DNA of 62,837 bases from an uncultured Trueperaceae bacterium (GTDB lineage: Bacteria > Deinococcota > Deinococci > Deinococcales > Trueperaceae). Under the pieces are notes generated by a model. It worked only from the letters and a program-made list of their open reading frames with translations, made no database searches and was not told where the DNA came from. The DNA lies in contig CAJXOA010000010.1 of assembly GCA_913057685.1 (NCBI GenBank), positions 1 through 62,837 on the forward strand, written 5' to 3'. Below are positions 1 to 62,837 of the stretch, piece by piece. Position 1 is the stretch's first letter, and each line of letters opens with the position of its first letter. The translations under genes and the position numbers were made by a program.

Positions 1-663
1 GATAGCGTCGCGGCGTTGGTGCCGCGTGCGGAGATCGAGGGGGAGATGGGGGATTCGCACGTGGGGTTGCAGGCGCGCTTGATGAGTCAGGCGTTGCGGA
101 AGCTGACGAGTGTGCTGGCGAAGTCGAGTACGACGGCGGTGTTCATCAATCAGATTCGGGAGAAGATCGGGGTGATGTACGGCAATCCGGAGACGACGCC
201 GGGGGGGCGGGCGTTGAAGTTCTACGCGAGCGTGCGGATGGAGGTGCGTCGGAAGGGGGACGTGAAGGTGGGGGCGGACAAGGTGGGGAATCGGGTGCGG
301 GTGAAGGTGACGAAGAACAAGGTGGCGCCTCCGTTTCGGGAGGCGGAGATCGAGATCATGTTCGGGCGGGGCATCGATCGGGTGGGGGACTTGTTGACGA
401 TCGCGAGTGACGTGGGGGTGGTGGAGAAGTCGGGGTCGTGGTTCGCGTATGGGGAGACGCGGTTGGGGCAGGGCAAGGAGAAGGCGGGGGAGTACCTGCA
501 TGAGCATCCGGAGGTGATGCAGGAGATTCGGGAGCGGGTGACGAAGCACCTGAAGGGTGAAGGGGGCGACGCGGCGGACGACGGCGCGCCGGACACCGCG
601 TCCGACGCCACGACCGCACCTGCGCCCGACGCCGCCTCCACCCCCGACGGGAGCCCGGCGTGA
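1..663 (+). CDS. recA: Recombinase RecA, C-terminal part (5' end outside window)
   Basis: RecA forms filaments on single-stranded DNA, drives strand exchange and triggers LexA-type self-cleavage. The reading frame is open at base 1 and starts inside the Walker B region ([18 protein letters not shown]), so the N-terminal domain and Walker A are missing. Visible parts are the L1/L2 DNA-binding loop region, the [19 protein letters not shown] segment, the [12 protein letters not shown] motif and the C-terminal domain ([18 protein letters not shown]). A roughly 35-residue tail rich in Asp, Ala and Pro follows. The last codon overlaps the rny start as GTGA, so rny is probably translationally coupled. 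Codon use is odd: the RecA core prefers G-ending codons (GTG, GCG, GGG, AAG), whereas the tail from about base 556 and all of rny prefer C-ending codons. Confidence 0.97.
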
Positions 664-2333
664 ACGCCCTCGTGTGGCTCCTCGTCGGCGCGGTCGTCGG
701 CCTCGTCGTCGGGGGTGCGGTCGCCTCCGCCCTGCGGCGCGGCCGCGACGAGGAGGCGCTCGCCGCCGCCCGCGCCGACGCCGACCGCATCCGCAGCGAG
801 GCGGAGGCCGACGCCACCGCCATCCGCGAACGCGCCGAAGCCGACGCCGAAGGCCTCCTGGAACGCGAACGCGAACGCGTCCAAGGCGACCTGGAGCGGG
901 AACGCGAGCGTCTGCGCGCCGACCTGACCCGCGAACGCGAGGACGCCGAACGCGACCTCGCCCGCGCCCGCGAGGAGGCCCAAAGCGCCCGCGAGGAGGT
1001 CGCGCGGGGGCGCGAGGACCTCAAGCGCGAACGCGAGAAGCTCGACGGCGTCGAGGAACGCCTCACGCGCCGCGGCGAACAGCAGGACGCCCGCGCCCTC
1101 CGCCTCGACGAACAGGAGGAACGCCTCGACGTGCGCGAGGCGGAACTCCGCGAGCGCGACGACGCCCTCGCCAACCGCGAGGCGGACGTCGACCGGCAGC
1201 TGCACGAGATCGCCGGCCTCAGCCGCGACCAGGCGGAGGCGCGCGTCCTCGAGCGCATCGACGGGGAGCTCGAGCGGGAGAAGGCGGTCCGCGTCCGCGC
1301 GGCGGTCGAGAGCGCCGACGCCGACGCGAAACGCAAGACGCAACAGATCCTCGCCCAAGCGATCCAACGCAGCGCCAGCGAGGTGTCCGCCGCCGTCGCC
1401 GTCACCGTCGTGCCGATCCCGAGCGACGCCATGAAGGGCCGCATCATCGGGCGGGAGGGCCGCAACATCCGCGCCTTCGAGGCGCTCACCGGCGTCGACC
1501 TGATCATCGACGACACGCCCGAGGGAGTGCTGCTCAGCAGCTTCAACCCGCTCCGCCGGGAGGTCGCCAAGCTCGCGCTGCAGGAGCTCGTCGAGGACGG
1601 CCGCATCCACCCCGCCCGCATCGAGGAGGTCGTGCAGAAGGCCCAGGCCGACATGCAGACCTACATCCGCGAACGCGGCGAGGAGGCGGCGCTCGAAGCG
1701 AACGTCGTCGGCATCAAGCCGGGCCTCCTGCAGCTGCTCGGGCGGATGCACTTCCGCACCAGCTACGGGCAGAACATCCTGCAGCACAGCGTGCAGGTCG
1801 CGCACATGGCCGGCATCATCGCCGCGGAGCTCGGCCTCGACGAAGCCACCGCCCGCCGCGCCGGCCTGCTGCACGACATCGGCAAATCGATCGACCGCGA
1901 GATCGAGGGCACCCACACCGAGATCGGGGCGGGCCTCGGGCGCCGCTTCGGGGAGGCGGACGAGGTGGTGGACGCCATCGCCAACCACCACGACCTCGAC
2001 CGCAGCACGACCCTGTTCCCCGTCCTCGTCAACGCCGCCGACGCCGTCAGCGCCGCCCGGCCCGGCGCCCGCCGCGAATCGCTCGAGGTGTACCTCAAGC
2101 GCCTCGAGGGCCTCGAGAACATCGCCAGCAGCTTCCCCGGCGTCGAGAAGAGCTACGCCATCCAGGCCGGCCGCGAGGTCCGCATCGTCGTCGAACCGAC
2201 CGAGGTGAACGACGACCGCGCGGCGTTGCTGGCGCGCGACATCGCCGGCCGCATCGAACAGGACATGGAGTACCCGGGCCAGGTGCAGGTCACGGTGGTG
2301 CGCGAAACGCGCGCCGTGCAGTACGCCCGCTGA
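660..2333 (+). CDS. rny: Ribonuclease Y
   Basis: RNase Y is a membrane-anchored endoribonuclease that starts mRNA decay. The 557-residue protein shows the family layout: an N-terminal membrane helix (about 3-24), a long charged coiled coil rich in Arg/Glu (about 28-215), a KH domain (around 245-310, with [15 protein letters not shown]) and an HD domain (around 350-440, with [18 protein letters not shown] and ANHHD metal ligands). Its length is normal for the family. It begins with GTG inside the recA stop codon, and no separate promoter is visible, so it probably shares the recA transcript. An 11-bp hairpin lies just downstream. Confidence 0.97.
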
Positions 2334-2369
2334 CCCACCGCCGGGCCCCCCGGCCTCCCCCGCACGACC

Positions 2370-2395
2370 GCGCGCCGCCCCTCGGGGCGGCGCGC
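2370..2395 (+). terminator. GC-rich hairpin after rny
   Basis: Perfect 11-bp stem (2370-2380 with 2385-2395) and a CTCG tetraloop, directly after rny. Only two T follow, so it resembles a terminator without a clear U-tract. Confidence 0.5.
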
Positions 2396-2397
2396 TT

Positions 2398-2636
2398 GGT
2401 ATCCTCCACCGACTCCGGACGCCCGGTCGACCCCACCCGCGCCCCCGCGCGGTGCGGCGGTCGTCGTCGGCGCCGACCCGAGCGAGGTGCACCGTGTACG
2501 AGGCGAGCCCCGAAGCCCCCGGTCTCCGTTCCGTCGTTCCGCCGGCGCCGCCGACGCGACCGCGTCCCCACGCCCCCCGTCCGCCGCACGGCGCGCCGCG
2601 CCCGGTCGCGAGTCGCGCGGGGCACGGAGGGTCGGC
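2398..2636 (+). promoter_or_regulatory. Probable prs promoter and long leader
   Basis: The rny-prs gap (2334-2636, 303 bases) contains the hairpin at 2370-2395 and then a GGTATCCT box (TATCCT 2400-2405), the same -10 form seen before guaA and the deoxynucleoside kinase. No good -35 is visible. If this box is used, prs has a leader of about 225 bases. It ends with GGAGG (2626-2630) six bases before the prs GTG. I see no convincing small gene or known riboswitch in the leader. Confidence 0.45.
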
Positions 2637-3587
2637 GTGAGGGTCGGCGACGACGTCAAACTGTTCAGCGGGACCGCGACGCCGGAGCTCGCCCGCTCGG
2701 TCGCCGACCACCTCGGCATGGAGCTGTCGCACGGCTCGGTCTCGACGTTCCCCGACGGCGAAACCCGCATCGGGATCGACGAGAGCGTGCGCGGGGCGGA
2801 CTGCTACATCATCCAGTCGACCAGCGCCCCGGTGAACCACAACCTCATGGAGGTCCTCGTGCTCGCCGACGCCCTGATCCGCGCCTCGGCGTGGCGCGTG
2901 AACTTCGTGATCCCCTACTTCGGCTACGCCCGGCAGGACAAGAAGGTCTCCGCCCGCGAACCGATCACCGCGAAGCTCGTCGCCAACCTCATGGCGACCG
3001 CCGGCGCGCACCGCGTCATCACCGTCGACCTGCACGCCGGCCAGATCCAGGGGTTCTTCGACGTGCCCGTCGACCACCTCACCGCCCTCGACATCCTCGG
3101 CGACCACCTGGCGGAGGGCGACATCTCCGACAGCGTCGTCGTCTCCCCCGACGTCGGCCGCGCCACCGAAGCGCGGCGGCTCGCGAACTACCTCGACCTG
3201 CCGCTGGCGATGCTCTACAAGCGCCGCACCAGCCCGACCGAGACCGAGGTGACGCACGTCATCGGGGACGTCGCCGGCCTCCGCCCGATCATGGTCGACG
3301 ACATGATCTCCACCGCCGGCACCATGCGGCGCGGCATCGATGCGCTCCTGCGCCTCGGGGCGCGCCCCGGCGCGACGGTCGCCGCCACCCACCCGGTGTT
3401 CACGCCCCCCGCCCTCGAGCGCCTCGATCACGAGGCGATCGACCGGGTGATCGTGACCGACACCGTCCCGTTCGAGGACGGCGACGCCCACCCGTTCGTG
3501 CACGTCCTCTCCGTCGCGCCGCTCCTGGCGAAGGCGATCCGCAACGTCCACGACAACGCCTCGGTCAGTTCGTTGTTCAGCGGCTGA
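2637..3587 (+). CDS. prs: Ribose-phosphate pyrophosphokinase (PRPP synthetase)
   Basis: Makes 5-phosphoribosyl-1-pyrophosphate from ribose 5-phosphate and ATP for nucleotide, histidine and tryptophan synthesis. The GTG at 2637 is chosen because GGAGG lies six bases upstream and the protein then begins just before the conserved KLFSG motif; upstream in-frame codons encode an unlikely Arg/Ala-rich stretch. The 316-residue length matches the family. Seen are the FVIPYFGYARQDKK ATP-site motif, the YKRR segment and the PRPP-binding loop MVDDMISTAGTM. It stands alone between rny and rplY. Confidence 0.96.
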   Translation: MRVGDDVKLFSGTATPELARSVADHLGMELSHGSVSTFPDGETRIGIDESVRGADCYIIQSTSAPVNHNLMEVLVLADALIRASAWRVNFVIPYFGYARQDKKVSAREPITAKLVANLMATAGAHRVITVDLHAGQIQGFFDVPVDHLTALDILGDHLAEGDISDSVVVSPDVGRATEARRLANYLDLPLAMLYKRRTSPTETEVTHVIGDVAGLRPIMVDDMISTAGTMRRGIDALLRLGARPGATVAATHPVFTPPALERLDHEAIDRVIVTDTVPFEDGDAHPFVHVLSVAPLLAKAIRNVHDNASVSSLFSG

Positions 3588-3615
3588 GGGCGCCCCACCG
3601 CGTCCCCCCACTGCG

Positions 3616-3651
3616 CCGGGCCCCCACCCCGCCGCTCCGGGCCCCCACCCC
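3616..3651 (+). repeat. Short tandem C-rich repeat
   Basis: A 15-base unit CCGGGCCCCCACCCC occurs at 3616-3630 and again at 3637-3651 (period 21) between prs and rplY. Function unknown. Confidence 0.55.
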
Positions 3652-3673
3652 ACCCCGCCGCGCCGCCGGCCGG

Positions 3674-3703
3674 TTGCAGGGGACGGCGCGCACGCCGTAT
3701 ACT
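3674..3703 (+). promoter_or_regulatory. Promoter of rplY
   Basis: TTGCAG (3674-3679), an 18-base spacer and TATACT (3698-3703) form the most sigma-70-like promoter in the window. The start would be near 3710, giving a leader of about 74 bases that ends in a GGAGG Shine-Dalgarno site before the rplY ATG at 3784. Confidence 0.7.
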
Positions 3704-3783
3704 GCGTCTTCGTGTCGCGCCGCCCACGAGGCCGCGCGCATCCGGACCGAACGCCCGACCGGAACCACCGCCCTGGAGGCTGC

Positions 3784-4422
3784 ATGAAACTCGAAGCGAC
3801 GCAACGCACGCCGGGCCGCAACGGCCCCCTCCGCCGTGAGGGGCGCCTGCCGGGCGTCGTGTACAACAACGAACTCAACGTCTCGGTGGCGATGAGCCGC
3901 AAGGCGTTCGACAAGGTGTTCCGCGAACAGGGCACCTCCAGCCTCATCGACCTCGACGTCGAGGGCACCACCCACCAGGTGCTGGTGCGCGAAGTGCAGA
4001 TGGACAAGCGCAAGCGCATCCCGATGCACGTCGACTTCTTCGCCATCACCGCCGGCCAGAAGCTCGAGGTCGCCATCCCCGTCAGCTTCGAGGGCACCGC
4101 GGCCGGCCAGAAGGACGGCGGCGAACTGTTCATCTCGCGCCGCGAGGTCACGATCTACGTCCTGCCCCGCGAGATCCCCGACGCGATCGAGCTCGACATC
4201 AGCGACATGCAGATCGGCGACTCGATCCACATCGGCGACGTGCGCTCGCGCCTCCCCGAGACCGCGGAGATCGTCGACGACGAGGAGCTCACCCTCATCA
4301 CGATCGTCCCGCCGCGCGTCGAGGCGGAGGCCGAGGAGGGCGAAGACGAGGTCACGCAGCCCGAGGTCATCGGCGAGAGCGCCGACGACGACGAGGGCGA
4401 CGAGGACGCGAGCGAGGACTGA
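3784..4422 (+). CDS. rplY: 50S ribosomal protein L25 (TL5/CTC type)
   Basis: Binds 5S rRNA in the large ribosomal subunit. The 212-residue protein is the long two-domain form (TL5 in Thermus, CTC in Bacillus): an N-terminal L25 domain (about 1-90, with GRNGPLRREGRLPGVVYN) and a C-terminal beta domain (about 95-185), then a strongly acidic tail. The ATG at 3784 follows GGAGGCTGC and gives the expected MKLEA start. It has its own strong promoter. pth follows 34 bases later, as is common for L25 genes. Confidence 0.95.
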   Translation: MKLEATQRTPGRNGPLRREGRLPGVVYNNELNVSVAMSRKAFDKVFREQGTSSLIDLDVEGTTHQVLVREVQMDKRKRIPMHVDFFAITAGQKLEVAIPVSFEGTAAGQKDGGELFISRREVTIYVLPREIPDAIELDISDMQIGDSIHIGDVRSRLPETAEIVDDEELTLITIVPPRVEAEAEEGEDEVTQPEVIGESADDDEGDEDASED

Positions 4423-4456
4423 CGACCCCCACCCCGCCCCCGCGGAAGGACCCGTC

Positions 4457-5062
4457 ATGCGCCTGATCGTGGGGCTCGGCAACCCCGGCCCCCGCTACCG
4501 AGGAACCCGGCACAACGCCGGGTTCCTCGTCGTCGACGCCTACGCCGAGCGGCACGGCGCGCGCTTCCGCGCCGGCCGGCTCGGGGAGGAGGCCCGCGAC
4601 GGCGGGCGGCGCCTCCTGAAACCCACGACCTTCATGAACCGCTCCGGGGCGGCGGTGCAGGCGCTCGCCACCAAGCACGGGATCGCCCCCCACGACATCC
4701 TCGTCGTGCACGACGACCTCGACCTGCCCCTCGGGCGGCTGCGCCTCAAGCGGGGCGGCGGCGCCGGCGGGCAGAAGGGCGTCCAGGACGTCGTCGACCG
4801 CGTCGGTCCGGACGTCGTGCGCCTCAAGGTCGGCATCGGGCGGCCCCCCGACCCGCGCTGGACGACGGAACACTGGGTGCTGTCGCGCTTCCGCGACGAC
4901 GAAGCGTCGCTACTGCGCGACGTCGTCGACGCCGGCGCGGACGCCGTCGAGCGGGTCGTGCGCGACGGCGTGGACGCCGCCGCGAACGCCGTGAACGGCG
5001 TCGACCTGCGCCCCGCCCCGCCCGCCGACCCCCCGAACGCCGGTCCGGAGGGGGAGCGGTGA
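4457..5062 (+). CDS. pth: Peptidyl-tRNA hydrolase
   Basis: Releases tRNA from prematurely dropped peptidyl-tRNA. The 201-residue protein starts with the family signature GLGNPGPRY...TRHNAGF; His19 is the catalytic histidine. FMNRSG and VVHDDLDLPLGRLRLK carry the other active-site residues (Asn and Asp). A GGAAGGA site precedes the ATG. The last ~20 residues form a Pro/Ala-rich tail. The stop overlaps the next start (GTGA). A perfect 13-bp inverted repeat lies inside codons 15-25. Confidence 0.95.
   Translation: MRLIVGLGNPGPRYRGTRHNAGFLVVDAYAERHGARFRAGRLGEEARDGGRRLLKPTTFMNRSGAAVQALATKHGIAPHDILVVHDDLDLPLGRLRLKRGGGAGGQKGVQDVVDRVGPDVVRLKVGIGRPPDPRWTTEHWVLSRFRDDEASLLRDVVDAGADAVERVVRDGVDAAANAVNGVDLRPAPPADPPNAGPEGER
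4499..4529 (+). repeat. Perfect 13-bp inverted repeat inside pth
   Basis: CGAGGAACCCGGC at 4499-4511 pairs fully with 4517-4529 around a 5-base ACAAC loop, near the start of pth. It spans the codons for the catalytic RHNAGF motif. It could fold in the mRNA about 40 bases after the start codon. Confidence 0.6.
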
Positions 5063-6888
5063 GCGACGCCGTCCTCGTCTTCACCGTGCTCGCCGCGACC
5101 GTCGCGGCGTTCGCCAGCGACCGGGTGCGCCTCGACGTCGTCGCGATGCTGGCGATGCTGGCGCTCGTCCTGACCGGCGTCCTCGACGCCGGGCAGGCGC
5201 TCGCCGGCTTCGCGGAGCCGCTGACGTTGATGATCGCGGGGCTGTTCGTCGTCGGCGCCGGGCTGTTCGAGACCGGCGTCGCCGACCGCCTCGGGGACCT
5301 CCTCGCCCGCCTCGCGGGCGGCGGCACCACCCGCCTGCTGGTCGCGACGATGCTCAGCAGCGCCCTGTTGTCGGCGTTCCTCTCCTCCACCGGCACCGTC
5401 GCGGTGCTCCTCCCCGTCGTCGTCGGGCTGGCGCGCAGCGCGGACGTCGCGCCGTCGCGGCTGCTGATGCCGCTCGCCTTCGGGAGTCTCCTGGGGGGCA
5501 TGACGACGCTGATCGGGACGCCGCCGAACCTGGTCGTCGCCGACCAACTCCGCGCGCAGGGCGACGCGCCGTTCGGCTTCTTCGCCTTCACGCCGGTCGG
5601 CCTGGTGATGCTCGCGGTCGGCGTGGCGTACATGGCGCTCGTCGGTCGCCACCTGCTGCCCAGCCACCCCGACGTCGAGCAGGTGGGGTCCGGCGTCGCG
5701 GCGACCACCCTCGAGGGGCTCGCCCGCCGCTACGGGCTCACCGACCGCCTCCACCGCGTCGAGGTGCCCGCCGGCACCGAACTGGTGGGGGCGACGATGG
5801 CGAGCGGGGCGCTGCGCGCCCGCTTCGGGGTGACGGTCCTCGCCGTCGCCACCGCGGACGAGGACGGCGTCCCCAACGTCCGGCGGGCGGAACCGTCGAC
5901 GCTGATCCGCGCGGGTGACGTGCTGTACGTCGACGCGACCGACGCGCAACTCGCCACCCTCGCGAGCGAGGCGCGCGTCCGCATCCCCGACGCCGCGCCG
6001 GAGGGCACCCTCCCGGAGCCGCTCATGCTGATCGAGGCGCTCCTGCCGCCCGAATCGAGCTACGCCGGCGCGACGCTGGCCGACGCGCGGTTGCACGACC
6101 GGACGCGCGCCACCGTCGTCGCCATCAAGCGCGGCACGCGGCTGCTGCACGGCGACCTCGCGGAAACCGTGTTGCGGCCGGGCGACGCCCTCCTCCTCGC
6201 CGGCGGGCCGGCGGCGCAACGCCGGATCGCGTCGGCGCGGCGCGACCTGATCGTCGTCGGGGAACCGCGCGGGTGGGCGCGCTTCGCGCGCGACACCCGC
6301 CGCGCGCCCGCCGCCCTCGCGGTCCTCGCCGCGATGCTGGTGGCGATGACGACCGGCGTCGTCCCGAACGCGATCGCGGTGTTGGCCGCGGCGATGGGGA
6401 TGGTGCTCGTGGGCGCCGTCTCGATGGACGACGCCTACCGCGCGATCAGCTGGGAGTCGGTCGTCCTGATCGCCGCGATCCTGCCGATGGCGACCGCCCT
6501 CGAGGTGAGCGGGGGCCTGGACCTGGTCGTGGGCGGCCTGATCGGGGGGCTCGGGGACGCCGGACCGCTGGTGGTGATGGCGGCGTTGTTCCTGCTGACG
6601 TCGGCGTTCAGCCAAGTGATCAGCAACACCGCGACGACGGTCCTGATCGCGCCGGTCGCGTACGCCGCGGCGCAGGGGCTGGGGGTGAACCCGGCCGCGA
6701 CGTTGATGACGGTCGCGGTGGCGGCGTCGACGGCGTTCGCGACGCCGGTCGCCTCCCCCGTCAACGCCCTGGTGCTCACCCCGGGCCGCTACCGCTTCAC
6801 CGACTTCGTGCGGGTCGGCCTCCCGATCGTGCTGTTGATGCTGGTCGCGACGCTGCTGGTGGTCCCGGTCTTCTTCCCCCTCCGCTGA
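5059..6888 (+). CDS. SLC13-family (DASS) permease with two RCK_C domains
   Basis: Inner-membrane carrier of the divalent anion:Na+ symporter/SLC13 superfamily. The 609-residue protein has membrane helices in two halves (about 1-195 and 405-609). Between them lie two TrkA_C/RCK_C regulatory domains (about 215-300, with VPAGTELVGATM, and 320-395, with LHDRTRATVVAIKRG). Each half carries the conserved helix-break motif: TLIGTPPNLVVADQL in the first and SNTATTVLIAPVAYAAA in the second. The substrate cannot be read from sequence; sulfate, phosphate or dicarboxylates are possible. It overlaps pth by four bases and ends 21 bases from the convergent lipoprotein gene. Confidence 0.85.
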   Translation: MSDAVLVFTVLAATVAAFASDRVRLDVVAMLAMLALVLTGVLDAGQALAGFAEPLTLMIAGLFVVGAGLFETGVADRLGDLLARLAGGGTTRLLVATMLSSALLSAFLSSTGTVAVLLPVVVGLARSADVAPSRLLMPLAFGSLLGGMTTLIGTPPNLVVADQLRAQGDAPFGFFAFTPVGLVMLAVGVAYMALVGRHLLPSHPDVEQVGSGVAATTLEGLARRYGLTDRLHRVEVPAGTELVGATMASGALRARFGVTVLAVATADEDGVPNVRRAEPSTLIRAGDVLYVDATDAQLATLASEARVRIPDAAPEGTLPEPLMLIEALLPPESSYAGATLADARLHDRTRATVVAIKRGTRLLHGDLAETVLRPGDALLLAGGPAAQRRIASARRDLIVVGEPRGWARFARDTRRAPAALAVLAAMLVAMTTGVVPNAIAVLAAAMGMVLVGAVSMDDAYRAISWESVVLIAAILPMATALEVSGGLDLVVGGLIGGLGDAGPLVVMAALFLLTSAFSQVISNTATTVLIAPVAYAAAQGLGVNPAATLMTVAVAASTAFATPVASPVNALVLTPGRYRFTDFVRVGLPIVLLMLVATLLVVPVFFPLR

Positions 6889-6909
6889 GCGGTCCCCCCA
6901 CCATCCCCA

Positions 6910-9900
6910 TCAGGGGCACGTCCCCCAGTTCGGGTGGTACGCGTCGCTCAGCAAGCCGAGCGACGAGAAGCCCCACGGTTCCTCGTCGAACTGCGACACG
7001 CACCAGCCGGAGATGTCGTGGTCGAAGCTCGCCTGGTTGAACATCGTGCTCATGTCGGTGACGTTCCCGGTCTCCCAGTCGCCGATCGGCTGGTTGAAAA
7101 AGGAGTAGCGAAACATCGAGTTCATGTTCCGCACGCTGCGGGTATCCCACCCGCCGATGTCCGCCTGGAACTCGTAGGTCGACATGAACATGGCCCGCAT
7201 GTTCCTGACCGACGAGACGTTCCACCCGCCGAGGTCCCCGTCGAAGCGCTTCGCCCCTTGGAACATGTGTTTCATGTTCGTGACCGACGAGGTATCCCAG
7301 TGACGGAGGGTGCGCCGGAAGTTCTCGGCGTAGCGGAACATCCCCTCCATCGTGCGGACGTCGCTCACGTCCCAGTGGTTGACGTTCGCGTTGAAGTTCG
7401 TCAGGCCGTTCGACGCGTACTGCGCGCCGAAGAGGTACGCCATGTTCGTCACGCCCGACGTGCAGGTCGTCGCGGCATTCCCGGAGGTGATCTGGCGCTT
7501 GCTTCGCTTGACGTACGTCACGCCACCCAAGATGCCGCGGTCGCCGACCTGTGCGGCGTCGCAGACGATCGTCACCCCGTTCCCGGCGCGGCGGAACTCC
7601 GGCACCGTGACGGCGACCGTGTCGCGCACGTCGGGGAACACGTCGCTCCGGACCGTCACCGTCGCCGTGCCCGGCGCGACGCCGCTCACGACGCCGTTCG
7701 CGTCGACGGTGGCGACGGCCGGGTCGCTGGACGTCCAGGTGAGTCCCGCGGCGGCGGTGTGCTCGAAGACGTAGTCCACCGCCTCGTCTCCGTTCAGCGG
7801 CGGTCGCACCGCGGTCGGGGTGACGTCGAGGCGCGTGACCTGCGGGCAGGACCCCCACAAGGGTTGCCTCGACGCGCCCCACGCCTCGTTGGCGAAGTGG
7901 GCGAAGGCGGTGGGCTCCGTGGCGATGCCGCTCACGCACCAGCGGCTCAGGTCCCGGTCGAACGACGTCGCGACCTCGAACATGCGGTCCATGTTCGTCA
8001 CGTTGCTCACGTCCCAGTCCGAGAGGTCCTGGTCGAAGGCGCGGGCGTAGGCGAACATGTTCGCCGTCGACGCGACGCGGCCGACGTCCCACGTCGTGAC
8101 GTCGCCGTCGAACGCGTCGGCGCTGAAGAACATGCCGGCCATCGACTCGACGGCGCCGGTGTCCCACGAGGCGAGGTCCTGGTCGAACGCGTCGGCGCCC
8201 CAGAACATCGCCGCCATCCCGCCGACGGCGCCGACCTTCCAGCCGTCGAGCGGTTGGTCGAACGCTTTCGCGTCTCGGAACATCGCGGTCATGTCCCGCA
8301 CGTTCGAGACGTCCCACGCCCCGATCGCGCCGTCGAACGCCGTCGCGTCGTGGAACATGTCGCGCATGGTCGTCACCGCCGAGGTATCCCAGGCGTCCAG
8401 GTCCGCGTCGAACGACGCTGCGGACCGGAACGCATAGGACATGTCGGTCACGGCCGACGTGTCCCACGCCCCCACGTCCCCGGAGAAGGCGTCGGCGTTG
8501 AAGAACGCCGAACGCAGGCTCGTCACGTCGCGCGTATCCCAATGCCCGATGTCGCCGTCGAACCACCCGGCCTGCGCGAACAGCCCATCGAGGCTCGTCA
8601 CGCCGGTCGTGCAGCTGGCCTCGAGGCCGGCCGTGTCCTGCGCGTCGACCAGCACGTCGAGGGCGGCGCGGTCGCGCCTCACGTACGTCACGCCGTCCAC
8701 CTCGCCCGTCTCCCCGACCGTGGCGGAGGGACAGCGGACCGTGACGCCGTTCTCGGCGAGGTAGAAGGCGCCTGCCAGGGTGAGCTCCGCCGTCGCGTCG
8801 AGCGGCGTGCCGTCGAGCGACGCGCGGAGCGTGAGCGTGCCCTGCTCGACGCCGGCGGTGAAGGGCGCCGTGTAGGTCCCGTCCCCCACGTCGGTGACCC
8901 CACCGAGCGTCCCGAGGGTCGGAGACGCGAACGTGACCGTCCCCCCCGACGCGCCCACGGGGTTGCCGTTCGCGTCGCGCAGGGTCACCGTCACGGTCGC
9001 CGTTGCGGTGCCGTCGGCGGGGAGGACGGCCGGTTCGACGCGCACGGTGCTGGCCGCGGCGCTCGCGGCGCCGGGCCGGAGATCGACCCGCGCGGCGGCG
9101 TCGAAGGCGACGTCGAACAGGCGGGGACGGAGGTCCACCGGGCTCGCGGTCGTGCCGGCCGTGTACGTCGCGACGTACGTACCGTCGCCCGCCTCGCGGA
9201 CCGGTCCCACGGAGCCGTGGGCGGGGGCGTCGAACGTCACGGCGTCCGCCCCGACGCCGTCCCGCACCGGTTCGCCCTCCGCGTCGCGGAGGGTGACGGT
9301 CAACGTCGCCGTCGAGCTCCCGTCCGCGGGGAGGGTCGCGGGGTCGGCGACGACGGTGCTGGTGGTGGGGGTCGCGGCGCCCTGCGTGAGGACGATGCGG
9401 GCGGGGGTCGCGAACGGCTCGCCGTCCAAGCGTGCGACGAGCGGGACCTCGCCCGGCGTCCGTCCCGCCACGTACGTCGCCGCGTACGTCCCGTCGCCCC
9501 GGTCGGTGACCGGGCCGAGGCTCCCGACGTCGGGGGCGTCGAGCGTGACGCTCGCCCCACCCTCGCGCAGACGTGCGCCGTTCGCGTCGCGAAGCACGAC
9601 GACGACCGTCGCTTCACGTTCGCCGTCGGCGAGGAGGCTGGTCGGGGAGGCGGTGACGGTACTCGTCGACGCCGAGGGGTCGCCCACCCCCGCCGGCTCG
9701 ACCGTGAAGGTCGGGGCCCCCTCGAGCGCGAGCGGGTCGCCGTCGACGACCACCGCCAGGGCGCAGGCGCCGGCGCGCACGGTGGCGGGCACGTCGCCCC
9801 GCAGCCGGGGGTAGGTGACGTCCGGATCGGCGGCCGCGACCGGGACGGGATCGCCGCCGTCGAGGAGGAACGCGGCCGCGTCGAGGGGAGCGTCGCAGAC

Positions 9901-10134
9901 CGCGACGCTCGCGTCGCCCGGCAGCGCGCCGGTCACCTCGAGGGTCGTCCCGGGAGCGCCGCTCGTGGGGGTGACGTCGTCGACGTACGCCGTTACGGCG
10001 TCGGGGGGGTCCTGCGGTGCGACGGCACCCGACCCACCCCCTCCCGAGCAGGCGACGAGGCCGCTCCCGAGGGCGACGAGCAGGACGAGGCGGCGGAGGG
10101 GATGGATGGGGGACGTAGGGCCGCGATACAACAT
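6910..10134 (-). CDS. Large surface lipoprotein with Ig-like and BspA/DUF285 repeats
   Basis: A 1074-residue predicted lipoprotein: Arg-rich start, hydrophobic stretch and lipobox LVAC with Cys29. In order it has an IPT/TIG-like region (about 45-140), three invasin-type Big_1 Ig domains (about 145-440; each has a DGTY motif), a first BspA-like DUF285 solenoid (about nine repeats of W-D-x-S-x-V-T-x-M-x-x-M-F), a Big_2 Ig domain (TWTSSDPAVATVDANG), and a second DUF285 block of about six repeats. Each solenoid begins with a GVTYV...C cap and ends with a W-C-V...W-G-x-C-P cap. Such proteins are usually exposed adhesins. The ATG at 10134 is preferred because a GGTAGGGT box lies seven bases upstream. 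Function is inferred from architecture only. Confidence 0.88.
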   Translation of the reverse strand: MLYRGPTSPIHPLRRLVLLVALGSGLVACSGGGGSGAVAPQDPPDAVTAYVDDVTPTSGAPGTTLEVTGALPGDASVAVCDAPLDAAAFLLDGGDPVPVAAADPDVTYPRLRGDVPATVRAGACALAVVVDGDPLALEGAPTFTVEPAGVGDPSASTSTVTASPTSLLADGEREATVVVVLRDANGARLREGGASVTLDAPDVGSLGPVTDRGDGTYAATYVAGRTPGEVPLVARLDGEPFATPARIVLTQGAATPTTSTVVADPATLPADGSSTATLTVTLRDAEGEPVRDGVGADAVTFDAPAHGSVGPVREAGDGTYVATYTAGTTASPVDLRPRLFDVAFDAAARVDLRPGAASAAASTVRVEPAVLPADGTATATVTVTLRDANGNPVGASGGTVTFASPTLGTLGGVTDVGDGTYTAPFTAGVEQGTLTLRASLDGTPLDATAELTLAGAFYLAENGVTVRCPSATVGETGEVDGVTYVRRDRAALDVLVDAQDTAGLEASCTTGVTSLDGLFAQAGWFDGDIGHWDTRDVTSLRSAFFNADAFSGDVGAWDTSAVTDMSYAFRSAASFDADLDAWDTSAVTTMRDMFHDATAFDGAIGAWDVSNVRDMTAMFRDAKAFDQPLDGWKVGAVGGMAAMFWGADAFDQDLASWDTGAVESMAGMFFSADAFDGDVTTWDVGRVASTANMFAYARAFDQDLSDWDVSNVTNMDRMFEVATSFDRDLSRWCVSGIATEPTAFAHFANEAWGASRQPLWGSCPQVTRLDVTPTAVRPPLNGDEAVDYVFEHTAAAGLTWTSSDPAVATVDANGVVSGVAPGTATVTVRSDVFPDVRDTVAVTVPEFRRAGNGVTIVCDAAQVGDRGILGGVTYVKRSKRQITSGNAATTCTSGVTNMAYLFGAQYASNGLTNFNANVNHWDVSDVRTMEGMFRYAENFRRTLRHWDTSSVTNMKHMFQGAKRFDGDLGGWNVSSVRNMRAMFMSTYEFQADIGGWDTRSVRNMNSMFRYSFFNQPIGDWETGNVTDMSTMFNQASFDHDISGWCVSQFDEEPWGFSSLGLLSDAYHPNWGTCP

Positions 10135-10149
10135 GGACGTTACCCTACC
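10135..10149 (-). promoter_or_regulatory. Leaderless-type promoter of the surface lipoprotein
   Basis: On the minus strand GGTAGGGT (TAGGGT at 10147-10142) is followed by seven bases and the ATG at 10134. There is no Shine-Dalgarno site. The arrangement predicts transcription starting at the start codon. Confidence 0.65.
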
Positions 10150-10171
10150 GCAACACACACGCGACGTGCAC

Positions 10172-10199
10172 GAAGAAAGGGGGACCCAAGGGGTCCCCC
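10172..10199 (-). terminator. Terminator of the pst operon
   Basis: A perfect 9-bp stem GGGGGACCC/GGGTCCCCC with a 3-base loop (10179-10199), followed on the minus strand by TTTCTTC. It lies 27 bases after the pstB stop and is the clearest intrinsic terminator in the window. Confidence 0.8.
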
Positions 10200-10225
10200 G
10201 ATTCGGGCTGGGACGGCGCGTCGCG

Positions 10226-11032
10226 TCAGCCGAAGCGACCGCTGATGTACCGCTCGGTCATCTCGTGCTGCGGGTTCGTGAAGATCCGTTCGGTGGGGCC
10301 CTCCTCGATGAGGACCCCGAGGTGCATGAACGCCGTCCGGTCGGACACGCGGCCCGCCTGCTGCATGTTGTGCGTGACGATGATGACGGTGAAGTCCTGC
10401 TTGATCTCGTGGATGAGTTCCTCGATGCGGTCGGTCGCGATCGGGTCGAGGGCGCTGGTCGGTTCGTCCATCAGGATGACGTCCGGTTCCGTCGCCATCG
10501 CACGCGCGATGCACAGGCGCTGCTGCTGTCCCCCGGACAGCCCGAGGCCGGACTGCTGCAGCTTGTCCTGGACCTCCTCCCACAACGCCGCGCGCTTGAG
10601 GCTGGTCTCGACGTGCGCGTCCATGTCCCCCTTGAAGCCGTGCAGGCGCGGCCCGAACGCGACGTTCTCGTAGACCGACTTCGGGAACGGGTTCGGCTTC
10701 TGGAACACCATGCCGATGCGGCGGCGCACCTCGACCGGGTCGACGACCGGGTCGTACAGGTCGGCGCCCTCGTAGTGGATCTTGCCCTGCACCGTGACGC
10801 CCGGCACCAGGTCGTTCATGCGGTTGACGCTGCGCAGCAACGTCGACTTCCCGCATCCCGACGCGCCGATCAACGCCGTCACCTGGTTCTTCGGGACGGT
10901 CAACGAGACGTCCCGCAACGCCTGGAAGTCGCCGTACCAGAGCGACAGGTCTTCGATGGCGACGACGGCGTCGTTCGCGTCGACCGGGTCGCTGCGGACG
11001 GTCACGTGATCTTCGGGGACGGTCTGACTCAT
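10226..11032 (-). CDS. pstB: Phosphate ABC transporter ATP-binding protein
   Basis: ATPase of the high-affinity phosphate importer PstSCAB. The 268-residue protein shows Walker [12 protein letters not shown], the PstB-typical [10 protein letters not shown]-loop, signature [14 protein letters not shown], Walker [14 protein letters not shown] and switch VTHNMQQA. The ATG overlaps the pstA stop by one base (TGATG), so translation is coupled. The usual phoU gene is absent after it; a terminator follows. Confidence 0.97.
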
Positions 11033-12246
11033 CACCAACTCCGTTCGAAGCGGCGGCGGAGGTAGAACGCCGCGCCGTAGAGGACCAACAGGACCGCGAG
11101 GAGGACGAGGATGCCGGCGGAGGCGACGTGGGCGAACTCGACGTCGTTCTCCGCCACCCAACTGTAGATCTGGATCGGCACGACCGTGTAGGTCGACAGC
11201 GGCCCCTCGGGCGCCCGGGGGATGAACGCCGCCGCCCCGACCAACAGCAGCGGGGCGGTCTCCCCGATCGCGCGGGCGACGGCGAGGATCATGCCGGTCG
11301 TGATGCCGGTGATCGCGTTCGGCAGCACCACCTGCGACACCGTCTGCCACTTCGTCGCCCCCAAGCCGTACGACGCCTGCCGCAGCGAGGGCGGGACCGC
11401 TTTGATCGCTTCGCGCGCAGCGATGATGACGACCGGGAGGATCAACAACGACAGCGTCAGGGCGGCGGACAGGACGGTCGGCCCGAACTCGAAGACGCGC
11501 ACGAAGGCGTACAGCCCGAGGATCCCGTACACGACCGACGGGACCCCCGCAAGGTTTCGGATGTTCAACTCGATGAAGCGCGTCACCGCGTTGTCGGGCG
11601 CGTACTCCTCGAGGTAGATCGCCGCCCCCACGCCGATCGGCAGCGAGAACACGATGACCAACCCGATGACCCACAACGTCCCGATCAGGGCGTTGCCGAG
11701 GCCCGCCATGACCGGCGTCCGGCTGGCGTTCTTCGTCAGGAACGCCGCGTCCAGCCACGGGTTGAGGCGCACCTCCTGCCCCTCGCCGGCCTCCGCGCGG
11801 ATCGCGTCGAGTTGGCGGAGGCCCTCGAAGAAGCCGTAGTCGGCGACGGTGTCGTCGCGGCTGCTGGTGACGACGTAGCGCAGCGGCGCGCCGTCGAGCT
11901 GCCACAACAACTCCACGCGGTTGCGGAGGCGGAACTTGCGGCGCTCCTCGGGGTCGTCCAGCACCACCGCGGGGTCCTCGCCGCGTGCGACGAGCTCCTT
12001 CTCGACGACGTTCTCCCACGTCGAGAAGAACGCGAAGCCCTCGGTGAACGACCAGCTTTCCGTCGTGTACGCCGGCTCGACGATCTGCCACGACACGGTG
12101 TCGGTGATGACGTCGGCGAACAACGTCGCGACGAGCGCCAGGGCGAGGACGACCGGCACGAACGTGATCGCGACGAAGGTGCGGCCGCGCGCCCGCTTGG
12201 CCTCCTGGCGGCGGCGGTCGGCGTCGTTGCGGTGCGCGAGGCTCAT
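11032..12246 (-). CDS. pstA: Phosphate ABC transporter permease PstA
   Basis: Membrane subunit of the phosphate importer. The 404-residue protein is about 100 residues longer than short PstA proteins. After the first membrane helix (about 23-46) it carries an extra hydrophilic domain of about 120 residues (about 47-170), as in long PstA forms that I recall carrying DUF3333. The permease core follows, with the EAA-type loop ALKAVPPS-like segment [22 protein letters not shown]. It overlaps pstC by four bases (ATGA). The extra domain would lie outside the membrane next to PstS. Confidence 0.94.
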
Positions 12247-13187
12247 TCGTAGCGCTCCGCGAAGCGACGCACGATCTGGCCCGACGCGAGGTTCAGCGCG
12301 AGGGTGATGACGAACAGCGTCGCGCCGACGGCGTACAGCGCGCGCGACCCGATGCTCCCCATCGGTTGGTCGCCGGTGGCCGCCTGCACGATGAAGCTCG
12401 TCATCGTCGCGATCGTCTCGCGCAGGTCGAACGTGAAGGTCGGTTTCTGGCCGGCGGCGAGCGCGACGATCATCGTCTCCCCGATCGCGCGGGACATCGC
12501 CAGGATGAACGACGCGACGATCCCCGACAGCGCCGCGGGCACGACGACCTTGAGGACCACCTCGTAGCGGCTGGCGCCCAGGGCGTAGGCGCCCTCGCGA
12601 ATCGCGCGGGGCACCGCCTGCATCGAATCGATCGAGATGCTCGAGACGGTCGGGAGGATCATGAAGCCCATCACCAGGCCGGCGCTGGTGGGGTTGAAGA
12701 GGTTCAGGCCGGGGATGACCTCGCGCAGGAGCGAGGTGACGAAGAACAACGCGAAGTACCCGAGGACGACGGTCGGGATGCCGGCCAACACCTCGAGGAT
12801 CGGCATGATGGTGCGGCGCACGCGGGCGGTGGCGAACTCGCTGAGGTAGATCGCCGACCCCAGCCCCAACGGCAACCCCACGAGGAGCGCGACGAAGGTG
12901 ACGTTCAGCGTCCCCACCACGAGCGGAGCGATGCCGAACGCCTGTTGGTTCTCGGGGAACAACGGCGTCCAGCGGGTGCCCGTGAAGAACTCGCGGAAGG
13001 TGACGGCGGGATCGGCGAAGAAGGCGATCGTCTCGCTGGAGAGCGCGTAGATCACGGCGAACGTCGTGACGACCGAGACGCTGGCGGCGAGGAACAACAC
13101 GACGCGGATCGCCTGATCCCCGAGGTTCCGGCGGACGCTACGTTGGATGCCGATCGCTTCGGCGGCGCGTTTCGACGCTTGGCTCAT
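12243..13187 (-). CDS. pstC: Phosphate ABC transporter permease PstC
   Basis: Second membrane subunit of the importer, 314 residues with about six helices. The EAA loop reads [19 protein letters not shown], and the region [10 protein letters not shown] is typical of PstC. It is the first gene after a 109-base gap behind pstS and couples directly to pstA. A hairpin in the gap may reduce its expression relative to pstS. Confidence 0.95.
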
Positions 13188-13227
13188 GCACGCTCCCGGG
13201 GACAGAGTATCCGAGGCCGAACGAAAT

Positions 13228-13252
13228 CGTCCCCGGTCGATGACCGGGGACG
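13228..13252 (-). terminator. Attenuator-like hairpin between pstS and pstC
   Basis: A perfect 11-bp stem CGTCCCCGGTC/GACCGGGGACG with a 3-base loop lies 44 bases after pstS and 41 bases before pstC, followed on the minus strand by ATTTCGTT. It fits partial termination or an mRNA stabiliser, giving more PstS than permease. Confidence 0.65.
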
Positions 13253-13296
13253 AAGATACCGAAGCCGCATCAGGGCTTCGTCAGTTCCGCGTGCGT

Positions 13297-14274
13297 TCAG
13301 CGGGTGCCTTCCTGCTCGAAGATCTCCAGGACGGTGCCGCTGTACTCGTTGAAGGGCGAGCCGGTCACGCGGTTCTCGAAGCGCTCGAGGGCGACCTCGT
13401 ACGCCTCGTCGCTCAGCACGGCGTAGCCGGTGGCGGCGATCAGCGGGCGCGCTTCGTCGCTCAGCCAGTAGCGGATGAACTGCTCGACGGTCTCGTTCTC
13501 GTCCGCCGCGTCGACGGCGACGTACGTGAACAGCGGACGGGCGAGCGGCGTGTAGCTGCCGTCCTCGATCGTCGCGGTGCTGGGCTCGACGCAGCCGTTG
13601 CCGTCGTCGATCGAGACGGCGTTGAGCTTGTCCGCCTCCTCGGCGTAGTAGGCGTAGCCGAAGAAGCTGATGGCGTACGGGTTGCCCTCGACGCCCTGCA
13701 CGAGGACGTTGTCGTTCTCGCTCGGGAAGAAGTCGGTGCGGATCTCGTCCTCACCGTCGTTCAGGATCGCTTCGTTGAAGTAGTCGAACGTGCCGCTGTC
13801 GACGCCGGGCGCGTAGAACTCGATCGGCTCGTCGGGCCAGCCGTCGCGGACGTCCGCCCACGTCGTCACGCCGCCGTCGGCGCGCCACATGGTGTTCAGC
13901 TCGTCGACGGTCATGCAGGTCGCCCAGTCGTTCTCGATGTTCGTCACGACCGTCAGCGCGTCGAACGCGACCGGGATCTCGACGAACTCGCGGCCGGCGC
14001 CGTTGATGGTCTCGATCTCGCTCGGCTTGATGATGCGGCTGGCGTTGCTGATCTCGGTCTCGAGGGCCCCGAACTTCTCGAAGCCGCCGCCCGACCCGGA
14101 GAACGCCACGCTGACGTTCGTGTCGGGGTACTCGATGGCGAACTCCTCGGCGACGGAGAGGGCGATCGGGTAGACGGTCGACGAGCCGTCGACGCGCACG
14201 TCCTGCGCGATGGCGGCGCCGGCGAGGGCGAAGAGGAGGGCGAGGGGGGTGAGGATGGCGAACGGGTTCTTCAT
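13297..14274 (-). CDS. pstS: Phosphate-binding protein PstS
   Basis: Extracytoplasmic phosphate receptor of the importer, 325 residues. The N-terminus is a signal peptide (PFAILTPLALLFALAGAAIA, cut near residue 24), followed by VRVDGSSTVYPI, the phosphate-binding start motif. AFSGSGGGFEKF and a later Gly-rich loop supply further phosphate contacts. The ATG at 14274 follows GGAGGTAAT. The gene leads the pst operon and has an upstream -10 box and TGACN repeats (see regulatory entry). Confidence 0.96.
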   Translation of the reverse strand: MKNPFAILTPLALLFALAGAAIAQDVRVDGSSTVYPIALSVAEEFAIEYPDTNVSVAFSGSGGGFEKFGALETEISNASRIIKPSEIETINGAGREFVEIPVAFDALTVVTNIENDWATCMTVDELNTMWRADGGVTTWADVRDGWPDEPIEFYAPGVDSGTFDYFNEAILNDGEDEIRTDFFPSENDNVLVQGVEGNPYAISFFGYAYYAEEADKLNAVSIDDGNGCVEPSTATIEDGSYTPLARPLFTYVAVDAADENETVEQFIRYWLSDEARPLIAATGYAVLSDEAYEVALERFENRVTGSPFNEYSGTVLEIFEQEGTR

Positions 14275-14293
14275 GGGATTACCTCCACGCGAG

Positions 14294-14324
14294 AGCGTAA
14301 TGACGGAGTGTCAGGACTCGGTCA
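14294..14324 (-). promoter_or_regulatory. Promoter and Pho-box-like operator of pstS
   Basis: Minus strand: TGACC (14324-14320) and TGACA (14313-14309) are spaced exactly 11 bp, followed by TACGCT (14299-14294) as the -10. The repeats occupy the place of the -35, as PhoB/PhoP boxes do in activated phosphate promoters. The same TGACN repeats in 11-bp register precede the next gene. Confidence 0.6.
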
Positions 14325-14334
14325 TCCGACGTTC

Positions 14335-14366
14335 GCGGTGGGGCGGACGGACCGCCGCCCCACCGC
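14335..14366 (-). terminator. Hairpin after the choice-of-anchor I gene
   Basis: A perfect 12-bp stem (14335-14346 with 14355-14366) with an 8-base loop, just after the stop at 14375 on the minus strand. No U-tract. It separates this gene from the pstS promoter. Confidence 0.55.
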
Positions 14367-14374
14367 GCGGGGGG

Positions 14375-15964
14375 TCAGTGGGCGTGCCCGACCTCGTAGA
14401 TGCGGGTCGTGCCGCTGATCTCGAAGGCGACGATCAGCAGGTCGCGCCCGTTCGGGGAGGCGTCGGCCGGCACGAAGACGAGGCCTTCGGGCCCGAGGTC
14501 GCCCCCGTCGGGGCCGTCGGCGGCGGCGTCGATCGGGCGGTCGTTGTGGTAGCCCGCGAACGTCGGGGCGGTGGGGTCGGAGAGGTCGAACGTCATGACG
14601 CCCCCGACCCGCTCGAGGCCGACGAAGGCGTAGGGCGTGCCGTCGACGTGACCGACGACGACGCCCTCGGGCTCGGGACCCTTGGCGTCGCTCCGCCCGT
14701 CGAAGCTCTCGGCGGCAGACTCGTCGTTGTCGACGTTGTGCAGCTCGGGGTGGAGCTCCGCGACGGTCGTCTCGATCGTGTCGCCACTGTCCCACACGAG
14801 CTGGCCAGCCTCGTTCCAGACGCTGATGCTACGCGCGCCGTAGGCGTCGATGCGCTCGTGCGCACCGTCGCCGTCGAGGTCGCCGGTCGCGGTCGACAGC
14901 TCGAGGCGGCCGAGGGCGTCCTCCGCCTGCAACGCCGCGACGTCGCCGAACACGCCGGCGTCGAGCTCGACGTCCTCGACGCGGGCCTCCTCGCTGAAGG
15001 TGTCGTAGTCGCGGGCGTCGCCCTCGTTGGCGGTCACGACGTAGCCGCGGCCGTCGACGGTGAAGGGAGCGATCGCGTCGGGTTGGTACATGCCGTGGAT
15101 CGGCCAGCTCGCGAAGCTCGCGACGCCGTCGTCGTCGTTGACGTCCAGCGTGAGGCGGCTCCAGTCCTTCAGGCCGAGGGCGACGACGTCGGTCACCTCG
15201 CCGGCGACGAGGTCGACGACCGCGAGGGCGTTGTTCTCCTGCAGCGCGACGTAGGCGGTGAGGGTGCCCTCGGGGATGGCGACGTACTCCGGTTCGAGGT
15301 CCTGCGACGTCGTGGCGCCGGGCCCGTAGATCCGCACGCCCTCGGCGCGGAGGACGTCCTCGCGGCCGTCGAACGCCCGGAAGTCGACCTGCCGGACGGC
15401 GGCGGCGGCGGGGTCGCGGTCGTCGGGGAGATCGATGATCGTGATGCTGCCCTCGGGATCGACGGCGTAGTCGTCGCTCGGTTCGCCCTCGTTGGCGACG
15501 ACGACGTGCATGCCGTCGGGCGTGAACGTCAGCATGTCGGGGAGGACGCCGGCCTCGTGCTGCGCGAGGACGGTGCCGTCGGCGTCGGTGAACAGCACGA
15601 CGCCGTTCGCGTCCACCGCGTCCGCTTCGATCGCGACGGCGACCAGGCCGTCGTGCACCGCGACGCTGTTCGCGCCGTCGCCGAACGCCGTCATGTCGCG
15701 CTGCTCGATCAGCGTCGGGGCGGTCGGGTCGGACAGGTCGAGGACGTCGAGGGTGGTCGCCTCGGAGTTCACGACGAACAGGCGTTCGGACGCCGGGTCG
15801 TACGCGGCGATCTCCGCGGCGCCCTCGTCGAAGCCCCCGTGATCGAAGCCGCCGATCGGGGTGAGGGTGATCGTGCCGTGGCCGGCGTGACCGGCGGCGT
15901 GGACGGCGCCGGCGAGCGCCAGCGCGGCGAGGAGGGCGAAGAGGGTCGGGACGGGTCGGATCAT
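14375..15964 (-). CDS. Secreted choice-of-anchor I family protein
   Basis: A 529-residue exported protein: signal peptide (PTLFALLAALALAGAVHA, cut near residue 24), then a beta-propeller-like body with repeated blade motifs such as RLFVVNSEATTLDVLDLSDP and LVAVAIEADAVDANG. Family members are often labelled choice-of-anchor I or alkaline-phosphatase-like proteins; the biochemical role is unsettled. No C-terminal anchor is visible. Its place upstream of pstS and its own row of 11-bp TGACG repeats suggest induction by phosphate limitation, so a secreted phosphatase or phytase-like role is an inference. GGAGG precedes the ATG. Confidence 0.82.
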   Translation of the reverse strand: MIRPVPTLFALLAALALAGAVHAAGHAGHGTITLTPIGGFDHGGFDEGAAEIAAYDPASERLFVVNSEATTLDVLDLSDPTAPTLIEQRDMTAFGDGANSVAVHDGLVAVAIEADAVDANGVVLFTDADGTVLAQHEAGVLPDMLTFTPDGMHVVVANEGEPSDDYAVDPEGSITIIDLPDDRDPAAAAVRQVDFRAFDGREDVLRAEGVRIYGPGATTSQDLEPEYVAIPEGTLTAYVALQENNALAVVDLVAGEVTDVVALGLKDWSRLTLDVNDDDGVASFASWPIHGMYQPDAIAPFTVDGRGYVVTANEGDARDYDTFSEEARVEDVELDAGVFGDVAALQAEDALGRLELSTATGDLDGDGAHERIDAYGARSISVWNEAGQLVWDSGDTIETTVAELHPELHNVDNDESAAESFDGRSDAKGPEPEGVVVGHVDGTPYAFVGLERVGGVMTFDLSDPTAPTFAGYHNDRPIDAAADGPDGGDLGPEGLVFVPADASPNGRDLLIVAFEISGTTRIYEVGHAH

Positions 15965-15997
15965 GGTGAACCTCCGACCGGAACGGTGGCCCGCCCG

Positions 15998-16046
15998 CGT
16001 CAGGACACCGTCACGTCTTCGTCAGGACCCGTCGGAGCCGGCGTCA
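15998..16046 (-). promoter_or_regulatory. Pho-box-like repeat array
   Basis: Plus-strand CGTCA (TGACG on the coding strand) occurs at 15998, 16009, 16020 and 16042, all in exact 11-bp register; the 16031 position has a degenerate copy. The array lies 34-82 bases upstream of the choice-of-anchor I start and reaches into the valS stop codon. No obvious -10 is seen. Confidence 0.6.
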
Positions 16047-18674
16047 GTCGAGGTTCGCGAGGCTGGCTTCGACCCCGTCGATCAACGCCTCCGCCTCCTC
16101 GAGGCGGCGGCGTTCCTCCGCGACGACGGCGTCCGGCGCGTTCGCGACGAACTTCTCGTTCGCCAGCTTCTTCGCGCTCTTCGCCGCGTCGGCGCGCAGG
16201 TCCGTGAGGCGCTTCTCCTGCCGCGCGCGCCACGCGCCGACGTCGACGAGGCCCTCGAGCGGGAGGCGCAACGTCACGGTCTGCAGCACCTGCCGCAACG
16301 CCGCCCCCTCGGGGTCGCCCTCGCGAAGGTCGGCGCGGGCGAGGGCGGCGACGACGTCGCGTTGTTCCGCGAGCAGGTCCGCGTCCTCGCCGCTCGGGTG
16401 GACCGGCACCACCTGCTGTGGGGGGAGGTCCGCCTCCGCGCGGAGGGCGCGGATCGCACCGACCGCCGCCTGCAGGCGCGCGAAGGCGGCCTCCGCATCG
16501 GCGTCGGGGCGGCCGTCGACGTCCGCCTCCGGCCAGGCGGCGACCGCCACCTGCGCCTCGTGCCCCATCGCCTCCCACAGTTCGCTGGTGACGAACGGCA
16601 GGAGCGGGTGCAGCAGCCGCAGGACCGCCTCGAGGGTCGTGCGCAGCACGTGCCGGGTGCGGGCGTCGCCCGCCTGCAACGCCGGCTTCGCGGCCTCGAG
16701 GTACCAGTCGCAGAACTCGCTCCAGACGAACTCGTACGCCGCGCGGTTCGCGCCGCCCAAATCGAACGCCTCGAGCCGGTCGGTGACCGTGTCGGTGGCG
16801 CGCGCGAGGCGCGCCAGGATCCAGCGGTCCGCGAGGCGTTCGGGGGGGCCGGCGTCCTCGGGGCCGTCGAGGTTCATCAACGCGAAGCGGGCGGCGTTCC
16901 ACAACTTGTTCGTGAAGGTCCGGCCCATGTCGACGCGGCGCGCGTCCCAGCGGATGTCCTGCCCGCCGGTGGAGGCGTGCGTCATCGCGAAGCGGAGCGC
17001 GTCCGCGCCGGACGCCTCGATCACCTCGAGCGGGTCGACGCCGTTGCCCTTCGATTTCGACATCTTCTGGCCGTGCTCGTCGAGCACGAGCCCGTGCAGC
17101 ATGACGTGCTCGAACGGCGCGCGGTCGGTGAACTCGTACGCCGCCATCTGCATGCGCGCCACCCAGAAGAACAGGATGTCGTAGCCGGTGACGAGCACGT
17201 CGGTCGGGTAGTGCCGGGCGTAGAACGGGTCGTCGACGTCCGGCCAACCCATCGTGGAGAACGGCCAGAGGTTGCTGGAGAACCAGGTGTCGAACACGTC
17301 GGGGTCCTGCGTGAGGACCTTCCCGGCGTGCTCCGGCCTGTCGGGCGGGTCGGTGAACGGGTCGTCGGGCGAGGGGACGATCACCTCGCCGTCCTCGTCG
17401 TACCAGGCGGGCACGCGGTGGCCCCACCACAACTGCCGACTGATGTTCCACGGCCGGAGGTTCTCCAACCAATCGCGGTTCACCTTGGCGTAGCGTTCCG
17501 GCACGATGCGCATCTCGCCCGCGTCGAGGGCGGCGAGGACGCGCTGCGCGGCGGGCCCGACGTCGTAGAACCACTGCAGCGACAACACCGGCTCGACCGG
17601 CACCTTCGTGCGTTGCGACAGCCCGATCGGCACCGTGTACGGCGTGCGCTCCACGAGCGCCCCGTCCGCCTCGAGCGCCGTGACGACCGCGGCGCGCGCC
17701 TCGAAGCGCTCCAGCCCCTGGAAGGCGTCCGGCACCAGCTCGCCGGTCATGCGGGCGTCGAGGCCGATGACGGAGGGGCGCGCGAGGCCGTGCCGTTCGC
17801 CGACCTCGAAGTCGGTCGGATCGTGCGCCGGCGTGATCTTCAGTGCGCCGGTCCCGAAGTCGGGCTCGACCGCCTCGTCGGTGAGGACGGGGATCCAGCG
17901 GTCGGTGAGGGGAATGCGGGCGCGCCCCCCGACGTGCGCCGCGAAGCGGTCGTCGTCCGGATGCACGGCGATCGCCTGGTCGGCGAAGATCGTTTCGGGA
18001 CGGACCGTCGCGATGCGGATCGCGCCGCCCCCCTCCAGCTCGTACGCGAGGGTGTAGAGCTCGCCCGGTCGTTCCTCGCGGTCGACCTCGAGGTCGGACA
18101 GCGTCGTGCGGCTCTCGGGGTCCCAGTGGACGATCCGCTCGCCGCGGTAGATGCGGCCCTGGTGGTAGAGGTCGACGAACTGCTTGCGGACGGCGCGCGA
18201 GAGGCCCTCGTCCATCGTGAAGCGGCTGCGGGTCCAGTCGGCGCTCACGCCGAGCCGCTTCAGCTGCCCCTCGATCACCCCGCCGTACGTTTCCTTCCAC
18301 GCCCACACGCGTTTCAGGAACGCCTCGCGCCCGAGCTCCTGACGGCTGGTGCCCTCCTCGGCGAGGGTCTTCTCCACCACGACCTGCGTGCTGATGCCGG
18401 CGTGGTCCATGCCCGGCTGGAACAACGCTTCGTAGCCCTGCATGCGCCGCCAGCGCACGAGGGTGTCGATGAGGGTGTTGTCGAACGCGTGCCCCAGGTG
18501 CAGGTTGCCGGTGACGTTCGGGGGCGGAATGACGATCGTGTAGGGCGGGCGGTCGCTATCCGGATCCGCGCGGAACGGCGCATCCGCCCACCGCCGAACC
18601 CAGCGGGGCTCCGCCTCGAGCGGGTCGTAGCTCTTGGGCAACTCGGTCGGCGTCGGTCGGTCGTCGTCGCTCAC
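16044..18674 (-). CDS. valS: Valine--tRNA ligase
   Basis: Charges tRNA-Val. The 876-residue protein has the class I HIGH-type motif (PPNVTGNLHLGHAFDNT), the editing domain around 200-330, the KMSKS loop (QKMSKSKGNGVDP), the anticodon-binding domain, and a C-terminal coiled coil (LEEAEALIDG) typical of ValRS. The GTG at 18674 is chosen: GAGGAGG lies 6-7 bases upstream and a GGTACGCT box lies at 18702-18695. It lies downstream of mrp on the same strand but has this promoter of its own. Confidence 0.97.
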   Translation of the reverse strand: MSDDDRPTPTELPKSYDPLEAEPRWVRRWADAPFRADPDSDRPPYTIVIPPPNVTGNLHLGHAFDNTLIDTLVRWRRMQGYEALFQPGMDHAGISTQVVVEKTLAEEGTSRQELGREAFLKRVWAWKETYGGVIEGQLKRLGVSADWTRSRFTMDEGLSRAVRKQFVDLYHQGRIYRGERIVHWDPESRTTLSDLEVDREERPGELYTLAYELEGGGAIRIATVRPETIFADQAIAVHPDDDRFAAHVGGRARIPLTDRWIPVLTDEAVEPDFGTGALKITPAHDPTDFEVGERHGLARPSVIGLDARMTGELVPDAFQGLERFEARAAVVTALEADGALVERTPYTVPIGLSQRTKVPVEPVLSLQWFYDVGPAAQRVLAALDAGEMRIVPERYAKVNRDWLENLRPWNISRQLWWGHRVPAWYDEDGEVIVPSPDDPFTDPPDRPEHAGKVLTQDPDVFDTWFSSNLWPFSTMGWPDVDDPFYARHYPTDVLVTGYDILFFWVARMQMAAYEFTDRAPFEHVMLHGLVLDEHGQKMSKSKGNGVDPLEVIEASGADALRFAMTHASTGGQDIRWDARRVDMGRTFTNKLWNAARFALMNLDGPEDAGPPERLADRWILARLARATDTVTDRLEAFDLGGANRAAYEFVWSEFCDWYLEAAKPALQAGDARTRHVLRTTLEAVLRLLHPLLPFVTSELWEAMGHEAQVAVAAWPEADVDGRPDADAEAAFARLQAAVGAIRALRAEADLPPQQVVPVHPSGEDADLLAEQRDVVAALARADLREGDPEGAALRQVLQTVTLRLPLEGLVDVGAWRARQEKRLTDLRADAAKSAKKLANEKFVANAPDAVVAEERRRLEEAEALIDGVEASLANLD

Positions 18675-18694
18675 GGGGCCCTCCTCGGCCGTGA

Positions 18695-18702
18695 AGCGTA
18701 CC
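18695..18702 (-). promoter_or_regulatory. Promoter of valS
   Basis: GGTACGCT with TACGCT at 18700-18695, 20 bases before the GTG. The expected short leader (about 14 bases) holds GAGGAGG. Confidence 0.6.
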
Positions 18703-18715
18703 AACCCCCGGGGGC

Positions 18716-19768
18716 CTACACCATCGGCAGGGTGTTCAGCGCCTGGATCGACACCTGGCCCGCCAGCGACCGGGCGGCCTTGCGGAACGCCAACGCCTGC
18801 TCGCTGTCGGGGTGCGACACGACGGCGGGCGTGCCCTCGTCACCCGACTCGCGCAGGATCCGCGAGATCGGCACCTGCCCCAGGACCGGGACGTGCTCCT
18901 CGTCCGCCCACGCCTGCGCGGCGCCCTCGCCGAAGATGTAGTCGCGCGTCCCGTCGGGGAGGGCGTACCACGACATGTTCTCCACCACGCCCAGGACCGG
19001 CACGTGCGTCTTCTTCATCATCGTATGGGCGCGGCGCACGTCGACGAGCGACATCTCCTGCGGGGTCGTGACCAGCACGGCGCCCGACACCGTCGCGAGC
19101 TGCGTGAGGGACAGCTGCACGTCGCCGGTCCCCGGCGGCAGGTCGACGATCATGTAGTCCAGGTCCCCCCAGACGGTCTGCTGCAGCATCTGTTGCAGGG
19201 TGCCGTGCAGGATCGGGCCGCGCCACGTGAGCGCCTGCCCGTCCTCGACGAGGTTCGCGACGCTGATGATCTTGATGCCGTGCGCGCGGAGCGGCAGGAT
19301 GTTCTTCTCGTCGTCCGCCATCAGGCGTTTGCCTTCGACGTGGAACATCTTCGCCTGCGACGGGCCGTAGATGTCGGCGTCCAGCAGCCCGACCGACGCC
19401 CCCTCCAGCGCCAGGCTCGCCGCGAGGTTCGCGGCGACCGTGGATTTGCCGACCCCGCCCTTGCCGGAACCGACGGCGATGACGTGCTTGACGCCGGGCA
19501 TGGCCGGCGTCCCGCCGTCGCGCACCTGCGAGCCGAACTCGAGGTGGATGCGTTCGACGCCGGGGATCGCGCCGACCGCCTCCTTGACGTCGTTCTCGAT
19601 CTGCGCCTTCATCGGGCAGGCGGGCGTCGTGAGGTCGACCTTGACGTGCACGTCGCCGCCCTCCAGCGCGACGCTCCCGACCATCCCGAGGGAGACGAGG
19701 TCTTGATGCAGTTCCGGATCCTGGACCGTACCGAGCGCGCGCAGCACGGCGTCTTCGTTGAGGCTCAT
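18716..19768 (-). CDS. mrp: Mrp/ApbC-type Fe-S cluster carrier ATPase
   Basis: P-loop protein that carries or transfers Fe-S clusters. The 350-residue protein has an N-terminal DUF59/MIP18 domain (about 5-85, with TTPACPMK) and a deviant Walker A at 100-110 ([11 protein letters not shown]), followed by DADIYGPSQ and VDLPPGTGD. The usual C-x-x-C cluster site near the C-terminus is not seen; the corresponding region reads [13 protein letters not shown], so cluster binding may differ. The ATG at 19768 is preferred because TACGTT lies seven bases upstream and there is no Shine-Dalgarno site. Confidence 0.92.
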
Positions 19769-19870
19769 GCGGCGCAACGTAGCAAGCCTCACGGTTCGCG
19801 GGGCGACCCCGGCCGACACGCCCGCCCGGCCTGCGGCCCGGAGGCCGGCGGGAGGGGTATCCTCCCCGCC
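19769..19870. promoter_or_regulatory. Divergent leaderless-type promoters of mrp and guaA
   Basis: Leftward: GCTACGTT (TACGTT 19781-19776), seven bases, ATG of mrp. Rightward: GGTATCCT (TATCCT 19858-19863), seven bases, GTG of guaA. Neither side has a Shine-Dalgarno site or a clear -35. Confidence 0.65.
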
Positions 19871-21406
19871 GTGGGACGCACCCTGGTCGTCGTCGATTAC
19901 GGATCGCAGTACACCCGCCTCATCGCCCGCCGCCTCCGCGAGCTGGACGTGTTCAGCGTCATCGTGCCGCCCACCGTCACGGTGGCGGACGTCCGCGCGC
20001 ACGACCCCGCCGGCCTCGTCCTGTCGGGCGGCCCCCAGAGCGTCACCGACGCGCACGCGCCGGGCCTTCCCGACGGCCTGCTCGACCTGGGGCTACCGAC
20101 CCTCGCGATCTGCTACGGCATGCAGCTCGTCGCCCGCGACCTCGGCGGGGAGGTGCGCCCGAGCTCGGTCCGCGAGTACGGCAAGGCCGACCTGACCCGC
20201 TACGACGGCGCGCTGTTCGAGGGCGTCCAGGGGCCGTTCACCGCCTGGATGAGTCACGGCGACAGCGTCGTCCGGCCGCCCGACGGCTTCACCGTCACCG
20301 CCGCGACGCAGGACACCGAGGTCGCGGCGATGGAGGACCCCGAGCGCGGCCTGTACGCCCTGCAGTTCCACCCCGAGGTGCGCCACACCCCCAAGGGCCT
20401 GGCGCTCCTCGAGCGGTTCGTGGAGCGGACCGGCGTCGCGCGCGACTGGACGCCGCGCGCGATCGTCGACGGCGCCGTCGACGACGTCCGCCGCCAGGTG
20501 GGGGACGGCCGCGTCCTGCTCGGGATCTCCGGCGGCGTCGACAGCAGCACGCTCGGCGTGCTGCTGCACGAGGCGCTCGGCGACCGACTCGAGGCGGTGT
20601 TCGTCGATACCGGCCTGCTGCGCCTGGGGGAGGTCGACGAGGTCGCCCACGCCCTGCGCGGGCTCGGGGTGCCGCTCACGGTCGTCGACGCCCGCGCACG
20701 CTTCCTGGAGGCGCTGGCGGGCGTCACCGACCCCGAAGCGAAACGCAAGGCGATCGGCGCGACGTTCATCGACGTCTTCGAGGCGGAGGCGAACCGCCTC
20801 GAGGCGGAGCGCGGCCCCATCGACTTCCTCGCACAGGGCACGCTCTACCCCGACGTCATCGAGTCCGCCGGCGGCGAGGGGGCGGCCACCATCAAGTCGC
20901 ACCACAACGTCGGGGGGCTCCCCGAACGCCTCCACTTCCGCCTGATCGAGCCGTTCCGCACGTTGTTCAAGGACGAAGTGCGGGAGGTCGCCACCACCCT
21001 CGGCCTCCCGAAGGCGATCCGCGACCGCCACCCCTTCCCCGGGCCCGGCCTCGCGATCCGCATCCTGGGGGAGGTCACCGACGCCCGCCTCGACGTGCTC
21101 CGACGCGTCGACGACGTCTTCGTCCGCACGCTCCGCGAGACCGGGCAGTACGACGAGATCTGGCAGGCGCTGGCGGTCCTCACGCCCCTGCAATCGGTCG
21201 GGGTGATGGGGGACGACCGCACCTACCTGCACACCGTCGCGCTGCGCGCCGTCACCAGCGTCGACGGCATGACCGCCGACTGGGCGCGCATCCCCCACGA
21301 GGTCCTCGCGGAGATCTCCAGCCGCATCGTCGGGCAGGTGCCCGAGGTGAACCGGGTCGTGTACGACGTCACCAGCAAACCGCCGGGCACGATCGAGTGG
21401 GAGTGA
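19871..21406 (+). CDS. guaA: GMP synthase (glutamine-hydrolysing)
   Basis: Converts XMP to GMP. The 511-residue protein has a class I glutamine amidotransferase domain (Cys81 in AICYGMQ, His167 and Glu169 in LQFHPEV) and the ATP pyrophosphatase domain (P-loop SGGVDSS at 220-226), then the dimerisation domain ending in the family-typical KPPGTIEWE. The GTG at 19871 is seven bases after TATCCT, so the mRNA is probably leaderless. Several GC hairpins follow the stop. Confidence 0.97.
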
Positions 21407-21410
21407 CCCC

Positions 21411-21452
21411 CCTGCGAGGGGGCGGAACGCCCCCGCGTAGGGGCGGCACCCC
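21411..21452 (+). terminator. Hairpins after guaA
   Basis: A 7-bp stem GGGGGCG/CGCCCCC (21418-21424 with 21428-21434) and flanking G/C-run hairpins follow the guaA stop. No U-tract, so termination is likely but not certain. Confidence 0.45.
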
Positions 21453-21496
21453 GCCCTCCGCGGCACGCAGTGGGGCGCGACGCGGCCCGGCCGCGC

Positions 21497-21510
21497 GGTA
21501 GCATCGCGGC
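21497..21510 (+). promoter_or_regulatory. Leaderless-type promoter of the EVE-domain gene
   Basis: GGTAGCAT (TAGCAT 21499-21504), six bases, ATG. The 14-base string GGTAGCATCGCGGC is identical to the one in front of tsaB. Confidence 0.7.
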
Positions 21511-21990
21511 ATGGCCCGCAGTTGGTTGATGAAGAGCGAACCGTACGTCTACAGCTACGACGACCTCGAGGCGGAGGGCCGCACCCTCTGGGACGGCATC
21601 CGCAACTACCAGGCGCGGAACTTCATGCGCGACGAGATGCGCGTCGGCGACCGCGTCCTGTACTACCACTCGAACGTCCAACCGCCCGGCGTCGCCGGCC
21701 TCGCCGAGGTCGCCAGCGAGCCGTACCCCGACCCGACGCAGTTCGACGAGACCAGCCCCTACTACGACCCCAAGAGCACCCGCGAGGCCCCCCGCTGGAT
21801 GCTGGTGGACGTCGTGCCGGTCCGCAAACTGCCGCGCCTCGTGACGCTCGCGGAGATCCGCGAGGAACCGAAGCTCGCCGACCTGCCGCTCGTGCGGCGC
21901 GGCAACCGCCTGAGCATCATGCCGGTCGCCGAAGCGGAGGTCGACGTCATCCTGGCGATGGCGGAGCGCCCCGCCCCCGACGGCGACTGA
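21511..21990 (+). CDS. EVE-domain (PUA-like) protein
   Basis: A 159-residue single-domain protein of the EVE/thymocyte nuclear protein 1 family. It begins SWLMKSEPYVYSYDDL, the family start, and has WDGIRNYQARNFMR, followed by VLYYHSN. EVE domains are PUA-like folds proposed to bind modified bases in DNA or RNA; the ligand here is unknown. It has its own leaderless-type promoter and stands between guaA and hrcA. No restriction gene is adjacent. Confidence 0.9.
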   Translation: MARSWLMKSEPYVYSYDDLEAEGRTLWDGIRNYQARNFMRDEMRVGDRVLYYHSNVQPPGVAGLAEVASEPYPDPTQFDETSPYYDPKSTREAPRWMLVDVVPVRKLPRLVTLAEIREEPKLADLPLVRRGNRLSIMPVAEAEVDVILAMAERPAPDGD

Positions 21991-22084
21991 CCCCACCGGG
22001 CAGCGGCCCGCCCGTCCGCCCGCCCGCCCGTTCGACTGCTCAGCCGTCCGTGACGCACCGTGCGGCCGAACCGGCCCCCCATCT

Positions 22085-22099
22085 GGTAGGTTCGCGCGT
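22085..22099 (+). promoter_or_regulatory. Leaderless-type promoter of hrcA
   Basis: GGTAGGTT (TAGGTT 22087-22092), seven bases, ATG at 22100. No CIRCE inverted repeat is visible near it. Confidence 0.65.
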
Positions 22100-23056
22100 A
22101 TGAACGACCGTCGCACGCGGATCCTGGCGTTGGTCGCCGAGGCGTACATCGAGCGCGCCACGCCGGTCCCCTCCTCCTGGATCGCCGACCGGCTCGGCGT
22201 CTCCGGCGCGACCGTCCGCAGCGAGTTCGCCGCCCTCGAGGAGGCCGGCCTGCTGGCGCAACCGCACACGTCCGCCGGGCGCCTCCCCACCGCCGAAGGC
22301 TTCCGTCGCTACGCCGGTGCGCTCCTGCCCCCACGCCCGCTGGCGCCACGCCTCCGCGAGCGCCTCGCCGCCCACCTCGCGGCGCTGCACGGCCGCGCGC
22401 TGCTGCAGGGGGTCGCATCGACCGCCTCCGACCTCGCGGGGTACGCCGTCGTCCTGGAGCTCCCCGCCGACGCGGACGTCCGCGCCCTCGAGGTGCACCT
22501 GAGCCCGCTCTCCAGCTGCCGCCTGCTGGCGGTCGCCGTCCTCGAGAACGGCCTGACGCGCGACGCGCTCGTACCGATCGATCCCGCGCCGACCCCCGAC
22601 GTGCTCGACGAAACCGAACGCCTGGTGCGCGACCTGGCGCTGCCGCTCCCCGCCATGCCCGACGCCCTGCGCGCCCGCGCGCGGAGCGTCGGGGACGGCA
22701 TCCGCCGGACCCTGGACGCGTTGGCGGACGCCTGGCCGACCCTGCACGAAACCGAGATCGTCTCGACCGGCCTCTCGCGCCTGTTCGACGAACCGGAGTC
22801 CGCCGACCCCGACTTCCTGCGGCGCGCCACCCGCCGGCTCGAGGGCGGCGGGCGCGACCCGGCCGACGTCGAGGCGACCGGCCCCCTCGCGCTCGGGTAC
22901 GACGAGGACGTCGCGCTCGTGCAGGCCGACGTGCCGCTGCACCACGGGCCCGGACGCCTCACCCTCGTCGGGCCGGCGCGCATGCGCTACGCCGAAGCGT
23001 TCAGCGCGGCGCAGGGCGTCCGGCGCGCCCTGCACGCCGCCGGGGAGGCGGCGTGA
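22100..23056 (+). CDS. hrcA: Heat-inducible transcription repressor HrcA
   Basis: Repressor of heat-shock genes that binds CIRCE operators. The 318-residue protein has the N-terminal winged helix typical of HrcA: RILALVAEAYIERATPVPSS, VSGATVRSEFAALEEAG and then the signature LAQPHTSAGRLPT. A GAF-like C-terminal region follows, shorter than in many HrcA proteins and with weak similarity by eye. It overlaps moaD by four bases. No dnaK, grpE or dnaJ gene is in this window. Confidence 0.88.
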   Translation: MNDRRTRILALVAEAYIERATPVPSSWIADRLGVSGATVRSEFAALEEAGLLAQPHTSAGRLPTAEGFRRYAGALLPPRPLAPRLRERLAAHLAALHGRALLQGVASTASDLAGYAVVLELPADADVRALEVHLSPLSSCRLLAVAVLENGLTRDALVPIDPAPTPDVLDETERLVRDLALPLPAMPDALRARARSVGDGIRRTLDALADAWPTLHETEIVSTGLSRLFDEPESADPDFLRRATRRLEGGGRDPADVEATGPLALGYDEDVALVQADVPLHHGPGRLTLVGPARMRYAEAFSAAQGVRRALHAAGEAA

Positions 23057-23313
23057 GCGCCGCGGCGACCGACGTCGCGGTCGAGGTGCGCTTCTTCGCG
23101 CAACTCAAGGCGGCGACCGGCGTCGACGCGACGCAGGTCACCCTCCCGGCCGGCGCGACCGTCCGCGACCTCGCCGACCGCCTCGAAGCGACGTACGACG
23201 CCCTCCGCCTCACCGGCAGCATGTGCGCCGTGGACGAGGCGTACGCCGCCCCCGACACGCCGCTCCAGGGGGGCGAGACCGTCGCCTTCCTCCCGCCCGT
23301 CTCCGGCGGCTGA
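23053..23313 (+). CDS. moaD: MoaD/ThiS-family sulfur carrier
   Basis: Small ubiquitin-like protein that carries sulfur as a C-terminal thiocarboxylate, as for molybdopterin synthase. The 86-residue protein ends in the obligatory Gly-Gly (PPVSGG) and shows VRFFAQLKAATG and ETVAFLPP. It starts with GTG in the hrcA stop (GTGA). The MoeB/ThiF enzyme at 58368-59249 is a plausible activating partner elsewhere in the window. A ThiS-like role cannot be excluded. Confidence 0.88.
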   Translation: MSAAATDVAVEVRFFAQLKAATGVDATQVTLPAGATVRDLADRLEATYDALRLTGSMCAVDEAYAAPDTPLQGGETVAFLPPVSGG

Positions 23314-23425
23314 CCCCCGCACCGCCGGACCGCGCCGCCGGGAGGCGCGTCCGTCACGGCGGCGGTCGGCCCCGCGTGACACGGTGAACGGCGGACCCGC
23401 CGCGCCCGCGGCGCGAGGAGGAACG

Positions 23426-25063
23426 ATGCCGACACCCCACCGCCCGTCCCGCCGCGCTGCGGCCGCCCGCCCCGCCGTCCTCACGTCCCCCGTGCTCGCC
23501 CTCGCGCTGCTCGCGGTCGCCTTCGCCCCGCTCGCCCTCGCGCAGGGGACGCCCGACGCGCCCGACCCGGCGGTCCTGCGCTACGACCGCACCGGCGAAG
23601 CGCTGCAGGACGCCCTCGCCGCGGTGCCCGGCGACCCGGACGGCGCCACCGCCGCCCTCGAGCGGGCCCGGACGGCGCTCGGCACCCTCGCGCTCGACCC
23701 GACCGCCCCCCTCCTCCCCTCCGCCGACACCGTCACCGACGCCGCCATCTCCGCCGCGGAGGCGGGCGACGCGAACGACCTCGCGGTGCACGTCGCCGCC
23801 CTGCGCGGCGCCGCCGGCCGGCTGCTGTACGAATCCGCGCTCGCCGCCCGCGTCCGCGGCGACGACGCCGCCGCCGACGCCCGCCTCCGGGCGGTCCTCC
23901 GCGACGTCGGTCTCGACGCCGACGCCGTCCTCCCCGGCGACGGGGACGCGTCGGTGCGGACGGTGCGGCGCGCGGTGGAGGCCGCCCTCGCCGAGGACCT
24001 CGCCGCCCGCCTGACGGCGTGGCCCCCCGCCGGCGACGCGGGCGACGCCTACCGCGTCCTGGCGGAAACGTACGGCGCGTCGCTCCTGCTGCACGACGCC
24101 CCCGACCTGCAGATCGACGCCACCGCGGCGTTCCTCGAGGCCGCCGAAGCGTGGGTCGGCGGCGACGCCGCCCGCGCGCGGGCCCGCACGGGCGACCTGG
24201 CGCGGGCGTTCGCCGCCCTCGCGGAGGCCGCCCCCGCGACCGGCGCGGACGCCGGCGCGCCCCCCGACACCACCGCGGCGACCCCGGCGAACGACGCTCT
24301 CGCCGCGACCCTCGCGCGCTACGGCCTGCCCGCCGACGCGCGCGCCCGCCTCGCCGAGCACCTCCGCGCGCGCGGCGCGACGTCGGTCGAGGCCCTCACC
24401 GACGGCGTGGGCGCCGCCCTCGCCCGCGCCCACGGCGCGTGGCTGGCGGGCGACCTGGAGGGCGGCCGGACCGCCCTACGGACCGCGTCGGCGCGCTACG
24501 CCCGCGACCTCGCCCCGGTCGTCGCGGCGGCCCGCCCACGGCTGGACGACGACCTCGCCGCCGCCTTCGACCGCGCCGCGACCGCCGCCGCCCCCCGCCC
24601 CGCCGACGCCGCCGCCCTCGCGCACGCCGTCGCGACCCTCCCCGGCCGCCTCGCCGGCGCGCCCACCGGACCGCTCGCCGACGTCCGCCGCACCGCCCAG
24701 GTCGCCCTGGCCGGCAGTGCCCGCCCCGCCGTCGAGGTCGGCCTCGGGGCGCTCGCCGTCCTCGCGCTCCTCGCGCCCCTCGCCGCGCGCGGGGCGCGCG
24801 GGCGGGCGGCGACGACGCTGGGCCTCGCGCTCTGGTTGGCGCCGGTCGTGCTGCGCGGCGTCGAGGCCGGCCTGGCGGCGTGGGCGCCGACCCTCGCGCG
24901 CGACGCCGGACCGTGGCTCGCGGCGCTCCAGCCGCACCGCACCGACGCCGGGCTGGTGGCGTACGCCGTCCTGGCGCTCCTCGGGACCCTCCTGCTGGCG
25001 CGCGGGATCGCGGCGAACGGCCGCCGCGGGGGGACCCTCGTGCGGGAGGGCCGGGGCGCGTGA
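23426..25063 (+). CDS. Uncharacterised Ala-rich membrane protein
   Basis: I do not recognise this 545-residue protein. The ATG at 23426 is chosen because GAGGA lies five bases upstream and a signal peptide follows (Arg-rich start, then VLALALLAVAFAPLALAQ). A long helical, Ala/Asp-rich extracytoplasmic part (about 40-420) has irregular repeats reminiscent of helical-bundle domains. Three membrane helices close the protein (about 435-455, 460-485 and 510-530). It overlaps tsaE by four bases. FTR1/EfeO-type iron proteins have comparable helical domains, but no REXXE motif is seen, so no function is assigned. Confidence 0.75.
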   Translation: MPTPHRPSRRAAAARPAVLTSPVLALALLAVAFAPLALAQGTPDAPDPAVLRYDRTGEALQDALAAVPGDPDGATAALERARTALGTLALDPTAPLLPSADTVTDAAISAAEAGDANDLAVHVAALRGAAGRLLYESALAARVRGDDAAADARLRAVLRDVGLDADAVLPGDGDASVRTVRRAVEAALAEDLAARLTAWPPAGDAGDAYRVLAETYGASLLLHDAPDLQIDATAAFLEAAEAWVGGDAARARARTGDLARAFAALAEAAPATGADAGAPPDTTAATPANDALAATLARYGLPADARARLAEHLRARGATSVEALTDGVGAALARAHGAWLAGDLEGGRTALRTASARYARDLAPVVAAARPRLDDDLAAAFDRAATAAAPRPADAAALAHAVATLPGRLAGAPTGPLADVRRTAQVALAGSARPAVEVGLGALAVLALLAPLAARGARGRAATTLGLALWLAPVVLRGVEAGLAAWAPTLARDAGPWLAALQPHRTDAGLVAYAVLALLGTLLLARGIAANGRRGGTLVREGRGA

Positions 25064-25500
25064 GCGAAACGCGGGTCCTGACCGACGTGGCCGCTACCCG
25101 CGCGTACGCCGGGGAACTCGCGGGCCGCCTCCCGAGCGGCGCGCTTCTGCTGCTCGACGGGCCCCTCGGGGCGGGCAAGACGACGCTCGTCGCCGCCCTC
25201 GTCGAGGCGCTCGGGGGGCCCGACCGCGCCGCCAGCCCCACCTACACGCTGGTGCACGAGTACCCGACGCCGGACGGCGACGTCGTGCACGTCGACGCCT
25301 ACCGCCTCGCGGACGCCGCCGCGTGGGACGAGCTCGGGCTCGACGCGTACCTCGACCGCGCCCGCCTCGTCGCGGTCGAGTGGGGCGCCGCCCTCGCCGA
25401 CGCCCACCCCGACGCCTGGCGCCTCACCCTGGCCCGCCCCGACGGCGTCGACGGCGCGCGCCACGCGACGTTGGTCGCGCCCCCGAGCGCCAGCGGGTAG
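25060..25500 (+). CDS. tsaE: tRNA t6A synthesis ATPase TsaE
   Basis: ATPase of the complex that makes threonylcarbamoyl-adenosine at position 37 of ANN-decoding tRNAs. The 146-residue protein has Walker A GPLGAGKTT (34-42), then ASPTYTLVHEYP and VHVDAYRL, and VAVEWG, all family hallmarks. The GTG lies in the preceding stop codon. Its own TAG stop doubles as the first half of the tsaB -10 box. Confidence 0.95.
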   Translation: MSETRVLTDVAATRAYAGELAGRLPSGALLLLDGPLGAGKTTLVAALVEALGGPDRAASPTYTLVHEYPTPDGDVVHVDAYRLADAAAWDELGLDAYLDRARLVAVEWGAALADAHPDAWRLTLARPDGVDGARHATLVAPPSASG

Positions 25501-25509
25501 CATCGCGGC
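25496..25509 (+). promoter_or_regulatory. Leaderless-type promoter of tsaB overlapping the tsaE stop
   Basis: GGTAGCAT (TAGCAT 25498-25503), six bases, GTG at 25510. The TAG of the box is the tsaE stop codon. Confidence 0.65.
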
Positions 25510-26064
25510 GTGCCGCTGCAGTTGGGCCTCGACACGTCGGGGCCGCACCTCGCCCTCGCCGTCGCCGACGACGCCGGCCACCCCATCGCCCGCCGCACCG
25601 ACGACGTCGGGCGCGGCCACGCCGAACGGATCGTGCCGACCCTCGAGGCGCTCCTCGCCGACGCCGGCGCGGAACGCCGCGACCTGGCCGCCGTCACCGT
25701 CGGGGTCGGCCCCGGGTCGTACACCGGCCTGCGGGTCGGGGTCGCCACCGCCCGCGGGCTGGCGCTCGGGCTCGGCGTCCCGCTCGGCGGCGCCAGCTCC
25801 CTCGCGCCGGTCGCGTGGGCGGCGCTCGCGCCGGGCGAGACCGGCGTCGTGGTGCGCGACGCGCGCCGCGGCAACGTCTACGCCGCGCTGTTCGAGCGCA
25901 CGCCGGACGGCCTGATCGAGCACCTCCCGGCCCGGAAACGACCGCGCGACGCCGTCGCCGCGGAGCACGGCGACGCGCGCTGGGTGGAGGACGTCCCCCC
26001 CGACGCGACCTGGCTCGCGACCCGCCCGCCGGGCGGCGCCCCGCCGGAACCGATCTACCTCTAG
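25510..26064 (+). CDS. tsaB: tRNA t6A synthesis protein TsaB
   Basis: Partner of TsaD and TsaE in t6A synthesis. The 184-residue protein has the ASKHA start LGLDTSGPHLALAV, then GVGPGSYTGLRVGVATARGLA, which is diagnostic, and VVRDARRGNVYAALF. It is shorter than E. coli TsaB at the C-terminus. tsaD is not in this window. It is followed by an 8-bp hairpin (26071-26091). Confidence 0.95.
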   Translation: MPLQLGLDTSGPHLALAVADDAGHPIARRTDDVGRGHAERIVPTLEALLADAGAERRDLAAVTVGVGPGSYTGLRVGVATARGLALGLGVPLGGASSLAPVAWAALAPGETGVVVRDARRGNVYAALFERTPDGLIEHLPARKRPRDAVAAEHGDARWVEDVPPDATWLATRPPGGAPPEPIYL

Positions 26065-26070
26065 CGGACG

Positions 26071-26102
26071 CGCGGGCGGGCCGCGCCCGCGTGCGGTAGA
26101 CT
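26071..26102 (+). promoter_or_regulatory. Hairpin and promoter ahead of mreB
   Basis: An 8-bp stem (26071-26078 with 26084-26091) ends six bases before GGTAGACT (TAGACT 26097-26102). The box would give mreB a leader of about 84 bases that ends with a GGAGC Shine-Dalgarno-like site. Confidence 0.45.
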
Positions 26103-26192
26103 CCCGGGACTCTCGGTCGCGTGCGCAGCGGCGCCCGCGCCGAGCCCCTCACCCCCCGCGCCGCGCGACCGTGCGGCAGGTTTGGAGCGCAG

Positions 26193-27227
26193 ATGTTCAG
26201 ACCGTGGCAAGAGATCGGCGTCGACCTCGGGACCGCGACCGTCCTGATCTACGTCAAGGGGCAGGGCATCCTGCTGCGCGAACCGTCGGTGATCGCCATG
26301 GTGCGCGACACGGGCGAGGTGAAGGCGGTCGGCGACGACGCGTACGCGATGCTGGGCCGCACCCCCGGCAACATCACCGCGGAACGCCCCATGCGCGACG
26401 GCGTCATCGCCGACTACGACCTCACCGAGAAGATGCTGCAGGCGTTCGTCCGCAAGGTCGTCACCGGCCCCGGGCGGTTCTTCCGGCCGCACGTCATGGT
26501 GTGCGTCCCCTCCGGCGTCACCGAGGTCGAACGGCGCGCGGTGCTGCAAGCCACCCGCGAGGTGGGCGCCCGCAAGGCGTTCCTGATCGAGGAGCCGCTC
26601 GCCGCAGCGATCGGGGCGGGCGTCGAGATCGCGGAACCGAGCGGCTCGATGATCGTCGACATCGGCGGGGGCACGACCGACGTCGCCATCATCAGCCTCG
26701 GCGGGATCGTCGTCAGCGAATCGCTGCGCGTCGCGGGCAACGAGTTCGACGAGGCGATCACGAAGTACGTGCGGCACAACGAGAACCTGCTGATCGGCGA
26801 CCGGACGGCGGAGGAGATCAAGACGAAGCTCGGCTCCGCCATGCTGGTGGAGGGCGAACCGGACGAGACCCTCGAGGTCCGCGGTCGCGACCTGGTGAAC
26901 GGCCTCCCGAAGACCGTCACGGTGCGCTCGAGCGACACCGTCGCGGCGCTCGAGGAACCGATCCAGAAGATCGCCGACGGCGTCCGCCAGGTGCTCGAGG
27001 CCGCCCCGCCCGAACTCGTGAGCGACGTCATCGATCGCGGCATCATCATGACGGGCGGCGGCGCGCTGTTGCGCAACTTCGACGAGCTGCTGCGCCGCAC
27101 GACCGGCATCCCCGTCGTCGTCGCGGAGAACGCGACCGACGCCGTGGCGCTCGGGACCGGCCGGGCGCTCGACATGACGCACGTCCTCGAGGACGCGCTG
27201 ATCTCCGACAACTTCCTCCGGCGCTGA
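26193..27227 (+). CDS. mreB: Rod-shape protein MreB (actin homologue)
   Basis: Forms membrane-associated filaments that guide lateral wall synthesis. The 344-residue protein shows the phosphate-1 motif IGVDLGTATVLIYVKG, phosphate-2 VDIGGGTTDVAII and the adenosine motif ITGGGALL-like MTGGGALLRNFD. The N-terminal MFRPWQ could be an amphipathic anchor. The ATG at 26193 follows GGAGC and gives the standard length. mreC and mreD do not follow; the next gene is a secreted S55-type peptidase. Confidence 0.96.
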   Translation: MFRPWQEIGVDLGTATVLIYVKGQGILLREPSVIAMVRDTGEVKAVGDDAYAMLGRTPGNITAERPMRDGVIADYDLTEKMLQAFVRKVVTGPGRFFRPHVMVCVPSGVTEVERRAVLQATREVGARKAFLIEEPLAAAIGAGVEIAEPSGSMIVDIGGGTTDVAIISLGGIVVSESLRVAGNEFDEAITKYVRHNENLLIGDRTAEEIKTKLGSAMLVEGEPDETLEVRGRDLVNGLPKTVTVRSSDTVAALEEPIQKIADGVRQVLEAAPPELVSDVIDRGIIMTGGGALLRNFDELLRRTTGIPVVVAENATDAVALGTGRALDMTHVLEDALISDNFLRR

Positions 27228-27234
27228 GGGCGCC

Positions 27235-29061
27235 GTGCGGCCGCCCCGCCCCCGTCCGGTTCGGCGTCCCCGCACCGCCGCGTGGCGGGCGGCGCTCGCC
27301 GTCGCGGTCGTCGTCGCCGTCGCCGGCCTCGCCCCCACCCCCGCGCGGGCGGCGGACGACCTGCCGCTGGCCGACGTCACGCCCGGCCTCGAGGGGTACG
27401 CCCTCACCGAAGGGCCCGGCGGCGTGCGCCGCATGGACGTCCGCGTCGTCGCCGTCCAGGCGCCCGACGGGCCCGGCTTCCCCCTGATCCTCGTGCGGGT
27501 CGGCGGCGCGTTCGTCGACGCCGTCGGCGGGGTCGCGGCCGGTATGAGCGGCAGCCCCGTGTACCTGAACGTGGACGGCGACGCCCGCCTCGCCGGCGCG
27601 ATCGGGTACGCCTTCCCCGACACCGACCACCGCCTCGCCCTCGTGACCCCCATCGGCACGATGCGGGCCCTCGAGGACGGCGACGGCGCACCGCCGGCGC
27701 GCCCCCCCGGCGCCGACCCGCTCGCGACGCCCGTCCTCGTGCACGGCGCCTCCCCCCGCGCCGTCCTGCACCTCCGCCCCGCGTTCGCGCGCGCCGGCCT
27801 GGACGTCGTCGCCGGTACGCCCGCCGGCGCGCCCGGCCTCGCCTCCGACCTCGCACCCGACCTCGCACCCGACCCCGTCCCGGGCGGCGCGCCCGCGCGC
27901 CTGCAGGGCGACGGCGCCGGCGCGTCCCCCAGCGACGCGGCGCCCGCGCCGCTCGCGCCGGGCGACGCGGCCGGCATCGCCCTCGCCTACGGCGACGTGA
28001 CGATCGCCGCCCTCGGGACCGTCACCGACGTGCGCGGCGACGACGTGTGGCTGCTCGGGCACCCGCTGCTGCGCAGCGGCCCGACCGACCTGACGGTCGT
28101 CCCCGCCGACGTCACCGCGATCGTGCCCAGCCGGACGCTGCCGTACAAGCTCGCGAACCTCCACGACCGGCCCGCCGCCCGCGCCGTGCGCGACGGAGCG
28201 GCCGGCGTCCTCGCGCGCCGCGCGGGCGAGCCCACCGGTATCCCCGTATCGGTCCGGGTCGACGCCCCCTCCGGCGCGACGACCCTCCGCACGCACGTCC
28301 CCGCCCACCCCGACCTCGCCCCGAGCGTCGTGGCGTCGGTCGTGCAGATGGCGGTCGACGGCGTCCGCGACCGCGTCGCGGGCGGCAGCGCCGACCTCGC
28401 CTGGGAGATCGCCTTCGCGGACGACCCGTCGATCCGCTTCGTCGAGCAGCGCCGCGACGACGACGACCTCGCGACCGCCGTCGCGCGCCTCGCCGCCGCC
28501 CCGGTCGACCTGCTCGCCGACAACCCGTTCCGCGAGGCGAACCTCGCGCGCCTCTCGCTGGTCGTCACCACCCACCCGGAACCACGCGACGTCGAGGTCG
28601 TCGAGGTGGCGCTCGAGCGCCCCACCGCCCCGCCCGGCGGGAGCGTCCCGGCGTTCGTGCGGCTGCAACCGTGGCGCGCCGACGCGGACGTCCGCACGAT
28701 CTCCGTGCCGCTCCCCGACGACGTCGAGCCGGGCCCGCTCGAGCTGACGGTCCGCGGGGCGTCGGTGCCCGACCCCCGCCGCGACGACCGGCCCGACGCC
28801 CCCCGCGACCCGCTCCGGCAAGCGATCAGCGACCTCCCCCCGATCCTCTCGTGGGGGGAGCTCCTCACCGCCCTCGAGAACCGCCCGCAGGCGCGGGAGG
28901 TGGTCGTGGAGATCCCCGGTACCGACCGGCCCCGCCGGCTCGCCCGCTTCGCGACCGACGGCGTCGCGACCGGCGTCCGGCACGTCACCGTCCAGGTGAC
29001 CTCCCCGAGCGACGCCCCCGCCCCCGACGACGCCCCGTCGAACGAAGGAGACGCCCCGTGA
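27235..29061 (+). CDS. Secreted protein of the SpoIVB/S55 peptidase family
   Basis: A 608-residue exported protein starting at GTG 27235, eight bases after mreB. A signal peptide (about 14-39, ending PARA) precedes a chymotrypsin-like S55 region with [12 protein letters not shown] (103-111), [10 protein letters not shown] and the histidine motif [12 protein letters not shown] (His276). In SpoIVB of Bacillus, as I recall it, the histidine motif precedes GMSGSP; here the order is reversed, so the fold may be permuted, or the two lineages may pair different halves. The C-terminal half is probably beta-rich. Its position between mreB and lpxD suggests envelope quality control or signalling. It overlaps lpxD by four bases. 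Proteolytic activity is unproven. Confidence 0.8.
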
Positions 29062-30092
29062 GCGACCCCGTCCCCACCGACGTCCTCGCGGACGCGATCG
29101 GCGCGACCCTCGAGGGGGAGGTCCGGACCGCCACCGGCCTCGCCCCGATCCCGGCGCCGCGCGCCGACCGCATCGTCGTCTGCCCCGACGACGACGCCCT
29201 CGCCACCACCCTCGCGGCGGACGGGGCGGAGGCGCTCGCCGCCGTCGTCGTCGACGCCTCCGCCGACGTCCCCCCCGGGGCGCCGCCGGTCCTCCGCCAC
29301 CCCGCACCCCGCCTCGCCCTCGCGCGCCTCACCCGCCGCTTCGACCCGACGCCGGTCCCCGCGCCCGGCATCGATCCGACCGCCCGGGTCGCGCCCGACG
29401 CGGACGTCGCCGCCGACGCGACGGTCGGTCCCGGCGCGATCCTCGGGGCGGGCGCCCGGGTGGGCGCCGGCGCGCGGATCGGGGCGCACGCCGTCGTGGC
29501 CGACGGCTGCACCGTCGGTCCCGCGTCGGTGCTGCACCCCCACGCGGTGCTCTACCCCGGCACGCACGTGGGGGCGCGCACCACCGTGCACGCCGGCGCG
29601 GTGCTGGGCGCCGACGGCTTCGGGTACGCCGCCGGCCCCGGCGGACCGGAGAAGATCCACCACCTGGGCGGCGTGGAGGTCGGCGACGACGTCGAGATCG
29701 GGGCGGGCACCTGCATCGACCGCGGGACGCTGGAGGCGACCCGCATCGGGGACGGAACGAAGATCGACAACCTCTGCCAGATCGGGCACAACGTCCGGAT
29801 CGGGCGGGTCTGCCTGATCGCCGGCACCTGCGCGATCGGCGGCAGCAGCGAACTCGGGGACGGCGTCGTGCTCGGCGGCGGTGCGGCACTCCGCGATCAC
29901 GTGCGGGTCGGCGACGGCGCGCAGGTCGCCGCCCGCGCCGGCGTCTCGAAGGACGTCCCGGCGGGCGAGGCGTGGGGCGGCACGCCGGCCGTGCCGATGC
30001 GGGCGTGGGCGCGGGAGCGCTACCTCGTCGGGCGCCTCGAAGCGATCTGGGCGTTCGTGCGGGCCGCCCGCCGCGCGGACGGCGACGCGTGA
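29058..30092 (+). CDS. lpxD: UDP-3-O-acylglucosamine N-acyltransferase LpxD
   Basis: Third step of lipid A synthesis: N-acylation of UDP-3-O-acyl-GlcN. The 344-residue protein has an N-terminal uridine-binding domain (about 1-95), then a left-handed beta helix of hexapeptide repeats (about 100-300; e.g. [18 protein letters not shown]), with the catalytic histidine region [12 protein letters not shown] and a C-terminal helix. GTG start within the preceding stop; GGAG seven bases upstream. First of six clustered lipid A-type genes. Confidence 0.94.
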
Positions 30093-30886
30093 GCGACGCC
30101 GCGACGCTGTCCGGCGTCGGGGTGCACGGCGGCCGCCCCGCCACCGTCCACCTCCACCGGCGGCCGGGCCCCGTCGCGTTCCTCGTGACGGGCACCGCGG
30201 TCCCCGCCACCCTCGACGCGGTCGCGGACGCCCGCGGGCGGACGGTCCTCGCGGCCGACGGCGTCCACGTCGCGACCGTCGAGCACCTGCTCGCCGCCCT
30301 GCACGTCGCGGGCATCTGGTCGGACCTGCTCGTCGAGGTGGACGGCGACGAACTCCCCATCCTCGACGGGTCCGCCGGCCCCTGGCGGGACGCGCTCGCG
30401 GACCTGGCGGCCCCCGCGCCGTTCCCGAAGCCCCCCGCCCCCCTCGCGCCCCCGGCGGAGGGCGTCGCGGTCGCCACCGGCGACGCGCACGCACGCCTCA
30501 CGCCCGGCCCGACGTCGCTGGACGTCACCATCCACTACGACCACCCCGCCGTCGGGACGCAGGCGTGGGCGGGGGGCGTGGACGCGTGGGGGGCGCTGCT
30601 CGACGCCCGCACGTTCGGGTTCGCCGCCGACGCCGACGCGCTCCGCGCCGCCGGCCTGGCCGCGGGCGCGTCGCCGGCGAATGCTATCGTCTTCGGCGAC
30701 GATGCCCCGCCGGTCCTCCGCCGTCCCGACGAACCCGTCCGCCACAAGGCGCTGGACGCGCTCGGGGACCTGTACCTGCTCGGCCGGCCGTTCGCCGGCC
30801 GCCTTCGCGTGACGCGCGGCGGGCACGCCCTCCACCACGCCCTGGCGCGCGCCCTCGCGCGCGCCACCACCGAGGCGCCGGCGTGA
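30089..30886 (+). CDS. lpxC: UDP-3-O-acyl-GlcNAc deacetylase LpxC
   Basis: Zinc-dependent committed step of lipid A synthesis. The 265-residue protein is about 40 residues shorter than the E. coli enzyme but keeps the active site: Glu65-His66 (VEHLLAAL), ARTFGF, His219-Lys220 and Asp223 ([12 protein letters not shown]), and His246 (GGHALHH). These correspond to the zinc ligands and the catalytic acid/base residues. GTGA overlaps on both sides show tight coupling to lpxD and the oxidoreductase gene. Confidence 0.94.
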
Positions 30887-31896
30887 CGCCCCCCGACGCG
30901 CCGGTCCGCGTCGCAGTGATCGGCGTCGGGGTGATGGGGCGCCACCACGCCCGCAACTACCTGGCGCTGCCCGGCGCCGACCTGGTCGCGGTCGTCGATC
31001 CCGACCCCGACGCGCGGGCGCGCGCCGAACGGGAGTTCGGGGTGCCCACCCACCCCGACGTGCGCACGCTGCTCGCAACGACCGCCGTCGACGCCGCCAG
31101 CGTCGTCGCGCCCACCCGCCACCACTACGCCCTCACCGACGCGTTGATGGCGGCCGGCGTGCACGTCCTCGTCGAGAAGCCGGTCACCGCCACCGTCGAG
31201 GAGGCCGAAGCGCTCGTGCGCCGCTCCCGCGAACTCGGGGTGGTCCTCCAGGTCGGGCACATCACCCGCTTCTTCCGGGCGGTGCAGCTGCTGCAGGAAC
31301 GCGTCGAGGCGCCGTACCTCGTCGAGGCGCGCCGCCTCGCGCAGCAGGCCCGCATCACCGACGTCGGGGTGGTCCTGGACCTGATGATCCACGACATCGA
31401 CATCGTCCTCGGGCTGGTCGGAGCGGACCTGCGCGACGTGACGGTCTCGGGCTTCACGCTGAACGACGACCAGGTCGGCGAGGACGTCGCGGCGGCGCAA
31501 CTGACGTTCGCGAACGGCGCCGTCGCGCGCCTCCTCGCCTCGCGCGTCGCCCCCGACGCGGAACGCACCCTCGTCGTCGCGGAGCGCGACCGGACGTTCC
31601 GCGTCGACTTCCTGCGCGAGCCCCACACCGAGATCGCCGTCTACCGTTCGCGTCCCGACGCGACCGGCGACACGCACGTCCGCAGCGACCTGCAGGTCGT
31701 CGCGGAGGACAACCCCCTGCGCGAGGAGCTCGCGCACTTCCTCGCCCGCCTCGGCGGCGACGTCGCCCCCATCGGGACGCTGGAGGACGACCTCCGCAGC
31801 CTGCGGGTCGCGACGGACCTGGTGCGTCGCCTCGACGCGCGCGACGCGGCACCGACGGCGTCCGCGGCGGCCGTCGCGGACCCTGGGGTACGCTGA
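30883..31896 (+). CDS. Gfo/Idh/MocA-family oxidoreductase in the lpx cluster
   Basis: NAD(P)-dependent sugar dehydrogenase-like protein of 337 residues. The Rossmann start AVIGVGVMGRHHARNY and the EKPVT motif (with catalytic-type Lys) are clear; the C-terminal beta domain has GVVLDLMIHDIDIV. In Acidithiobacillus the related GnnA oxidises UDP-GlcNAc at C3 so that lipid A carries a 3-amino sugar. Its place between lpxC and fabZ makes a GnnA-like role attractive, but no DegT-type GnnB aminotransferase is adjacent. Its stop overlaps the last bases of the fabZ -10 box. Confidence 0.85.
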   Translation: MTPPDAPVRVAVIGVGVMGRHHARNYLALPGADLVAVVDPDPDARARAEREFGVPTHPDVRTLLATTAVDAASVVAPTRHHYALTDALMAAGVHVLVEKPVTATVEEAEALVRRSRELGVVLQVGHITRFFRAVQLLQERVEAPYLVEARRLAQQARITDVGVVLDLMIHDIDIVLGLVGADLRDVTVSGFTLNDDQVGEDVAAAQLTFANGAVARLLASRVAPDAERTLVVAERDRTFRVDFLREPHTEIAVYRSRPDATGDTHVRSDLQVVAEDNPLREELAHFLARLGGDVAPIGTLEDDLRSLRVATDLVRRLDARDAAPTASAAAVADPGVR

Positions 31897-31900
31897 GCGC
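31887..31900 (+). promoter_or_regulatory. Internal leaderless-type promoter of fabZ
   Basis: GGTACGCT (TACGCT 31889-31894), six bases, GTG at 31901. The box ends in the TGA stop of the oxidoreductase gene. It would let fabZ-lpxA-lpxB be transcribed separately. Confidence 0.6.
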
Positions 31901-32320
31901 GTGAACGACGACCCGCGCGCGGTGCTGCCGCACCGCTACCCGTTCCTGCTCGTCGACCGCCTGGTCTCCCAGGAGGGCGACGCCTTCGTCGCGAGGAAGA
32001 ACGTGACGATCAACGAACCGTTCTTCGTCGGGCACTTCCCCACCGAACCGGTCATGCCCGGCGTGCTGATCCTCGAGGCGCTCGCGCAGGCGGCCGCCCT
32101 CGGGCTCGCCGCCCGCGAGGGGTTCGAGGGCGGCGAGGTCGGCTACTTCGCCGGCATCGACGAGGCCCGCTTCCGCCGCAAGGTCGTGCCCGGCGACGTG
32201 CTGGAGTTGACCGGCACCATCACCGCCTTCCGGCGGGGCGTCGCCCGCGTCGACGCGCGCGCGCTCGTCGACGGCGAGACCGCCGCGGACGCCAAGCTCT
32301 CCTTCGTCTACCGCCCCTGA
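31901..32320 (+). CDS. fabZ: 3-hydroxyacyl-ACP dehydratase FabZ
   Basis: Hot-dog-fold enzyme that dehydrates 3-hydroxyacyl-ACP in fatty acid elongation and competes with LpxA/LpxD for hydroxyacyl substrate. The 139-residue protein has LPHRYPFLLVDR, the catalytic His in FFVGHFPTEPVMPGV and the catalytic Glu in ILEALAQ. The fabZ-lpxA pairing is the usual bacterial arrangement. Confidence 0.96.
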   Translation: MNDDPRAVLPHRYPFLLVDRLVSQEGDAFVARKNVTINEPFFVGHFPTEPVMPGVLILEALAQAAALGLAAREGFEGGEVGYFAGIDEARFRRKVVPGDVLELTGTITAFRRGVARVDARALVDGETAADAKLSFVYRP

Positions 32321-32324
32321 CGCC

Positions 32325-33095
32325 GTGGCGGACGTCCACCCGAGCGCCGTGGTGGACCCCGCCGCCCGCCTCGCGGCGGGCGTCACGGTCGGCCCGTTCT
32401 GCGTCGTCGAGGGGGACGTCGAGGTCGACGCCGACGCGCGCCTGCTGCCCGGCACCGTGCTGTTCGGCGGCACGCGCGTCGGGCCGCGCGCCGTGCTCGG
32501 CCCGTACGCGACGCTCGGCGGCGCCCCGATGGACGACGGCTGGGAGGGCGGCGCGAGCGAGGTGCACGTCGGTGCCGACGCGCAGCTGCGGGACTTCGTC
32601 AGCGTCCACCGCGCCAGCACGCCCGGTGGGGCGACGCGGATCGGCGACGGCAGCCTCGTCATGAGTTACGCGCACGTCTCGCACGACGTGCAGGTCGGGC
32701 GCGGCGTGACCCTGACCACCACCGTCCAGCTCGGCGGGTACGCCGAAATCCACGACCACGCGGTGCTCGGCGCGGGCGCGATGGTGCACCAGTTCACCCG
32801 CGTCGGGGCGTACGCGATGGTCGGCGCGGACAGCGCCGTCAACCGCGACGTCCTGCCGTACACGTTGGCGCGCGGCAGCATGGCGGAACACTTCCGCCTG
32901 AACGGCGTGGGGCTCCACCGGCACGGGATCGACGGCGACCGCTACCGGACGCTGGAGCAGGCGGTCCGAGCGATCCGGCGGGGCGACGAGGCGGCGTTCG
33001 ACGCGCTCGCCGACGCGCATGCGGACGTCGCGGCGATGCGGGTGTTCCGCGCCGCCAGCCGGCGCGGCCTCGCGCGCTTCCGGGGCCGCCGGTGA
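32325..33095 (+). CDS. lpxA: UDP-GlcNAc O-acyltransferase LpxA
   Basis: First lipid A step: acyl transfer from ACP to UDP-GlcNAc (or UDP-GlcNAc3N). The 256-residue protein is a hexapeptide beta helix with the catalytic His region VMSYAHVSHDVQVG, then AMVHQFTRVGAYAMVG and a C-terminal helical domain (LNGVGLHRHGI). Four bases separate it from fabZ, and no Shine-Dalgarno site is seen, so coupling is likely. It overlaps lpxB by four bases. Confidence 0.94.
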   Translation: MADVHPSAVVDPAARLAAGVTVGPFCVVEGDVEVDADARLLPGTVLFGGTRVGPRAVLGPYATLGGAPMDDGWEGGASEVHVGADAQLRDFVSVHRASTPGGATRIGDGSLVMSYAHVSHDVQVGRGVTLTTTVQLGGYAEIHDHAVLGAGAMVHQFTRVGAYAMVGADSAVNRDVLPYTLARGSMAEHFRLNGVGLHRHGIDGDRYRTLEQAVRAIRRGDEAAFDALADAHADVAAMRVFRAASRRGLARFRGRR

Positions 33096-34321
33096 GCGAC
33101 CCCGCTCCGGGGACCGACCGGGAGGTCGTGCTCGTCAGCAACGGCCCCGGCGAACTGCTCACGTGGGCGAAACCGGTGTTCGACGCCCTCCGGACGCACG
33201 ACCCCGACCTGCCGGTCCGCATCGCGTTGATCCCCTGCCAGTTCGCGTCGGGCCGGGAGGCGGAGATCGCGGGGACGTTCGGGGCGGACGCCGTCACGAC
33301 CCCCGCGCAGTTCCTCCGCACCGTCCCGGCGGGCCGCGCGCCCGCGGGGCTCGGTGCGGCGCGCGGCGTGGTGCTGCAGGTGGGGGGCGGCGTGCAGCAC
33401 GCCGCGGCGCTCGCCGCCCGCCTCGGGCACCCGCTGCACCGCTACGCCTTCACCGCCCACCGGCACCGCCGCGTCGCGCGCCTGTACGTCCCCGACGCCC
33501 GCACCGCCCGCCGGGCGGTCCGGCGCGGCACCCCGAGCGCGCGCGTCGAGGTCGCCGGCAACCTGGTCGCCGACGTCCTGCAGGACACCCCGCCCACGCC
33601 GGACGCCGGCACCCCGCACCTGCTGGTGATGCCGGGCAGCCGCGACGCGTTCGCGCGGGTGTTGATCCCGGCGTTCCTCGCGGTCGTCGACGCGCTCGCG
33701 CCGCACCATCCGGACGCGCGCTTCGTGTGGCCGGTCAGCCGCATGCTGTCCGACGCCGCGATCCGCGACGGGATCGCCGGCACCGACGCCGCGGTGTTGG
33801 GCGGCGTCGGCGGACGCCGCGACGGCGACGTCGTCGTCACCCCGTCGGGGGGGCGGGTGGAGATGGTGCCCGACACGGGCCGCCACCCGCACCTGCGGGC
33901 GGCCGACCTGGCGCTCACGATCCCCGGCACGAACACCCTGGAGTTGGGGGTGGCGGGCATCCCGGCGTTGGTGGTGCTGCCGATGAACGCCCCCGAACGC
34001 ATTCCGCTCGAGGGGGCGGGACACTGGTTGGGGCTGCTGCCGTGGGTCGGACCGCCGCTCAAGCGGGCGGCGGTCCGGACGTTCGTCGAGCGCCTCGACC
34101 AGCCGGTGTCGCTCCCCAACCGCATCGCGGACGACGCGCCGTTCGAGGAGGTCAAGGGCGTCGTCGAGCCCACCGACCTCGCGCGCCGCCTCGACGCGAT
34201 GCTGGCCGACCCCGCCGACCTCGCCGACCGCCGCGCGCGGTTGGCGGCGAGCATGCCGCGGCCCGGCGCCGCCGCGACCGTCGTGCAGGGCGTCCTCGCG
34301 GCGTTGGGGGGCGCGCCGTGA
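33092..34321 (+). CDS. lpxB: Lipid-A-disaccharide synthase-like glycosyltransferase
   Basis: LpxB joins two acylated glucosamine units into the lipid A disaccharide. The 409-residue protein matches the LpxB fold: EVVLVSNGPGELLTWAKPV at the start, a long middle Rossmann region and the donor-site motif ADLALTIPGTNTLELGVAGIP, then LPNRIAD. It looks closer to the LpxB-related proteins known from cyanobacteria than to E. coli LpxB, so the assignment rests partly on its place after lpxA. GTGA overlap with the following exporter gene. Confidence 0.85.
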   Translation: MSDPAPGTDREVVLVSNGPGELLTWAKPVFDALRTHDPDLPVRIALIPCQFASGREAEIAGTFGADAVTTPAQFLRTVPAGRAPAGLGAARGVVLQVGGGVQHAAALAARLGHPLHRYAFTAHRHRRVARLYVPDARTARRAVRRGTPSARVEVAGNLVADVLQDTPPTPDAGTPHLLVMPGSRDAFARVLIPAFLAVVDALAPHHPDARFVWPVSRMLSDAAIRDGIAGTDAAVLGGVGGRRDGDVVVTPSGGRVEMVPDTGRHPHLRAADLALTIPGTNTLELGVAGIPALVVLPMNAPERIPLEGAGHWLGLLPWVGPPLKRAAVRTFVERLDQPVSLPNRIADDAPFEEVKGVVEPTDLARRLDAMLADPADLADRRARLAASMPRPGAAATVVQGVLAALGGAP

Positions 34322-36048
34322 ACGCCGCACGGACGCTCCGCCCGTACGGGCCTGCGGGGTGGGCGGGGGCGACGGCGGCGGCGGTCGCGGGCGTCCTGCG
34401 CGTCGCGGTCGTCCCGGCGTTCGTCCCGCCGCTCCTCGACCGCGTGATCGTCGCCGGCGACCTCGCCGCCCTCCCCCGCGTCCTCGCGGTCACCGGCCTC
34501 GTCGCGGTCGCCGCCGCGCTGGCGCTGGCGCTGCAGGACGCCCTGCTGGCGCGCGCCGGCGCGCGCCTGGCGGCCGACCGGCGGGAGGCGGTCTACCGGC
34601 GCCTACTCGCCCGCACGCCGGGGCGGCTCCCCGGCACGTCGGGAGGGCTCGCCGGACGCCTCCCCGCCGACCTTCGCGAGATCGAGCTCTTCCACCAGGG
34701 CGGCCTCGGCACCCTGGTGGCGGAGTCCACCGCCATCGTCGTCATCGTCGGGCTGCTCGCCTGGCGCGACCCGGTCGCGACCCTCGCCCTCGTGGCGCTG
34801 GGCGTCCCCATCGGCCTACTGATGCAGCGGCTGGGGCGGCACCTGCGGCGCCAAGCGACCCGCGCGCAGGCCGGCACCGAAGCGGTCGCCGGGGACGTGC
34901 AGGAGGGCCTCCGCCACCACGCGGTCGCTCGCGCGTTCGGTGCGGAGGCGTTCCTGATGCGGCGCTTCGCGCGCGCCAACGCCGCGACCCGCGCGGCGGG
35001 CGCCCGGCGGGGGGCGTGGGCGGCGCTGCAGGTCCCCGCCAGCCAGGTGGCGGTGTTCCTGGCGTTGGCGGTCCTCGTGTCGCTCCTCGCCGGCCGGGCG
35101 GCGGCGGGCGCCCTGAGCGTCGGGGAGGTCGCGGAGTACCTGACCCTCGTTGCGCTGCTCGCGAACCCCGCGCAGTTGCTGCCACGCGGTTACGCGCTGG
35201 CGGTGCAGGCCCGCGCCGCGGACGCCCGCCTCGCGGACCTCGAGGCGGACGAAGGTCCCCAGGTCGCCGCCGCCGGCGGCCCGGGGACCGACGTACCGAG
35301 GACCGACGAACCGAGGACCGACGAAGCGGCGACCGACGCGACGGCGGAGGCCGCGCCGAATGCGGCGGCAGGGTCGGTGGGGGGCGGCGACGGCCTCGTG
35401 CTCGACGACGTCTGGTTGCGGCACGCCGGCGGGCCGTGGCTCCTACGGGGCGCCACGGTGCGCCTGCCCCCGACCGGACTGGTGGCGCTCACCGGCGAGA
35501 GCGGCGCGGGGAAATCCAGCCTGGTCGCCGCCCTGCTCGGGTTCCTGCCCCCCGAACGCGGCGCGATCCGCTGGGCGGGCGCGCCGCTGCAGCCACGCAC
35601 GACGGTCGCGTGGGTGCCGCAATCGATGGACCTGCTGCGCGGCAGCCTCCGCGACAACCTGACGCTCGGGGCGGCGTACGACGACGCGGCGCTGCACGCC
35701 GCCCTCGCCGCGGTCGGGCTGGAGGCGGTCGTCGCGGCGCGGGCGGGCGGCCTCGACGCGGAGCTCGCGGAGGACGGCGCGGGGCTGTCCGGTGGGCAAC
35801 GCCAACGCCTGGCGGTGGCGCGCGCCCTGCTGCGCGAGCCGGCGGTCCTGGTGCTCGACGAGCCCAGCGCGGCGTTGGATACGGCGTCGGAGGCGGCGCT
35901 CGTCGCGACGCTGCGGCGCGAGGCGCACCGCCGCCTGGTGGTCGTCGTCGCGCACCGCGACGCCGTGCGCGCCGCCGCGGACGTCGTCCTCGCAATGGTG
36001 GACGCCCACCTGCGCGTGCGGGCGGCCCACGTGCCGGGGGACGCGTGA
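34318..36048 (+). CDS. MsbA-like ABC exporter (half-transporter)
   Basis: A 576-residue exporter with an N-terminal membrane domain (six helices, about 15-300) and C-terminal ATPase: Walker A TGESGAGKSSL, Q-loop WVPQSMDLLRGSLRDNL, signature LSGGQRQRLAVARALL, Walker B VLVLDEPSAALD and H-loop VVAHRD. Position after lpxB suggests flipping of lipid A across the inner membrane. The linker between domains (about 323-345) is built from 15-base tandem repeats encoding Thr-Asp-x-Pro-Arg units. Substrate is inferred from context. Confidence 0.85.
   Translation: MNAARTLRPYGPAGWAGATAAAVAGVLRVAVVPAFVPPLLDRVIVAGDLAALPRVLAVTGLVAVAAALALALQDALLARAGARLAADRREAVYRRLLARTPGRLPGTSGGLAGRLPADLREIELFHQGGLGTLVAESTAIVVIVGLLAWRDPVATLALVALGVPIGLLMQRLGRHLRRQATRAQAGTEAVAGDVQEGLRHHAVARAFGAEAFLMRRFARANAATRAAGARRGAWAALQVPASQVAVFLALAVLVSLLAGRAAAGALSVGEVAEYLTLVALLANPAQLLPRGYALAVQARAADARLADLEADEGPQVAAAGGPGTDVPRTDEPRTDEAATDATAEAAPNAAAGSVGGGDGLVLDDVWLRHAGGPWLLRGATVRLPPTGLVALTGESGAGKSSLVAALLGFLPPERGAIRWAGAPLQPRTTVAWVPQSMDLLRGSLRDNLTLGAAYDDAALHAALAAVGLEAVVAARAGGLDAELAEDGAGLSGGQRQRLAVARALLREPAVLVLDEPSAALDTASEAALVATLRREAHRRLVVVVAHRDAVRAAADVVLAMVDAHLRVRAAHVPGDA
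35285..35344 (+). repeat. 15-bp tandem repeat in the exporter linker
   Basis: Four in-frame units of a GGACCGACGAACCGA-like 15-mer (the first three nearly identical, the fourth diverged). They code for the charged linker and could change copy number without a frameshift. Confidence 0.7.
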
Positions 36049-36830
36049 GCGGGGGCGCGGGCGGACCCCACGGCGCGGTGCCCGACCTGTACGACGACGT
36101 CGCGCTGTACGACCTCCTGCACGCCGGCTACCGCGACGACCTGGCGTTCTACCGCACCGTCGCGCTCGACCACCCGGGCGTCGGCGTCGAGATCGGCGCG
36201 GGCGCCGCGCGCGTCACGCCCGACCTGGCGCGCCTCGCCGAACGCGTCGTCGCCGTCGAGCCGTCCGCCGCCATGCGGGCGGCGGGCGCCGCGCGCCTCG
36301 CGGCGCACGGGCTGGACGACGCCGTCACGTGGCGCCCGACCCCCCTCGAGGAGGGCCCGAGCGTCGAGCCGGGCGGGTACGCGTGGGTCGTCGCCCCCTT
36401 CCACGTCCTGAACGAAGTCCCACCCCTCGAGGGGCAGGACCGCCTGCTGCGCGCGGCCCGCGCGGCGTTGGCGGACGACGGGGTGTTCGCCTTCGATGCG
36501 TTCGCGCCCCCGAACGACGTCTCGAACGACGTCCCGACGTTGGAGATCGACCACGCGGACGCGGAGGGGCGCCACGTGACCGCCTGGCGGGTGCGGCGCT
36601 ACGACCCGGTCCGCCAGACGCTCGTCAGCCGCTGGGTGGTGGACGTCACCGGTGCGGACGGGACGGTGGTGCGGCGGCACGCGCGGCTGGTGCAGTGGGC
36701 CTGGCACCGCTTCGAACTGGAGCGGGCGTTGCGGGCGGCGGGCTTCGGTCGCGTCCGCCTGTTCGGCGACCTCGACCGGCGTCCGGTCGGCGACGACCTC
36801 GTGCGGTTCGTCGGGCTCGCCCGACCCTGA
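36045..36830 (+). CDS. SAM-dependent class I methyltransferase
   Basis: A 261-residue methyltransferase. Motif I is VGVEIGAGAARVTPDLA, preceded by YDLLHAGYRDDLAFY; the acidic residue of motif II is in VVAVEPSAAM, and a NEV motif (FHVLNEVPPLEGQDRLLRAA) follows. The final gene of the coupled envelope block (GTGA overlap with the exporter). The substrate is unknown; modification of a lipid, sugar or small molecule is possible. Confidence 0.82.
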   Translation: MSGGAGGPHGAVPDLYDDVALYDLLHAGYRDDLAFYRTVALDHPGVGVEIGAGAARVTPDLARLAERVVAVEPSAAMRAAGAARLAAHGLDDAVTWRPTPLEEGPSVEPGGYAWVVAPFHVLNEVPPLEGQDRLLRAARAALADDGVFAFDAFAPPNDVSNDVPTLEIDHADAEGRHVTAWRVRRYDPVRQTLVSRWVVDVTGADGTVVRRHARLVQWAWHRFELERALRAAGFGRVRLFGDLDRRPVGDDLVRFVGLARP

Positions 36831-36847
36831 CGCCCGGCGCGCGCCGC

Positions 36848-38005
36848 TCAGGCGCCCTCGAGGACCTCCGCCGCCGCCGCGCTCGCCGCGCCGTACGGCA
36901 CGTCGAGGCCGACCTCGCGAAGGACCGCCTCGAGGGTGCCGGCGAGCCCGAGCGCGTCGTACGCGTCGGCGAACCCGAGGAGGGAGGGGCGGATCAGGAA
37001 CGGTTTCGCGTCGTCCTGCCCGCCGGCGATCCGCACGCCGCGACGCGCGAAGGCCGCCACGACGTCCGGTGCGGACGTCCCCTCCGGCACCCGGAGCGCC
37101 GCGACGGCGGGGCTGGGGCGCTCCGCGAACGCCGTCAGGCCGGCCGCCTCGCCGGCCGCGAGCAACGCCGCACCGAGGCGGGCGCGGCGCGCCCAGAGCG
37201 CCTCGACGCCCTCGGCGAGGAGGGCGGGGCGGGCGGCCGCGAGGCCGGCGACGAGGCCGACGGCGGGCGTCGTGCGGGTCCGCCCGGCCTTCTGCGCGTC
37301 GAGCTCCCCGTGCACGTCCAGCGCCACGCTGCGCGCCGGCTCCGGCGGCGCGGCGCGCACCCGGTCGGAGAGCCACACGAACCCCAGGCCGGGCGGCAGC
37401 AGGACGCCCTTCTGCGAACCGGCGACGACCGCGTCGAGGCCCCACGCTTCGGGCCGCAGTTCGCTGACGCCGAAGCTCGTGACGGCGTCGACGACGATGC
37501 GGGCGTGCGGCGCGACGGCGCGGACGGCGGCCGCCTGCGCCGCAACGTCGTGCAGCACCCCGGTACTGGTCTCGCTGTGCACGAGCGTCACCGCCCCCAC
37601 CGGCTCGCCGGACGCGCCCGCCTCCGCCACGGCGTCGGCGATCGCGTCGGGCGCGAGCGCCGCCCCCCAGGGGGCGGTGACGTCGACGACCGGATGGCCG
37701 TGCGTCCGCGCGAGCGTCGCCCAGCGCGCCCCGAACTTGCCGGCGTGCGCCGCGACGACGCGCGCGCCGCGCGGGACGGTCGCGAGGAACGCCGCCTCGA
37801 AGGCGGTCGTGCCGTTCCCGCTCAGGATCGCGACGTCCCCGCCGGGGACGGCGGCGAGGTCGGCGAGCACCGAGCGGGCCTCCACCAGTTGCGTCGCGAA
37901 GGCGTCGCTGCGATGGTGGAGCGGCGGGCGCGCCATCGCCTGCAGGACCGCGGGGGGCACCTCGACCGGCCCGGGCGCGGCGAGGCGGGTCTTGACCGGC
38001 TTCAC
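36848..38005 (-). CDS. Class-V aminotransferase, probable partner of SerA
   Basis: PLP enzyme of the serine-pyruvate/alanine-glyoxylate aminotransferase family, 385 residues. Seen are PGPVEVPPAVL at the start, HSETSTGV (143-150), Asp173 in VVDAVTSFG and PLP-Lys199 in GSQKG. The GTG overlaps the serA stop by four bases, so both are made together. In lineages without SerC such enzymes are proposed to transaminate 3-phosphohydroxypyruvate; that role is inferred from context. It ends 18 bases from the convergent methyltransferase gene. Confidence 0.88.
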   Translation of the reverse strand: MKPVKTRLAAPGPVEVPPAVLQAMARPPLHHRSDAFATQLVEARSVLADLAAVPGGDVAILSGNGTTAFEAAFLATVPRGARVVAAHAGKFGARWATLARTHGHPVVDVTAPWGAALAPDAIADAVAEAGASGEPVGAVTLVHSETSTGVLHDVAAQAAAVRAVAPHARIVVDAVTSFGVSELRPEAWGLDAVVAGSQKGVLLPPGLGFVWLSDRVRAAPPEPARSVALDVHGELDAQKAGRTRTTPAVGLVAGLAAARPALLAEGVEALWARRARLGAALLAAGEAAGLTAFAERPSPAVAALRVPEGTSAPDVVAAFARRGVRIAGGQDDAKPFLIRPSLLGFADAYDALGLAGTLEAVLREVGLDVPYGAASAAAAEVLEGA

Positions 38006-39573
38006 AGCCGCACCAACCGCAGGCTGCGGATGACGTCGGTCTGGGCGCGGAGCGCGTCGAGGGTCGGGGCCTCCGGCGCGTCGTCGAGGGTGAGGGCGAA
38101 CATCGCGAGGCCGTCCTCGCCCACCCGACTGAGTTGCATCCCGACGATGTTGACGCCGGCGTCCCCGAGGAGCGTGCCGACCCGCCCGACCGCGCCGGGC
38201 CGGTCGACGTTCGTGCAGATCAGCATCGCCGGCGCCGGCTTGATCTCGATCGCGAAGTCGTCGACGCGGGTGATGCGCGGGACCCCCCCGAGGACCGTGC
38301 CGGCGACCGACGCCTCCCCCTCCGGCCCGCGGGCGCCGACGGTGACGAGGCGGGTGTAGCCGTTCGCGCCCGTCGCGATGGTCGTCGCGACGCGGACGTC
38401 GCGGTCGCGGGCGATGGCGCCGGCGTTGACGTAGTTCGGCGGGTCGCTCAGGAACGGCTCCAGGAACCCCTTCGTCACCGCCGTGCCGATGGGGGCGGGG
38501 TCGCGCGGGAACTCGCCGGCCAACTCGATCGTCAGTTCGTGCACGCGGCCGGCCAGCAGCTGCCCGACCGTCGCGCCGAGCACCTCCCCCAGCTCGAGGT
38601 ACGGCCCCAACTCCTGCAGCACGTCGCTCGCCAGGGCGGGCGCGTTGACGACGCCGCGCCCGAACTCGCCGCGGAGCGCCTGCACGGTGCGCTCGACGAT
38701 CTCCGCGCCGATGCGGGCCTGCGCCTCGCGGGTGTTCGCGCCGAGGTGCGCGGTGTGCACGACGTCGTCGCGCTGCACGAGCGGGTGGTCGGCGGGGGGC
38801 GGTTCGCTGCGGAAGACGTCGAGGCCGGCGGCGAACAGGTGCCCCGCCTCGAGCGCGTCGGCGAGGGCGGCCTCCTGCACGATCCCGCCGCGCGCGGCGT
38901 TGACGACGATCGCGCCGGACGGGAGGGTCGCGAGCTCGTCGGGCCCGATCATGCCGTCGGTCTCGTCGGTGAGGGGGGTGTGGACGCTCAGCGCGTCGCT
39001 GCGCGCCAGCAGGTCCGGCAGCGCCTCGATCAGCTCCACCCCGAGGCGTTCGGCGCGCTGCGGCGCGATGTACGGGTCGTACGCCGCGACCTCCATCCCG
39101 AGGGCGGCGGCGCGCGTCGCGACGAGCGAACCGATGCGGCCGAGACCGACGATCCCCAGCCGCGCCCCCTTGATCTCGCGCCCGAGGAACGCCCGGTCCC
39201 ACGTGCCCGCGCGGATGGCGCGGTCGCTGCGCCCCACGCCGCGCGCGGCGGCCAACAACAGCGCCACGGCGAGCTCCGCGGCGGAGACGTTGTTCGCCTC
39301 GGGGGCGTTGAGGACGACGACGCCGCGGCGGCTGGCGGCGTCGAGGTCGATGTTGTCGACCCCCACTCCGCCCCGCCCGACGACCTTCAGGCGGGGGGCG
39401 GCGTCGAGGAGCGCCGCGTCGACCTGCGTCCGCGACCGCGTCACGAGCGCGTCGTAGTCCTGGATCACCTCCAGCAGGTCCTCGCGGGCGATGCCCGCGC
39501 GATTCACGACCTCGACGTCGTCGAAGGTGGCGTCGCCCAGTTGGATGGCGTCGGTGACCAGGAGCTTCGGCAT
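38002..39573 (-). CDS. serA: D-3-phosphoglycerate dehydrogenase
   Basis: First step of serine synthesis. The 523-residue protein is the long type: a catalytic/NAD domain with GLGRIGS (143-149), catalytic Arg228, Glu257 and His276 (VVHTAHLGANT), then an allosteric substrate-binding domain (about 315-440) and an ACT domain (about 450-523, IVGMQLSRVGEDGLA) for serine feedback. The ATG at 39573 lies seven bases after TATCCT. Confidence 0.96.
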   Translation of the reverse strand: MPKLLVTDAIQLGDATFDDVEVVNRAGIAREDLLEVIQDYDALVTRSRTQVDAALLDAAPRLKVVGRGGVGVDNIDLDAASRRGVVVLNAPEANNVSAAELAVALLLAAARGVGRSDRAIRAGTWDRAFLGREIKGARLGIVGLGRIGSLVATRAAALGMEVAAYDPYIAPQRAERLGVELIEALPDLLARSDALSVHTPLTDETDGMIGPDELATLPSGAIVVNAARGGIVQEAALADALEAGHLFAAGLDVFRSEPPPADHPLVQRDDVVHTAHLGANTREAQARIGAEIVERTVQALRGEFGRGVVNAPALASDVLQELGPYLELGEVLGATVGQLLAGRVHELTIELAGEFPRDPAPIGTAVTKGFLEPFLSDPPNYVNAGAIARDRDVRVATTIATGANGYTRLVTVGARGPEGEASVAGTVLGGVPRITRVDDFAIEIKPAPAMLICTNVDRPGAVGRVGTLLGDAGVNIVGMQLSRVGEDGLAMFALTLDDAPEAPTLDALRAQTDVIRSLRLVRL

Positions 39574-39588
39574 GCGGGCGAGGATAGC
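39574..39588 (-). promoter_or_regulatory. Leaderless-type promoter of serA
   Basis: Minus strand GCTATCCT (TATCCT 39586-39581), seven bases, ATG at 39573. No Shine-Dalgarno site. Confidence 0.65.
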
Positions 39589-39622
39589 AGGGTCGCCCCG
39601 CCGCCGCCCGCCGGGCGCGGCG

Positions 39623-42019
39623 TCAGATGACCTGCCGCAAGCCGACCGCCTCGACGCGCCGCGCCAACTCCTCGCGCAGGCGTTCCGCCCAGGGGGCGCG
39701 CAGGTCCGGGTCGGCCTCCAGCATCGCGCGGGCCAGGTCGCGGGCGCGCTCGATCAGGTCGCCGTCGCGCGCGAGGTCGCCGAGCTCCAGGTCGGGTAGG
39801 CCCGACTGGCGGGTCCCCCGCAGTTCGCCGGGCCCGCGCAACGCCAGGTCCTTCTCGCTGATCACGAAGCCGTCGGCGTGCTTCGCGACGACCTCGAGGC
39901 GCTCGCGCGTCGCGCGCGACGCGTCGCCCGCCACGAGGATGCAGTGGCTCTCCGCCGCCCCACGCCCCACCCGCCCGCGCAGTTGGTGGAGTTGCGCGAG
40001 GCCGAAGCGTTCGGCGTTCTCGATCACCATCACGCTGGCGTTGGGGACGTCGACGCCGACCTCCACGACGGTCGTCGCGACGAGCACGTCCGCCTCGTGC
40101 GCGCGGAAGCGGTGCATGACGGCGTCCTTCTCCGGGCCGCTCATGCGGCCGTGCAGCAGGTCGATGCGGATCCGTTCCGGCAGGATCTGCCGCAGGTCGT
40201 CCGCCATCTCCGTGGCGGAGACGACCTCCTGCATCGTTTCCGCTTCGCTGCGTTCGATGAGGGGCGCGACGACGAACGCCTGCCGGCCGGCGTCGATCTG
40301 CTCGACGACGCGGCGGTAGACGTCCCGCCGTTTCTTCGCGCCCACCAGGTCGGTGCGGACCGGCGTCCGGCCGGGCGGCAGTTCGTCGATGACGCTGAGG
40401 TCGAGGTCGCCGTACAGCGTCAACGCCAGCGAGCGGGGGATCGGCGTCGCGGACATCACCAGGACGTCGGGCAGGTCGCGCAGCAGGGCGCGCCGCTGCT
40501 CCACTCCGAAGCGGTGCTCCTCGTCGATCACCGCCAGCCCCAGGTCGCGGAACGTCACGCCCTCCTGGATGAGGGCGTGCGTCCCGACCGCGAGGTCGAC
40601 CTGGCCCGACGCGATGCGGGCGCGGACCTCGCGGCGGTCCGCCGCGCCGTGCGCGCCGGTCAGCAGGTCGCACGTCACGCCGAGCGGCTGCAGGTAGCCG
40701 CGGAGGTTGTCGAAGTGCTGCCGCGCGAGGATCTCGGTGGGGGCCATGACCGCCACCTGCCGCCCGGCGCGGATCGCGGCCCAGGCGGCGGCGGCCGCGA
40801 CGGCGGTCTTGCCGCTGCCGACGTCGCCCTGCAGCAGCCGCGCCATCTGCCGCGGGCGGGCCATGTCGGCGAGGATCTCCTCGCGCACCCGCCGTTGCGC
40901 GGCGGTGAGGGCGAAGGGCAGGGCGGCGTCGAACGTCCGCACGTCGCTCGCGGCGACCTCCGTCGCCCGGCCGTCCTCCGCCGTGAGGCGGGTACGGAGC
41001 ACCCGCAGCTCGAGGAACAGGAACTCGTCGAAGCGCAACCGCCGCAGGGCGGCGGCGAGGTCGGCCTCGTCGGCGGGAAAGTGCACCGCCCGCAACGCCG
41101 CGTCGAGGGGCACGAGGTCCTCGCGTTCGAGGATCCGCCGGGGCAGGTGGTCGGGGACGGTCGGGAGAGCCTCGAGGAGGGTGTGGACCGCGCGGCGGAC
41201 GTAGTCCTGGGAGACGCCGCGGGGGGTGCGGTAGAGCCCGACGATGCGGCCGCTGCTGAGGCCCGCCTCACCCTCGAGGACCTCGTGGTGTTCGGCGTGC
41301 AGCTCGCGGGTGCGGCCCCGCACCTTGAGGCGTCCGGTGACGATGACGCGGCGGCCGGGGAACAGCTGCCCCTCGAGCCACGGTTGGTTGAACCACACGA
41401 CCGTCAGCTTCGTGCCGGCGTCGTCCTCGAGGAAGCCGCGGAGGACGTGCAGGCCGCGGCGCGAGCGGGTGCCTTTGCGGCCCAGGAGGGTGCCGAGGAC
41501 GGTGGCCTGCTCGCGCCCCTCGAGCGCACCGAAGTCCGGGAGGGCGCGGCGGTCCTCGTAGCGTCCGGGCCAGGTCTGCAGCAGGTCGCGGTGGCGTTCG
41601 ATGCCCATCTCCGCGAGGCGGCGGGGCGCCTGCGCGGCGAACCCGAGGTCGACCTCCCCCAGCGGCGCGTCGAGCAGCTCGCGGACCGGCGGCAGCGCCG
41701 CGAGGCGTTCGGCGCGTTCGCGCTTCATCCGTTCGGCGTCGCGCGCCGCACGCTCCGCGTCGCGCGCGGCGCGGCGCGCGTCGTCCGCGGCGTCGGCGGC
41801 GTCGAGGAGGGCGAGGGCCTCGTCGATGCGTTCGGCGCGGGCGTCCGGGGCGAGGTCGCGGTAGCCGGCGAGGAGGGCGCGGACGTCGGCGAAGGGCGCG
41901 CCGACGGTCGCGAGGAGGTTCTCGAGCCCCCCGACGACGGCGTCGTCGTGGCAGCCACCGCGCCGCTCGCGCTCGAGCGGGCCGCGGAGGCGCCTGCGGA
42001 GGTCGGGCACGTCGGGCAC
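39623..42019 (-). CDS. recG: ATP-dependent DNA helicase RecG
   Basis: Remodels stalled replication forks and Holliday junctions. The 798-residue protein is longer than E. coli RecG owing to an N-terminal extension (about 1-120) with an Arg/Ala/Glu-rich coiled coil. The wedge domain follows, then helicase motifs GDVGSGKTAVA, IDEEHRFGVEQR, VMSATPIPR and the C-terminal FGLAQLHQLRGRVGRG. The start is uncertain: GTG 42019 lies five bases after TATCGT, GTG 42010 is an alternative, and the frame stays open to 42073. Confidence 0.94.
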   Translation of the reverse strand: MPDVPDLRRRLRGPLERERRGGCHDDAVVGGLENLLATVGAPFADVRALLAGYRDLAPDARAERIDEALALLDAADAADDARRAARDAERAARDAERMKRERAERLAALPPVRELLDAPLGEVDLGFAAQAPRRLAEMGIERHRDLLQTWPGRYEDRRALPDFGALEGREQATVLGTLLGRKGTRSRRGLHVLRGFLEDDAGTKLTVVWFNQPWLEGQLFPGRRVIVTGRLKVRGRTRELHAEHHEVLEGEAGLSSGRIVGLYRTPRGVSQDYVRRAVHTLLEALPTVPDHLPRRILEREDLVPLDAALRAVHFPADEADLAAALRRLRFDEFLFLELRVLRTRLTAEDGRATEVAASDVRTFDAALPFALTAAQRRVREEILADMARPRQMARLLQGDVGSGKTAVAAAAAWAAIRAGRQVAVMAPTEILARQHFDNLRGYLQPLGVTCDLLTGAHGAADRREVRARIASGQVDLAVGTHALIQEGVTFRDLGLAVIDEEHRFGVEQRRALLRDLPDVLVMSATPIPRSLALTLYGDLDLSVIDELPPGRTPVRTDLVGAKKRRDVYRRVVEQIDAGRQAFVVAPLIERSEAETMQEVVSATEMADDLRQILPERIRIDLLHGRMSGPEKDAVMHRFRAHEADVLVATTVVEVGVDVPNASVMVIENAERFGLAQLHQLRGRVGRGAAESHCILVAGDASRATRERLEVVAKHADGFVISEKDLALRGPGELRGTRQSGLPDLELGDLARDGDLIERARDLARAMLEADPDLRAPWAERLREELARRVEAVGLRQVI

Positions 42020-42032
42020 GGGGCACGATACC
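42020..42032 (-). promoter_or_regulatory. Promoter of recG
   Basis: Minus strand GGTATCGT (TATCGT 42030-42025), five bases, GTG at 42019. The spacer is one base shorter than in the other leaderless-type sites. Confidence 0.5.
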
Positions 42033-42058
42033 GCCCTCACGCGGCCGCCACCGACGGC

Positions 42059-42099
42059 GTGCGCATTGCGCACCCGTCAGGGGCGGTCGGGCGTAGGAT
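42059..42099 (+). promoter_or_regulatory. Palindromic operator and promoter of the sugar importer
   Basis: A perfect 7-bp inverted repeat GTGCGCA-T-TGCGCAC (42059-42073) lies 20 bases before CGTAGGAT (TAGGAT 42094-42099), so it covers the -35 region. A repressor binding there would block transcription. The leader to the binding-protein ATG is about 143 bases, with no known riboswitch recognised. Confidence 0.55.
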
Positions 42100-42248
42100 A
42101 TGGCTCAACGCGATCGTGGTTCGCCGAACCGCACCGCCCCGAGGGCGGGCGCCCGGGCCGGGCCGGCCCCGTCGCCCGACGTGGGACGGTCGGGGGAACG
42201 AGAACCCGGTGCGTCCCGGGCGCGGAATGCCCCGGGGAAAGGAGACGC

Positions 42249-43484
42249 ATGTTGCGACACATCCTGGCCCTGTCGGTGGTGCTCGGGTTCGGCCTGGGGG
42301 CCGCCCAGGGCGAACTCGAGATCTTCTCCTGGTGGGCGGGCGACGAGGGTCCGGCCCTCGAAGCCCTCATCGAGCTGTACGAGGCGGACCACCCCGACAC
42401 CGAGGTGATCAACGCGACGGTGACCGGCGGCTCCGGCGTGAACGCCCGCGCGGTGCTGAAGACCCGCATGCTGGGCGGCGACCCGCCCGACAGCTTCCAG
42501 GTGCACGCGGGCGAGGAGCTCATCGGCACGTGGGTCGCGGCGGACCGGATGGAGGACCTCACGCCGATCTTCGAGCGCGAGGGCTTCATGGAGGCGTTCC
42601 CCGACGACCTGATCGAGTTGATCTCGACCGACGAGGGCATCTGGAGCGTGCCGGTGAACATCCACCGCTCGAACGTCCTCTGGTTCGATCCCGACCGCCT
42701 CGACGAGTGGGGCGTCTCGGTGCCGAACGGCTGGGGCGAGTTCATCGACGAGACCTGCCCCGCGCTGCAGGACCAGGGCGTCACGCCGCTCGTCGTGGGG
42801 GAGAACTGGACCGTGCAGCACCTGTGGGAGAGCGTCGCCCTCGCCGAACTCGGCAACGACGACTACAGCGCCCTGTTCGAGGGTGACCTGCCCTGGACCG
42901 ACCTGCGCGTCGTCGCCGCCTGGGAGACGTTCGGGGACGTCATGGCGTGCACGAACGACGATGCGGCCGGCCTGAGCTGGCAGCAGGCGACCGACCGGAT
43001 CGTGGCGGGCGACGCGGCGTTCAACGTCATGGGCGACTGGGCCGCCGGGTACAAGGTCACGACCCTCGGGCTCGAACCGGGCACCGACTTCGGGTGGGCC
43101 GCCAGCCCCGGCACCGACGGGACCTTCATGCTGCTGTCCGACTCGTTCGGCCTGCCGGTCGGCGCGCCGAACCGCGCCGAAGCGATCCAGTGGCTGGAGC
43201 TGGTCGGCTCGAAGGAGGGGCAGGACGCCTTCAACCCGCTGAAGGGCTCGATCAGCCCGCGGGTCGACAGCGACCTGTCGCTGTACAACGCCTACCTGCG
43301 TTCCGCCGCCGAAGACTTCGCGAGCGACGCGAAGGTCGGGAGCCTGGTGCACGGCACCGCCGCCAAGGAGGCGTTCATGAGCGAGTTCGCGACCGTGATG
43401 GAGATCTTCCTCTCCACCGGCTCCGCGGACGCCGCCGCGAACGCCGCGCAGGCGGTCGCCACCCAGGTCGGCTTGGGCGAGTAA
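42249..43484 (+). CDS. Sugar (glucose-type) ABC transporter binding protein
   Basis: Extracytoplasmic sugar receptor of 411 residues. The signal peptide (about 1-20) has no lipobox. The mature start LEIFSWWAGDEGPALEAL, EVINATVTGGSGVNA, RMLGGDPPDSFQVHAG and the DAAGLSWQQATDRI segment match, as I recall, the Thermus thermophilus glucose/galactose-binding protein very closely, with the same length. GGAG precedes the ATG by five bases. Two permease genes follow after a hairpin; no ATPase gene is present. Confidence 0.92.
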   Translation: MLRHILALSVVLGFGLGAAQGELEIFSWWAGDEGPALEALIELYEADHPDTEVINATVTGGSGVNARAVLKTRMLGGDPPDSFQVHAGEELIGTWVAADRMEDLTPIFEREGFMEAFPDDLIELISTDEGIWSVPVNIHRSNVLWFDPDRLDEWGVSVPNGWGEFIDETCPALQDQGVTPLVVGENWTVQHLWESVALAELGNDDYSALFEGDLPWTDLRVVAAWETFGDVMACTNDDAAGLSWQQATDRIVAGDAAFNVMGDWAAGYKVTTLGLEPGTDFGWAASPGTDGTFMLLSDSFGLPVGAPNRAEAIQWLELVGSKEGQDAFNPLKGSISPRVDSDLSLYNAYLRSAAEDFASDAKVGSLVHGTAAKEAFMSEFATVMEIFLSTGSADAAANAAQAVATQVGLGE

Positions 43485-43498
43485 GCCGTCCGCGACGG

Positions 43499-43523
43499 GG
43501 GGAGGCCGCCCGGCGGCCTCCCC
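43499..43523 (+). terminator. Hairpin after the sugar-binding protein gene
   Basis: A perfect 11-bp stem GGGGAGGCCGC/GCGGCCTCCCC with a CCG loop, 12 bases after the stop. No U-tract. It probably limits read-through into the permease genes and protects the binding-protein mRNA. Confidence 0.65.
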
Positions 43524-43556
43524 ACCCGCACCTCCCCACCCGTACCTCCCCACCCC
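43517..43556 (+). repeat. 14-bp tandem repeat
   Basis: CCTCCCCACCCGCA-type units at 43517-43530, 43531-43544 and, partly, 43545-43556. The first unit overlaps the hairpin stem. Confidence 0.6.
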
Positions 43557-43571
43557 GGCCGTACCGCACGC

Positions 43572-43579
43572 CGTATCTT
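43572..43579 (+). promoter_or_regulatory. Internal promoter ahead of the sugar permeases
   Basis: CGTATCTT (TATCTT 43574-43579) in the context GCACGCCGTAT, the same 11 bases as in the rplY promoter. The leader is about 115 bases and ends in GGAGG before the ATG at 43702. Confidence 0.45.
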
Positions 43580-43701
43580 GATTCCGCGTTCTCTCGAACG
43601 CACGTATCGAACGACGCGATTCCGAACGAGCCCACCGCACGCCCCACGACGCCCCGGCCCGCGTCCGCCCGGCACCACGCCCCGTCCCCCGCGGAGGTCC
43701 C

Positions 43702-44813
<1,112 letters not shown>

Positions 44814-44817
<4 letters not shown>

Positions 44818-45686
44818 GTGCGCAGGCGCAGGACGTCGGTCTGGACCTCGGTCGCCGCCGCTCCGGCGGCCGCCGGGGGCGCTTCCGGTGGATGATCTAC
44901 GCGGGGTTGCTGCTGGCGACGGCGTTCTACCTGCTTCCCGTCTACCTGGTGGTGGTGACCGCGTTGAAGGAGCCGGCCGCCATCACGTTGGCGGACACGT
45001 GGCGGCTGCCGGAGACGTGGAACTGGGGGAGTTTCGCGACCGCCTGGGAGGCGTTCGCGCCGACGCTGCGCAACAGCCTGGTGTTGGCGGTGAGCGCGAC
45101 GGCGGGGTCGGCGCTGTTGGGCTCGATGAACGGCTACATCCTGTCGAAGTGGCGGTTCCCCGGCGCGAACGTCGTGTTCCCGCTGATGCTGTTCGGGATG
45201 TTCATCCCCTACCAGGCGATCCTGATCCCGTTGTTCCAGTTCCTTCGCGACGTCGGCCTGTACGGCGACCTGGCGGGGTTGATCCTGACGCACGTCGTGT
45301 ACGGCCTGCCGATCACGACGTTGATCTTCCGCAACTTCTACGCCGAGATCCCCGACGAGATGCTCGACTCGGCGAAGATCGACGGGGCGGGCTTCTTCGG
45401 GATCTACGCCCGGATCCTGTTCCCGCTCAGCGTTTCGGGGTTCGTGGTGGTCGTCATCTGGCAGTTCACGCAGATCTGGAACGAGTTCCTGTTCGCCGTC
45501 ACCCTCACGCGGCAGGAGACGCAACCGATCACGGTGGCGCTCGCGAACCTGGCGGGGGGCGAGGCGGTGAACTGGAACCTGCCGATGGCGGGCAGCATCC
45601 TGGCGGCGTTGCCGACGTTGTTGATCTACATCGTGTTGGGTCGCTACTTCATCCGCGGGTTGTTGGCGGGGTCGGTCAAGGGCTGA
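44814..45686 (+). CDS. Sugar ABC transporter permease 2
   Basis: MalG-type permease, 290 residues, six helices. The EAA loop reads [27 protein letters not shown], and the C-terminus ends [13 protein letters not shown], as in sugar permeases that share an ATPase. No ATP-binding gene follows, so an MsmX/MalK-type ATPase encoded elsewhere is required. It ends 44 bases from the convergent subtilase gene. Confidence 0.93.
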
Positions 45687-45730
45687 GGGCGCCGGTCGCG
45701 GATCCGCGTCGGGGCCCGCGCCGGGGGTCC

Positions 45731-47632
45731 CTAGCGGTACGTCGCGCCGTTCCAGACGAGGCTCGGGTCGATCGGCCCGACCGCGTCGAGGGGGACGCGT
45801 GCGGCGCCGCGCATCAGGTCGAACGGCGCGCGGACGCGTTCCCCGCCGACGTCCAGCACCACCTCCGCCGTCCGCGTCGCGGGGGTGGTGGGGGCGGGCG
45901 CCCCGTGGAGCGCGTCCATGCGGAGGCGGCCGGCGCCGTAGGTTTCCTTCGTCATGATCGCGGGATCGAAGAAGGTCGCCGCCTGCAGGCGCCGCAGGAC
46001 GGCGTCCGCGCCGAGCTCCGGTTCGCGCCCCAGGAGGGTCGCGGCGGCGCCCGCGACGTGCGGCACCGCCATGCTGGTGCCGCTCATCAGGCCGTACCCG
46101 CCGACGACGGGAGCGAGGACGCCGGCGCCGGGCGCCATGAGGTCGAGGTGGCCGGGCCCGCCGGCGTCGCTCTTGCGGGCGTTCGAGAACGAGGCGCGGA
46201 GCCCGATGCGGGTCGTCGCTCCGACCGCGACGACGCCGTCGGCGGAGGCGGGGAACGGCAGGAGGTCGCGGCCGTCGTTGCCGGCGGCGGCGATGATGAT
46301 CGCGCCGGTCGCGCGGACGGCGTCGATCGTCGCCTGCAGCGCGTCGGTCGTCGTGCCGCCGGAGAGGCTGAGGTTGACGATGCGGGCGGGGTGGGGGTTC
46401 GACGGCAGCCCGTCGACGGGGAGGTCCACCGCCCACCGCAGCGCGGTGACGAGGTCGCTGAGGCGGGTGCGGCAGGCGGCGTCGGCGTGGAAGATCTTGA
46501 TCGGCACGATCCGGGCGTTCGGGGCGACGCCGGCGATGCCGACGTCGTTCCCGGCGTTCGCGGCGAGGATGCCGGCGACGTGGGTGGCGTGCCCGGTGGC
46601 GGGGACCGGCTCGTCGTCGACGCCGGGGTCGTCGTCGATCCCGCTGCAGCCGCCCTCCTCGACGGCACTGCAGACGTCGAGGCCGGGGAGGAACACGCCC
46701 GCGAGGTCGGGGTGGTCGAGGTCGACGGCGCCGTCGATGACGGCGACCGGGACGGGGGCCAGCGGCGCGCCGACCGCGAGGAGGTCGTGCGCGACCGCGG
46801 CTCCCGACGCGCGGAGGCCCCACTGTTCGTCGGCGCGCGGGTCGGTCGGCCCGACCGCCGGCGTGACGATCGCGTCGGGGGTGGCGTCCACCACCCCGGG
46901 GGCGGCGGCGAGGCGGGCGGCGGTCGTGCGGAGGGCCCCCTCGCGGGCGGGGGCGGCGACGACGTGGAGGGTGTCGGTGATCGTGCGGACGCGGGTGAGG
47001 TTCGCCCCCTGCGCCGTCACGTCGGTCGCGGGGGTCGGGGGGGCGGCGTAGCGCACCAGGTAGCGCGCCGCCTCCGCGTCGGCGGGGCGGGACGGACAGG
47101 TGGCGGGGCGCGGGGCGCCCTCCGTAGCGGACGTCGCGGGGAACGGCGTGGCGAACGTCGCGGCGTCGGGGGCGGCGTTGGCGTTGCGGACGACGGCGAT
47201 GCGACCGTCGTCGGTGTCGCGCACGTGGACCGCCACGCGCATGGCGGGCCGTCCGTCGGGCGCGGCGAACCAGCCGGGGTGCTCCGCGGCGGTGCGGACG
47301 TCGACGTCGACGTCGTGGTCGGCCTCGGGCGCCGCGCGCGGCGTGACGGTGACGCGCGCCGCACCTGCCGCGACGCCGGTGAGGGTGCCGTCCGGGGCGA
47401 CGGCGACGACGTCGGGGGCGTCGCTCGTCCAGGTGAGGGAGGCGGCGGTGGCGCCGCCGCCGACGACCTCGACGTCGAGGGTGGTGTGCTCCCCGACGAG
47501 CAGGTCGACGTGGTCGGGGGCGTCGATGCGGACCGCCGGCCCGCGCGCGTCGCACCCGAGAAGGGCACCGAGCGCCAGTGCAGGCCATACCAACTGCGCG
47601 ACATACCTGCGTGTTCGGTCCACGTTCGCCAT
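45731..47632 (-). CDS. Subtilisin-family (S8) serine protease lipoprotein
   Basis: A 633-residue predicted lipoprotein (lipobox LLGC, Cys27). A Big_2-type Ig domain (about 32-112, TWTSDAPDVVAVAPDG) is followed by an inhibitor-I9-like propeptide (about 185-255) and the S8 catalytic domain: Asp300 (VAVIDGAVD), His348 (GHATHVAG), Asn452 and Ser520 (SGTSMAVPHVAG). The triad is complete, so it should be active at the cell surface. Extra cysteines (321, 329, 387) could form disulfides. The ATG at 47632 lies six bases after TACGGT. Confidence 0.93.
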   Translation of the reverse strand: MANVDRTRRYVAQLVWPALALGALLGCDARGPAVRIDAPDHVDLLVGEHTTLDVEVVGGGATAASLTWTSDAPDVVAVAPDGTLTGVAAGAARVTVTPRAAPEADHDVDVDVRTAAEHPGWFAAPDGRPAMRVAVHVRDTDDGRIAVVRNANAAPDAATFATPFPATSATEGAPRPATCPSRPADAEAARYLVRYAAPPTPATDVTAQGANLTRVRTITDTLHVVAAPAREGALRTTAARLAAAPGVVDATPDAIVTPAVGPTDPRADEQWGLRASGAAVAHDLLAVGAPLAPVPVAVIDGAVDLDHPDLAGVFLPGLDVCSAVEEGGCSGIDDDPGVDDEPVPATGHATHVAGILAANAGNDVGIAGVAPNARIVPIKIFHADAACRTRLSDLVTALRWAVDLPVDGLPSNPHPARIVNLSLSGGTTTDALQATIDAVRATGAIIIAAAGNDGRDLLPFPASADGVVAVGATTRIGLRASFSNARKSDAGGPGHLDLMAPGAGVLAPVVGGYGLMSGTSMAVPHVAGAAATLLGREPELGADAVLRRLQAATFFDPAIMTKETYGAGRLRMDALHGAPAPTTPATRTAEVVLDVGGERVRAPFDLMRGAARVPLDAVGPIDPSLVWNGATYR

Positions 47633-47646
47633 ATTGGTACCGTACC
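47633..47646 (-). promoter_or_regulatory. Leaderless-type promoter of the subtilase
   Basis: Minus strand GGTACGGT (TACGGT 47644-47639), six bases, ATG at 47632. The divergent MFS gene has only a degenerate box (GACACT, six bases before its ATG at 47730). Confidence 0.6.
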
Positions 47647-47729
47647 AGGCGTCGTACCGATCCGCGGGGTGGCGCTCGCGGGACGCCCAACCGACCCGCC
47701 CCACCCGGTGCGCGTGCGACACTCGCGGA

Positions 47730-49193
47730 ATGGAGTCGATCCCCGCCGCCCACGATCCGCGCCGCCGCGCGTGGATCCTGGCGGCGGCCTCGCTCGGCGC
47801 GTTCGTCGCGACGTTCACCGGGACCGCCGTCAACGTCGCCCTCCCCAGCCTCGCCAAAGCGTTCGACGTGCCGTTCGCGGCGGTGCAGTGGGTGGTGCTC
47901 GCCTACCTCCTCACGACCGCCGCGTTGATGCCGATCGTCGGCCGGATCGCCGACATGGTCGGCAAGCGCGTCGTCCTGCTCGCGGGGTTCGCGACGTACG
48001 CGGCGGCGACGTTCGCCGCCGGTCTCGCGCCCGACCTGGCGTGGTTGATCGCCTTTCGCCTGGTCAACGGCGTGGGCTCGGCGATCCTGACGAGCATCGG
48101 GCTGGCGATCGTGACCGACGTCTTCCCCGCGGCGCAGCGGGGGCGCGCGATCGGCATCAACGGCGCGGTGTTGTCGGTCGGCGTGGTGATCGGGCCGACG
48201 TTGGGCGGGTTCCTCGTCGATCTCGGCTGGCGCTTCGTGTTCCTGGCCGGCGCGCCGGTGGCGCTCGCCGGGCTGCTGCTCGCGGCGTTCGCGGTGCCGT
48301 CCTACCCGGCGGGGGAGCGGCAGCGCTTCGATCTGCCCGGTGCACTGCTGTTGAGCGCGCTGCTGGCCAGCGGTTCGTTGGCCCTGACGCTCGCGCCGGA
48401 ACGCGGCGCGTTCGACCCGTGGATCCTCGCCGCGACGCTGCTCGTGATCGTGGGGACGCCGGCCTTCCTCGCGTGGGAGCGGCGGACGGCGCAGCCGGTG
48501 TTGGACCTGGCGTTGTTCCGCAACGCGGAGCTGTCGATGGGGCTCGTCATCGCGCTCGGGGTGTTCGTCTCGATCGCGGGCACGATCTTCGTCATGCCGT
48601 TCTACCTCGAGGACGTTCTCGGGCTGGCGCCGCGCAACGTGGGTCTCTTGATGTCGGTGACGCCGATCCTGTTGGTGATCGTTGCGCCGCTCGCGGGGAG
48701 TCTCGCCGACCGCTTCGGGGCGCGCCGCGTGACCGTGGCGGGCCTCGCCTTCGCGTTCGTCGGGTTCTCGCTCGTCTCGACCCTCGAGGCGGACACGACC
48801 GCGCTCGGGTTCGTGCTGCGCTTCACCTTCGTCGGCCTGGGCATGGCGACGTTCCAGACGCCGAACAACACCGCGATCATGGGCTCCGCTCCCGACGGCC
48901 GGTCGGGCGTCACGGGCGCCCTGTTGGGGCTCACGCGCGCCTTCGGGCAGTCGGGCGGCATCGCCGTGCTCGGGACCTTCTGGGCGGCGCGGGTCGTCGC
49001 TCGCGCCGGCGGGGAGGCGGGCGACGTCGGCCAGGCGGTCCTGACCCAAGCCCGGGTGGGCGCGGTGCACGACGTGATGCACGTCGTGCAGGTCCTGGTC
49101 GCCGCCTCGCTGGCGATCGCGGTGTGGGACCTCTGGCGCCGCTCCGCGCGGCGCGCGGGCGCGGTGGACGTCCGGCCCGCCGCGCACGACTGA
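47730..49193 (+). CDS. MFS transporter, DHA2 (EmrB/QacA) type
   Basis: Proton-driven exporter of 487 residues with about 14 helices. Signature regions are GTAVNVALPSLAKAF in helix 1 and GRIADMVGKRVVLL in the first cytoplasmic loop; motif C, INGAVLSVGVVIGPTLGG, marks an antiporter of the drug-efflux group. The ATG at 47730 has no Shine-Dalgarno site. The substrate is unknown. It is divergent from the subtilase, 97 bases apart, and no regulator gene is adjacent. Confidence 0.9.
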   Translation: MESIPAAHDPRRRAWILAAASLGAFVATFTGTAVNVALPSLAKAFDVPFAAVQWVVLAYLLTTAALMPIVGRIADMVGKRVVLLAGFATYAAATFAAGLAPDLAWLIAFRLVNGVGSAILTSIGLAIVTDVFPAAQRGRAIGINGAVLSVGVVIGPTLGGFLVDLGWRFVFLAGAPVALAGLLLAAFAVPSYPAGERQRFDLPGALLLSALLASGSLALTLAPERGAFDPWILAATLLVIVGTPAFLAWERRTAQPVLDLALFRNAELSMGLVIALGVFVSIAGTIFVMPFYLEDVLGLAPRNVGLLMSVTPILLVIVAPLAGSLADRFGARRVTVAGLAFAFVGFSLVSTLEADTTALGFVLRFTFVGLGMATFQTPNNTAIMGSAPDGRSGVTGALLGLTRAFGQSGGIAVLGTFWAARVVARAGGEAGDVGQAVLTQARVGAVHDVMHVVQVLVAASLAIAVWDLWRRSARRAGAVDVRPAAHD

Positions 49194-49331
49194 CACGACT
49201 GAAAGGGCCGCCCCCGGCTTTCCACACCCGACCTCCACGCCCTGCCTCCACGCCCCCTGGAGGCCCCAGGCCCCCCACCGCCGCTCCGTCGCGCGCCCCG
49301 GACCTCCGGGGTGCGCGTTCGTTCCTGGGGC

Positions 49332-49360
49332 TTGCGCCCCCTTTGGCTTTCGGTTATGTT
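49332..49360 (+). promoter_or_regulatory. Promoter of the amino-acid importer
   Basis: TTGCGC (49332-49337), a 17-base spacer and TATGTT (49355-49360). The leader is about 46 bases. The rest of the 49194-49413 gap holds no gene and only weak hairpins. Confidence 0.65.
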
Positions 49361-49413
49361 CTCGCGGTCGCGCCCAAGCGCGTCCATTTTTTCGATTCGA
49401 AAGCGAGGCTCCG

Positions 49414-50166
49414 ATGTTCCGATTCCCGTTCCTCCTCCTTCTCGTCGTCCTCACCACCGCCGCCTTCGCCCAACCCGACCTCGAGGGCCGCACCCTCCGC
49501 GTCGGGAGCGACACCACCTACCCACCCCTCGAGTTCGTCGACGCCTCCGGGGCCATCGTCGGCTACGACGTCGACCTCGTGAACGCCGCCTGCGAGATCC
49601 TGAACTGCACCGCGGAGTTCGTCACCACCGCCTGGGACGGCATCTTCCCCGCCCTCGCCGCCGGCGAGTTCGACCTCGTCGCCTCCGGCGTCACCATCAC
49701 CGCCGAACGCGACGAAACGATGGACTTCAGCGCCCCCTACGTCGAGGTCGGCCAATCGATCACCACCCGCGTCGAGGACGACGACCTGACGCTCGAGGAC
49801 TTCCAGGCCGACGGCAGCCCCCTCACGCTCGGCGCCCAACTCGGCACCACCAACGCCGACCTCGGTCGCGAGCTGGTCGGCGACGACCGCCTCCGCCTCT
49901 ACGACACCTTCAACGGCGCCGTCCTCGCGCTGCGCAACGGCGACGTCGACGGCGTCATCATCGACGACCTCAGCGCCGGCGAGTTCGTCCAGCGCTACGC
50001 CGGCGAACTCGTCCTCACCGTCGGCGGCCTCACCAGCGAACCGCTCGGCCTCGCCTTCCCCGAGGGCGACCCCCTCGCCGACGCCTTCAGCGAGGCGATC
50101 GAACGCCTCGAGGCGGACGGCACCCTCGACGCGCTCTACGCCACCTGGTTCGGCGGGACGCGCTGA
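49414..50166 (+). CDS. Polar amino-acid ABC transporter binding protein
   Basis: Family 3 binding protein of 250 residues: signal peptide (FPFLLLLVVLTTAAFA), then RVGSDTTYPPLEFVDASG and GYDVDLVNAACEIL, followed by WDGIFPALAAGEFDLVASG and TITAERDETMDFSAPY. The Arg and Asp that hold the amino-acid carboxyl and amino groups are in these motifs. A cationic or polar amino acid is likely. It is followed by one permease gene. Confidence 0.93.
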   Translation: MFRFPFLLLLVVLTTAAFAQPDLEGRTLRVGSDTTYPPLEFVDASGAIVGYDVDLVNAACEILNCTAEFVTTAWDGIFPALAAGEFDLVASGVTITAERDETMDFSAPYVEVGQSITTRVEDDDLTLEDFQADGSPLTLGAQLGTTNADLGRELVGDDRLRLYDTFNGAVLALRNGDVDGVIIDDLSAGEFVQRYAGELVLTVGGLTSEPLGLAFPEGDPLADAFSEAIERLEADGTLDALYATWFGGTR

Positions 50167-50233
50167 GGTCGCCCCCCGCGTCCGGACGGGGTGGGGTCGG
50201 CGGAGGCCGGCTCCACCCCGTGCGGAGGTCCCG

Positions 50234-51436
50234 ATGAACCGACCGCCACCCCACACGCCCCCGCGCCGCCGCCCGTTCGGCCGGGTGAAACCCAGCTACC
50301 TGGTGCTGCTGGCGGCGACGCCGCTCATCGTGACCGCCTACCTCCGCACCCCCGACTACCGCGACGCCCTCCTCTTCCTCCTCCCCGGCCTGCGCTACAC
50401 CCTGGCGGTCACCGTCCTCGCCTACGCCCTCGCCATCGCCCTCGGGCTCGTGCTCGCCGGCCTACTGCTGCTGCGCACCGGCCGGCGGACGGTGCCGACC
50501 TTCACGGCCACCGCCGCCCTCCTCGCCGCCGCGGGGGCCGCCCTGCTGGCGGGACCGACCGACACGCAGGTCCTGGCCGGCGCCCCGGACGGCCGCGTCG
50601 CGATCGTGCGCGGAACCCCCGACCGCATCGTCGACGCGGTCCGCGACGGAACCTACGCCGCGGACGCCGCCCCCCGCCGGTTCCTCTCCGCCCGCGACGT
50701 GGACGCCGCCCGCGCGTACCTCGCCGACGGCCGGGTCGCCGCCGTCCTGCTGCCCGCGGACGCCCTCCCCCCCGGGCTTCCCGAACGCTGGCGAGCGACG
50801 TACCTGCCCGACGCCTACCGCACCCCCGCCACCCTCCTGCTCGCCACCGCCGGCCTCGTCGCCCTCCTCGCCTTCGCCGCCTCGCAAACGCGGGAGCACC
50901 CCCTGGCGATCTTCGCGTCGCTGTACGTCGACCTCGTGCGCGGCATCCCGATGCTCGTCGTCATCCTCTTCGTCGGGTTCGTCCTCCCCGGCGCGCTGCG
51001 CGACCTGACCGGCGGTCGGCTGCAGATCCGCGACGACCTGCTGCGCGGCGTGCTCGCCGTCGCGATCGGCTACGCCGCCTACCTCGCGGAGATCTTCCGC
51101 GCCGGCCTCGAGGCGGTCCCCCGCGGGCAGGTCGAAGCCGCCCGCACGCTGGGCTTGAGCGGCCGCCAGACCGCCCGCTTCGTCGTCCTCCCCCAAGCGG
51201 TCCGCATCGTCCTCCCCCCGCTCGGCAACGAGTTCGTCGCCATGCTGAAGGACACCGCCCTCCTGAGCGTCATCGGGGTGGGCGACGTCACCCAGAAGGC
51301 GCGCGAGTACGGCGCGGCGACGCTGAACCTGTTCCCGCCGTATAACTCCGCCGCCGCCCTCTACGTCGCGCTGACCCTCACCGCGTCCAGCCTTCTGCGC
51401 GGCCTCGAGCGGCGCACCTCCGCCGCGGACCGCTGA
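50234..51436 (+). CDS. Amino-acid ABC transporter permease with an inserted domain
   Basis: HisM/GlnP-type permease, but 400 residues instead of about 220-240. The first helices (about 45-80) and the conserved core (about 225-395, with EAA loop AVPRGQVEAARTLGLSGRQTARFVVLPQA) are interrupted by about 140 residues: a membrane helix (92-107), a soluble part (108-197) and another helix (198-216). The soluble part contains VAIVRGTPDRIVDAVRDG and then AYLADGRVAAVLLPAD, which resembles one lobe of a family 3 binding protein. GGAGG precedes the ATG. No GlnQ-type ATPase gene follows. Confidence 0.88.
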   Translation: MNRPPPHTPPRRRPFGRVKPSYLVLLAATPLIVTAYLRTPDYRDALLFLLPGLRYTLAVTVLAYALAIALGLVLAGLLLLRTGRRTVPTFTATAALLAAAGAALLAGPTDTQVLAGAPDGRVAIVRGTPDRIVDAVRDGTYAADAAPRRFLSARDVDAARAYLADGRVAAVLLPADALPPGLPERWRATYLPDAYRTPATLLLATAGLVALLAFAASQTREHPLAIFASLYVDLVRGIPMLVVILFVGFVLPGALRDLTGGRLQIRDDLLRGVLAVAIGYAAYLAEIFRAGLEAVPRGQVEAARTLGLSGRQTARFVVLPQAVRIVLPPLGNEFVAMLKDTALLSVIGVGDVTQKAREYGAATLNLFPPYNSAAALYVALTLTASSLLRGLERRTSAADR

Positions 51437-51448
51437 CCCGCGCCGCGC

Positions 51449-51462
51449 GGTACGCTCCGCGC
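51449..51462 (+). promoter_or_regulatory. Leaderless-type promoter of alr
   Basis: GGTACGCT (TACGCT 51451-51456), six bases, GTG at 51463. Confidence 0.65.
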
Positions 51463-52647
51463 GTGCCGACGCCCGACCCGCTCGACGCCGCCGCGCCGGT
51501 CGCGACCATCGACCTGGACGCGATCGCGGCGAACGCCGCACGGCTCCGCACCCGCCTGCACGGCGGTGCGGACCTCCTCGCGGCGGTCAAGGCCGACGCC
51601 TACGGGCACGGTCTCCTGCCGGTCGCCCGGACCCTCGCCGCGACCGGCGTGCGCTGGTTCGGGGTCGCTACCCCGCACGAGGTCCGCACCCTCCGCGACG
51701 GCGGCGTCGCCGGCCGCATCCTCGTCTTCGGGCCCCTCCCGGCGCCGGCGCTTCCCCCCCTCCTGCCGCGGGGCGTCGACCTGAGCGTCGCGACGACCGA
51801 CGACGTCGCCGCCGTCGCCGACGCCGCCGCCCCCCTGCGCGCGGCGGGCGAGCTGCGCGAGGACGTCCCCCTGCACGTCGCGATCGATACCGGCATGGGG
51901 CGCATCGGGCCCCCTCCGGACGGCGTCGCCGCCGTCGCGCGCGCCGCGGCGGATCTCGAGGGCGTCCGCCTCGAGGGGGTGTGGACGCACTTCGCGCGCG
52001 CCGACGAGGCCGACCCGGCCCCGACCGACGCGCAGCACGCCGCCTACCTCGCGGCGCTCGACGCGCTCGCCGCCGACGGCCTCACCCCCACCCTGGCGCA
52101 CGCCGCGAACAGCGCCGCGACGCTCGCGCACCCCGCGACGCACCACGACCTGGTGCGGCCCGGCATCGCGCTCTATGGGCACGCCCCCGCCCCCGACCTC
52201 GCCGACGCCGCCGCCGACCTCACGCCCGCCCTGACGCTCGACGCGCCCGTCACGTTCGTCAAGGACGTCCCGGCCGGCACCGCCGTCAGTTACGGGCACG
52301 CCTGGACGGCGCCCCGCGCGACGCGCATCGCGACGGTCCGGCTCGGCTACGCCGACGGCTACCCGCGCGCCGCCTCGAACCTCGGCGACGCGCACCTCCC
52401 CGGCGGCGGCGCCGCCCGCGTCGTGGGGCGCGTGTGCATGGACCAACTGATGCTGGACGTCGGCGACGCCGACCTCGAACCCGGCGACCGCGTCACCCTG
52501 CTCGCCGGGGCGGGCCCGGCGGGCGCCGCGACGCTCGCCGCGCGCCTCGGCACGATCCCCTACGAACTGCTCGCGCGCGTCGGGCCGCGCGTCGTGCGCC
52601 GTTACCGGGGTGGGGGGTCGCCGTCGTCGGGGGACGCCCCCGGCTGA
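51463..52647 (+). CDS. alr: Alanine racemase
   Basis: PLP enzyme that makes D-alanine for the cell wall. The 394-residue protein has PLP-Lys43 in AAVKADAYGHG and catalytic Tyr277 in AVSYGHAW, plus GYADGYPR and VCMDQLMLDVG. Its last 46 bases overlap the end of the convergent CorC-type gene, so the C-terminal GGGSPSSGDAPG tail may be a result of that overlap. Confidence 0.96.
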   Translation: MPTPDPLDAAAPVATIDLDAIAANAARLRTRLHGGADLLAAVKADAYGHGLLPVARTLAATGVRWFGVATPHEVRTLRDGGVAGRILVFGPLPAPALPPLLPRGVDLSVATTDDVAAVADAAAPLRAAGELREDVPLHVAIDTGMGRIGPPPDGVAAVARAAADLEGVRLEGVWTHFARADEADPAPTDAQHAAYLAALDALAADGLTPTLAHAANSAATLAHPATHHDLVRPGIALYGHAPAPDLADAAADLTPALTLDAPVTFVKDVPAGTAVSYGHAWTAPRATRIATVRLGYADGYPRAASNLGDAHLPGGGAARVVGRVCMDQLMLDVGDADLEPGDRVTLLAGAGPAGAATLAARLGTIPYELLARVGPRVVRRYRGGGSPSSGDAPG

Positions 52648-54203
52648 ACGGCGGGCGAGGGCAGGGACGGCGAGGCCGGCACGTCGGCCTCGGCGGACGC
52701 CCCGCCCCCCGCCTCCACGTCGCCGGGGAACGGCGTGCGGTGCAGCGTCACCCGCACGCGGCTGACGCGCCGTTCGTCCCCCTCGATCACCTCGAAGTCC
52801 GCCCCGTCGTGCGCCAACCGGTCGCCGACCTGCGGGATCGAGCCGTACCGGGCGATCAGGAACCCCGCGAGGGTGTCGTACTCCCCCTCGTCCTCGAACA
52901 CCAACTGCAGCGTCTCGCCGACCTCCTCGAGGTTCGTGGTGCCCTGCACCAGGTAGACGCCGTCCCCCTGATCGACGACGTCGGCCGCCTCCACCTCGTC
53001 GCTCTCGTCGTAGATCTCGCCGGTGATCTCCTCGATGACGTCCTCGAGCGTCACGAGGCCCGCCGTCCCCCCGAACTCGTCGACGACGACGGCGAGGTGC
53101 ACCTTGCGCTGCCGCATGTCGCGCAGCAGGGCGAGGACCGACAACGTTTCGGGCACGTACTGCGGCGGCCCCATGAGGTCCGCGACCGTCCGGCTCGCCA
53201 GCGCATCGGGTTGCCCCAAGTACGGCAACAGGTCGCGCGCCAGGACGATCCCGCGCATCTCGTCGATCGTCTCCTCGTAGACCGGGACGCGGCTGTAGCC
53301 GTGCTCGGTGACGAGCGCCAACAGCTCCTCGAGCGGCGCGTCGGCGGGGACCGCGACGACGTCGACGCGGGGCGTCATCACCTCCCGCACGACCGTCTCC
53401 TCGAGGTCGATGATCCCCTTGATCATGCGCTCCTCCTGCGCCTCGATGACGCCGGACTCCTCCGCGCTGCGGAGCATGAGGCGCAGTTCGTTCTCGGTGA
53501 TCAACGGCGACGACGCCGGCTCCAGGCGGACGCTGCGCAACAGCAGGGTCGTGAGCCACGTGAAGAAGCGCCCGACCGGGTAGAGCACGACCGACAGGAC
53601 GTACACCGGACGGATCACGACGCGACTGAAGCCCACGGCGTTGTGCACCGCCAACGACTTCGGGGTGATCTCCCCGAAGATCAGCACCAACACCGTCATG
53701 ATCCCGGTCGCGTAGCCCACCGCCAACGACTCCGCGAAGCCCACCTGGCGCGAGATCTGGATCGACATCTGCGTCACCAACGCCGTCGCGCCGATGTTCA
53801 CCAGGTTGTTGCCGATCAACAGCGTCGTGATGAAGCGCGTCGGCTGCCGCTCGAGCAACGCGAAGACGCCGGTCGGGTCGAGGCCGTCCTCGCGCAACTG
53901 CCGGATCTTCCACGCGCCGAGCGCCGTCAACGCCGTCTCGGAGCCCGACATGGCGCCCGACAGCAGCAGCAACGCCACCAACAACGCCACCTGCCACGCC
54001 TGCACGCCGACCTCCGGCGGGGCGGGCACCTGCGCCCAGGCGAGGAGGGGGACGCCGACCGCCAGGACGACCAACGACGCGACGAGGCCCGCGCGCGACG
54101 CGCGCGGCCGACCGACGTCCGGCGGAGCGGAGGGGGGAGGGGGGGAGCTGCGCGGCGACCTGCGCGGTCGCCGCGATCGACTGGGAGGCGAGTCTTCGTC
54201 CAT
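52602..54203 (-). CDS. CNNM/CorC-type CBS-domain membrane protein
   Basis: A 533-residue hemolysin C-like protein: Pro/Arg/Ser-rich N-terminus, then a DUF21 (CNNM) membrane domain (about 60-235, with GSETALTALG and FGEITPKSLAV), two CBS domains (about 255-375, VMTPRVDVVAVP and ALLRDMRQRKVHLAVVVDEFGGTAGLVTLEDVIEEI), a CorC_HlyC domain (about 390-475) and a low-complexity tail. CNNM relatives move Mg2+ or Na+. TAGCAT lies ten bases before the ATG, so the leader is very short. Its 3' end overlaps alr by 46 bp. Confidence 0.92.
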   Translation of the reverse strand: MDEDSPPSRSRRPRRSPRSSPPPPSAPPDVGRPRASRAGLVASLVVLAVGVPLLAWAQVPAPPEVGVQAWQVALLVALLLLSGAMSGSETALTALGAWKIRQLREDGLDPTGVFALLERQPTRFITTLLIGNNLVNIGATALVTQMSIQISRQVGFAESLAVGYATGIMTVLVLIFGEITPKSLAVHNAVGFSRVVIRPVYVLSVVLYPVGRFFTWLTTLLLRSVRLEPASSPLITENELRLMLRSAEESGVIEAQEERMIKGIIDLEETVVREVMTPRVDVVAVPADAPLEELLALVTEHGYSRVPVYEETIDEMRGIVLARDLLPYLGQPDALASRTVADLMGPPQYVPETLSVLALLRDMRQRKVHLAVVVDEFGGTAGLVTLEDVIEEITGEIYDESDEVEAADVVDQGDGVYLVQGTTNLEEVGETLQLVFEDEGEYDTLAGFLIARYGSIPQVGDRLAHDGADFEVIEGDERRVSRVRVTLHRTPFPGDVEAGGGASAEADVPASPSLPSPAVQPGASPDDGDPPPR

Positions 54204-54260
54204 GCCTGGAGGGATGCTAGCACGCGCCGCGCGCGGCGGCGTACGCGGGGACCGCTGCGG

Positions 54261-54280
54261 TATCCTGCCGGCTCGGAGGA
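54261..54280 (+). promoter_or_regulatory. Promoter and ribosome site of the deoxynucleoside kinases
   Basis: GGTATCCT (TATCCT 54261-54266) followed by GGAGGA (54275-54280) five bases before the GTG. The leader is about 13 bases. The divergent CorC-type box TAGCAT is at 54219-54214. Confidence 0.6.
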
Positions 54281-54285
54281 CGGCC

Positions 54286-54888
54286 GTGGCCACCATCGCG
54301 ATCGAAGGCCCCATCGGGGTCGGCAAGACCAGCCTGACGCACCTTCTCGCCGAACGCCTCGACGCGCGCGTCGTCCTCGAGGTCGTCGAGGAGAACCCGT
54401 TCCTCGCCCGCTTCTACGAGGACCCCGGGCGCTGGGCGTTCAACGTCCAGACGTTCTTTTTGCTCTCGCGCTTCCGGCAGTCGCAGGAACAGGCGCAGGG
54501 CGACCTGTTCGCCACCCACACGGTCGCCGACTACCTGTTCGACAAGGACCGCATCTTCGCGTCGCTGAACCTGAGCGGCGACGAGTGGGCGCTGTACGAG
54601 GACCTCTACGCCTCCCTCCGCCCCCGCCTCACGCCCCCCGACGTCGTCGTGCACCTGCGCGCCGACCCGGAGGTGTTGCTCCAGCGCATCGCGAAACGGG
54701 GGCGGCCGTTCGAGACCGCCATCGACCCCGACTACCTGCGGCGGCTCGCGGCGGCGTACGACGCCTTCTTCGAGCGCTACCCCCACCCGGTCGTCACCAT
54801 CCCCGCCGCCGAGGTCGACTTCGTCGGGTCGCCCACCGACCGCGACGCGGTCCTCGCGCAGGTCCTCGCGCCGTTGAAGGCGGCCTGA
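54286..54888 (+). CDS. Deoxynucleoside kinase 1
   Basis: Salvage kinase that phosphorylates deoxynucleosides, 200 residues. P-loop EGPIGVGKTSLTH, the VVEENPFLARFYEDP substrate region, THTVADYLFDKDRIFA (in place of the DRS motif; similar to deoxyguanosine kinases) and the LID region IAKRGRPFE. GTG at 54286 is chosen for its GGAGGA site. Together with the next gene it forms a dNK pair like those of Deinococcus and Bacillus. Confidence 0.93.
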   Translation: MATIAIEGPIGVGKTSLTHLLAERLDARVVLEVVEENPFLARFYEDPGRWAFNVQTFFLLSRFRQSQEQAQGDLFATHTVADYLFDKDRIFASLNLSGDEWALYEDLYASLRPRLTPPDVVVHLRADPEVLLQRIAKRGRPFETAIDPDYLRRLAAAYDAFFERYPHPVVTIPAAEVDFVGSPTDRDAVLAQVLAPLKAA

Positions 54889-55514
54889 TGTACGTCGCGA
54901 TCGCCGGCAACGTCGGGGTCGGCAAATCCAGCCTCACGACCCGCCTCGCGGACCGCTACGGGCTCGCCCCGATCTTCGAGGCGGTCGACGAGAACCCGTA
55001 CCTCGGCGACTTCTACGCCGACATGCCGCGCTGGGCGTACCACTCGCAGACCTTCTTCCTCGCCGAACGCCTCCGCCAGCACCTGCGGCAGGTCAACCCC
55101 GGCGAACGCATCGTGCAGGACCGCACCATCTACGAGGACGCCGACGTGTTCGCGCGAGCGCTGTACACGCGCGGCGTCATGAGCGAACGCGACTGGGCGT
55201 CGTACCGCCGCCTCTACGACGCGATCGCCGCGACGTTGCGGCCGCCCGACCTGCTCGTGTACCTGCGCGCGTCGCTGCCGACCCTGCAGGCGCGCATCGC
55301 CCGGCGGGGGCGGGGCTACGAAAGCGACATCGACGCCGACTACCTGGCGACCCTGAACGACCTGTACGACACCTTCGCCGCCACCTTCGACGCCGCCCGC
55401 GTCGTGACGATCGACGCCGACGCCCTCGACTTCGTCGGGCGCGAAGCGGACTTCGCCGCCCTCTGCGCCGACCTCGAACGGCACGGCCTCACGCCGCCGG
55501 TGATGCGGGGGTAG
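54888..55514 (+). CDS. Deoxynucleoside kinase 2
   Basis: Second kinase of the pair, 208 residues, starting at ATG inside the TGATG overlap. P-loop AGNVGVGKSSL, DENPYLGDFYADMPRWAYHSQ and the classic DR(T/S) motif in IVQDRTIYEDADVFA, then LID ARRGRGYE. It resembles deoxyadenosine/deoxycytidine kinases. Gene order suggests heterodimer formation, which is known for some paired dNKs. murE follows three bases later. Confidence 0.93.
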   Translation: MYVAIAGNVGVGKSSLTTRLADRYGLAPIFEAVDENPYLGDFYADMPRWAYHSQTFFLAERLRQHLRQVNPGERIVQDRTIYEDADVFARALYTRGVMSERDWASYRRLYDAIAATLRPPDLLVYLRASLPTLQARIARRGRGYESDIDADYLATLNDLYDTFAATFDAARVVTIDADALDFVGREADFAALCADLERHGLTPPVMRG

Positions 55515-55516
55515 GG

Positions 55517-57019
55517 GTGCGGCTCCGCGACCTGGTTCGCCTCGCCGGCCTGCACGACGACCCGGCGTCCCTCCCCGACGCGGTCGTGACCGCGGTGACG
55601 CAGGACGCCGCCCGCGTGACGCCCGGCGCGATCTTCGTCGCGCGGCAGGGCGCCCGCTTCGACGGGCACGCCTTCGTGCGCGACGCCGTCGCGAGCGGCG
55701 CGACGCTCGTCGTCGGCGAACGTCACGACCCGCCCCGCGACGCCCTGGCGGGCGTGCCCTACCTGCGGGTGGACGATGCACGGGGCGCCGTCGCCCGCCT
55801 CGCCGCCACCCTGCACGGCCACCCCTCCCGCCGCACCCGCGTGATCGGCGTGACCGGCACCGACGGCAAGACGACGACGTCGGCGTTGACGTGGTGGGTG
55901 CTGCAGGATCCCGGCCGGGCCGACCCCCCCACCGCACTCCTCTCCACCGCCCTGGTGCGCCTCGGGCACGACGCCCCCGGCCCGCCCGGCGGCTTCACCA
56001 CCCCCGAAGCGAACGAGGTGCAGGCGTTCCTCGCCGCCGCCGCCGACGCCGGGGCCGGCCACGTCGTGCTGGAGTCCAGCTCGCACGGGCTGGCGCTGCG
56101 GCGCCTCGACGAGGTCGCCTACGCGCTGGCGATCTGGACGAACCTCACGCCGGAGCACCTCGACTTCCACGGGACCTTCGAGGCGTACCGCGACGCCAAG
56201 GGCGCCCTGCTGCGCCGCGCGCACCACGCGATCCTGTGCCGCGACGACCCGACGTACGACGTCTACGCCGGCCTCCCCACCCCCTCCACCAGCTACGGCG
56301 CCGACCCGCGCGCCGACTGGCGCCTCCTCGCCGCCGACCCCGCCCCCGGCGGGCAGGCGCTGCGCTTCGCAGCGCCCGACGGGGTCGAGCACGCCGCGAC
56401 CCTCCCGCTGCCCGGCCACCACAACGCCCTGAACGCCGTCGCCGCCGTCGCCGCCGCCGCCCACGAGGGGGTCCCCCCCGACGTCGCCGCCGCCCGCCTC
56501 GCGTCGTTCCCCGGCATCCCCGGCCGCATGCAGGTCCTGCAGGCCACCCCGTTCGCCGTCGTCGTCGATTTCGCGCACACGCCCCCCGCCCTCGCCGCGA
56601 CGCTCGACACCGCCCGCGCCATGGCCGGCCACGGCGGGCGCGTGCGGGTCGTGATCGGGGCGGCCGGCGACCGCGACCCCGGCAAGCGCGCGCCCCTCGG
56701 GGAGGTCGCCACCCACCACGCCGACGTCGCCTACTTCACCGAGGAGGACGCGCGCAGCGACGACGTGCACGCGATCCTCGCCGACCTGGCCGGCGGCGCT
56801 CGCGCCGCGGGCGGGTCGGAGGGCGCGACGTTCGTCCTGCACCCCGACCGACGCACCGCGATCCGCACCGCCGTCGCCGACGCCGCCCCGGGGGACGTCG
56901 TCGTCCTGGCCGGGAAGGGCCCCGAAGCGACCCTCGAGCGCGCCGACGGCGCCGTCCCCTGGGACGAGGTCGGCGAGGCCCGCGCGGCGCTCGCGGCGCG
57001 CGAGGACCCCACCGCGTGA
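55517..57019 (+). CDS. murE: UDP-MurNAc-tripeptide synthetase
   Basis: Adds the third amino acid to the peptidoglycan precursor. The 500-residue Mur ligase has P-loop GVTGTDGKTT (111-120), FTTPEANEVQ, carbamylated-Lys228 site YRDAKGALL, and DFAHTPPAL. The residue that selects the amino acid lies in a DNPR motif in diaminopimelate enzymes; here the aligned segment is TEEDARSDD (408-416), so the amino acid may not be diaminopimelate. The GTG lies three bases after the kinase stop. Confidence 0.94.
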   Translation: MRLRDLVRLAGLHDDPASLPDAVVTAVTQDAARVTPGAIFVARQGARFDGHAFVRDAVASGATLVVGERHDPPRDALAGVPYLRVDDARGAVARLAATLHGHPSRRTRVIGVTGTDGKTTTSALTWWVLQDPGRADPPTALLSTALVRLGHDAPGPPGGFTTPEANEVQAFLAAAADAGAGHVVLESSSHGLALRRLDEVAYALAIWTNLTPEHLDFHGTFEAYRDAKGALLRRAHHAILCRDDPTYDVYAGLPTPSTSYGADPRADWRLLAADPAPGGQALRFAAPDGVEHAATLPLPGHHNALNAVAAVAAAAHEGVPPDVAAARLASFPGIPGRMQVLQATPFAVVVDFAHTPPALAATLDTARAMAGHGGRVRVVIGAAGDRDPGKRAPLGEVATHHADVAYFTEEDARSDDVHAILADLAGGARAAGGSEGATFVLHPDRRTAIRTAVADAAPGDVVVLAGKGPEATLERADGAVPWDEVGEARAALAAREDPTA

Positions 57020-57050
57020 CGGTGCGGGACGGCGCACGCCCGACGCGTTG

Positions 57051-57064
57051 GCTACAGTGACCGC
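57051..57064 (+). promoter_or_regulatory. Leaderless-type promoter of the nucleoside phosphorylase
   Basis: GCTACAGT (TACAGT 57053-57058), six bases, ATG at 57065. Confidence 0.6.
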
Positions 57065-58357
57065 ATGAACCTCCCCGCCTTCATCGCCGCGAAACGCGAC
57101 GGGGCGACGCACGACGACGCCGACCTGCGCGCCTTCGTGCGCGGTGTCGCCGACGGCTCCGTCCCCGACGAACAGGCCGCCGCCTGGCTGATGGCGGTCG
57201 TGTTCCGCGGTCTGAACGATCACGAGACCGCCGTCCTCACCGACGCCATGGCGGACAGCGGCGCCCGCCTGGCGTTGGGCGACCTGCCGCACACCGTCGA
57301 CAAGCACTCGACCGGCGGCGTGGGGGACAAGACCACCCTCGTCCTCGCGCCGCTCCTCGCGACGCTCGGCGCGACGGTCGCGAAGGCGTCCGGGCGCGGC
57401 CTCGGGCACACCGGGGGGACGATCGACAAGCTCGAATCGATCCCCGGCTACCGCGCCGCGCTGGACGAAGCGGCGTTCCTCGCGCAAGCGCGGGAGGTCG
57501 GCGTCGTCGTCGCGGGGCAGTCGGCGTCCATGGCGCCCGCCGACGGGGTCCTCTACGCCCTGCGCGACGCGACGGCGACGGTCGCCTCCCCGCCGTTGAT
57601 CGCCGCGAGCGTCATGAGCAAGAAGTTGGCGGGCGGCGCGGCGTCGATCGTCCTCGACGTGAAGGTGGGGCGCGGCGCGTTCATGAAGGACCTCGACGCC
57701 GGCCGCGACCTGGCGCGCCGCATGCGGGCGATCGGGGCGCACGCCGGCCGCCGGGTCGCCGTCGTCCTCTCCGGCATGGAGCAACCGCTCGGGCGGACGG
57801 TCGGCAACGCCCTCGAGGTGCGCGAAGCGATCGCGACGCTCGAGGGGGGCGGGCCGCCGGACCTGCGCGAGCTCGTGCTCGCCCTCGCCCGCGAGGTGCT
57901 GGCGGCGTCGGGGTTGCCCGCCGACCCCGCCACCGTCGCCGCGCCCCTCGACGACGGCCGCGCCAAGGCGACGTTCGAACGGTGGATCGCCGCGCAGGGC
58001 GGCGACCTGGCGCACGACGACGCGTTGGCGCTCGCGCCGGACGTCGTGACGATCGACGCCGACCGGGACGGCGTCCTCGCCGACCTCGACGCGCTCGCGG
58101 TCGGCCGGGCGGTGCGGGCGCTCGGCGGCGGCCGCGCGGCGAAGGGCGACGCGGTCGACCTGGGGGTCGGCGTGACGCTCGCGGCGAAGGTCGGCGATCC
58201 GGTGGCGGCCGGCGCCCCCCTCCTCACGATCCACCATCGCGGGGGGCGCGGCCTGGACGCCGCCCGCGCGGCGCTCGCGGACGCCGTCCGCATCGACGAC
58301 GCGGCCTCCCCCCCACCGTTGATCCACGAGGTCCTCCCCGCGGACGGTGCATCGTGA
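57065..58357 (+). CDS. deoA: Thymidine/pyrimidine-nucleoside phosphorylase
   Basis: Splits pyrimidine nucleosides with phosphate to free base and (deoxy)ribose 1-phosphate. The 430-residue protein has DKHSTGGVGDKTTL (phosphate and base site), SGRGLGHTGGTIDKLESIPG (family signature), KKLAGGA and DVKVGRGAFMK. Whether it is a thymidine-specific (deoA) or broad pyrimidine (pdp) enzyme cannot be told from motifs. The paired deoxynucleoside kinases upstream suggest a deoxynucleoside salvage grouping. Confidence 0.94.
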   Translation: MNLPAFIAAKRDGATHDDADLRAFVRGVADGSVPDEQAAAWLMAVVFRGLNDHETAVLTDAMADSGARLALGDLPHTVDKHSTGGVGDKTTLVLAPLLATLGATVAKASGRGLGHTGGTIDKLESIPGYRAALDEAAFLAQAREVGVVVAGQSASMAPADGVLYALRDATATVASPPLIAASVMSKKLAGGAASIVLDVKVGRGAFMKDLDAGRDLARRMRAIGAHAGRRVAVVLSGMEQPLGRTVGNALEVREAIATLEGGGPPDLRELVLALAREVLAASGLPADPATVAAPLDDGRAKATFERWIAAQGGDLAHDDALALAPDVVTIDADRDGVLADLDALAVGRAVRALGGGRAAKGDAVDLGVGVTLAAKVGDPVAAGAPLLTIHHRGGRGLDAARAALADAVRIDDAASPPPLIHEVLPADGAS

Positions 58358-58381
58358 GCGGTGCGACGTGAGCGGCGCGAC
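58354..58381 (+). repeat. 14-bp tandem duplication at the phosphorylase/MoeB junction
   Basis: GTGAGCGGTGCGAC (58354-58367) is followed by GTGAGCGGCGCGAC (58368-58381). Copy 1 overlaps the phosphorylase stop as GTGA but is out of frame; copy 2 carries the in-frame GTG of the next gene. Confidence 0.75.
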
Positions 58382-59249
58382 GCACGCCAGCTTCGCGCCC
58401 GAACGGCGCGAACGCTTCGCGCGGCACCTGGTCCTGCCCGAGATCGGTCCCGAGGGCCAAGCCGCCCTCGCCGACGCCCGCGTTCTCGTCGTCGGGGTGG
58501 GGGGCCTCGGGGCACCGGTCACCGCGTACCTGGCGGGCGCCGGACTGGGGGGCCTGACGCTGGTCGACGGCGGCGAGGTGCGCCGCGCCGACCTGCACCG
58601 GCAGATCCTCTACCGCGAGGCGGACGTCGGCTGGCCGAAGGTGGAGGTGGCGGCCGCCCGCGCCCGCGAGGTGGACGCCGCCCTGCACGTCGAGCCCCAC
58701 GCCACGCTCTTCACGCCCGACACGGGACGGGACCTCGTGCGGGGGCACGACGTGGTGATCGACGCGACCGACAACCCCGCCACCCGCTACCTCGTCTCCG
58801 ACGCGTGCGTCCTGGAGGACGTGCCGTTGGTGTTCGGCTCCGTCTCGCGGCTCGAGGGGCAGGTCGCCCGACTCGTGCGCGACCGCACGGCGGAGGACGG
58901 CGCGGACGGGAACGGTGGGCGGCGGGCGCCCTGCTACCGCTGCCTGCACCCGACGGCCCCACCCCCCGACTCGGTGCCCTCCTGCGCGGAGGCCGGCGTC
59001 GCCGGCCCCGCCGCGGGCGTCATCGGGTCGTGGATGGCGCTCGAAGCGCTCCGCCTCGCCGCCGGGACGATGCCCGCCGCCCCCGAAGGCCTTGTGCACC
59101 TGGACCTCGGGACGTGGACGACGCAGCGCGTACGGATCGGACCGCGCCCCGACTGCGCGATCTGCGGGACCGACCCCACGATCGACACGCTGGTGCTGGA
59201 CGAAGCCGCCTGCCTCTCCGGCGACGGTTTCCCTGGCTTCTCAGGCTGA
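58368..59249 (+). CDS. MoeB/ThiF-family adenylyltransferase
   Basis: E1-like enzyme that adenylates the C-terminal Gly-Gly of a MoaD- or ThiS-type carrier. The 293-residue protein has RFARHLVLPEIGPEGQ, GxGGLG (VGVGGLGAPV), DGGEVRRADLHRQILY and IDATDNPATRYLVSDAC, plus C-x-x-C zinc pairs (CYRC and CAIC). No rhodanese domain. The GTG at 58368 gives the usual start; ATG 58347 is an alternative. The moaD gene at 23053 encodes a possible substrate. Confidence 0.92.
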   Translation: MSGATHASFAPERRERFARHLVLPEIGPEGQAALADARVLVVGVGGLGAPVTAYLAGAGLGGLTLVDGGEVRRADLHRQILYREADVGWPKVEVAAARAREVDAALHVEPHATLFTPDTGRDLVRGHDVVIDATDNPATRYLVSDACVLEDVPLVFGSVSRLEGQVARLVRDRTAEDGADGNGGRRAPCYRCLHPTAPPPDSVPSCAEAGVAGPAAGVIGSWMALEALRLAAGTMPAAPEGLVHLDLGTWTTQRVRIGPRPDCAICGTDPTIDTLVLDEAACLSGDGFPGFSG

Positions 59250-59335
59250 CCGCCTTCGCGGTCCCCACCGCGCCCACACCCCACCCCGTTCCCCCCACCG
59301 CCCCGCGCGTGGTACGCCGCGCACGGCATCCACGA

Positions 59336-59374
59336 CGTCGTCCGCCGCCCCGAGAGTGGGGGCGGCGGACGACG
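59336..59374. terminator. Bidirectional terminator-like hairpin
   Basis: A perfect 16-bp stem (59336-59351 with 59359-59374) with a 7-base loop sits between the two convergent genes ending at 59249 and 59428. No U-tract on either side. The longest perfect hairpin noticed in the window. Confidence 0.65.
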
Positions 59375-59427
59375 GATCGTGCGTGACTGGTGGAGTGGAG
59401 GGCTGGAGGGCTGGGGGCGGGGTGGGG

Positions 59428-62400
59428 TCAGTACCGTCGTTCGATGCTCAACCGCACACCGAGATCGTGGACGTTGCGTCGTTCGTACGTCACGCCCGCA
59501 TCGAGGGTCGTACCCACCGCAATGGGCGTCGCGAGGGTCGTACGAACCCCGTACCCGCACGCCAACGCCTCGCCCTCGTCGAGAGGCACGCTGCACGTGA
59601 GGGTCGGCGTGAGGGACACATCGAGGGTGCGGTCACGCAACCACGTGGCGTTCAACAGGTCGAGCGCATCGAGTTCGAGGGTGGGATCGAACGCGGCACG
59701 CACCACCGTCTGTGCGTCGGTCGTGACGCGCCCGGTTTCCGTCATGTCGAACGCATGCATCGCCAACGACGCAGTTCCGCTCGTAGCGTGCGCCATGGCG
59801 ACCGCCAGGCGTGGCGTGAACGTCACCGCTCCCCACGTTGCCGATCCGGTCGTACCGATCCCTACGTGCACGTGGGGGGTGGTGGGGGTGGTGGTGATCG
59901 TGACGTCGTCGTTCTCGACGTCGAGCCCGACGCGTACGAACCCGATCCCGCCGTACGCATCCACCGTCAGGTTGGGGGTGAGGGGCGTAACGGCGTACGC
60001 AGCGAGCGCGACGCTCGTGACGTTCCGCCTGCCGGCAAGCGAACCGCGTTCGACGTCGCCCGTCGTGCGATCCACCGTCACGACCCCACCCGCCAGCACG
60101 TCCTGCGGCAGGAGCGTAGAGGGGGTCAAAAGGCGGTCGGCATGCAGGCGCGCACTCCACGTTCCACTCGACGGCGTGCCGCCTCCCCACGTTGCGGTGT
60201 AGGTCGTGTCGATCCCGAGCCGTACGCCGTTCAGGCGTGCGGTGGCGTCGAGGAACACGTCGGCCGTTCCTTCACGCCCATCGTGCGTCACGCTCGCGTC
60301 GTACGCGACGTCCTCCACCCCATCGCTCATGGTGTCCGCAGAGGTCGTGTCCGCAGAGGTCGTGTCTGCAGAGCTCGAGTCTGCAGAGGTCGTGCTGGTG
60401 GTGGTGGGGGTGAGGCCGTCGCGTGCATGACGGACGGTCGCATCGAGCGCTTCGAGGGTGCGTTCCAACCCCAGGCGCGTCCCTTCCTCGAGAAGCGCTT
60501 GCACGTCCGGTGCGACGTCCTCCAGGAAACTGCTGGGGCCCAACACCTCCACGCTCGTCGGAGCACTCTGGCTGCGGGCGTACACGTCGTTCCCGACGTA
60601 CACCGCACGCACCTCGTACGCACCCGGCGGCAGAGACCCCTCCCACGAGAAGCTGCCGTCCTCCAACGCATCACGCTGCACGGTCCGCCCGAAATACACC
60701 AGCACGTCCCCCGAGGGGACCCCTCGCGCCGCCTGCGTAGCGAGCGGCGTCGCATCGATCACGTCCGGCATTGCGGTCAACGAGAAGGTCGTGACGTCCC
60801 CCACGGTGTTCGGTTCACTCGTGAACGACAACTCCACACGACTTTCGAACCGCATGGGGTCGGGATCGACGTCGTTCGCACGCCCATCCCCATCGACGTC
60901 CGGATCACCGTTATCCCCAATGCCATCCCCATCCGTATCCCGCCACTCACGCGGGTCACGCGGGAATACATCCGCGGTATCCCCCACACCGTCGCCGTCC
61001 CCATCCCGACTCTCGCTTGCGTCGCGTGGGAACGCGTCGTACTCGTTGGGGACACCGTCCCCGTCCATGTCCCCGTCCATCGCGTCGGGAATGCCGTCCC
61101 CATCGAGGTCCCCCGAACGACTCGGGTCGCTCGGGAACCCATCCTCGTTATCCCCCACACCATCCCCATCACTGTCCACCCACTCGCGTGCGTCACGTGG
61201 GAACGCATCGGTCACGTTAGGCACACCGTCCCCATCGACGTCCTCATCCCGCACGTCGGGAATCCCATCCCCGTCCGTATCCCGACTCGCACGCGCATCG
61301 TTCGGGAAGACGTCCCGCTCGTCGGGTACGCCGTCCCCATCCGTATCGAGCGTCACGCTCGGGTCGTTCGGTGCGACGTCCTCGTCGTTGGGAACGCCGT
61401 CCCCATCGACGTCCGGATCGCGGTTGTCCCCCATGCCGTCCCCGTCCGTATCCCGCGTTTCACTCGGGTCGTTCGGGAAAACATCCCGGTTGTCCCCCAC
61501 ACCATCCCCATCCGTGTCCACCCACTCGCGTGGGTTGGTGGGGAACGCATCCCGCGCATCCGGCACACCGTCCCCATCCGCATCATCGTCGACGTGATTG
61601 GGGACGCCGTCCCCATCGACGTCCGGATCGTACGAATCCGGGATTCCATCCCCATCCGTATCCCGCGAGACGTCCCCCCGACCCGGGTACGCATCCCCCG
61701 TCCCATCCGCATCGGAATCCCGGTCGTTCGGAATCCCATCCCCATCCATGTCGTCATCCTCACCGTTGGGAATGCCGTCCCCGTCCATGTCCTCATCCCT
61801 CGAGTTCGGAATCCCGTCCCCATCATCGTCCGCCACCGCGGTCGGATCGTTCGGGAACGCATCCCGCTCATCGGGCACACCATCCCCATCACTATCCTTA
61901 CTCCCCCCCGGATCGTCCGGGTACGCATCCACGTCGTTCGGTACACCATCGCCGTCCCGGTCCCCATCCTCGGGATCGGGAATGCCGTCCCCATCCAAAT
62001 CCGCCCAGTACTCCGGGTCCTCGGGGAACGCATCACGCACGTCGGGCACACCGTCCCCATCCGAATCCCGGTTTGCGTCCGCCTCCAACGGAAAATCGTC
62101 CTCTTCGTTGGGAATGCCGTCCCCATCCATGTCCGGATCCCGGGAATCCGGAATCCCATCCCCATCGGTGTCCTTCGACCCGGTCGGGTCGTTCGGGAAA
62201 TCATCCGCGTCGTCCCCCACACCATCCCCATCACTATCCTTCGACTCACCCGGGTCGCGTGGGAAGGCATCCTCGTCGTTCGGCACCCCATCGTTATCCA
62301 GGTCCGGATCGTTCACGTCCGGAATGCCATCCCCATCCCCGTCCGGATCGTTCACGTCGGGAATGCCGTCCCCATCCAAATCCCTCTCGAAATCCGGATC

Positions 62401-62837
62401 ACGAGGAAAATCATCCTCCTCGTTCGGCACACCATCCCCGTCCATATCCGGATCCACGTCGTTCGGAACGCCATCCCCATCGACGTCATCATCCGAATTG
62501 TTCCCCACCCCATCCCCATCACTGTCCTTACTCTCCCCAGGATCACGGGGGAACGCATCCTCGTTATCCCCCACACCATCCCCATCACCATCCTTACTCT
62601 CCTTCGGGTCCCGCGGGAACGCATCCTCCTCGTTCGGGACACCATCCCCATCGACGTCCCCATCTTCACTATCGGGAATGCCGTCCCCATCCAAGTCGGT
62701 TTCCACCCGCACCGGCAACACGTTACTCGCAGCATTCGGTGTCCCCACCGGCGTCACCACACTCTCTGCAGGAACACTCACGCGCACCACGCCCGGCACG
62801 AACGCCTCCACCAACACCCGATACGCATCACTCGGAC
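59428..62837 (-). CDS. Calcium-binding-repeat protein with outer-membrane barrel (5' end outside window)
   Basis: The frame is open to the right edge, so the N-terminus is missing; at least 1136 residues are present. After about 45 residues, roughly 35 thrombospondin type 3-like repeats (D-x-D-G-D-G-V/I-P-D/N...D-A-F-P-x-D-P) cover about 630 residues and should bind many Ca2+ ions. An Ig-like domain follows (PPGAYEVRAVYVGNDVYA), then a Thr/Ser/Asp-rich spacer and a beta-rich end with alternating pattern that closes with an aromatic residue (SIERRY), typical of outer-membrane barrels. An autotransporter-like arrangement is inferred. The repeats use GAT and GGG codons, unlike neighbouring genes. 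Confidence 0.85.
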   Translation of the reverse strand, partial: PSDAYRVLVEAFVPGVVRVSVPAESVVTPVGTPNAASNVLPVRVETDLDGDGIPDSEDGDVDGDGVPNEEDAFPRDPKESKDGDGDGVGDNEDAFPRDPGESKDSDGDGVGNNSDDDVDGDGVPNDVDPDMDGDGVPNEEDDFPRDPDFERDLDGDGIPDVNDPDGDGDGIPDVNDPDLDNDGVPNDEDAFPRDPGESKDSDGDGVGDDADDFPNDPTGSKDTDGDGIPDSRDPDMDGDGIPNEEDDFPLEADANRDSDGDGVPDVRDAFPEDPEYWADLDGDGIPDPEDGDRDGDGVPNDVDAYPDDPGGSKDSDGDGVPDERDAFPNDPTAVADDDGDGIPNSRDEDMDGDGIPNGEDDDMDGDGIPNDRDSDADGTGDAYPGRGDVSRDTDGDGIPDSYDPDVDGDGVPNHVDDDADGDGVPDARDAFPTNPREWVDTDGDGVGDNRDVFPNDPSETRDTDGDGMGDNRDPDVDGDGVPNDEDVAPNDPSVTLDTDGDGVPDERDVFPNDARASRDTDGDGIPDVRDEDVDGDGVPNVTDAFPRDAREWVDSDGDGVGDNEDGFPSDPSRSGDLDGDGIPDAMDGDMDGDGVPNEYDAFPRDASESRDGDGDGVGDTADVFPRDPREWRDTDGDGIGDNGDPDVDGDGRANDVDPDPMRFESRVELSFTSEPNTVGDVTTFSLTAMPDVIDATPLATQAARGVPSGDVLVYFGRTVQRDALEDGSFSWEGSLPPGAYEVRAVYVGNDVYARSQSAPTSVEVLGPSSFLEDVAPDVQALLEEGTRLGLERTLEALDATVRHARDGLTPTTTSTTSADSSSADTTSADTTSADTMSDGVEDVAYDASVTHDGREGTADVFLDATARLNGVRLGIDTTYTATWGGGTPSSGTWSARLHADRLLTPSTLLPQDVLAGGVVTVDRTTGDVERGSLAGRRNVTSVALAAYAVTPLTPNLTVDAYGGIGFVRVGLDVENDDVTITTTPTTPHVHVGIGTTGSATWGAVTFTPRLAVAMAHATSGTASLAMHAFDMTETGRVTTDAQTVVRAAFDPTLELDALDLLNATWLRDRTLDVSLTPTLTCSVPLDEGEALACGYGVRTTLATPIAVGTTLDAGVTYERRNVHDLGVRLSIERRY
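60721..62700 (-). repeat. Coding repeat array with GATGGGGAC core
   Basis: The calcium-binding repeats are also DNA repeats: GTCCCCATC (plus strand) recurs at nearly every unit, with units of mostly 24-75 bases. Such arrays are prone to copy-number change by recombination or slippage. Confidence 0.8.

Follow-up and report, generated by a model that had tools for sequence, protein, structure and literature searches.

A lipid A-type gene block beside mreB in Trueperaceae: an operon of ancestral Deinococcota origin that probably encodes a shortened pathway

The window, by which is meant the whole 62,837-nucleotide stretch of contig CAJXOA010000010.1, carries seven genes that lie together on the + strand between 29058 and 36048, where each start codon overlaps the preceding stop or is found within 4 bases of it. 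A first-pass annotation had described a block running from lpxD to an exporter gene over this interval, and all seven genes are found at these positions and on this strand. The block opens with lpxD (29058..30092), encoding a UDP-3-O-acylglucosamine N-acyltransferase, followed by lpxC (30089..30886) for the deacetylase of the committed step, a gene for a Gfo/Idh dehydrogenase (30883..31896), fabZ (31901..32320) for a 3-hydroxyacyl-ACP dehydratase, and lpxA (32325..33095) for a UDP-GlcNAc 3-acyltransferase. It closes with a gene for a divergent LpxB-type glycosyltransferase resembling lipid A disaccharide synthase (33092..34321) and one for an ABC exporter and possible lipid flippase (34318..36048), which combines a transmembrane domain (PF00664) with an ATPase (PF00005). 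On the same strand upstream lies mreB (26190..27227; NF010539, 471 bits against a cut-off of 293), the neighbour that marks the conserved locus. Between mreB and lpxD is a gene for a 608-residue protein (27235..29061) that overlaps lpxD by 4 bases and to which no function is assigned; it is faintly similar to the SpoIVB peptidase S55 family, with a GMSGSPVY motif and a PF05580 match of E 0.18 only. This gene is kept in most Trueperaceae and in a further family, f3, and was not found in the loci of Thermaceae or Marinithermus. Downstream, a gene for a SAM-dependent methyltransferase (36045..36830, +; PF08242, 33 bits) overlaps the exporter gene by 4 bases and is kept in most Trueperaceae clusters.

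The first-pass labels for lpxD, lpxC, fabZ and lpxA stand. LpxD, FabZ and LpxA each exceed at least one NCBIfam cut-off: LpxD scores 294 bits with TIGR01853 (cut-off 242.5) and 316 with NF002060 (207), with a PDB match to LpxD at 1.6e-51, FabZ scores 168 bits with NF000582 (113) and 165 with TIGR01750 (155), and LpxA scores 234 bits with NF003657 (226). LpxC passes PF03331 (200 bits, cut-off 27) and falls short of TIGR00325 (166 bits, cut-off 187). Its metal-site and catalytic residues E65, H66, T175, H219, D223, D227 and H246 are invariant in 17 relatives, as are the catalytic histidines H117 and H120 of LpxA, and the IGHN histidine motif is retained in LpxD, so that the earlier description of intact active sites in all three enzymes is borne out.

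The last two genes of the block are less orthodox. The glycosyltransferase reaches only 21 bits with TIGR00215, a very weak match given the cut-off of 190. The profile of its family nonetheless finds E. coli LpxB at 1.6e-6, and profile-profile comparison (HHalign) aligns it with canonical LpxB at 99.5% and E 2.5e-22. Judged by these profile comparisons the protein is certainly a remote LpxB homologue, with a divergence too great for its substrate to be assumed identical to that of LpxB. A structure predicted by AlphaFold2 with only two sequences had a pLDDT of 41.6. LpxC and the LpxB-like protein occur together in 59 genomes; 2 have LpxC without the LpxB-like protein and 3 the reverse, a count that leaves out two weak partial matches. 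With the MsbA model the exporter reaches 198 bits, where the cut-off is 602, and with CydD it reaches 200; the predicted protein is a general ABC exporter, the assignment to MsbA not being supported by the cut-off. Of the labels lpxB and MsbA-like, therefore, what survives is a remote homologue and a general exporter.

The gene inserted between lpxC and fabZ had been labelled simply as an oxidoreductase. It does encode a dehydrogenase, and what that label missed is a likeness to GnnA, the UDP-GlcNAc 3-dehydrogenase type. The best match in the PDB is 7bvj (2.9e-44), named there 'Oxidoreductase, NAD-binding', which we take to be GnnA of Acidithiobacillus ferrooxidans; the next solved dehydrogenase follows at 1e-20. 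The best NCBIfam model is NF040723, an archaeal-type equivalog model for UDP-GlcNAc 3-dehydrogenase, at 173 bits against a cut-off of 450. In A. ferrooxidans the GnnA/GnnB pathway leads to UDP-GlcNAc3N, and the GnnA-like character of the cluster enzyme therefore suggests a 2,3-diamino sugar backbone. Unlike in that organism, no gnnB adjoins the dehydrogenase gene. The genome has a single full-length DegT aminotransferase, which is WbpE-like and is encoded elsewhere, near an LptF/G gene (G000:C3:18452-19555). A tree did not bear out the idea that the LptF/G-linked DegT proteins form one orthologous group and hence an evident GnnB: that of this genome and those of Thermaceae do not form one clade.

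Might the GnnA-like enzyme, then, serve some other sugar pathway and the backbone be ordinary glucosamine? This is a variant of the explanation favoured below and not exclusive of it, and we give it a little less than an even chance. It draws on the lack of a dedicated GnnB alongside, the DegT proteins that do not form one clade, the score below the UDP-GlcNAc 3-dehydrogenase cut-off and family f3, in which lpx genes are present and the cluster dehydrogenase gene is absent. Against it, Trueperaceae, Marinithermus and Meiothermus all have the gene placed after lpxC and before fabZ-lpxA, 7bvj is by far the closest solved dehydrogenase in sequence, and an f3 genome (G008) is without both the cluster dehydrogenase and a full-length DegT.

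How did such a block come to reside in this phylum? The genome is one of the Trueperaceae (Deinococcota), the family of the radiation-resistant Truepera radiovictrix, which agrees with the first-pass reading of the contig as Deinococcota-like and disposes of its proviso that the taxonomic reading might be wrong. An LpxC match is found in 61 of 111 Deinococcota genomes, among them 5/5 of the genus concerned, and none was found in the genus taken as Thermus (27 species), in Oceanithermus or in the Deinobacterium and Thermus composti controls. The expectation of a phylum without LPS is correct for part of the genera only. The order mreB-lpxD-lpxC-gfo-fabZ-lpxA-lpxB-ABC, where gfo is the dehydrogenase gene, is common to Trueperaceae, Marinithermus and Meiothermus; mreB lies upstream of lpxD in all 20 of the 20 relatives examined, and the exporter is kept at the same position in most of them. 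One complete genome (G084) has lost only lpxD and lpxC. In a tree of LpxC the Deinococcota sequences form one clan (support 100/100) with every outgroup on the other side of the split, the outgroups being mostly Proteobacteria among the matches listed and including no Cyanobacteria or Dictyoglomi. A single Trueperaceae record, KA26, is among the LpxC matches listed, the remainder of which are mostly Proteobacteria.

From the occurrence of LpxC, the shared mreB locus and gene order and the single LpxC clan, we infer that the block is inherited vertically from a Deinococcota ancestor and was lost in Thermus. Of the two histories that had been proposed, a lineage that kept its lipid A genes is what these observations describe, while the single clan and the conserved locus speak against a gain. 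That another phylum recently passed on the block by horizontal transfer, or that it is an artefact of binning in a genome assembled from a metagenome, might be entertained given that LPS is regarded as missing from the well-studied Thermus and Deinococcus and that the assembly behind the window is split into 74 contigs. This is hardly credible, since Truepera radiovictrix and Meiothermus ruber, both with complete genomes, have the locus beside mreB as well, the phylum's LpxC proteins are one clan and the gene occurs in all five genomes of the genus; transfer, contamination and wrong taxonomy were rejected on these grounds. An ancestral LPS outer membrane with later losses had already been inferred for Deinococcota (Antunes et al. 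2016, PMC5007114), which largely resolves the puzzle.

The later enzymes of the pathway, previously noted to be outside the block, are matched by their models nowhere in the genome or the phylum. LpxK, WaaA, LpxH (TIGR01854) and LpxI (PF06230) were each found in 0/111 Deinococcota genomes, with positive controls in E. coli for the first three and in Caulobacter for LpxI. The complement thus resembles the Raetz pathway of Kdo2-lipid A in E. coli in having LpxA, LpxC, LpxD and a remote LpxB, and differs from it in having no detectable LpxH/I, LpxK or WaaA. A closer parallel is the four-enzyme cluster of Cyanobacteria and Dictyoglomi, with the order lpxD-lpxC-fabZ-lpxA-lpxB (Opiyo et al. 2010, PMC3087551), which is the order seen here save for the inserted dehydrogenase gene. 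The later enzymes are missing there too: in the Synechococcus control LpxC was found and none of LpxK, WaaA, LpxI and LpxH. The differences are the GnnA-like gene, the trailing ABC exporter and the mreB neighbour of the Trueperaceae block, together with LpxB, which is above the cut-off in Synechococcus and below it here.

We therefore regard it as probable that the block is an ancestral Deinococcota lipid A-type operon, vertically inherited in Trueperaceae, that works in shortened form, much as the cyanobacterial pathway does, the most likely predicted product being a shortened, Kdo-free lipid A. Within this scheme the GnnA-like enzyme would oxidise UDP-GlcNAc at position 3 and the aminotransferase encoded elsewhere would convert the keto group to an amine. 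LpxA would then attach a 3-hydroxyacyl chain, LpxC take off the acetyl group and LpxD attach a second 3-hydroxyacyl chain, activities that follow from their family assignments, with FabZ at the branch point drawing on the same 3-hydroxyacyl-ACP. UMP would be released by some enzyme other than LpxH or LpxI, and the divergent LpxB would join two monosaccharides into a disaccharide. The product would be without 4'-phosphate and Kdo, because LpxK and WaaA are not detectable, and the ABC exporter would probably flip it across the inner membrane. Against this scheme count the lack of any LpxH or LpxI pyrophosphatase, the divergence of LpxB, the uncertain aminotransferase partner, the wider occurrence of the LptD-like protein and the silence of the genome papers on LPS, the last two described below.

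Could the operon instead make complete Kdo2-lipid A, with unrelated enzymes in place of LpxH, LpxK and WaaA? The operon does supply four of the enzymes and an exporter, and analogues of this kind exist in nature: LpxI and LpxG stand in for LpxH in other organisms. We consider it very unlikely nonetheless, as the models for LpxK, WaaA, LpxI and LpxH have no match in the 111 genomes and a pathway cut short as in Cyanobacteria is likelier than three replacements that arose independently. It is also unlikely, if less strikingly so, that the operon makes another acylated amino-sugar glycolipid that is not an LPS anchor, such as the N-acyl-hexosamine glycolipids of Thermaceae. The divergence of LpxB and the exporter would fit such a role, as would the glycolipids of Meiothermus, in which galactosamine bears amide-linked 2-hydroxy or 3-hydroxy fatty acids (PMC3035268). 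The basic lipid of all Thermus and Meiothermus examined is, however, a dihexosyl-N-acylhexosaminyl-hexosyl-diacylglycerol (PMC3035268), and Thermus has it without lpxC; the operon is therefore not needed for that lipid. LpxC, moreover, would leave a 3-acylated UDP-sugar with its 2-amine free, a step needless for the Thermaceae lipid. No LPS is reported in the genome papers of Truepera and Meiothermus considered here (for the latter, PMC3035268), and a literature search with subscription journals mostly outside its scope found no work on LPS in either genus.

A candidate block elsewhere in the genome, encoding LptF/G, an LptC-like and an LptD-like protein together with the DegT aminotransferase, may carry the shortened lipid A predicted above to the outer membrane. 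LptF/G is found in 110/111 genomes. The family model for LptD (PF04453) matches 0/111, but it fails on the Synechococcus and Bacteroides controls as well, and absence of LptD is for that reason not accepted. Neighbourhood analysis yields an LptD-like candidate with a C-terminal CC motif (G000:C3:27043-29007). In a profile search of the PDB, LptD ranks first for this candidate without significance (E 0.34), and the LptC-like protein has no match. Most genomes of the genus taken as Thermus, which lacks the lpx genes, have the LptD-like protein too; by itself it is therefore no indication of LPS. The candidate bears on the published view that 'atypical diderms' never have LptD (PMC8871954).

That the phylum once had LPS genes is already published; the Trueperaceae version looks shortened and altered. 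The phylum, the core genes and the conclusion of an ancestral trait later lost are shared with Antunes et al. 2016 (PMC5007114); in the sections of that paper considered here there is no account of the GnnA-like gene, of the divergence of LpxB, of the downstream enzymes that are missing or of how the genes are distributed among genera. What is added here is the absence of LpxH, LpxI, LpxK and WaaA, the GnnA-like gene and the candidate LptD/LptC/LptF-G block. More speculatively, and with considerable doubt, most Trueperaceae and Meiothermus may make a minimal lipid A, free of Kdo and 4'-phosphate and built on 2,3-diaminoglucose, that is exported via an overlooked LptD, and Thermus may have lost the lipid and kept the transport machine for other cargo. 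The genera with and without the operon, together with the genome where the loss is confined to lpxD and lpxC, form a natural series of LPS loss, and the presence of the operon in the cultured Truepera radiovictrix and Meiothermus ruber opens the question to direct lipid chemistry. This matters all the more as the Deinococcota stand near the centre of the debate over whether the bacterial ancestor already had an outer membrane and LPS.

The gene content of the lpx block is the seven-gene set proposed by the first-pass annotation, all of it on the + strand, running from lpxD (29058-30092) and lpxC (30089-30886) through a Gfo/Idh dehydrogenase gene (gfo, 30883-31896), fabZ (31901-32320), lpxA (32325-33095) and an LpxB-like gene (33092-34321) to an ABC exporter gene (34318-36048). 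Adjacent genes either overlap by 4 bases or are separated by 4 bases, and a scan limited to simple consensus types found no promoter-like or terminator-like sites within the block. Upstream lies mreB (26190-27227), followed by a gene for a 608-aa protein (27235-29061) with a SpoIVB S55-like GMSGSPVY motif. Most Trueperaceae and a second family, f3, have this gene at the same place, after mreB and before lpxD; it was not found in Thermaceae or Marinithermus. Downstream, a SAM methyltransferase gene (36045-36830) shares 4 bases with the end of the exporter gene and keeps this position in most Trueperaceae; its product could act as a modifier of the lipid.

The enzymes encoded by the block vary in how closely they follow their reference families. 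LpxD, FabZ and LpxA exceed curated NCBIfam cut-offs and LpxC exceeds its Pfam cut-off, while both LpxC and LpxA align with the respective solved structures. The active sites are intact: in alignments of 17 relatives E65, H66, T175, H219, D223, D227 and H246 of LpxC and H117 and H120 of LpxA are invariant, residues that match known active-site positions in the E. coli enzymes. Against TIGR00215 the LpxB-like protein reaches no more than 21 bits, and its N-terminal half has diverged from canonical LpxB. The corresponding family profile recovers E. coli LpxB (1.6e-6) and matches the canonical LpxB profile over 256 columns (99.5% probability, E 2.5e-22), with the motifs GSR, GTxTLE and LPN (L-N in the partner) in common. 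The score of the ABC exporter does not allow the label MsbA, its nearest solved relatives being ABC exporters of many kinds.

What, then, is the origin of such a block in this phylum? The host genome (2.29 Mb, 98% complete, 0.2% contaminated) belongs to the Trueperaceae, as judged from GTDB kinship and from matches such as the LpxC of 'Trueperaceae bacterium isolate KA26', which falls within the family's own branch of the LpxC tree, so that the initial placement in Deinococcota stands. A model search found LpxC in 61 of 111 Deinococcota genomes, a set in which Deinococcus itself is not clearly represented, with 35/39 in Trueperaceae, 4/4 in f3, 1/14 in f4, 21/50 in f5, the family of the genus taken as Thermus, and 0/4 in f2; Thermus composti and Deinobacterium chartae, included as named controls, gave no match. 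The LpxB-like gene is distributed in the same way. Trueperaceae share the order mreB-(608 aa)-lpxD-lpxC-gfo-fabZ-lpxA-lpxB-ABC, which Marinithermus and Meiothermus show without the 608-aa gene; in f3 and some Thermaceae the genes are no longer in one cluster or gfo is missing from it. The Deinococcota LpxC has a single origin: a branch with 100/100 support separates all 33 of its rows from the 22 rows of other phyla (Cyanobacteria and Dictyoglomi not among them), and it divides into Thermaceae plus Marinithermaceae versus Trueperaceae plus f3. The simplest reading is vertical inheritance with several losses, and Antunes et al. 2016 (PMC5007114) draw the same conclusion for the phylum; the puzzle of lpx genes in Deinococcota was thus mostly solved by earlier work. 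One Trueperaceae genome on a single 4.3 Mb contig, G084, retains mreB-608aa-gfo-fabZ-lpxA-lpxB-ABC (locus L138, G084:C1:836000-855500, at 11615-14660), with lpxD and lpxC cleanly gone, no remnant by tblastn and no LpxC elsewhere in the genome by model search; this may be an intermediate stage of the loss, or the lipid made may be a simpler one. In another genome (G097, locus L044, 9164-11240) two additional ORFs, of 145 aa (HNH-like in appearance) and 542 aa, lie between lpxA and lpxB.

For the Gfo/Idh dehydrogenase the best NCBIfam model is UDP-N-acetylglucosamine 3-dehydrogenase, with a score under the cut-off. Its best PDB match is 7bvj (2.9e-44, the second being 1e-20), presumably GnnA of Acidithiobacillus ferrooxidans, and the family profile gives 213 bits for this entry and 104 for the next. 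The 2,3-diaminoglucose found in lipid A derives from UDP-GlcNAc through GnnA and GnnB (PMC8036547). A GnnB partner is less clearly identified than the GnnA-like enzyme: the host genome encodes one full-length DegT aminotransferase, whose closest matches are sugar transaminases, WbpE among them, and whose gene lies a few kb from an LptF/G gene. A DegT gene directly adjoins LptF/G in Thermaceae and Marinithermus, and a tree did not unite these proteins with the host DegT in one group.

The later pathway enzymes, which the first reading had already placed outside the block, are undetectable: model searches for LpxH, LpxI, LpxK and WaaA matched in 0 of 111 genomes, with E. coli (LpxK, WaaA, LpxH) and Caulobacter (LpxI) as positive controls. 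A Synechococcus control resembled Deinococcota in the same searches, LpxC being present and all four absent, and Opiyo et al. 2010 (PMC3087551) describe the same set of four enzymes, with their genes in the same order, for Cyanobacteria and Dictyoglomi.

LptF/G genes occur in 110/111 genomes. In the host one block (loci L157 and L177, G000:C3:9000-41000) holds LptF/G together with the DegT aminotransferase, RelA/SpoT, an LptC-like protein and a candidate LptD. The LptC-like protein, beside one LptF/G gene, could be aligned, and one of its members matches PF06835 (E 0.004). Beside the same LptF/G gene, a protein of about 560-760 aa is, from its sequence, a candidate LptD (L177:1975-4008 in the host, where it carries the C-terminal CC motif). 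It has a signal-peptide-like start, additional invariant cysteines and a C-terminal CC motif in 8/9 members (DCC, GCC, TCC or SCC; DEC in one); such a cysteine pair occurs in LptD of E. coli. A Pfam search gave no significant match, and the top PDB match, itself non-significant, was LptD, located at the CC motif. The candidate is found in 96/111 genomes, among them 6/6 Oceanithermus-like genomes and the majority of those in the lpx-less genus taken as Thermus, and therefore does not track LpxC. In the latter genus (f5 genus g30, G045-G071) LptF/G is present in 27/27 and the LptD-like protein in most, though LpxC is absent. According to Leonard et al. 2022 (PMC8871954), atypical diderms, with Deinococcus-Thermus counted among them, never have lptD.

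New here are the GnnA-like gene, the divergent LpxB, the absence of enzymes for the later steps, and the block with the candidate LptD. In the proposed pathway LpxA-, LpxC- and LpxD-type activities would build a lipid, possibly on a 2,3-diamino sugar backbone and probably a disaccharide without Kdo and without a 4'-phosphate, that the ABC exporter would flip and the Lpt-like block may carry onward. For Meiothermus, 3-hydroxy branched fatty acids have been reported, part of them in amide-linked glycolipids (PMC3035268), but since Thermus has the basic glycolipid too, it cannot account for the operon. The f3 genomes (G005-G008; loci L037-L039 and L140-L142) have the lpx genes with no GnnA-like gene in the cluster, and a full-length DegT aminotransferase is missing from G008; the diamino-sugar idea thus has a naturally occurring control in this family.
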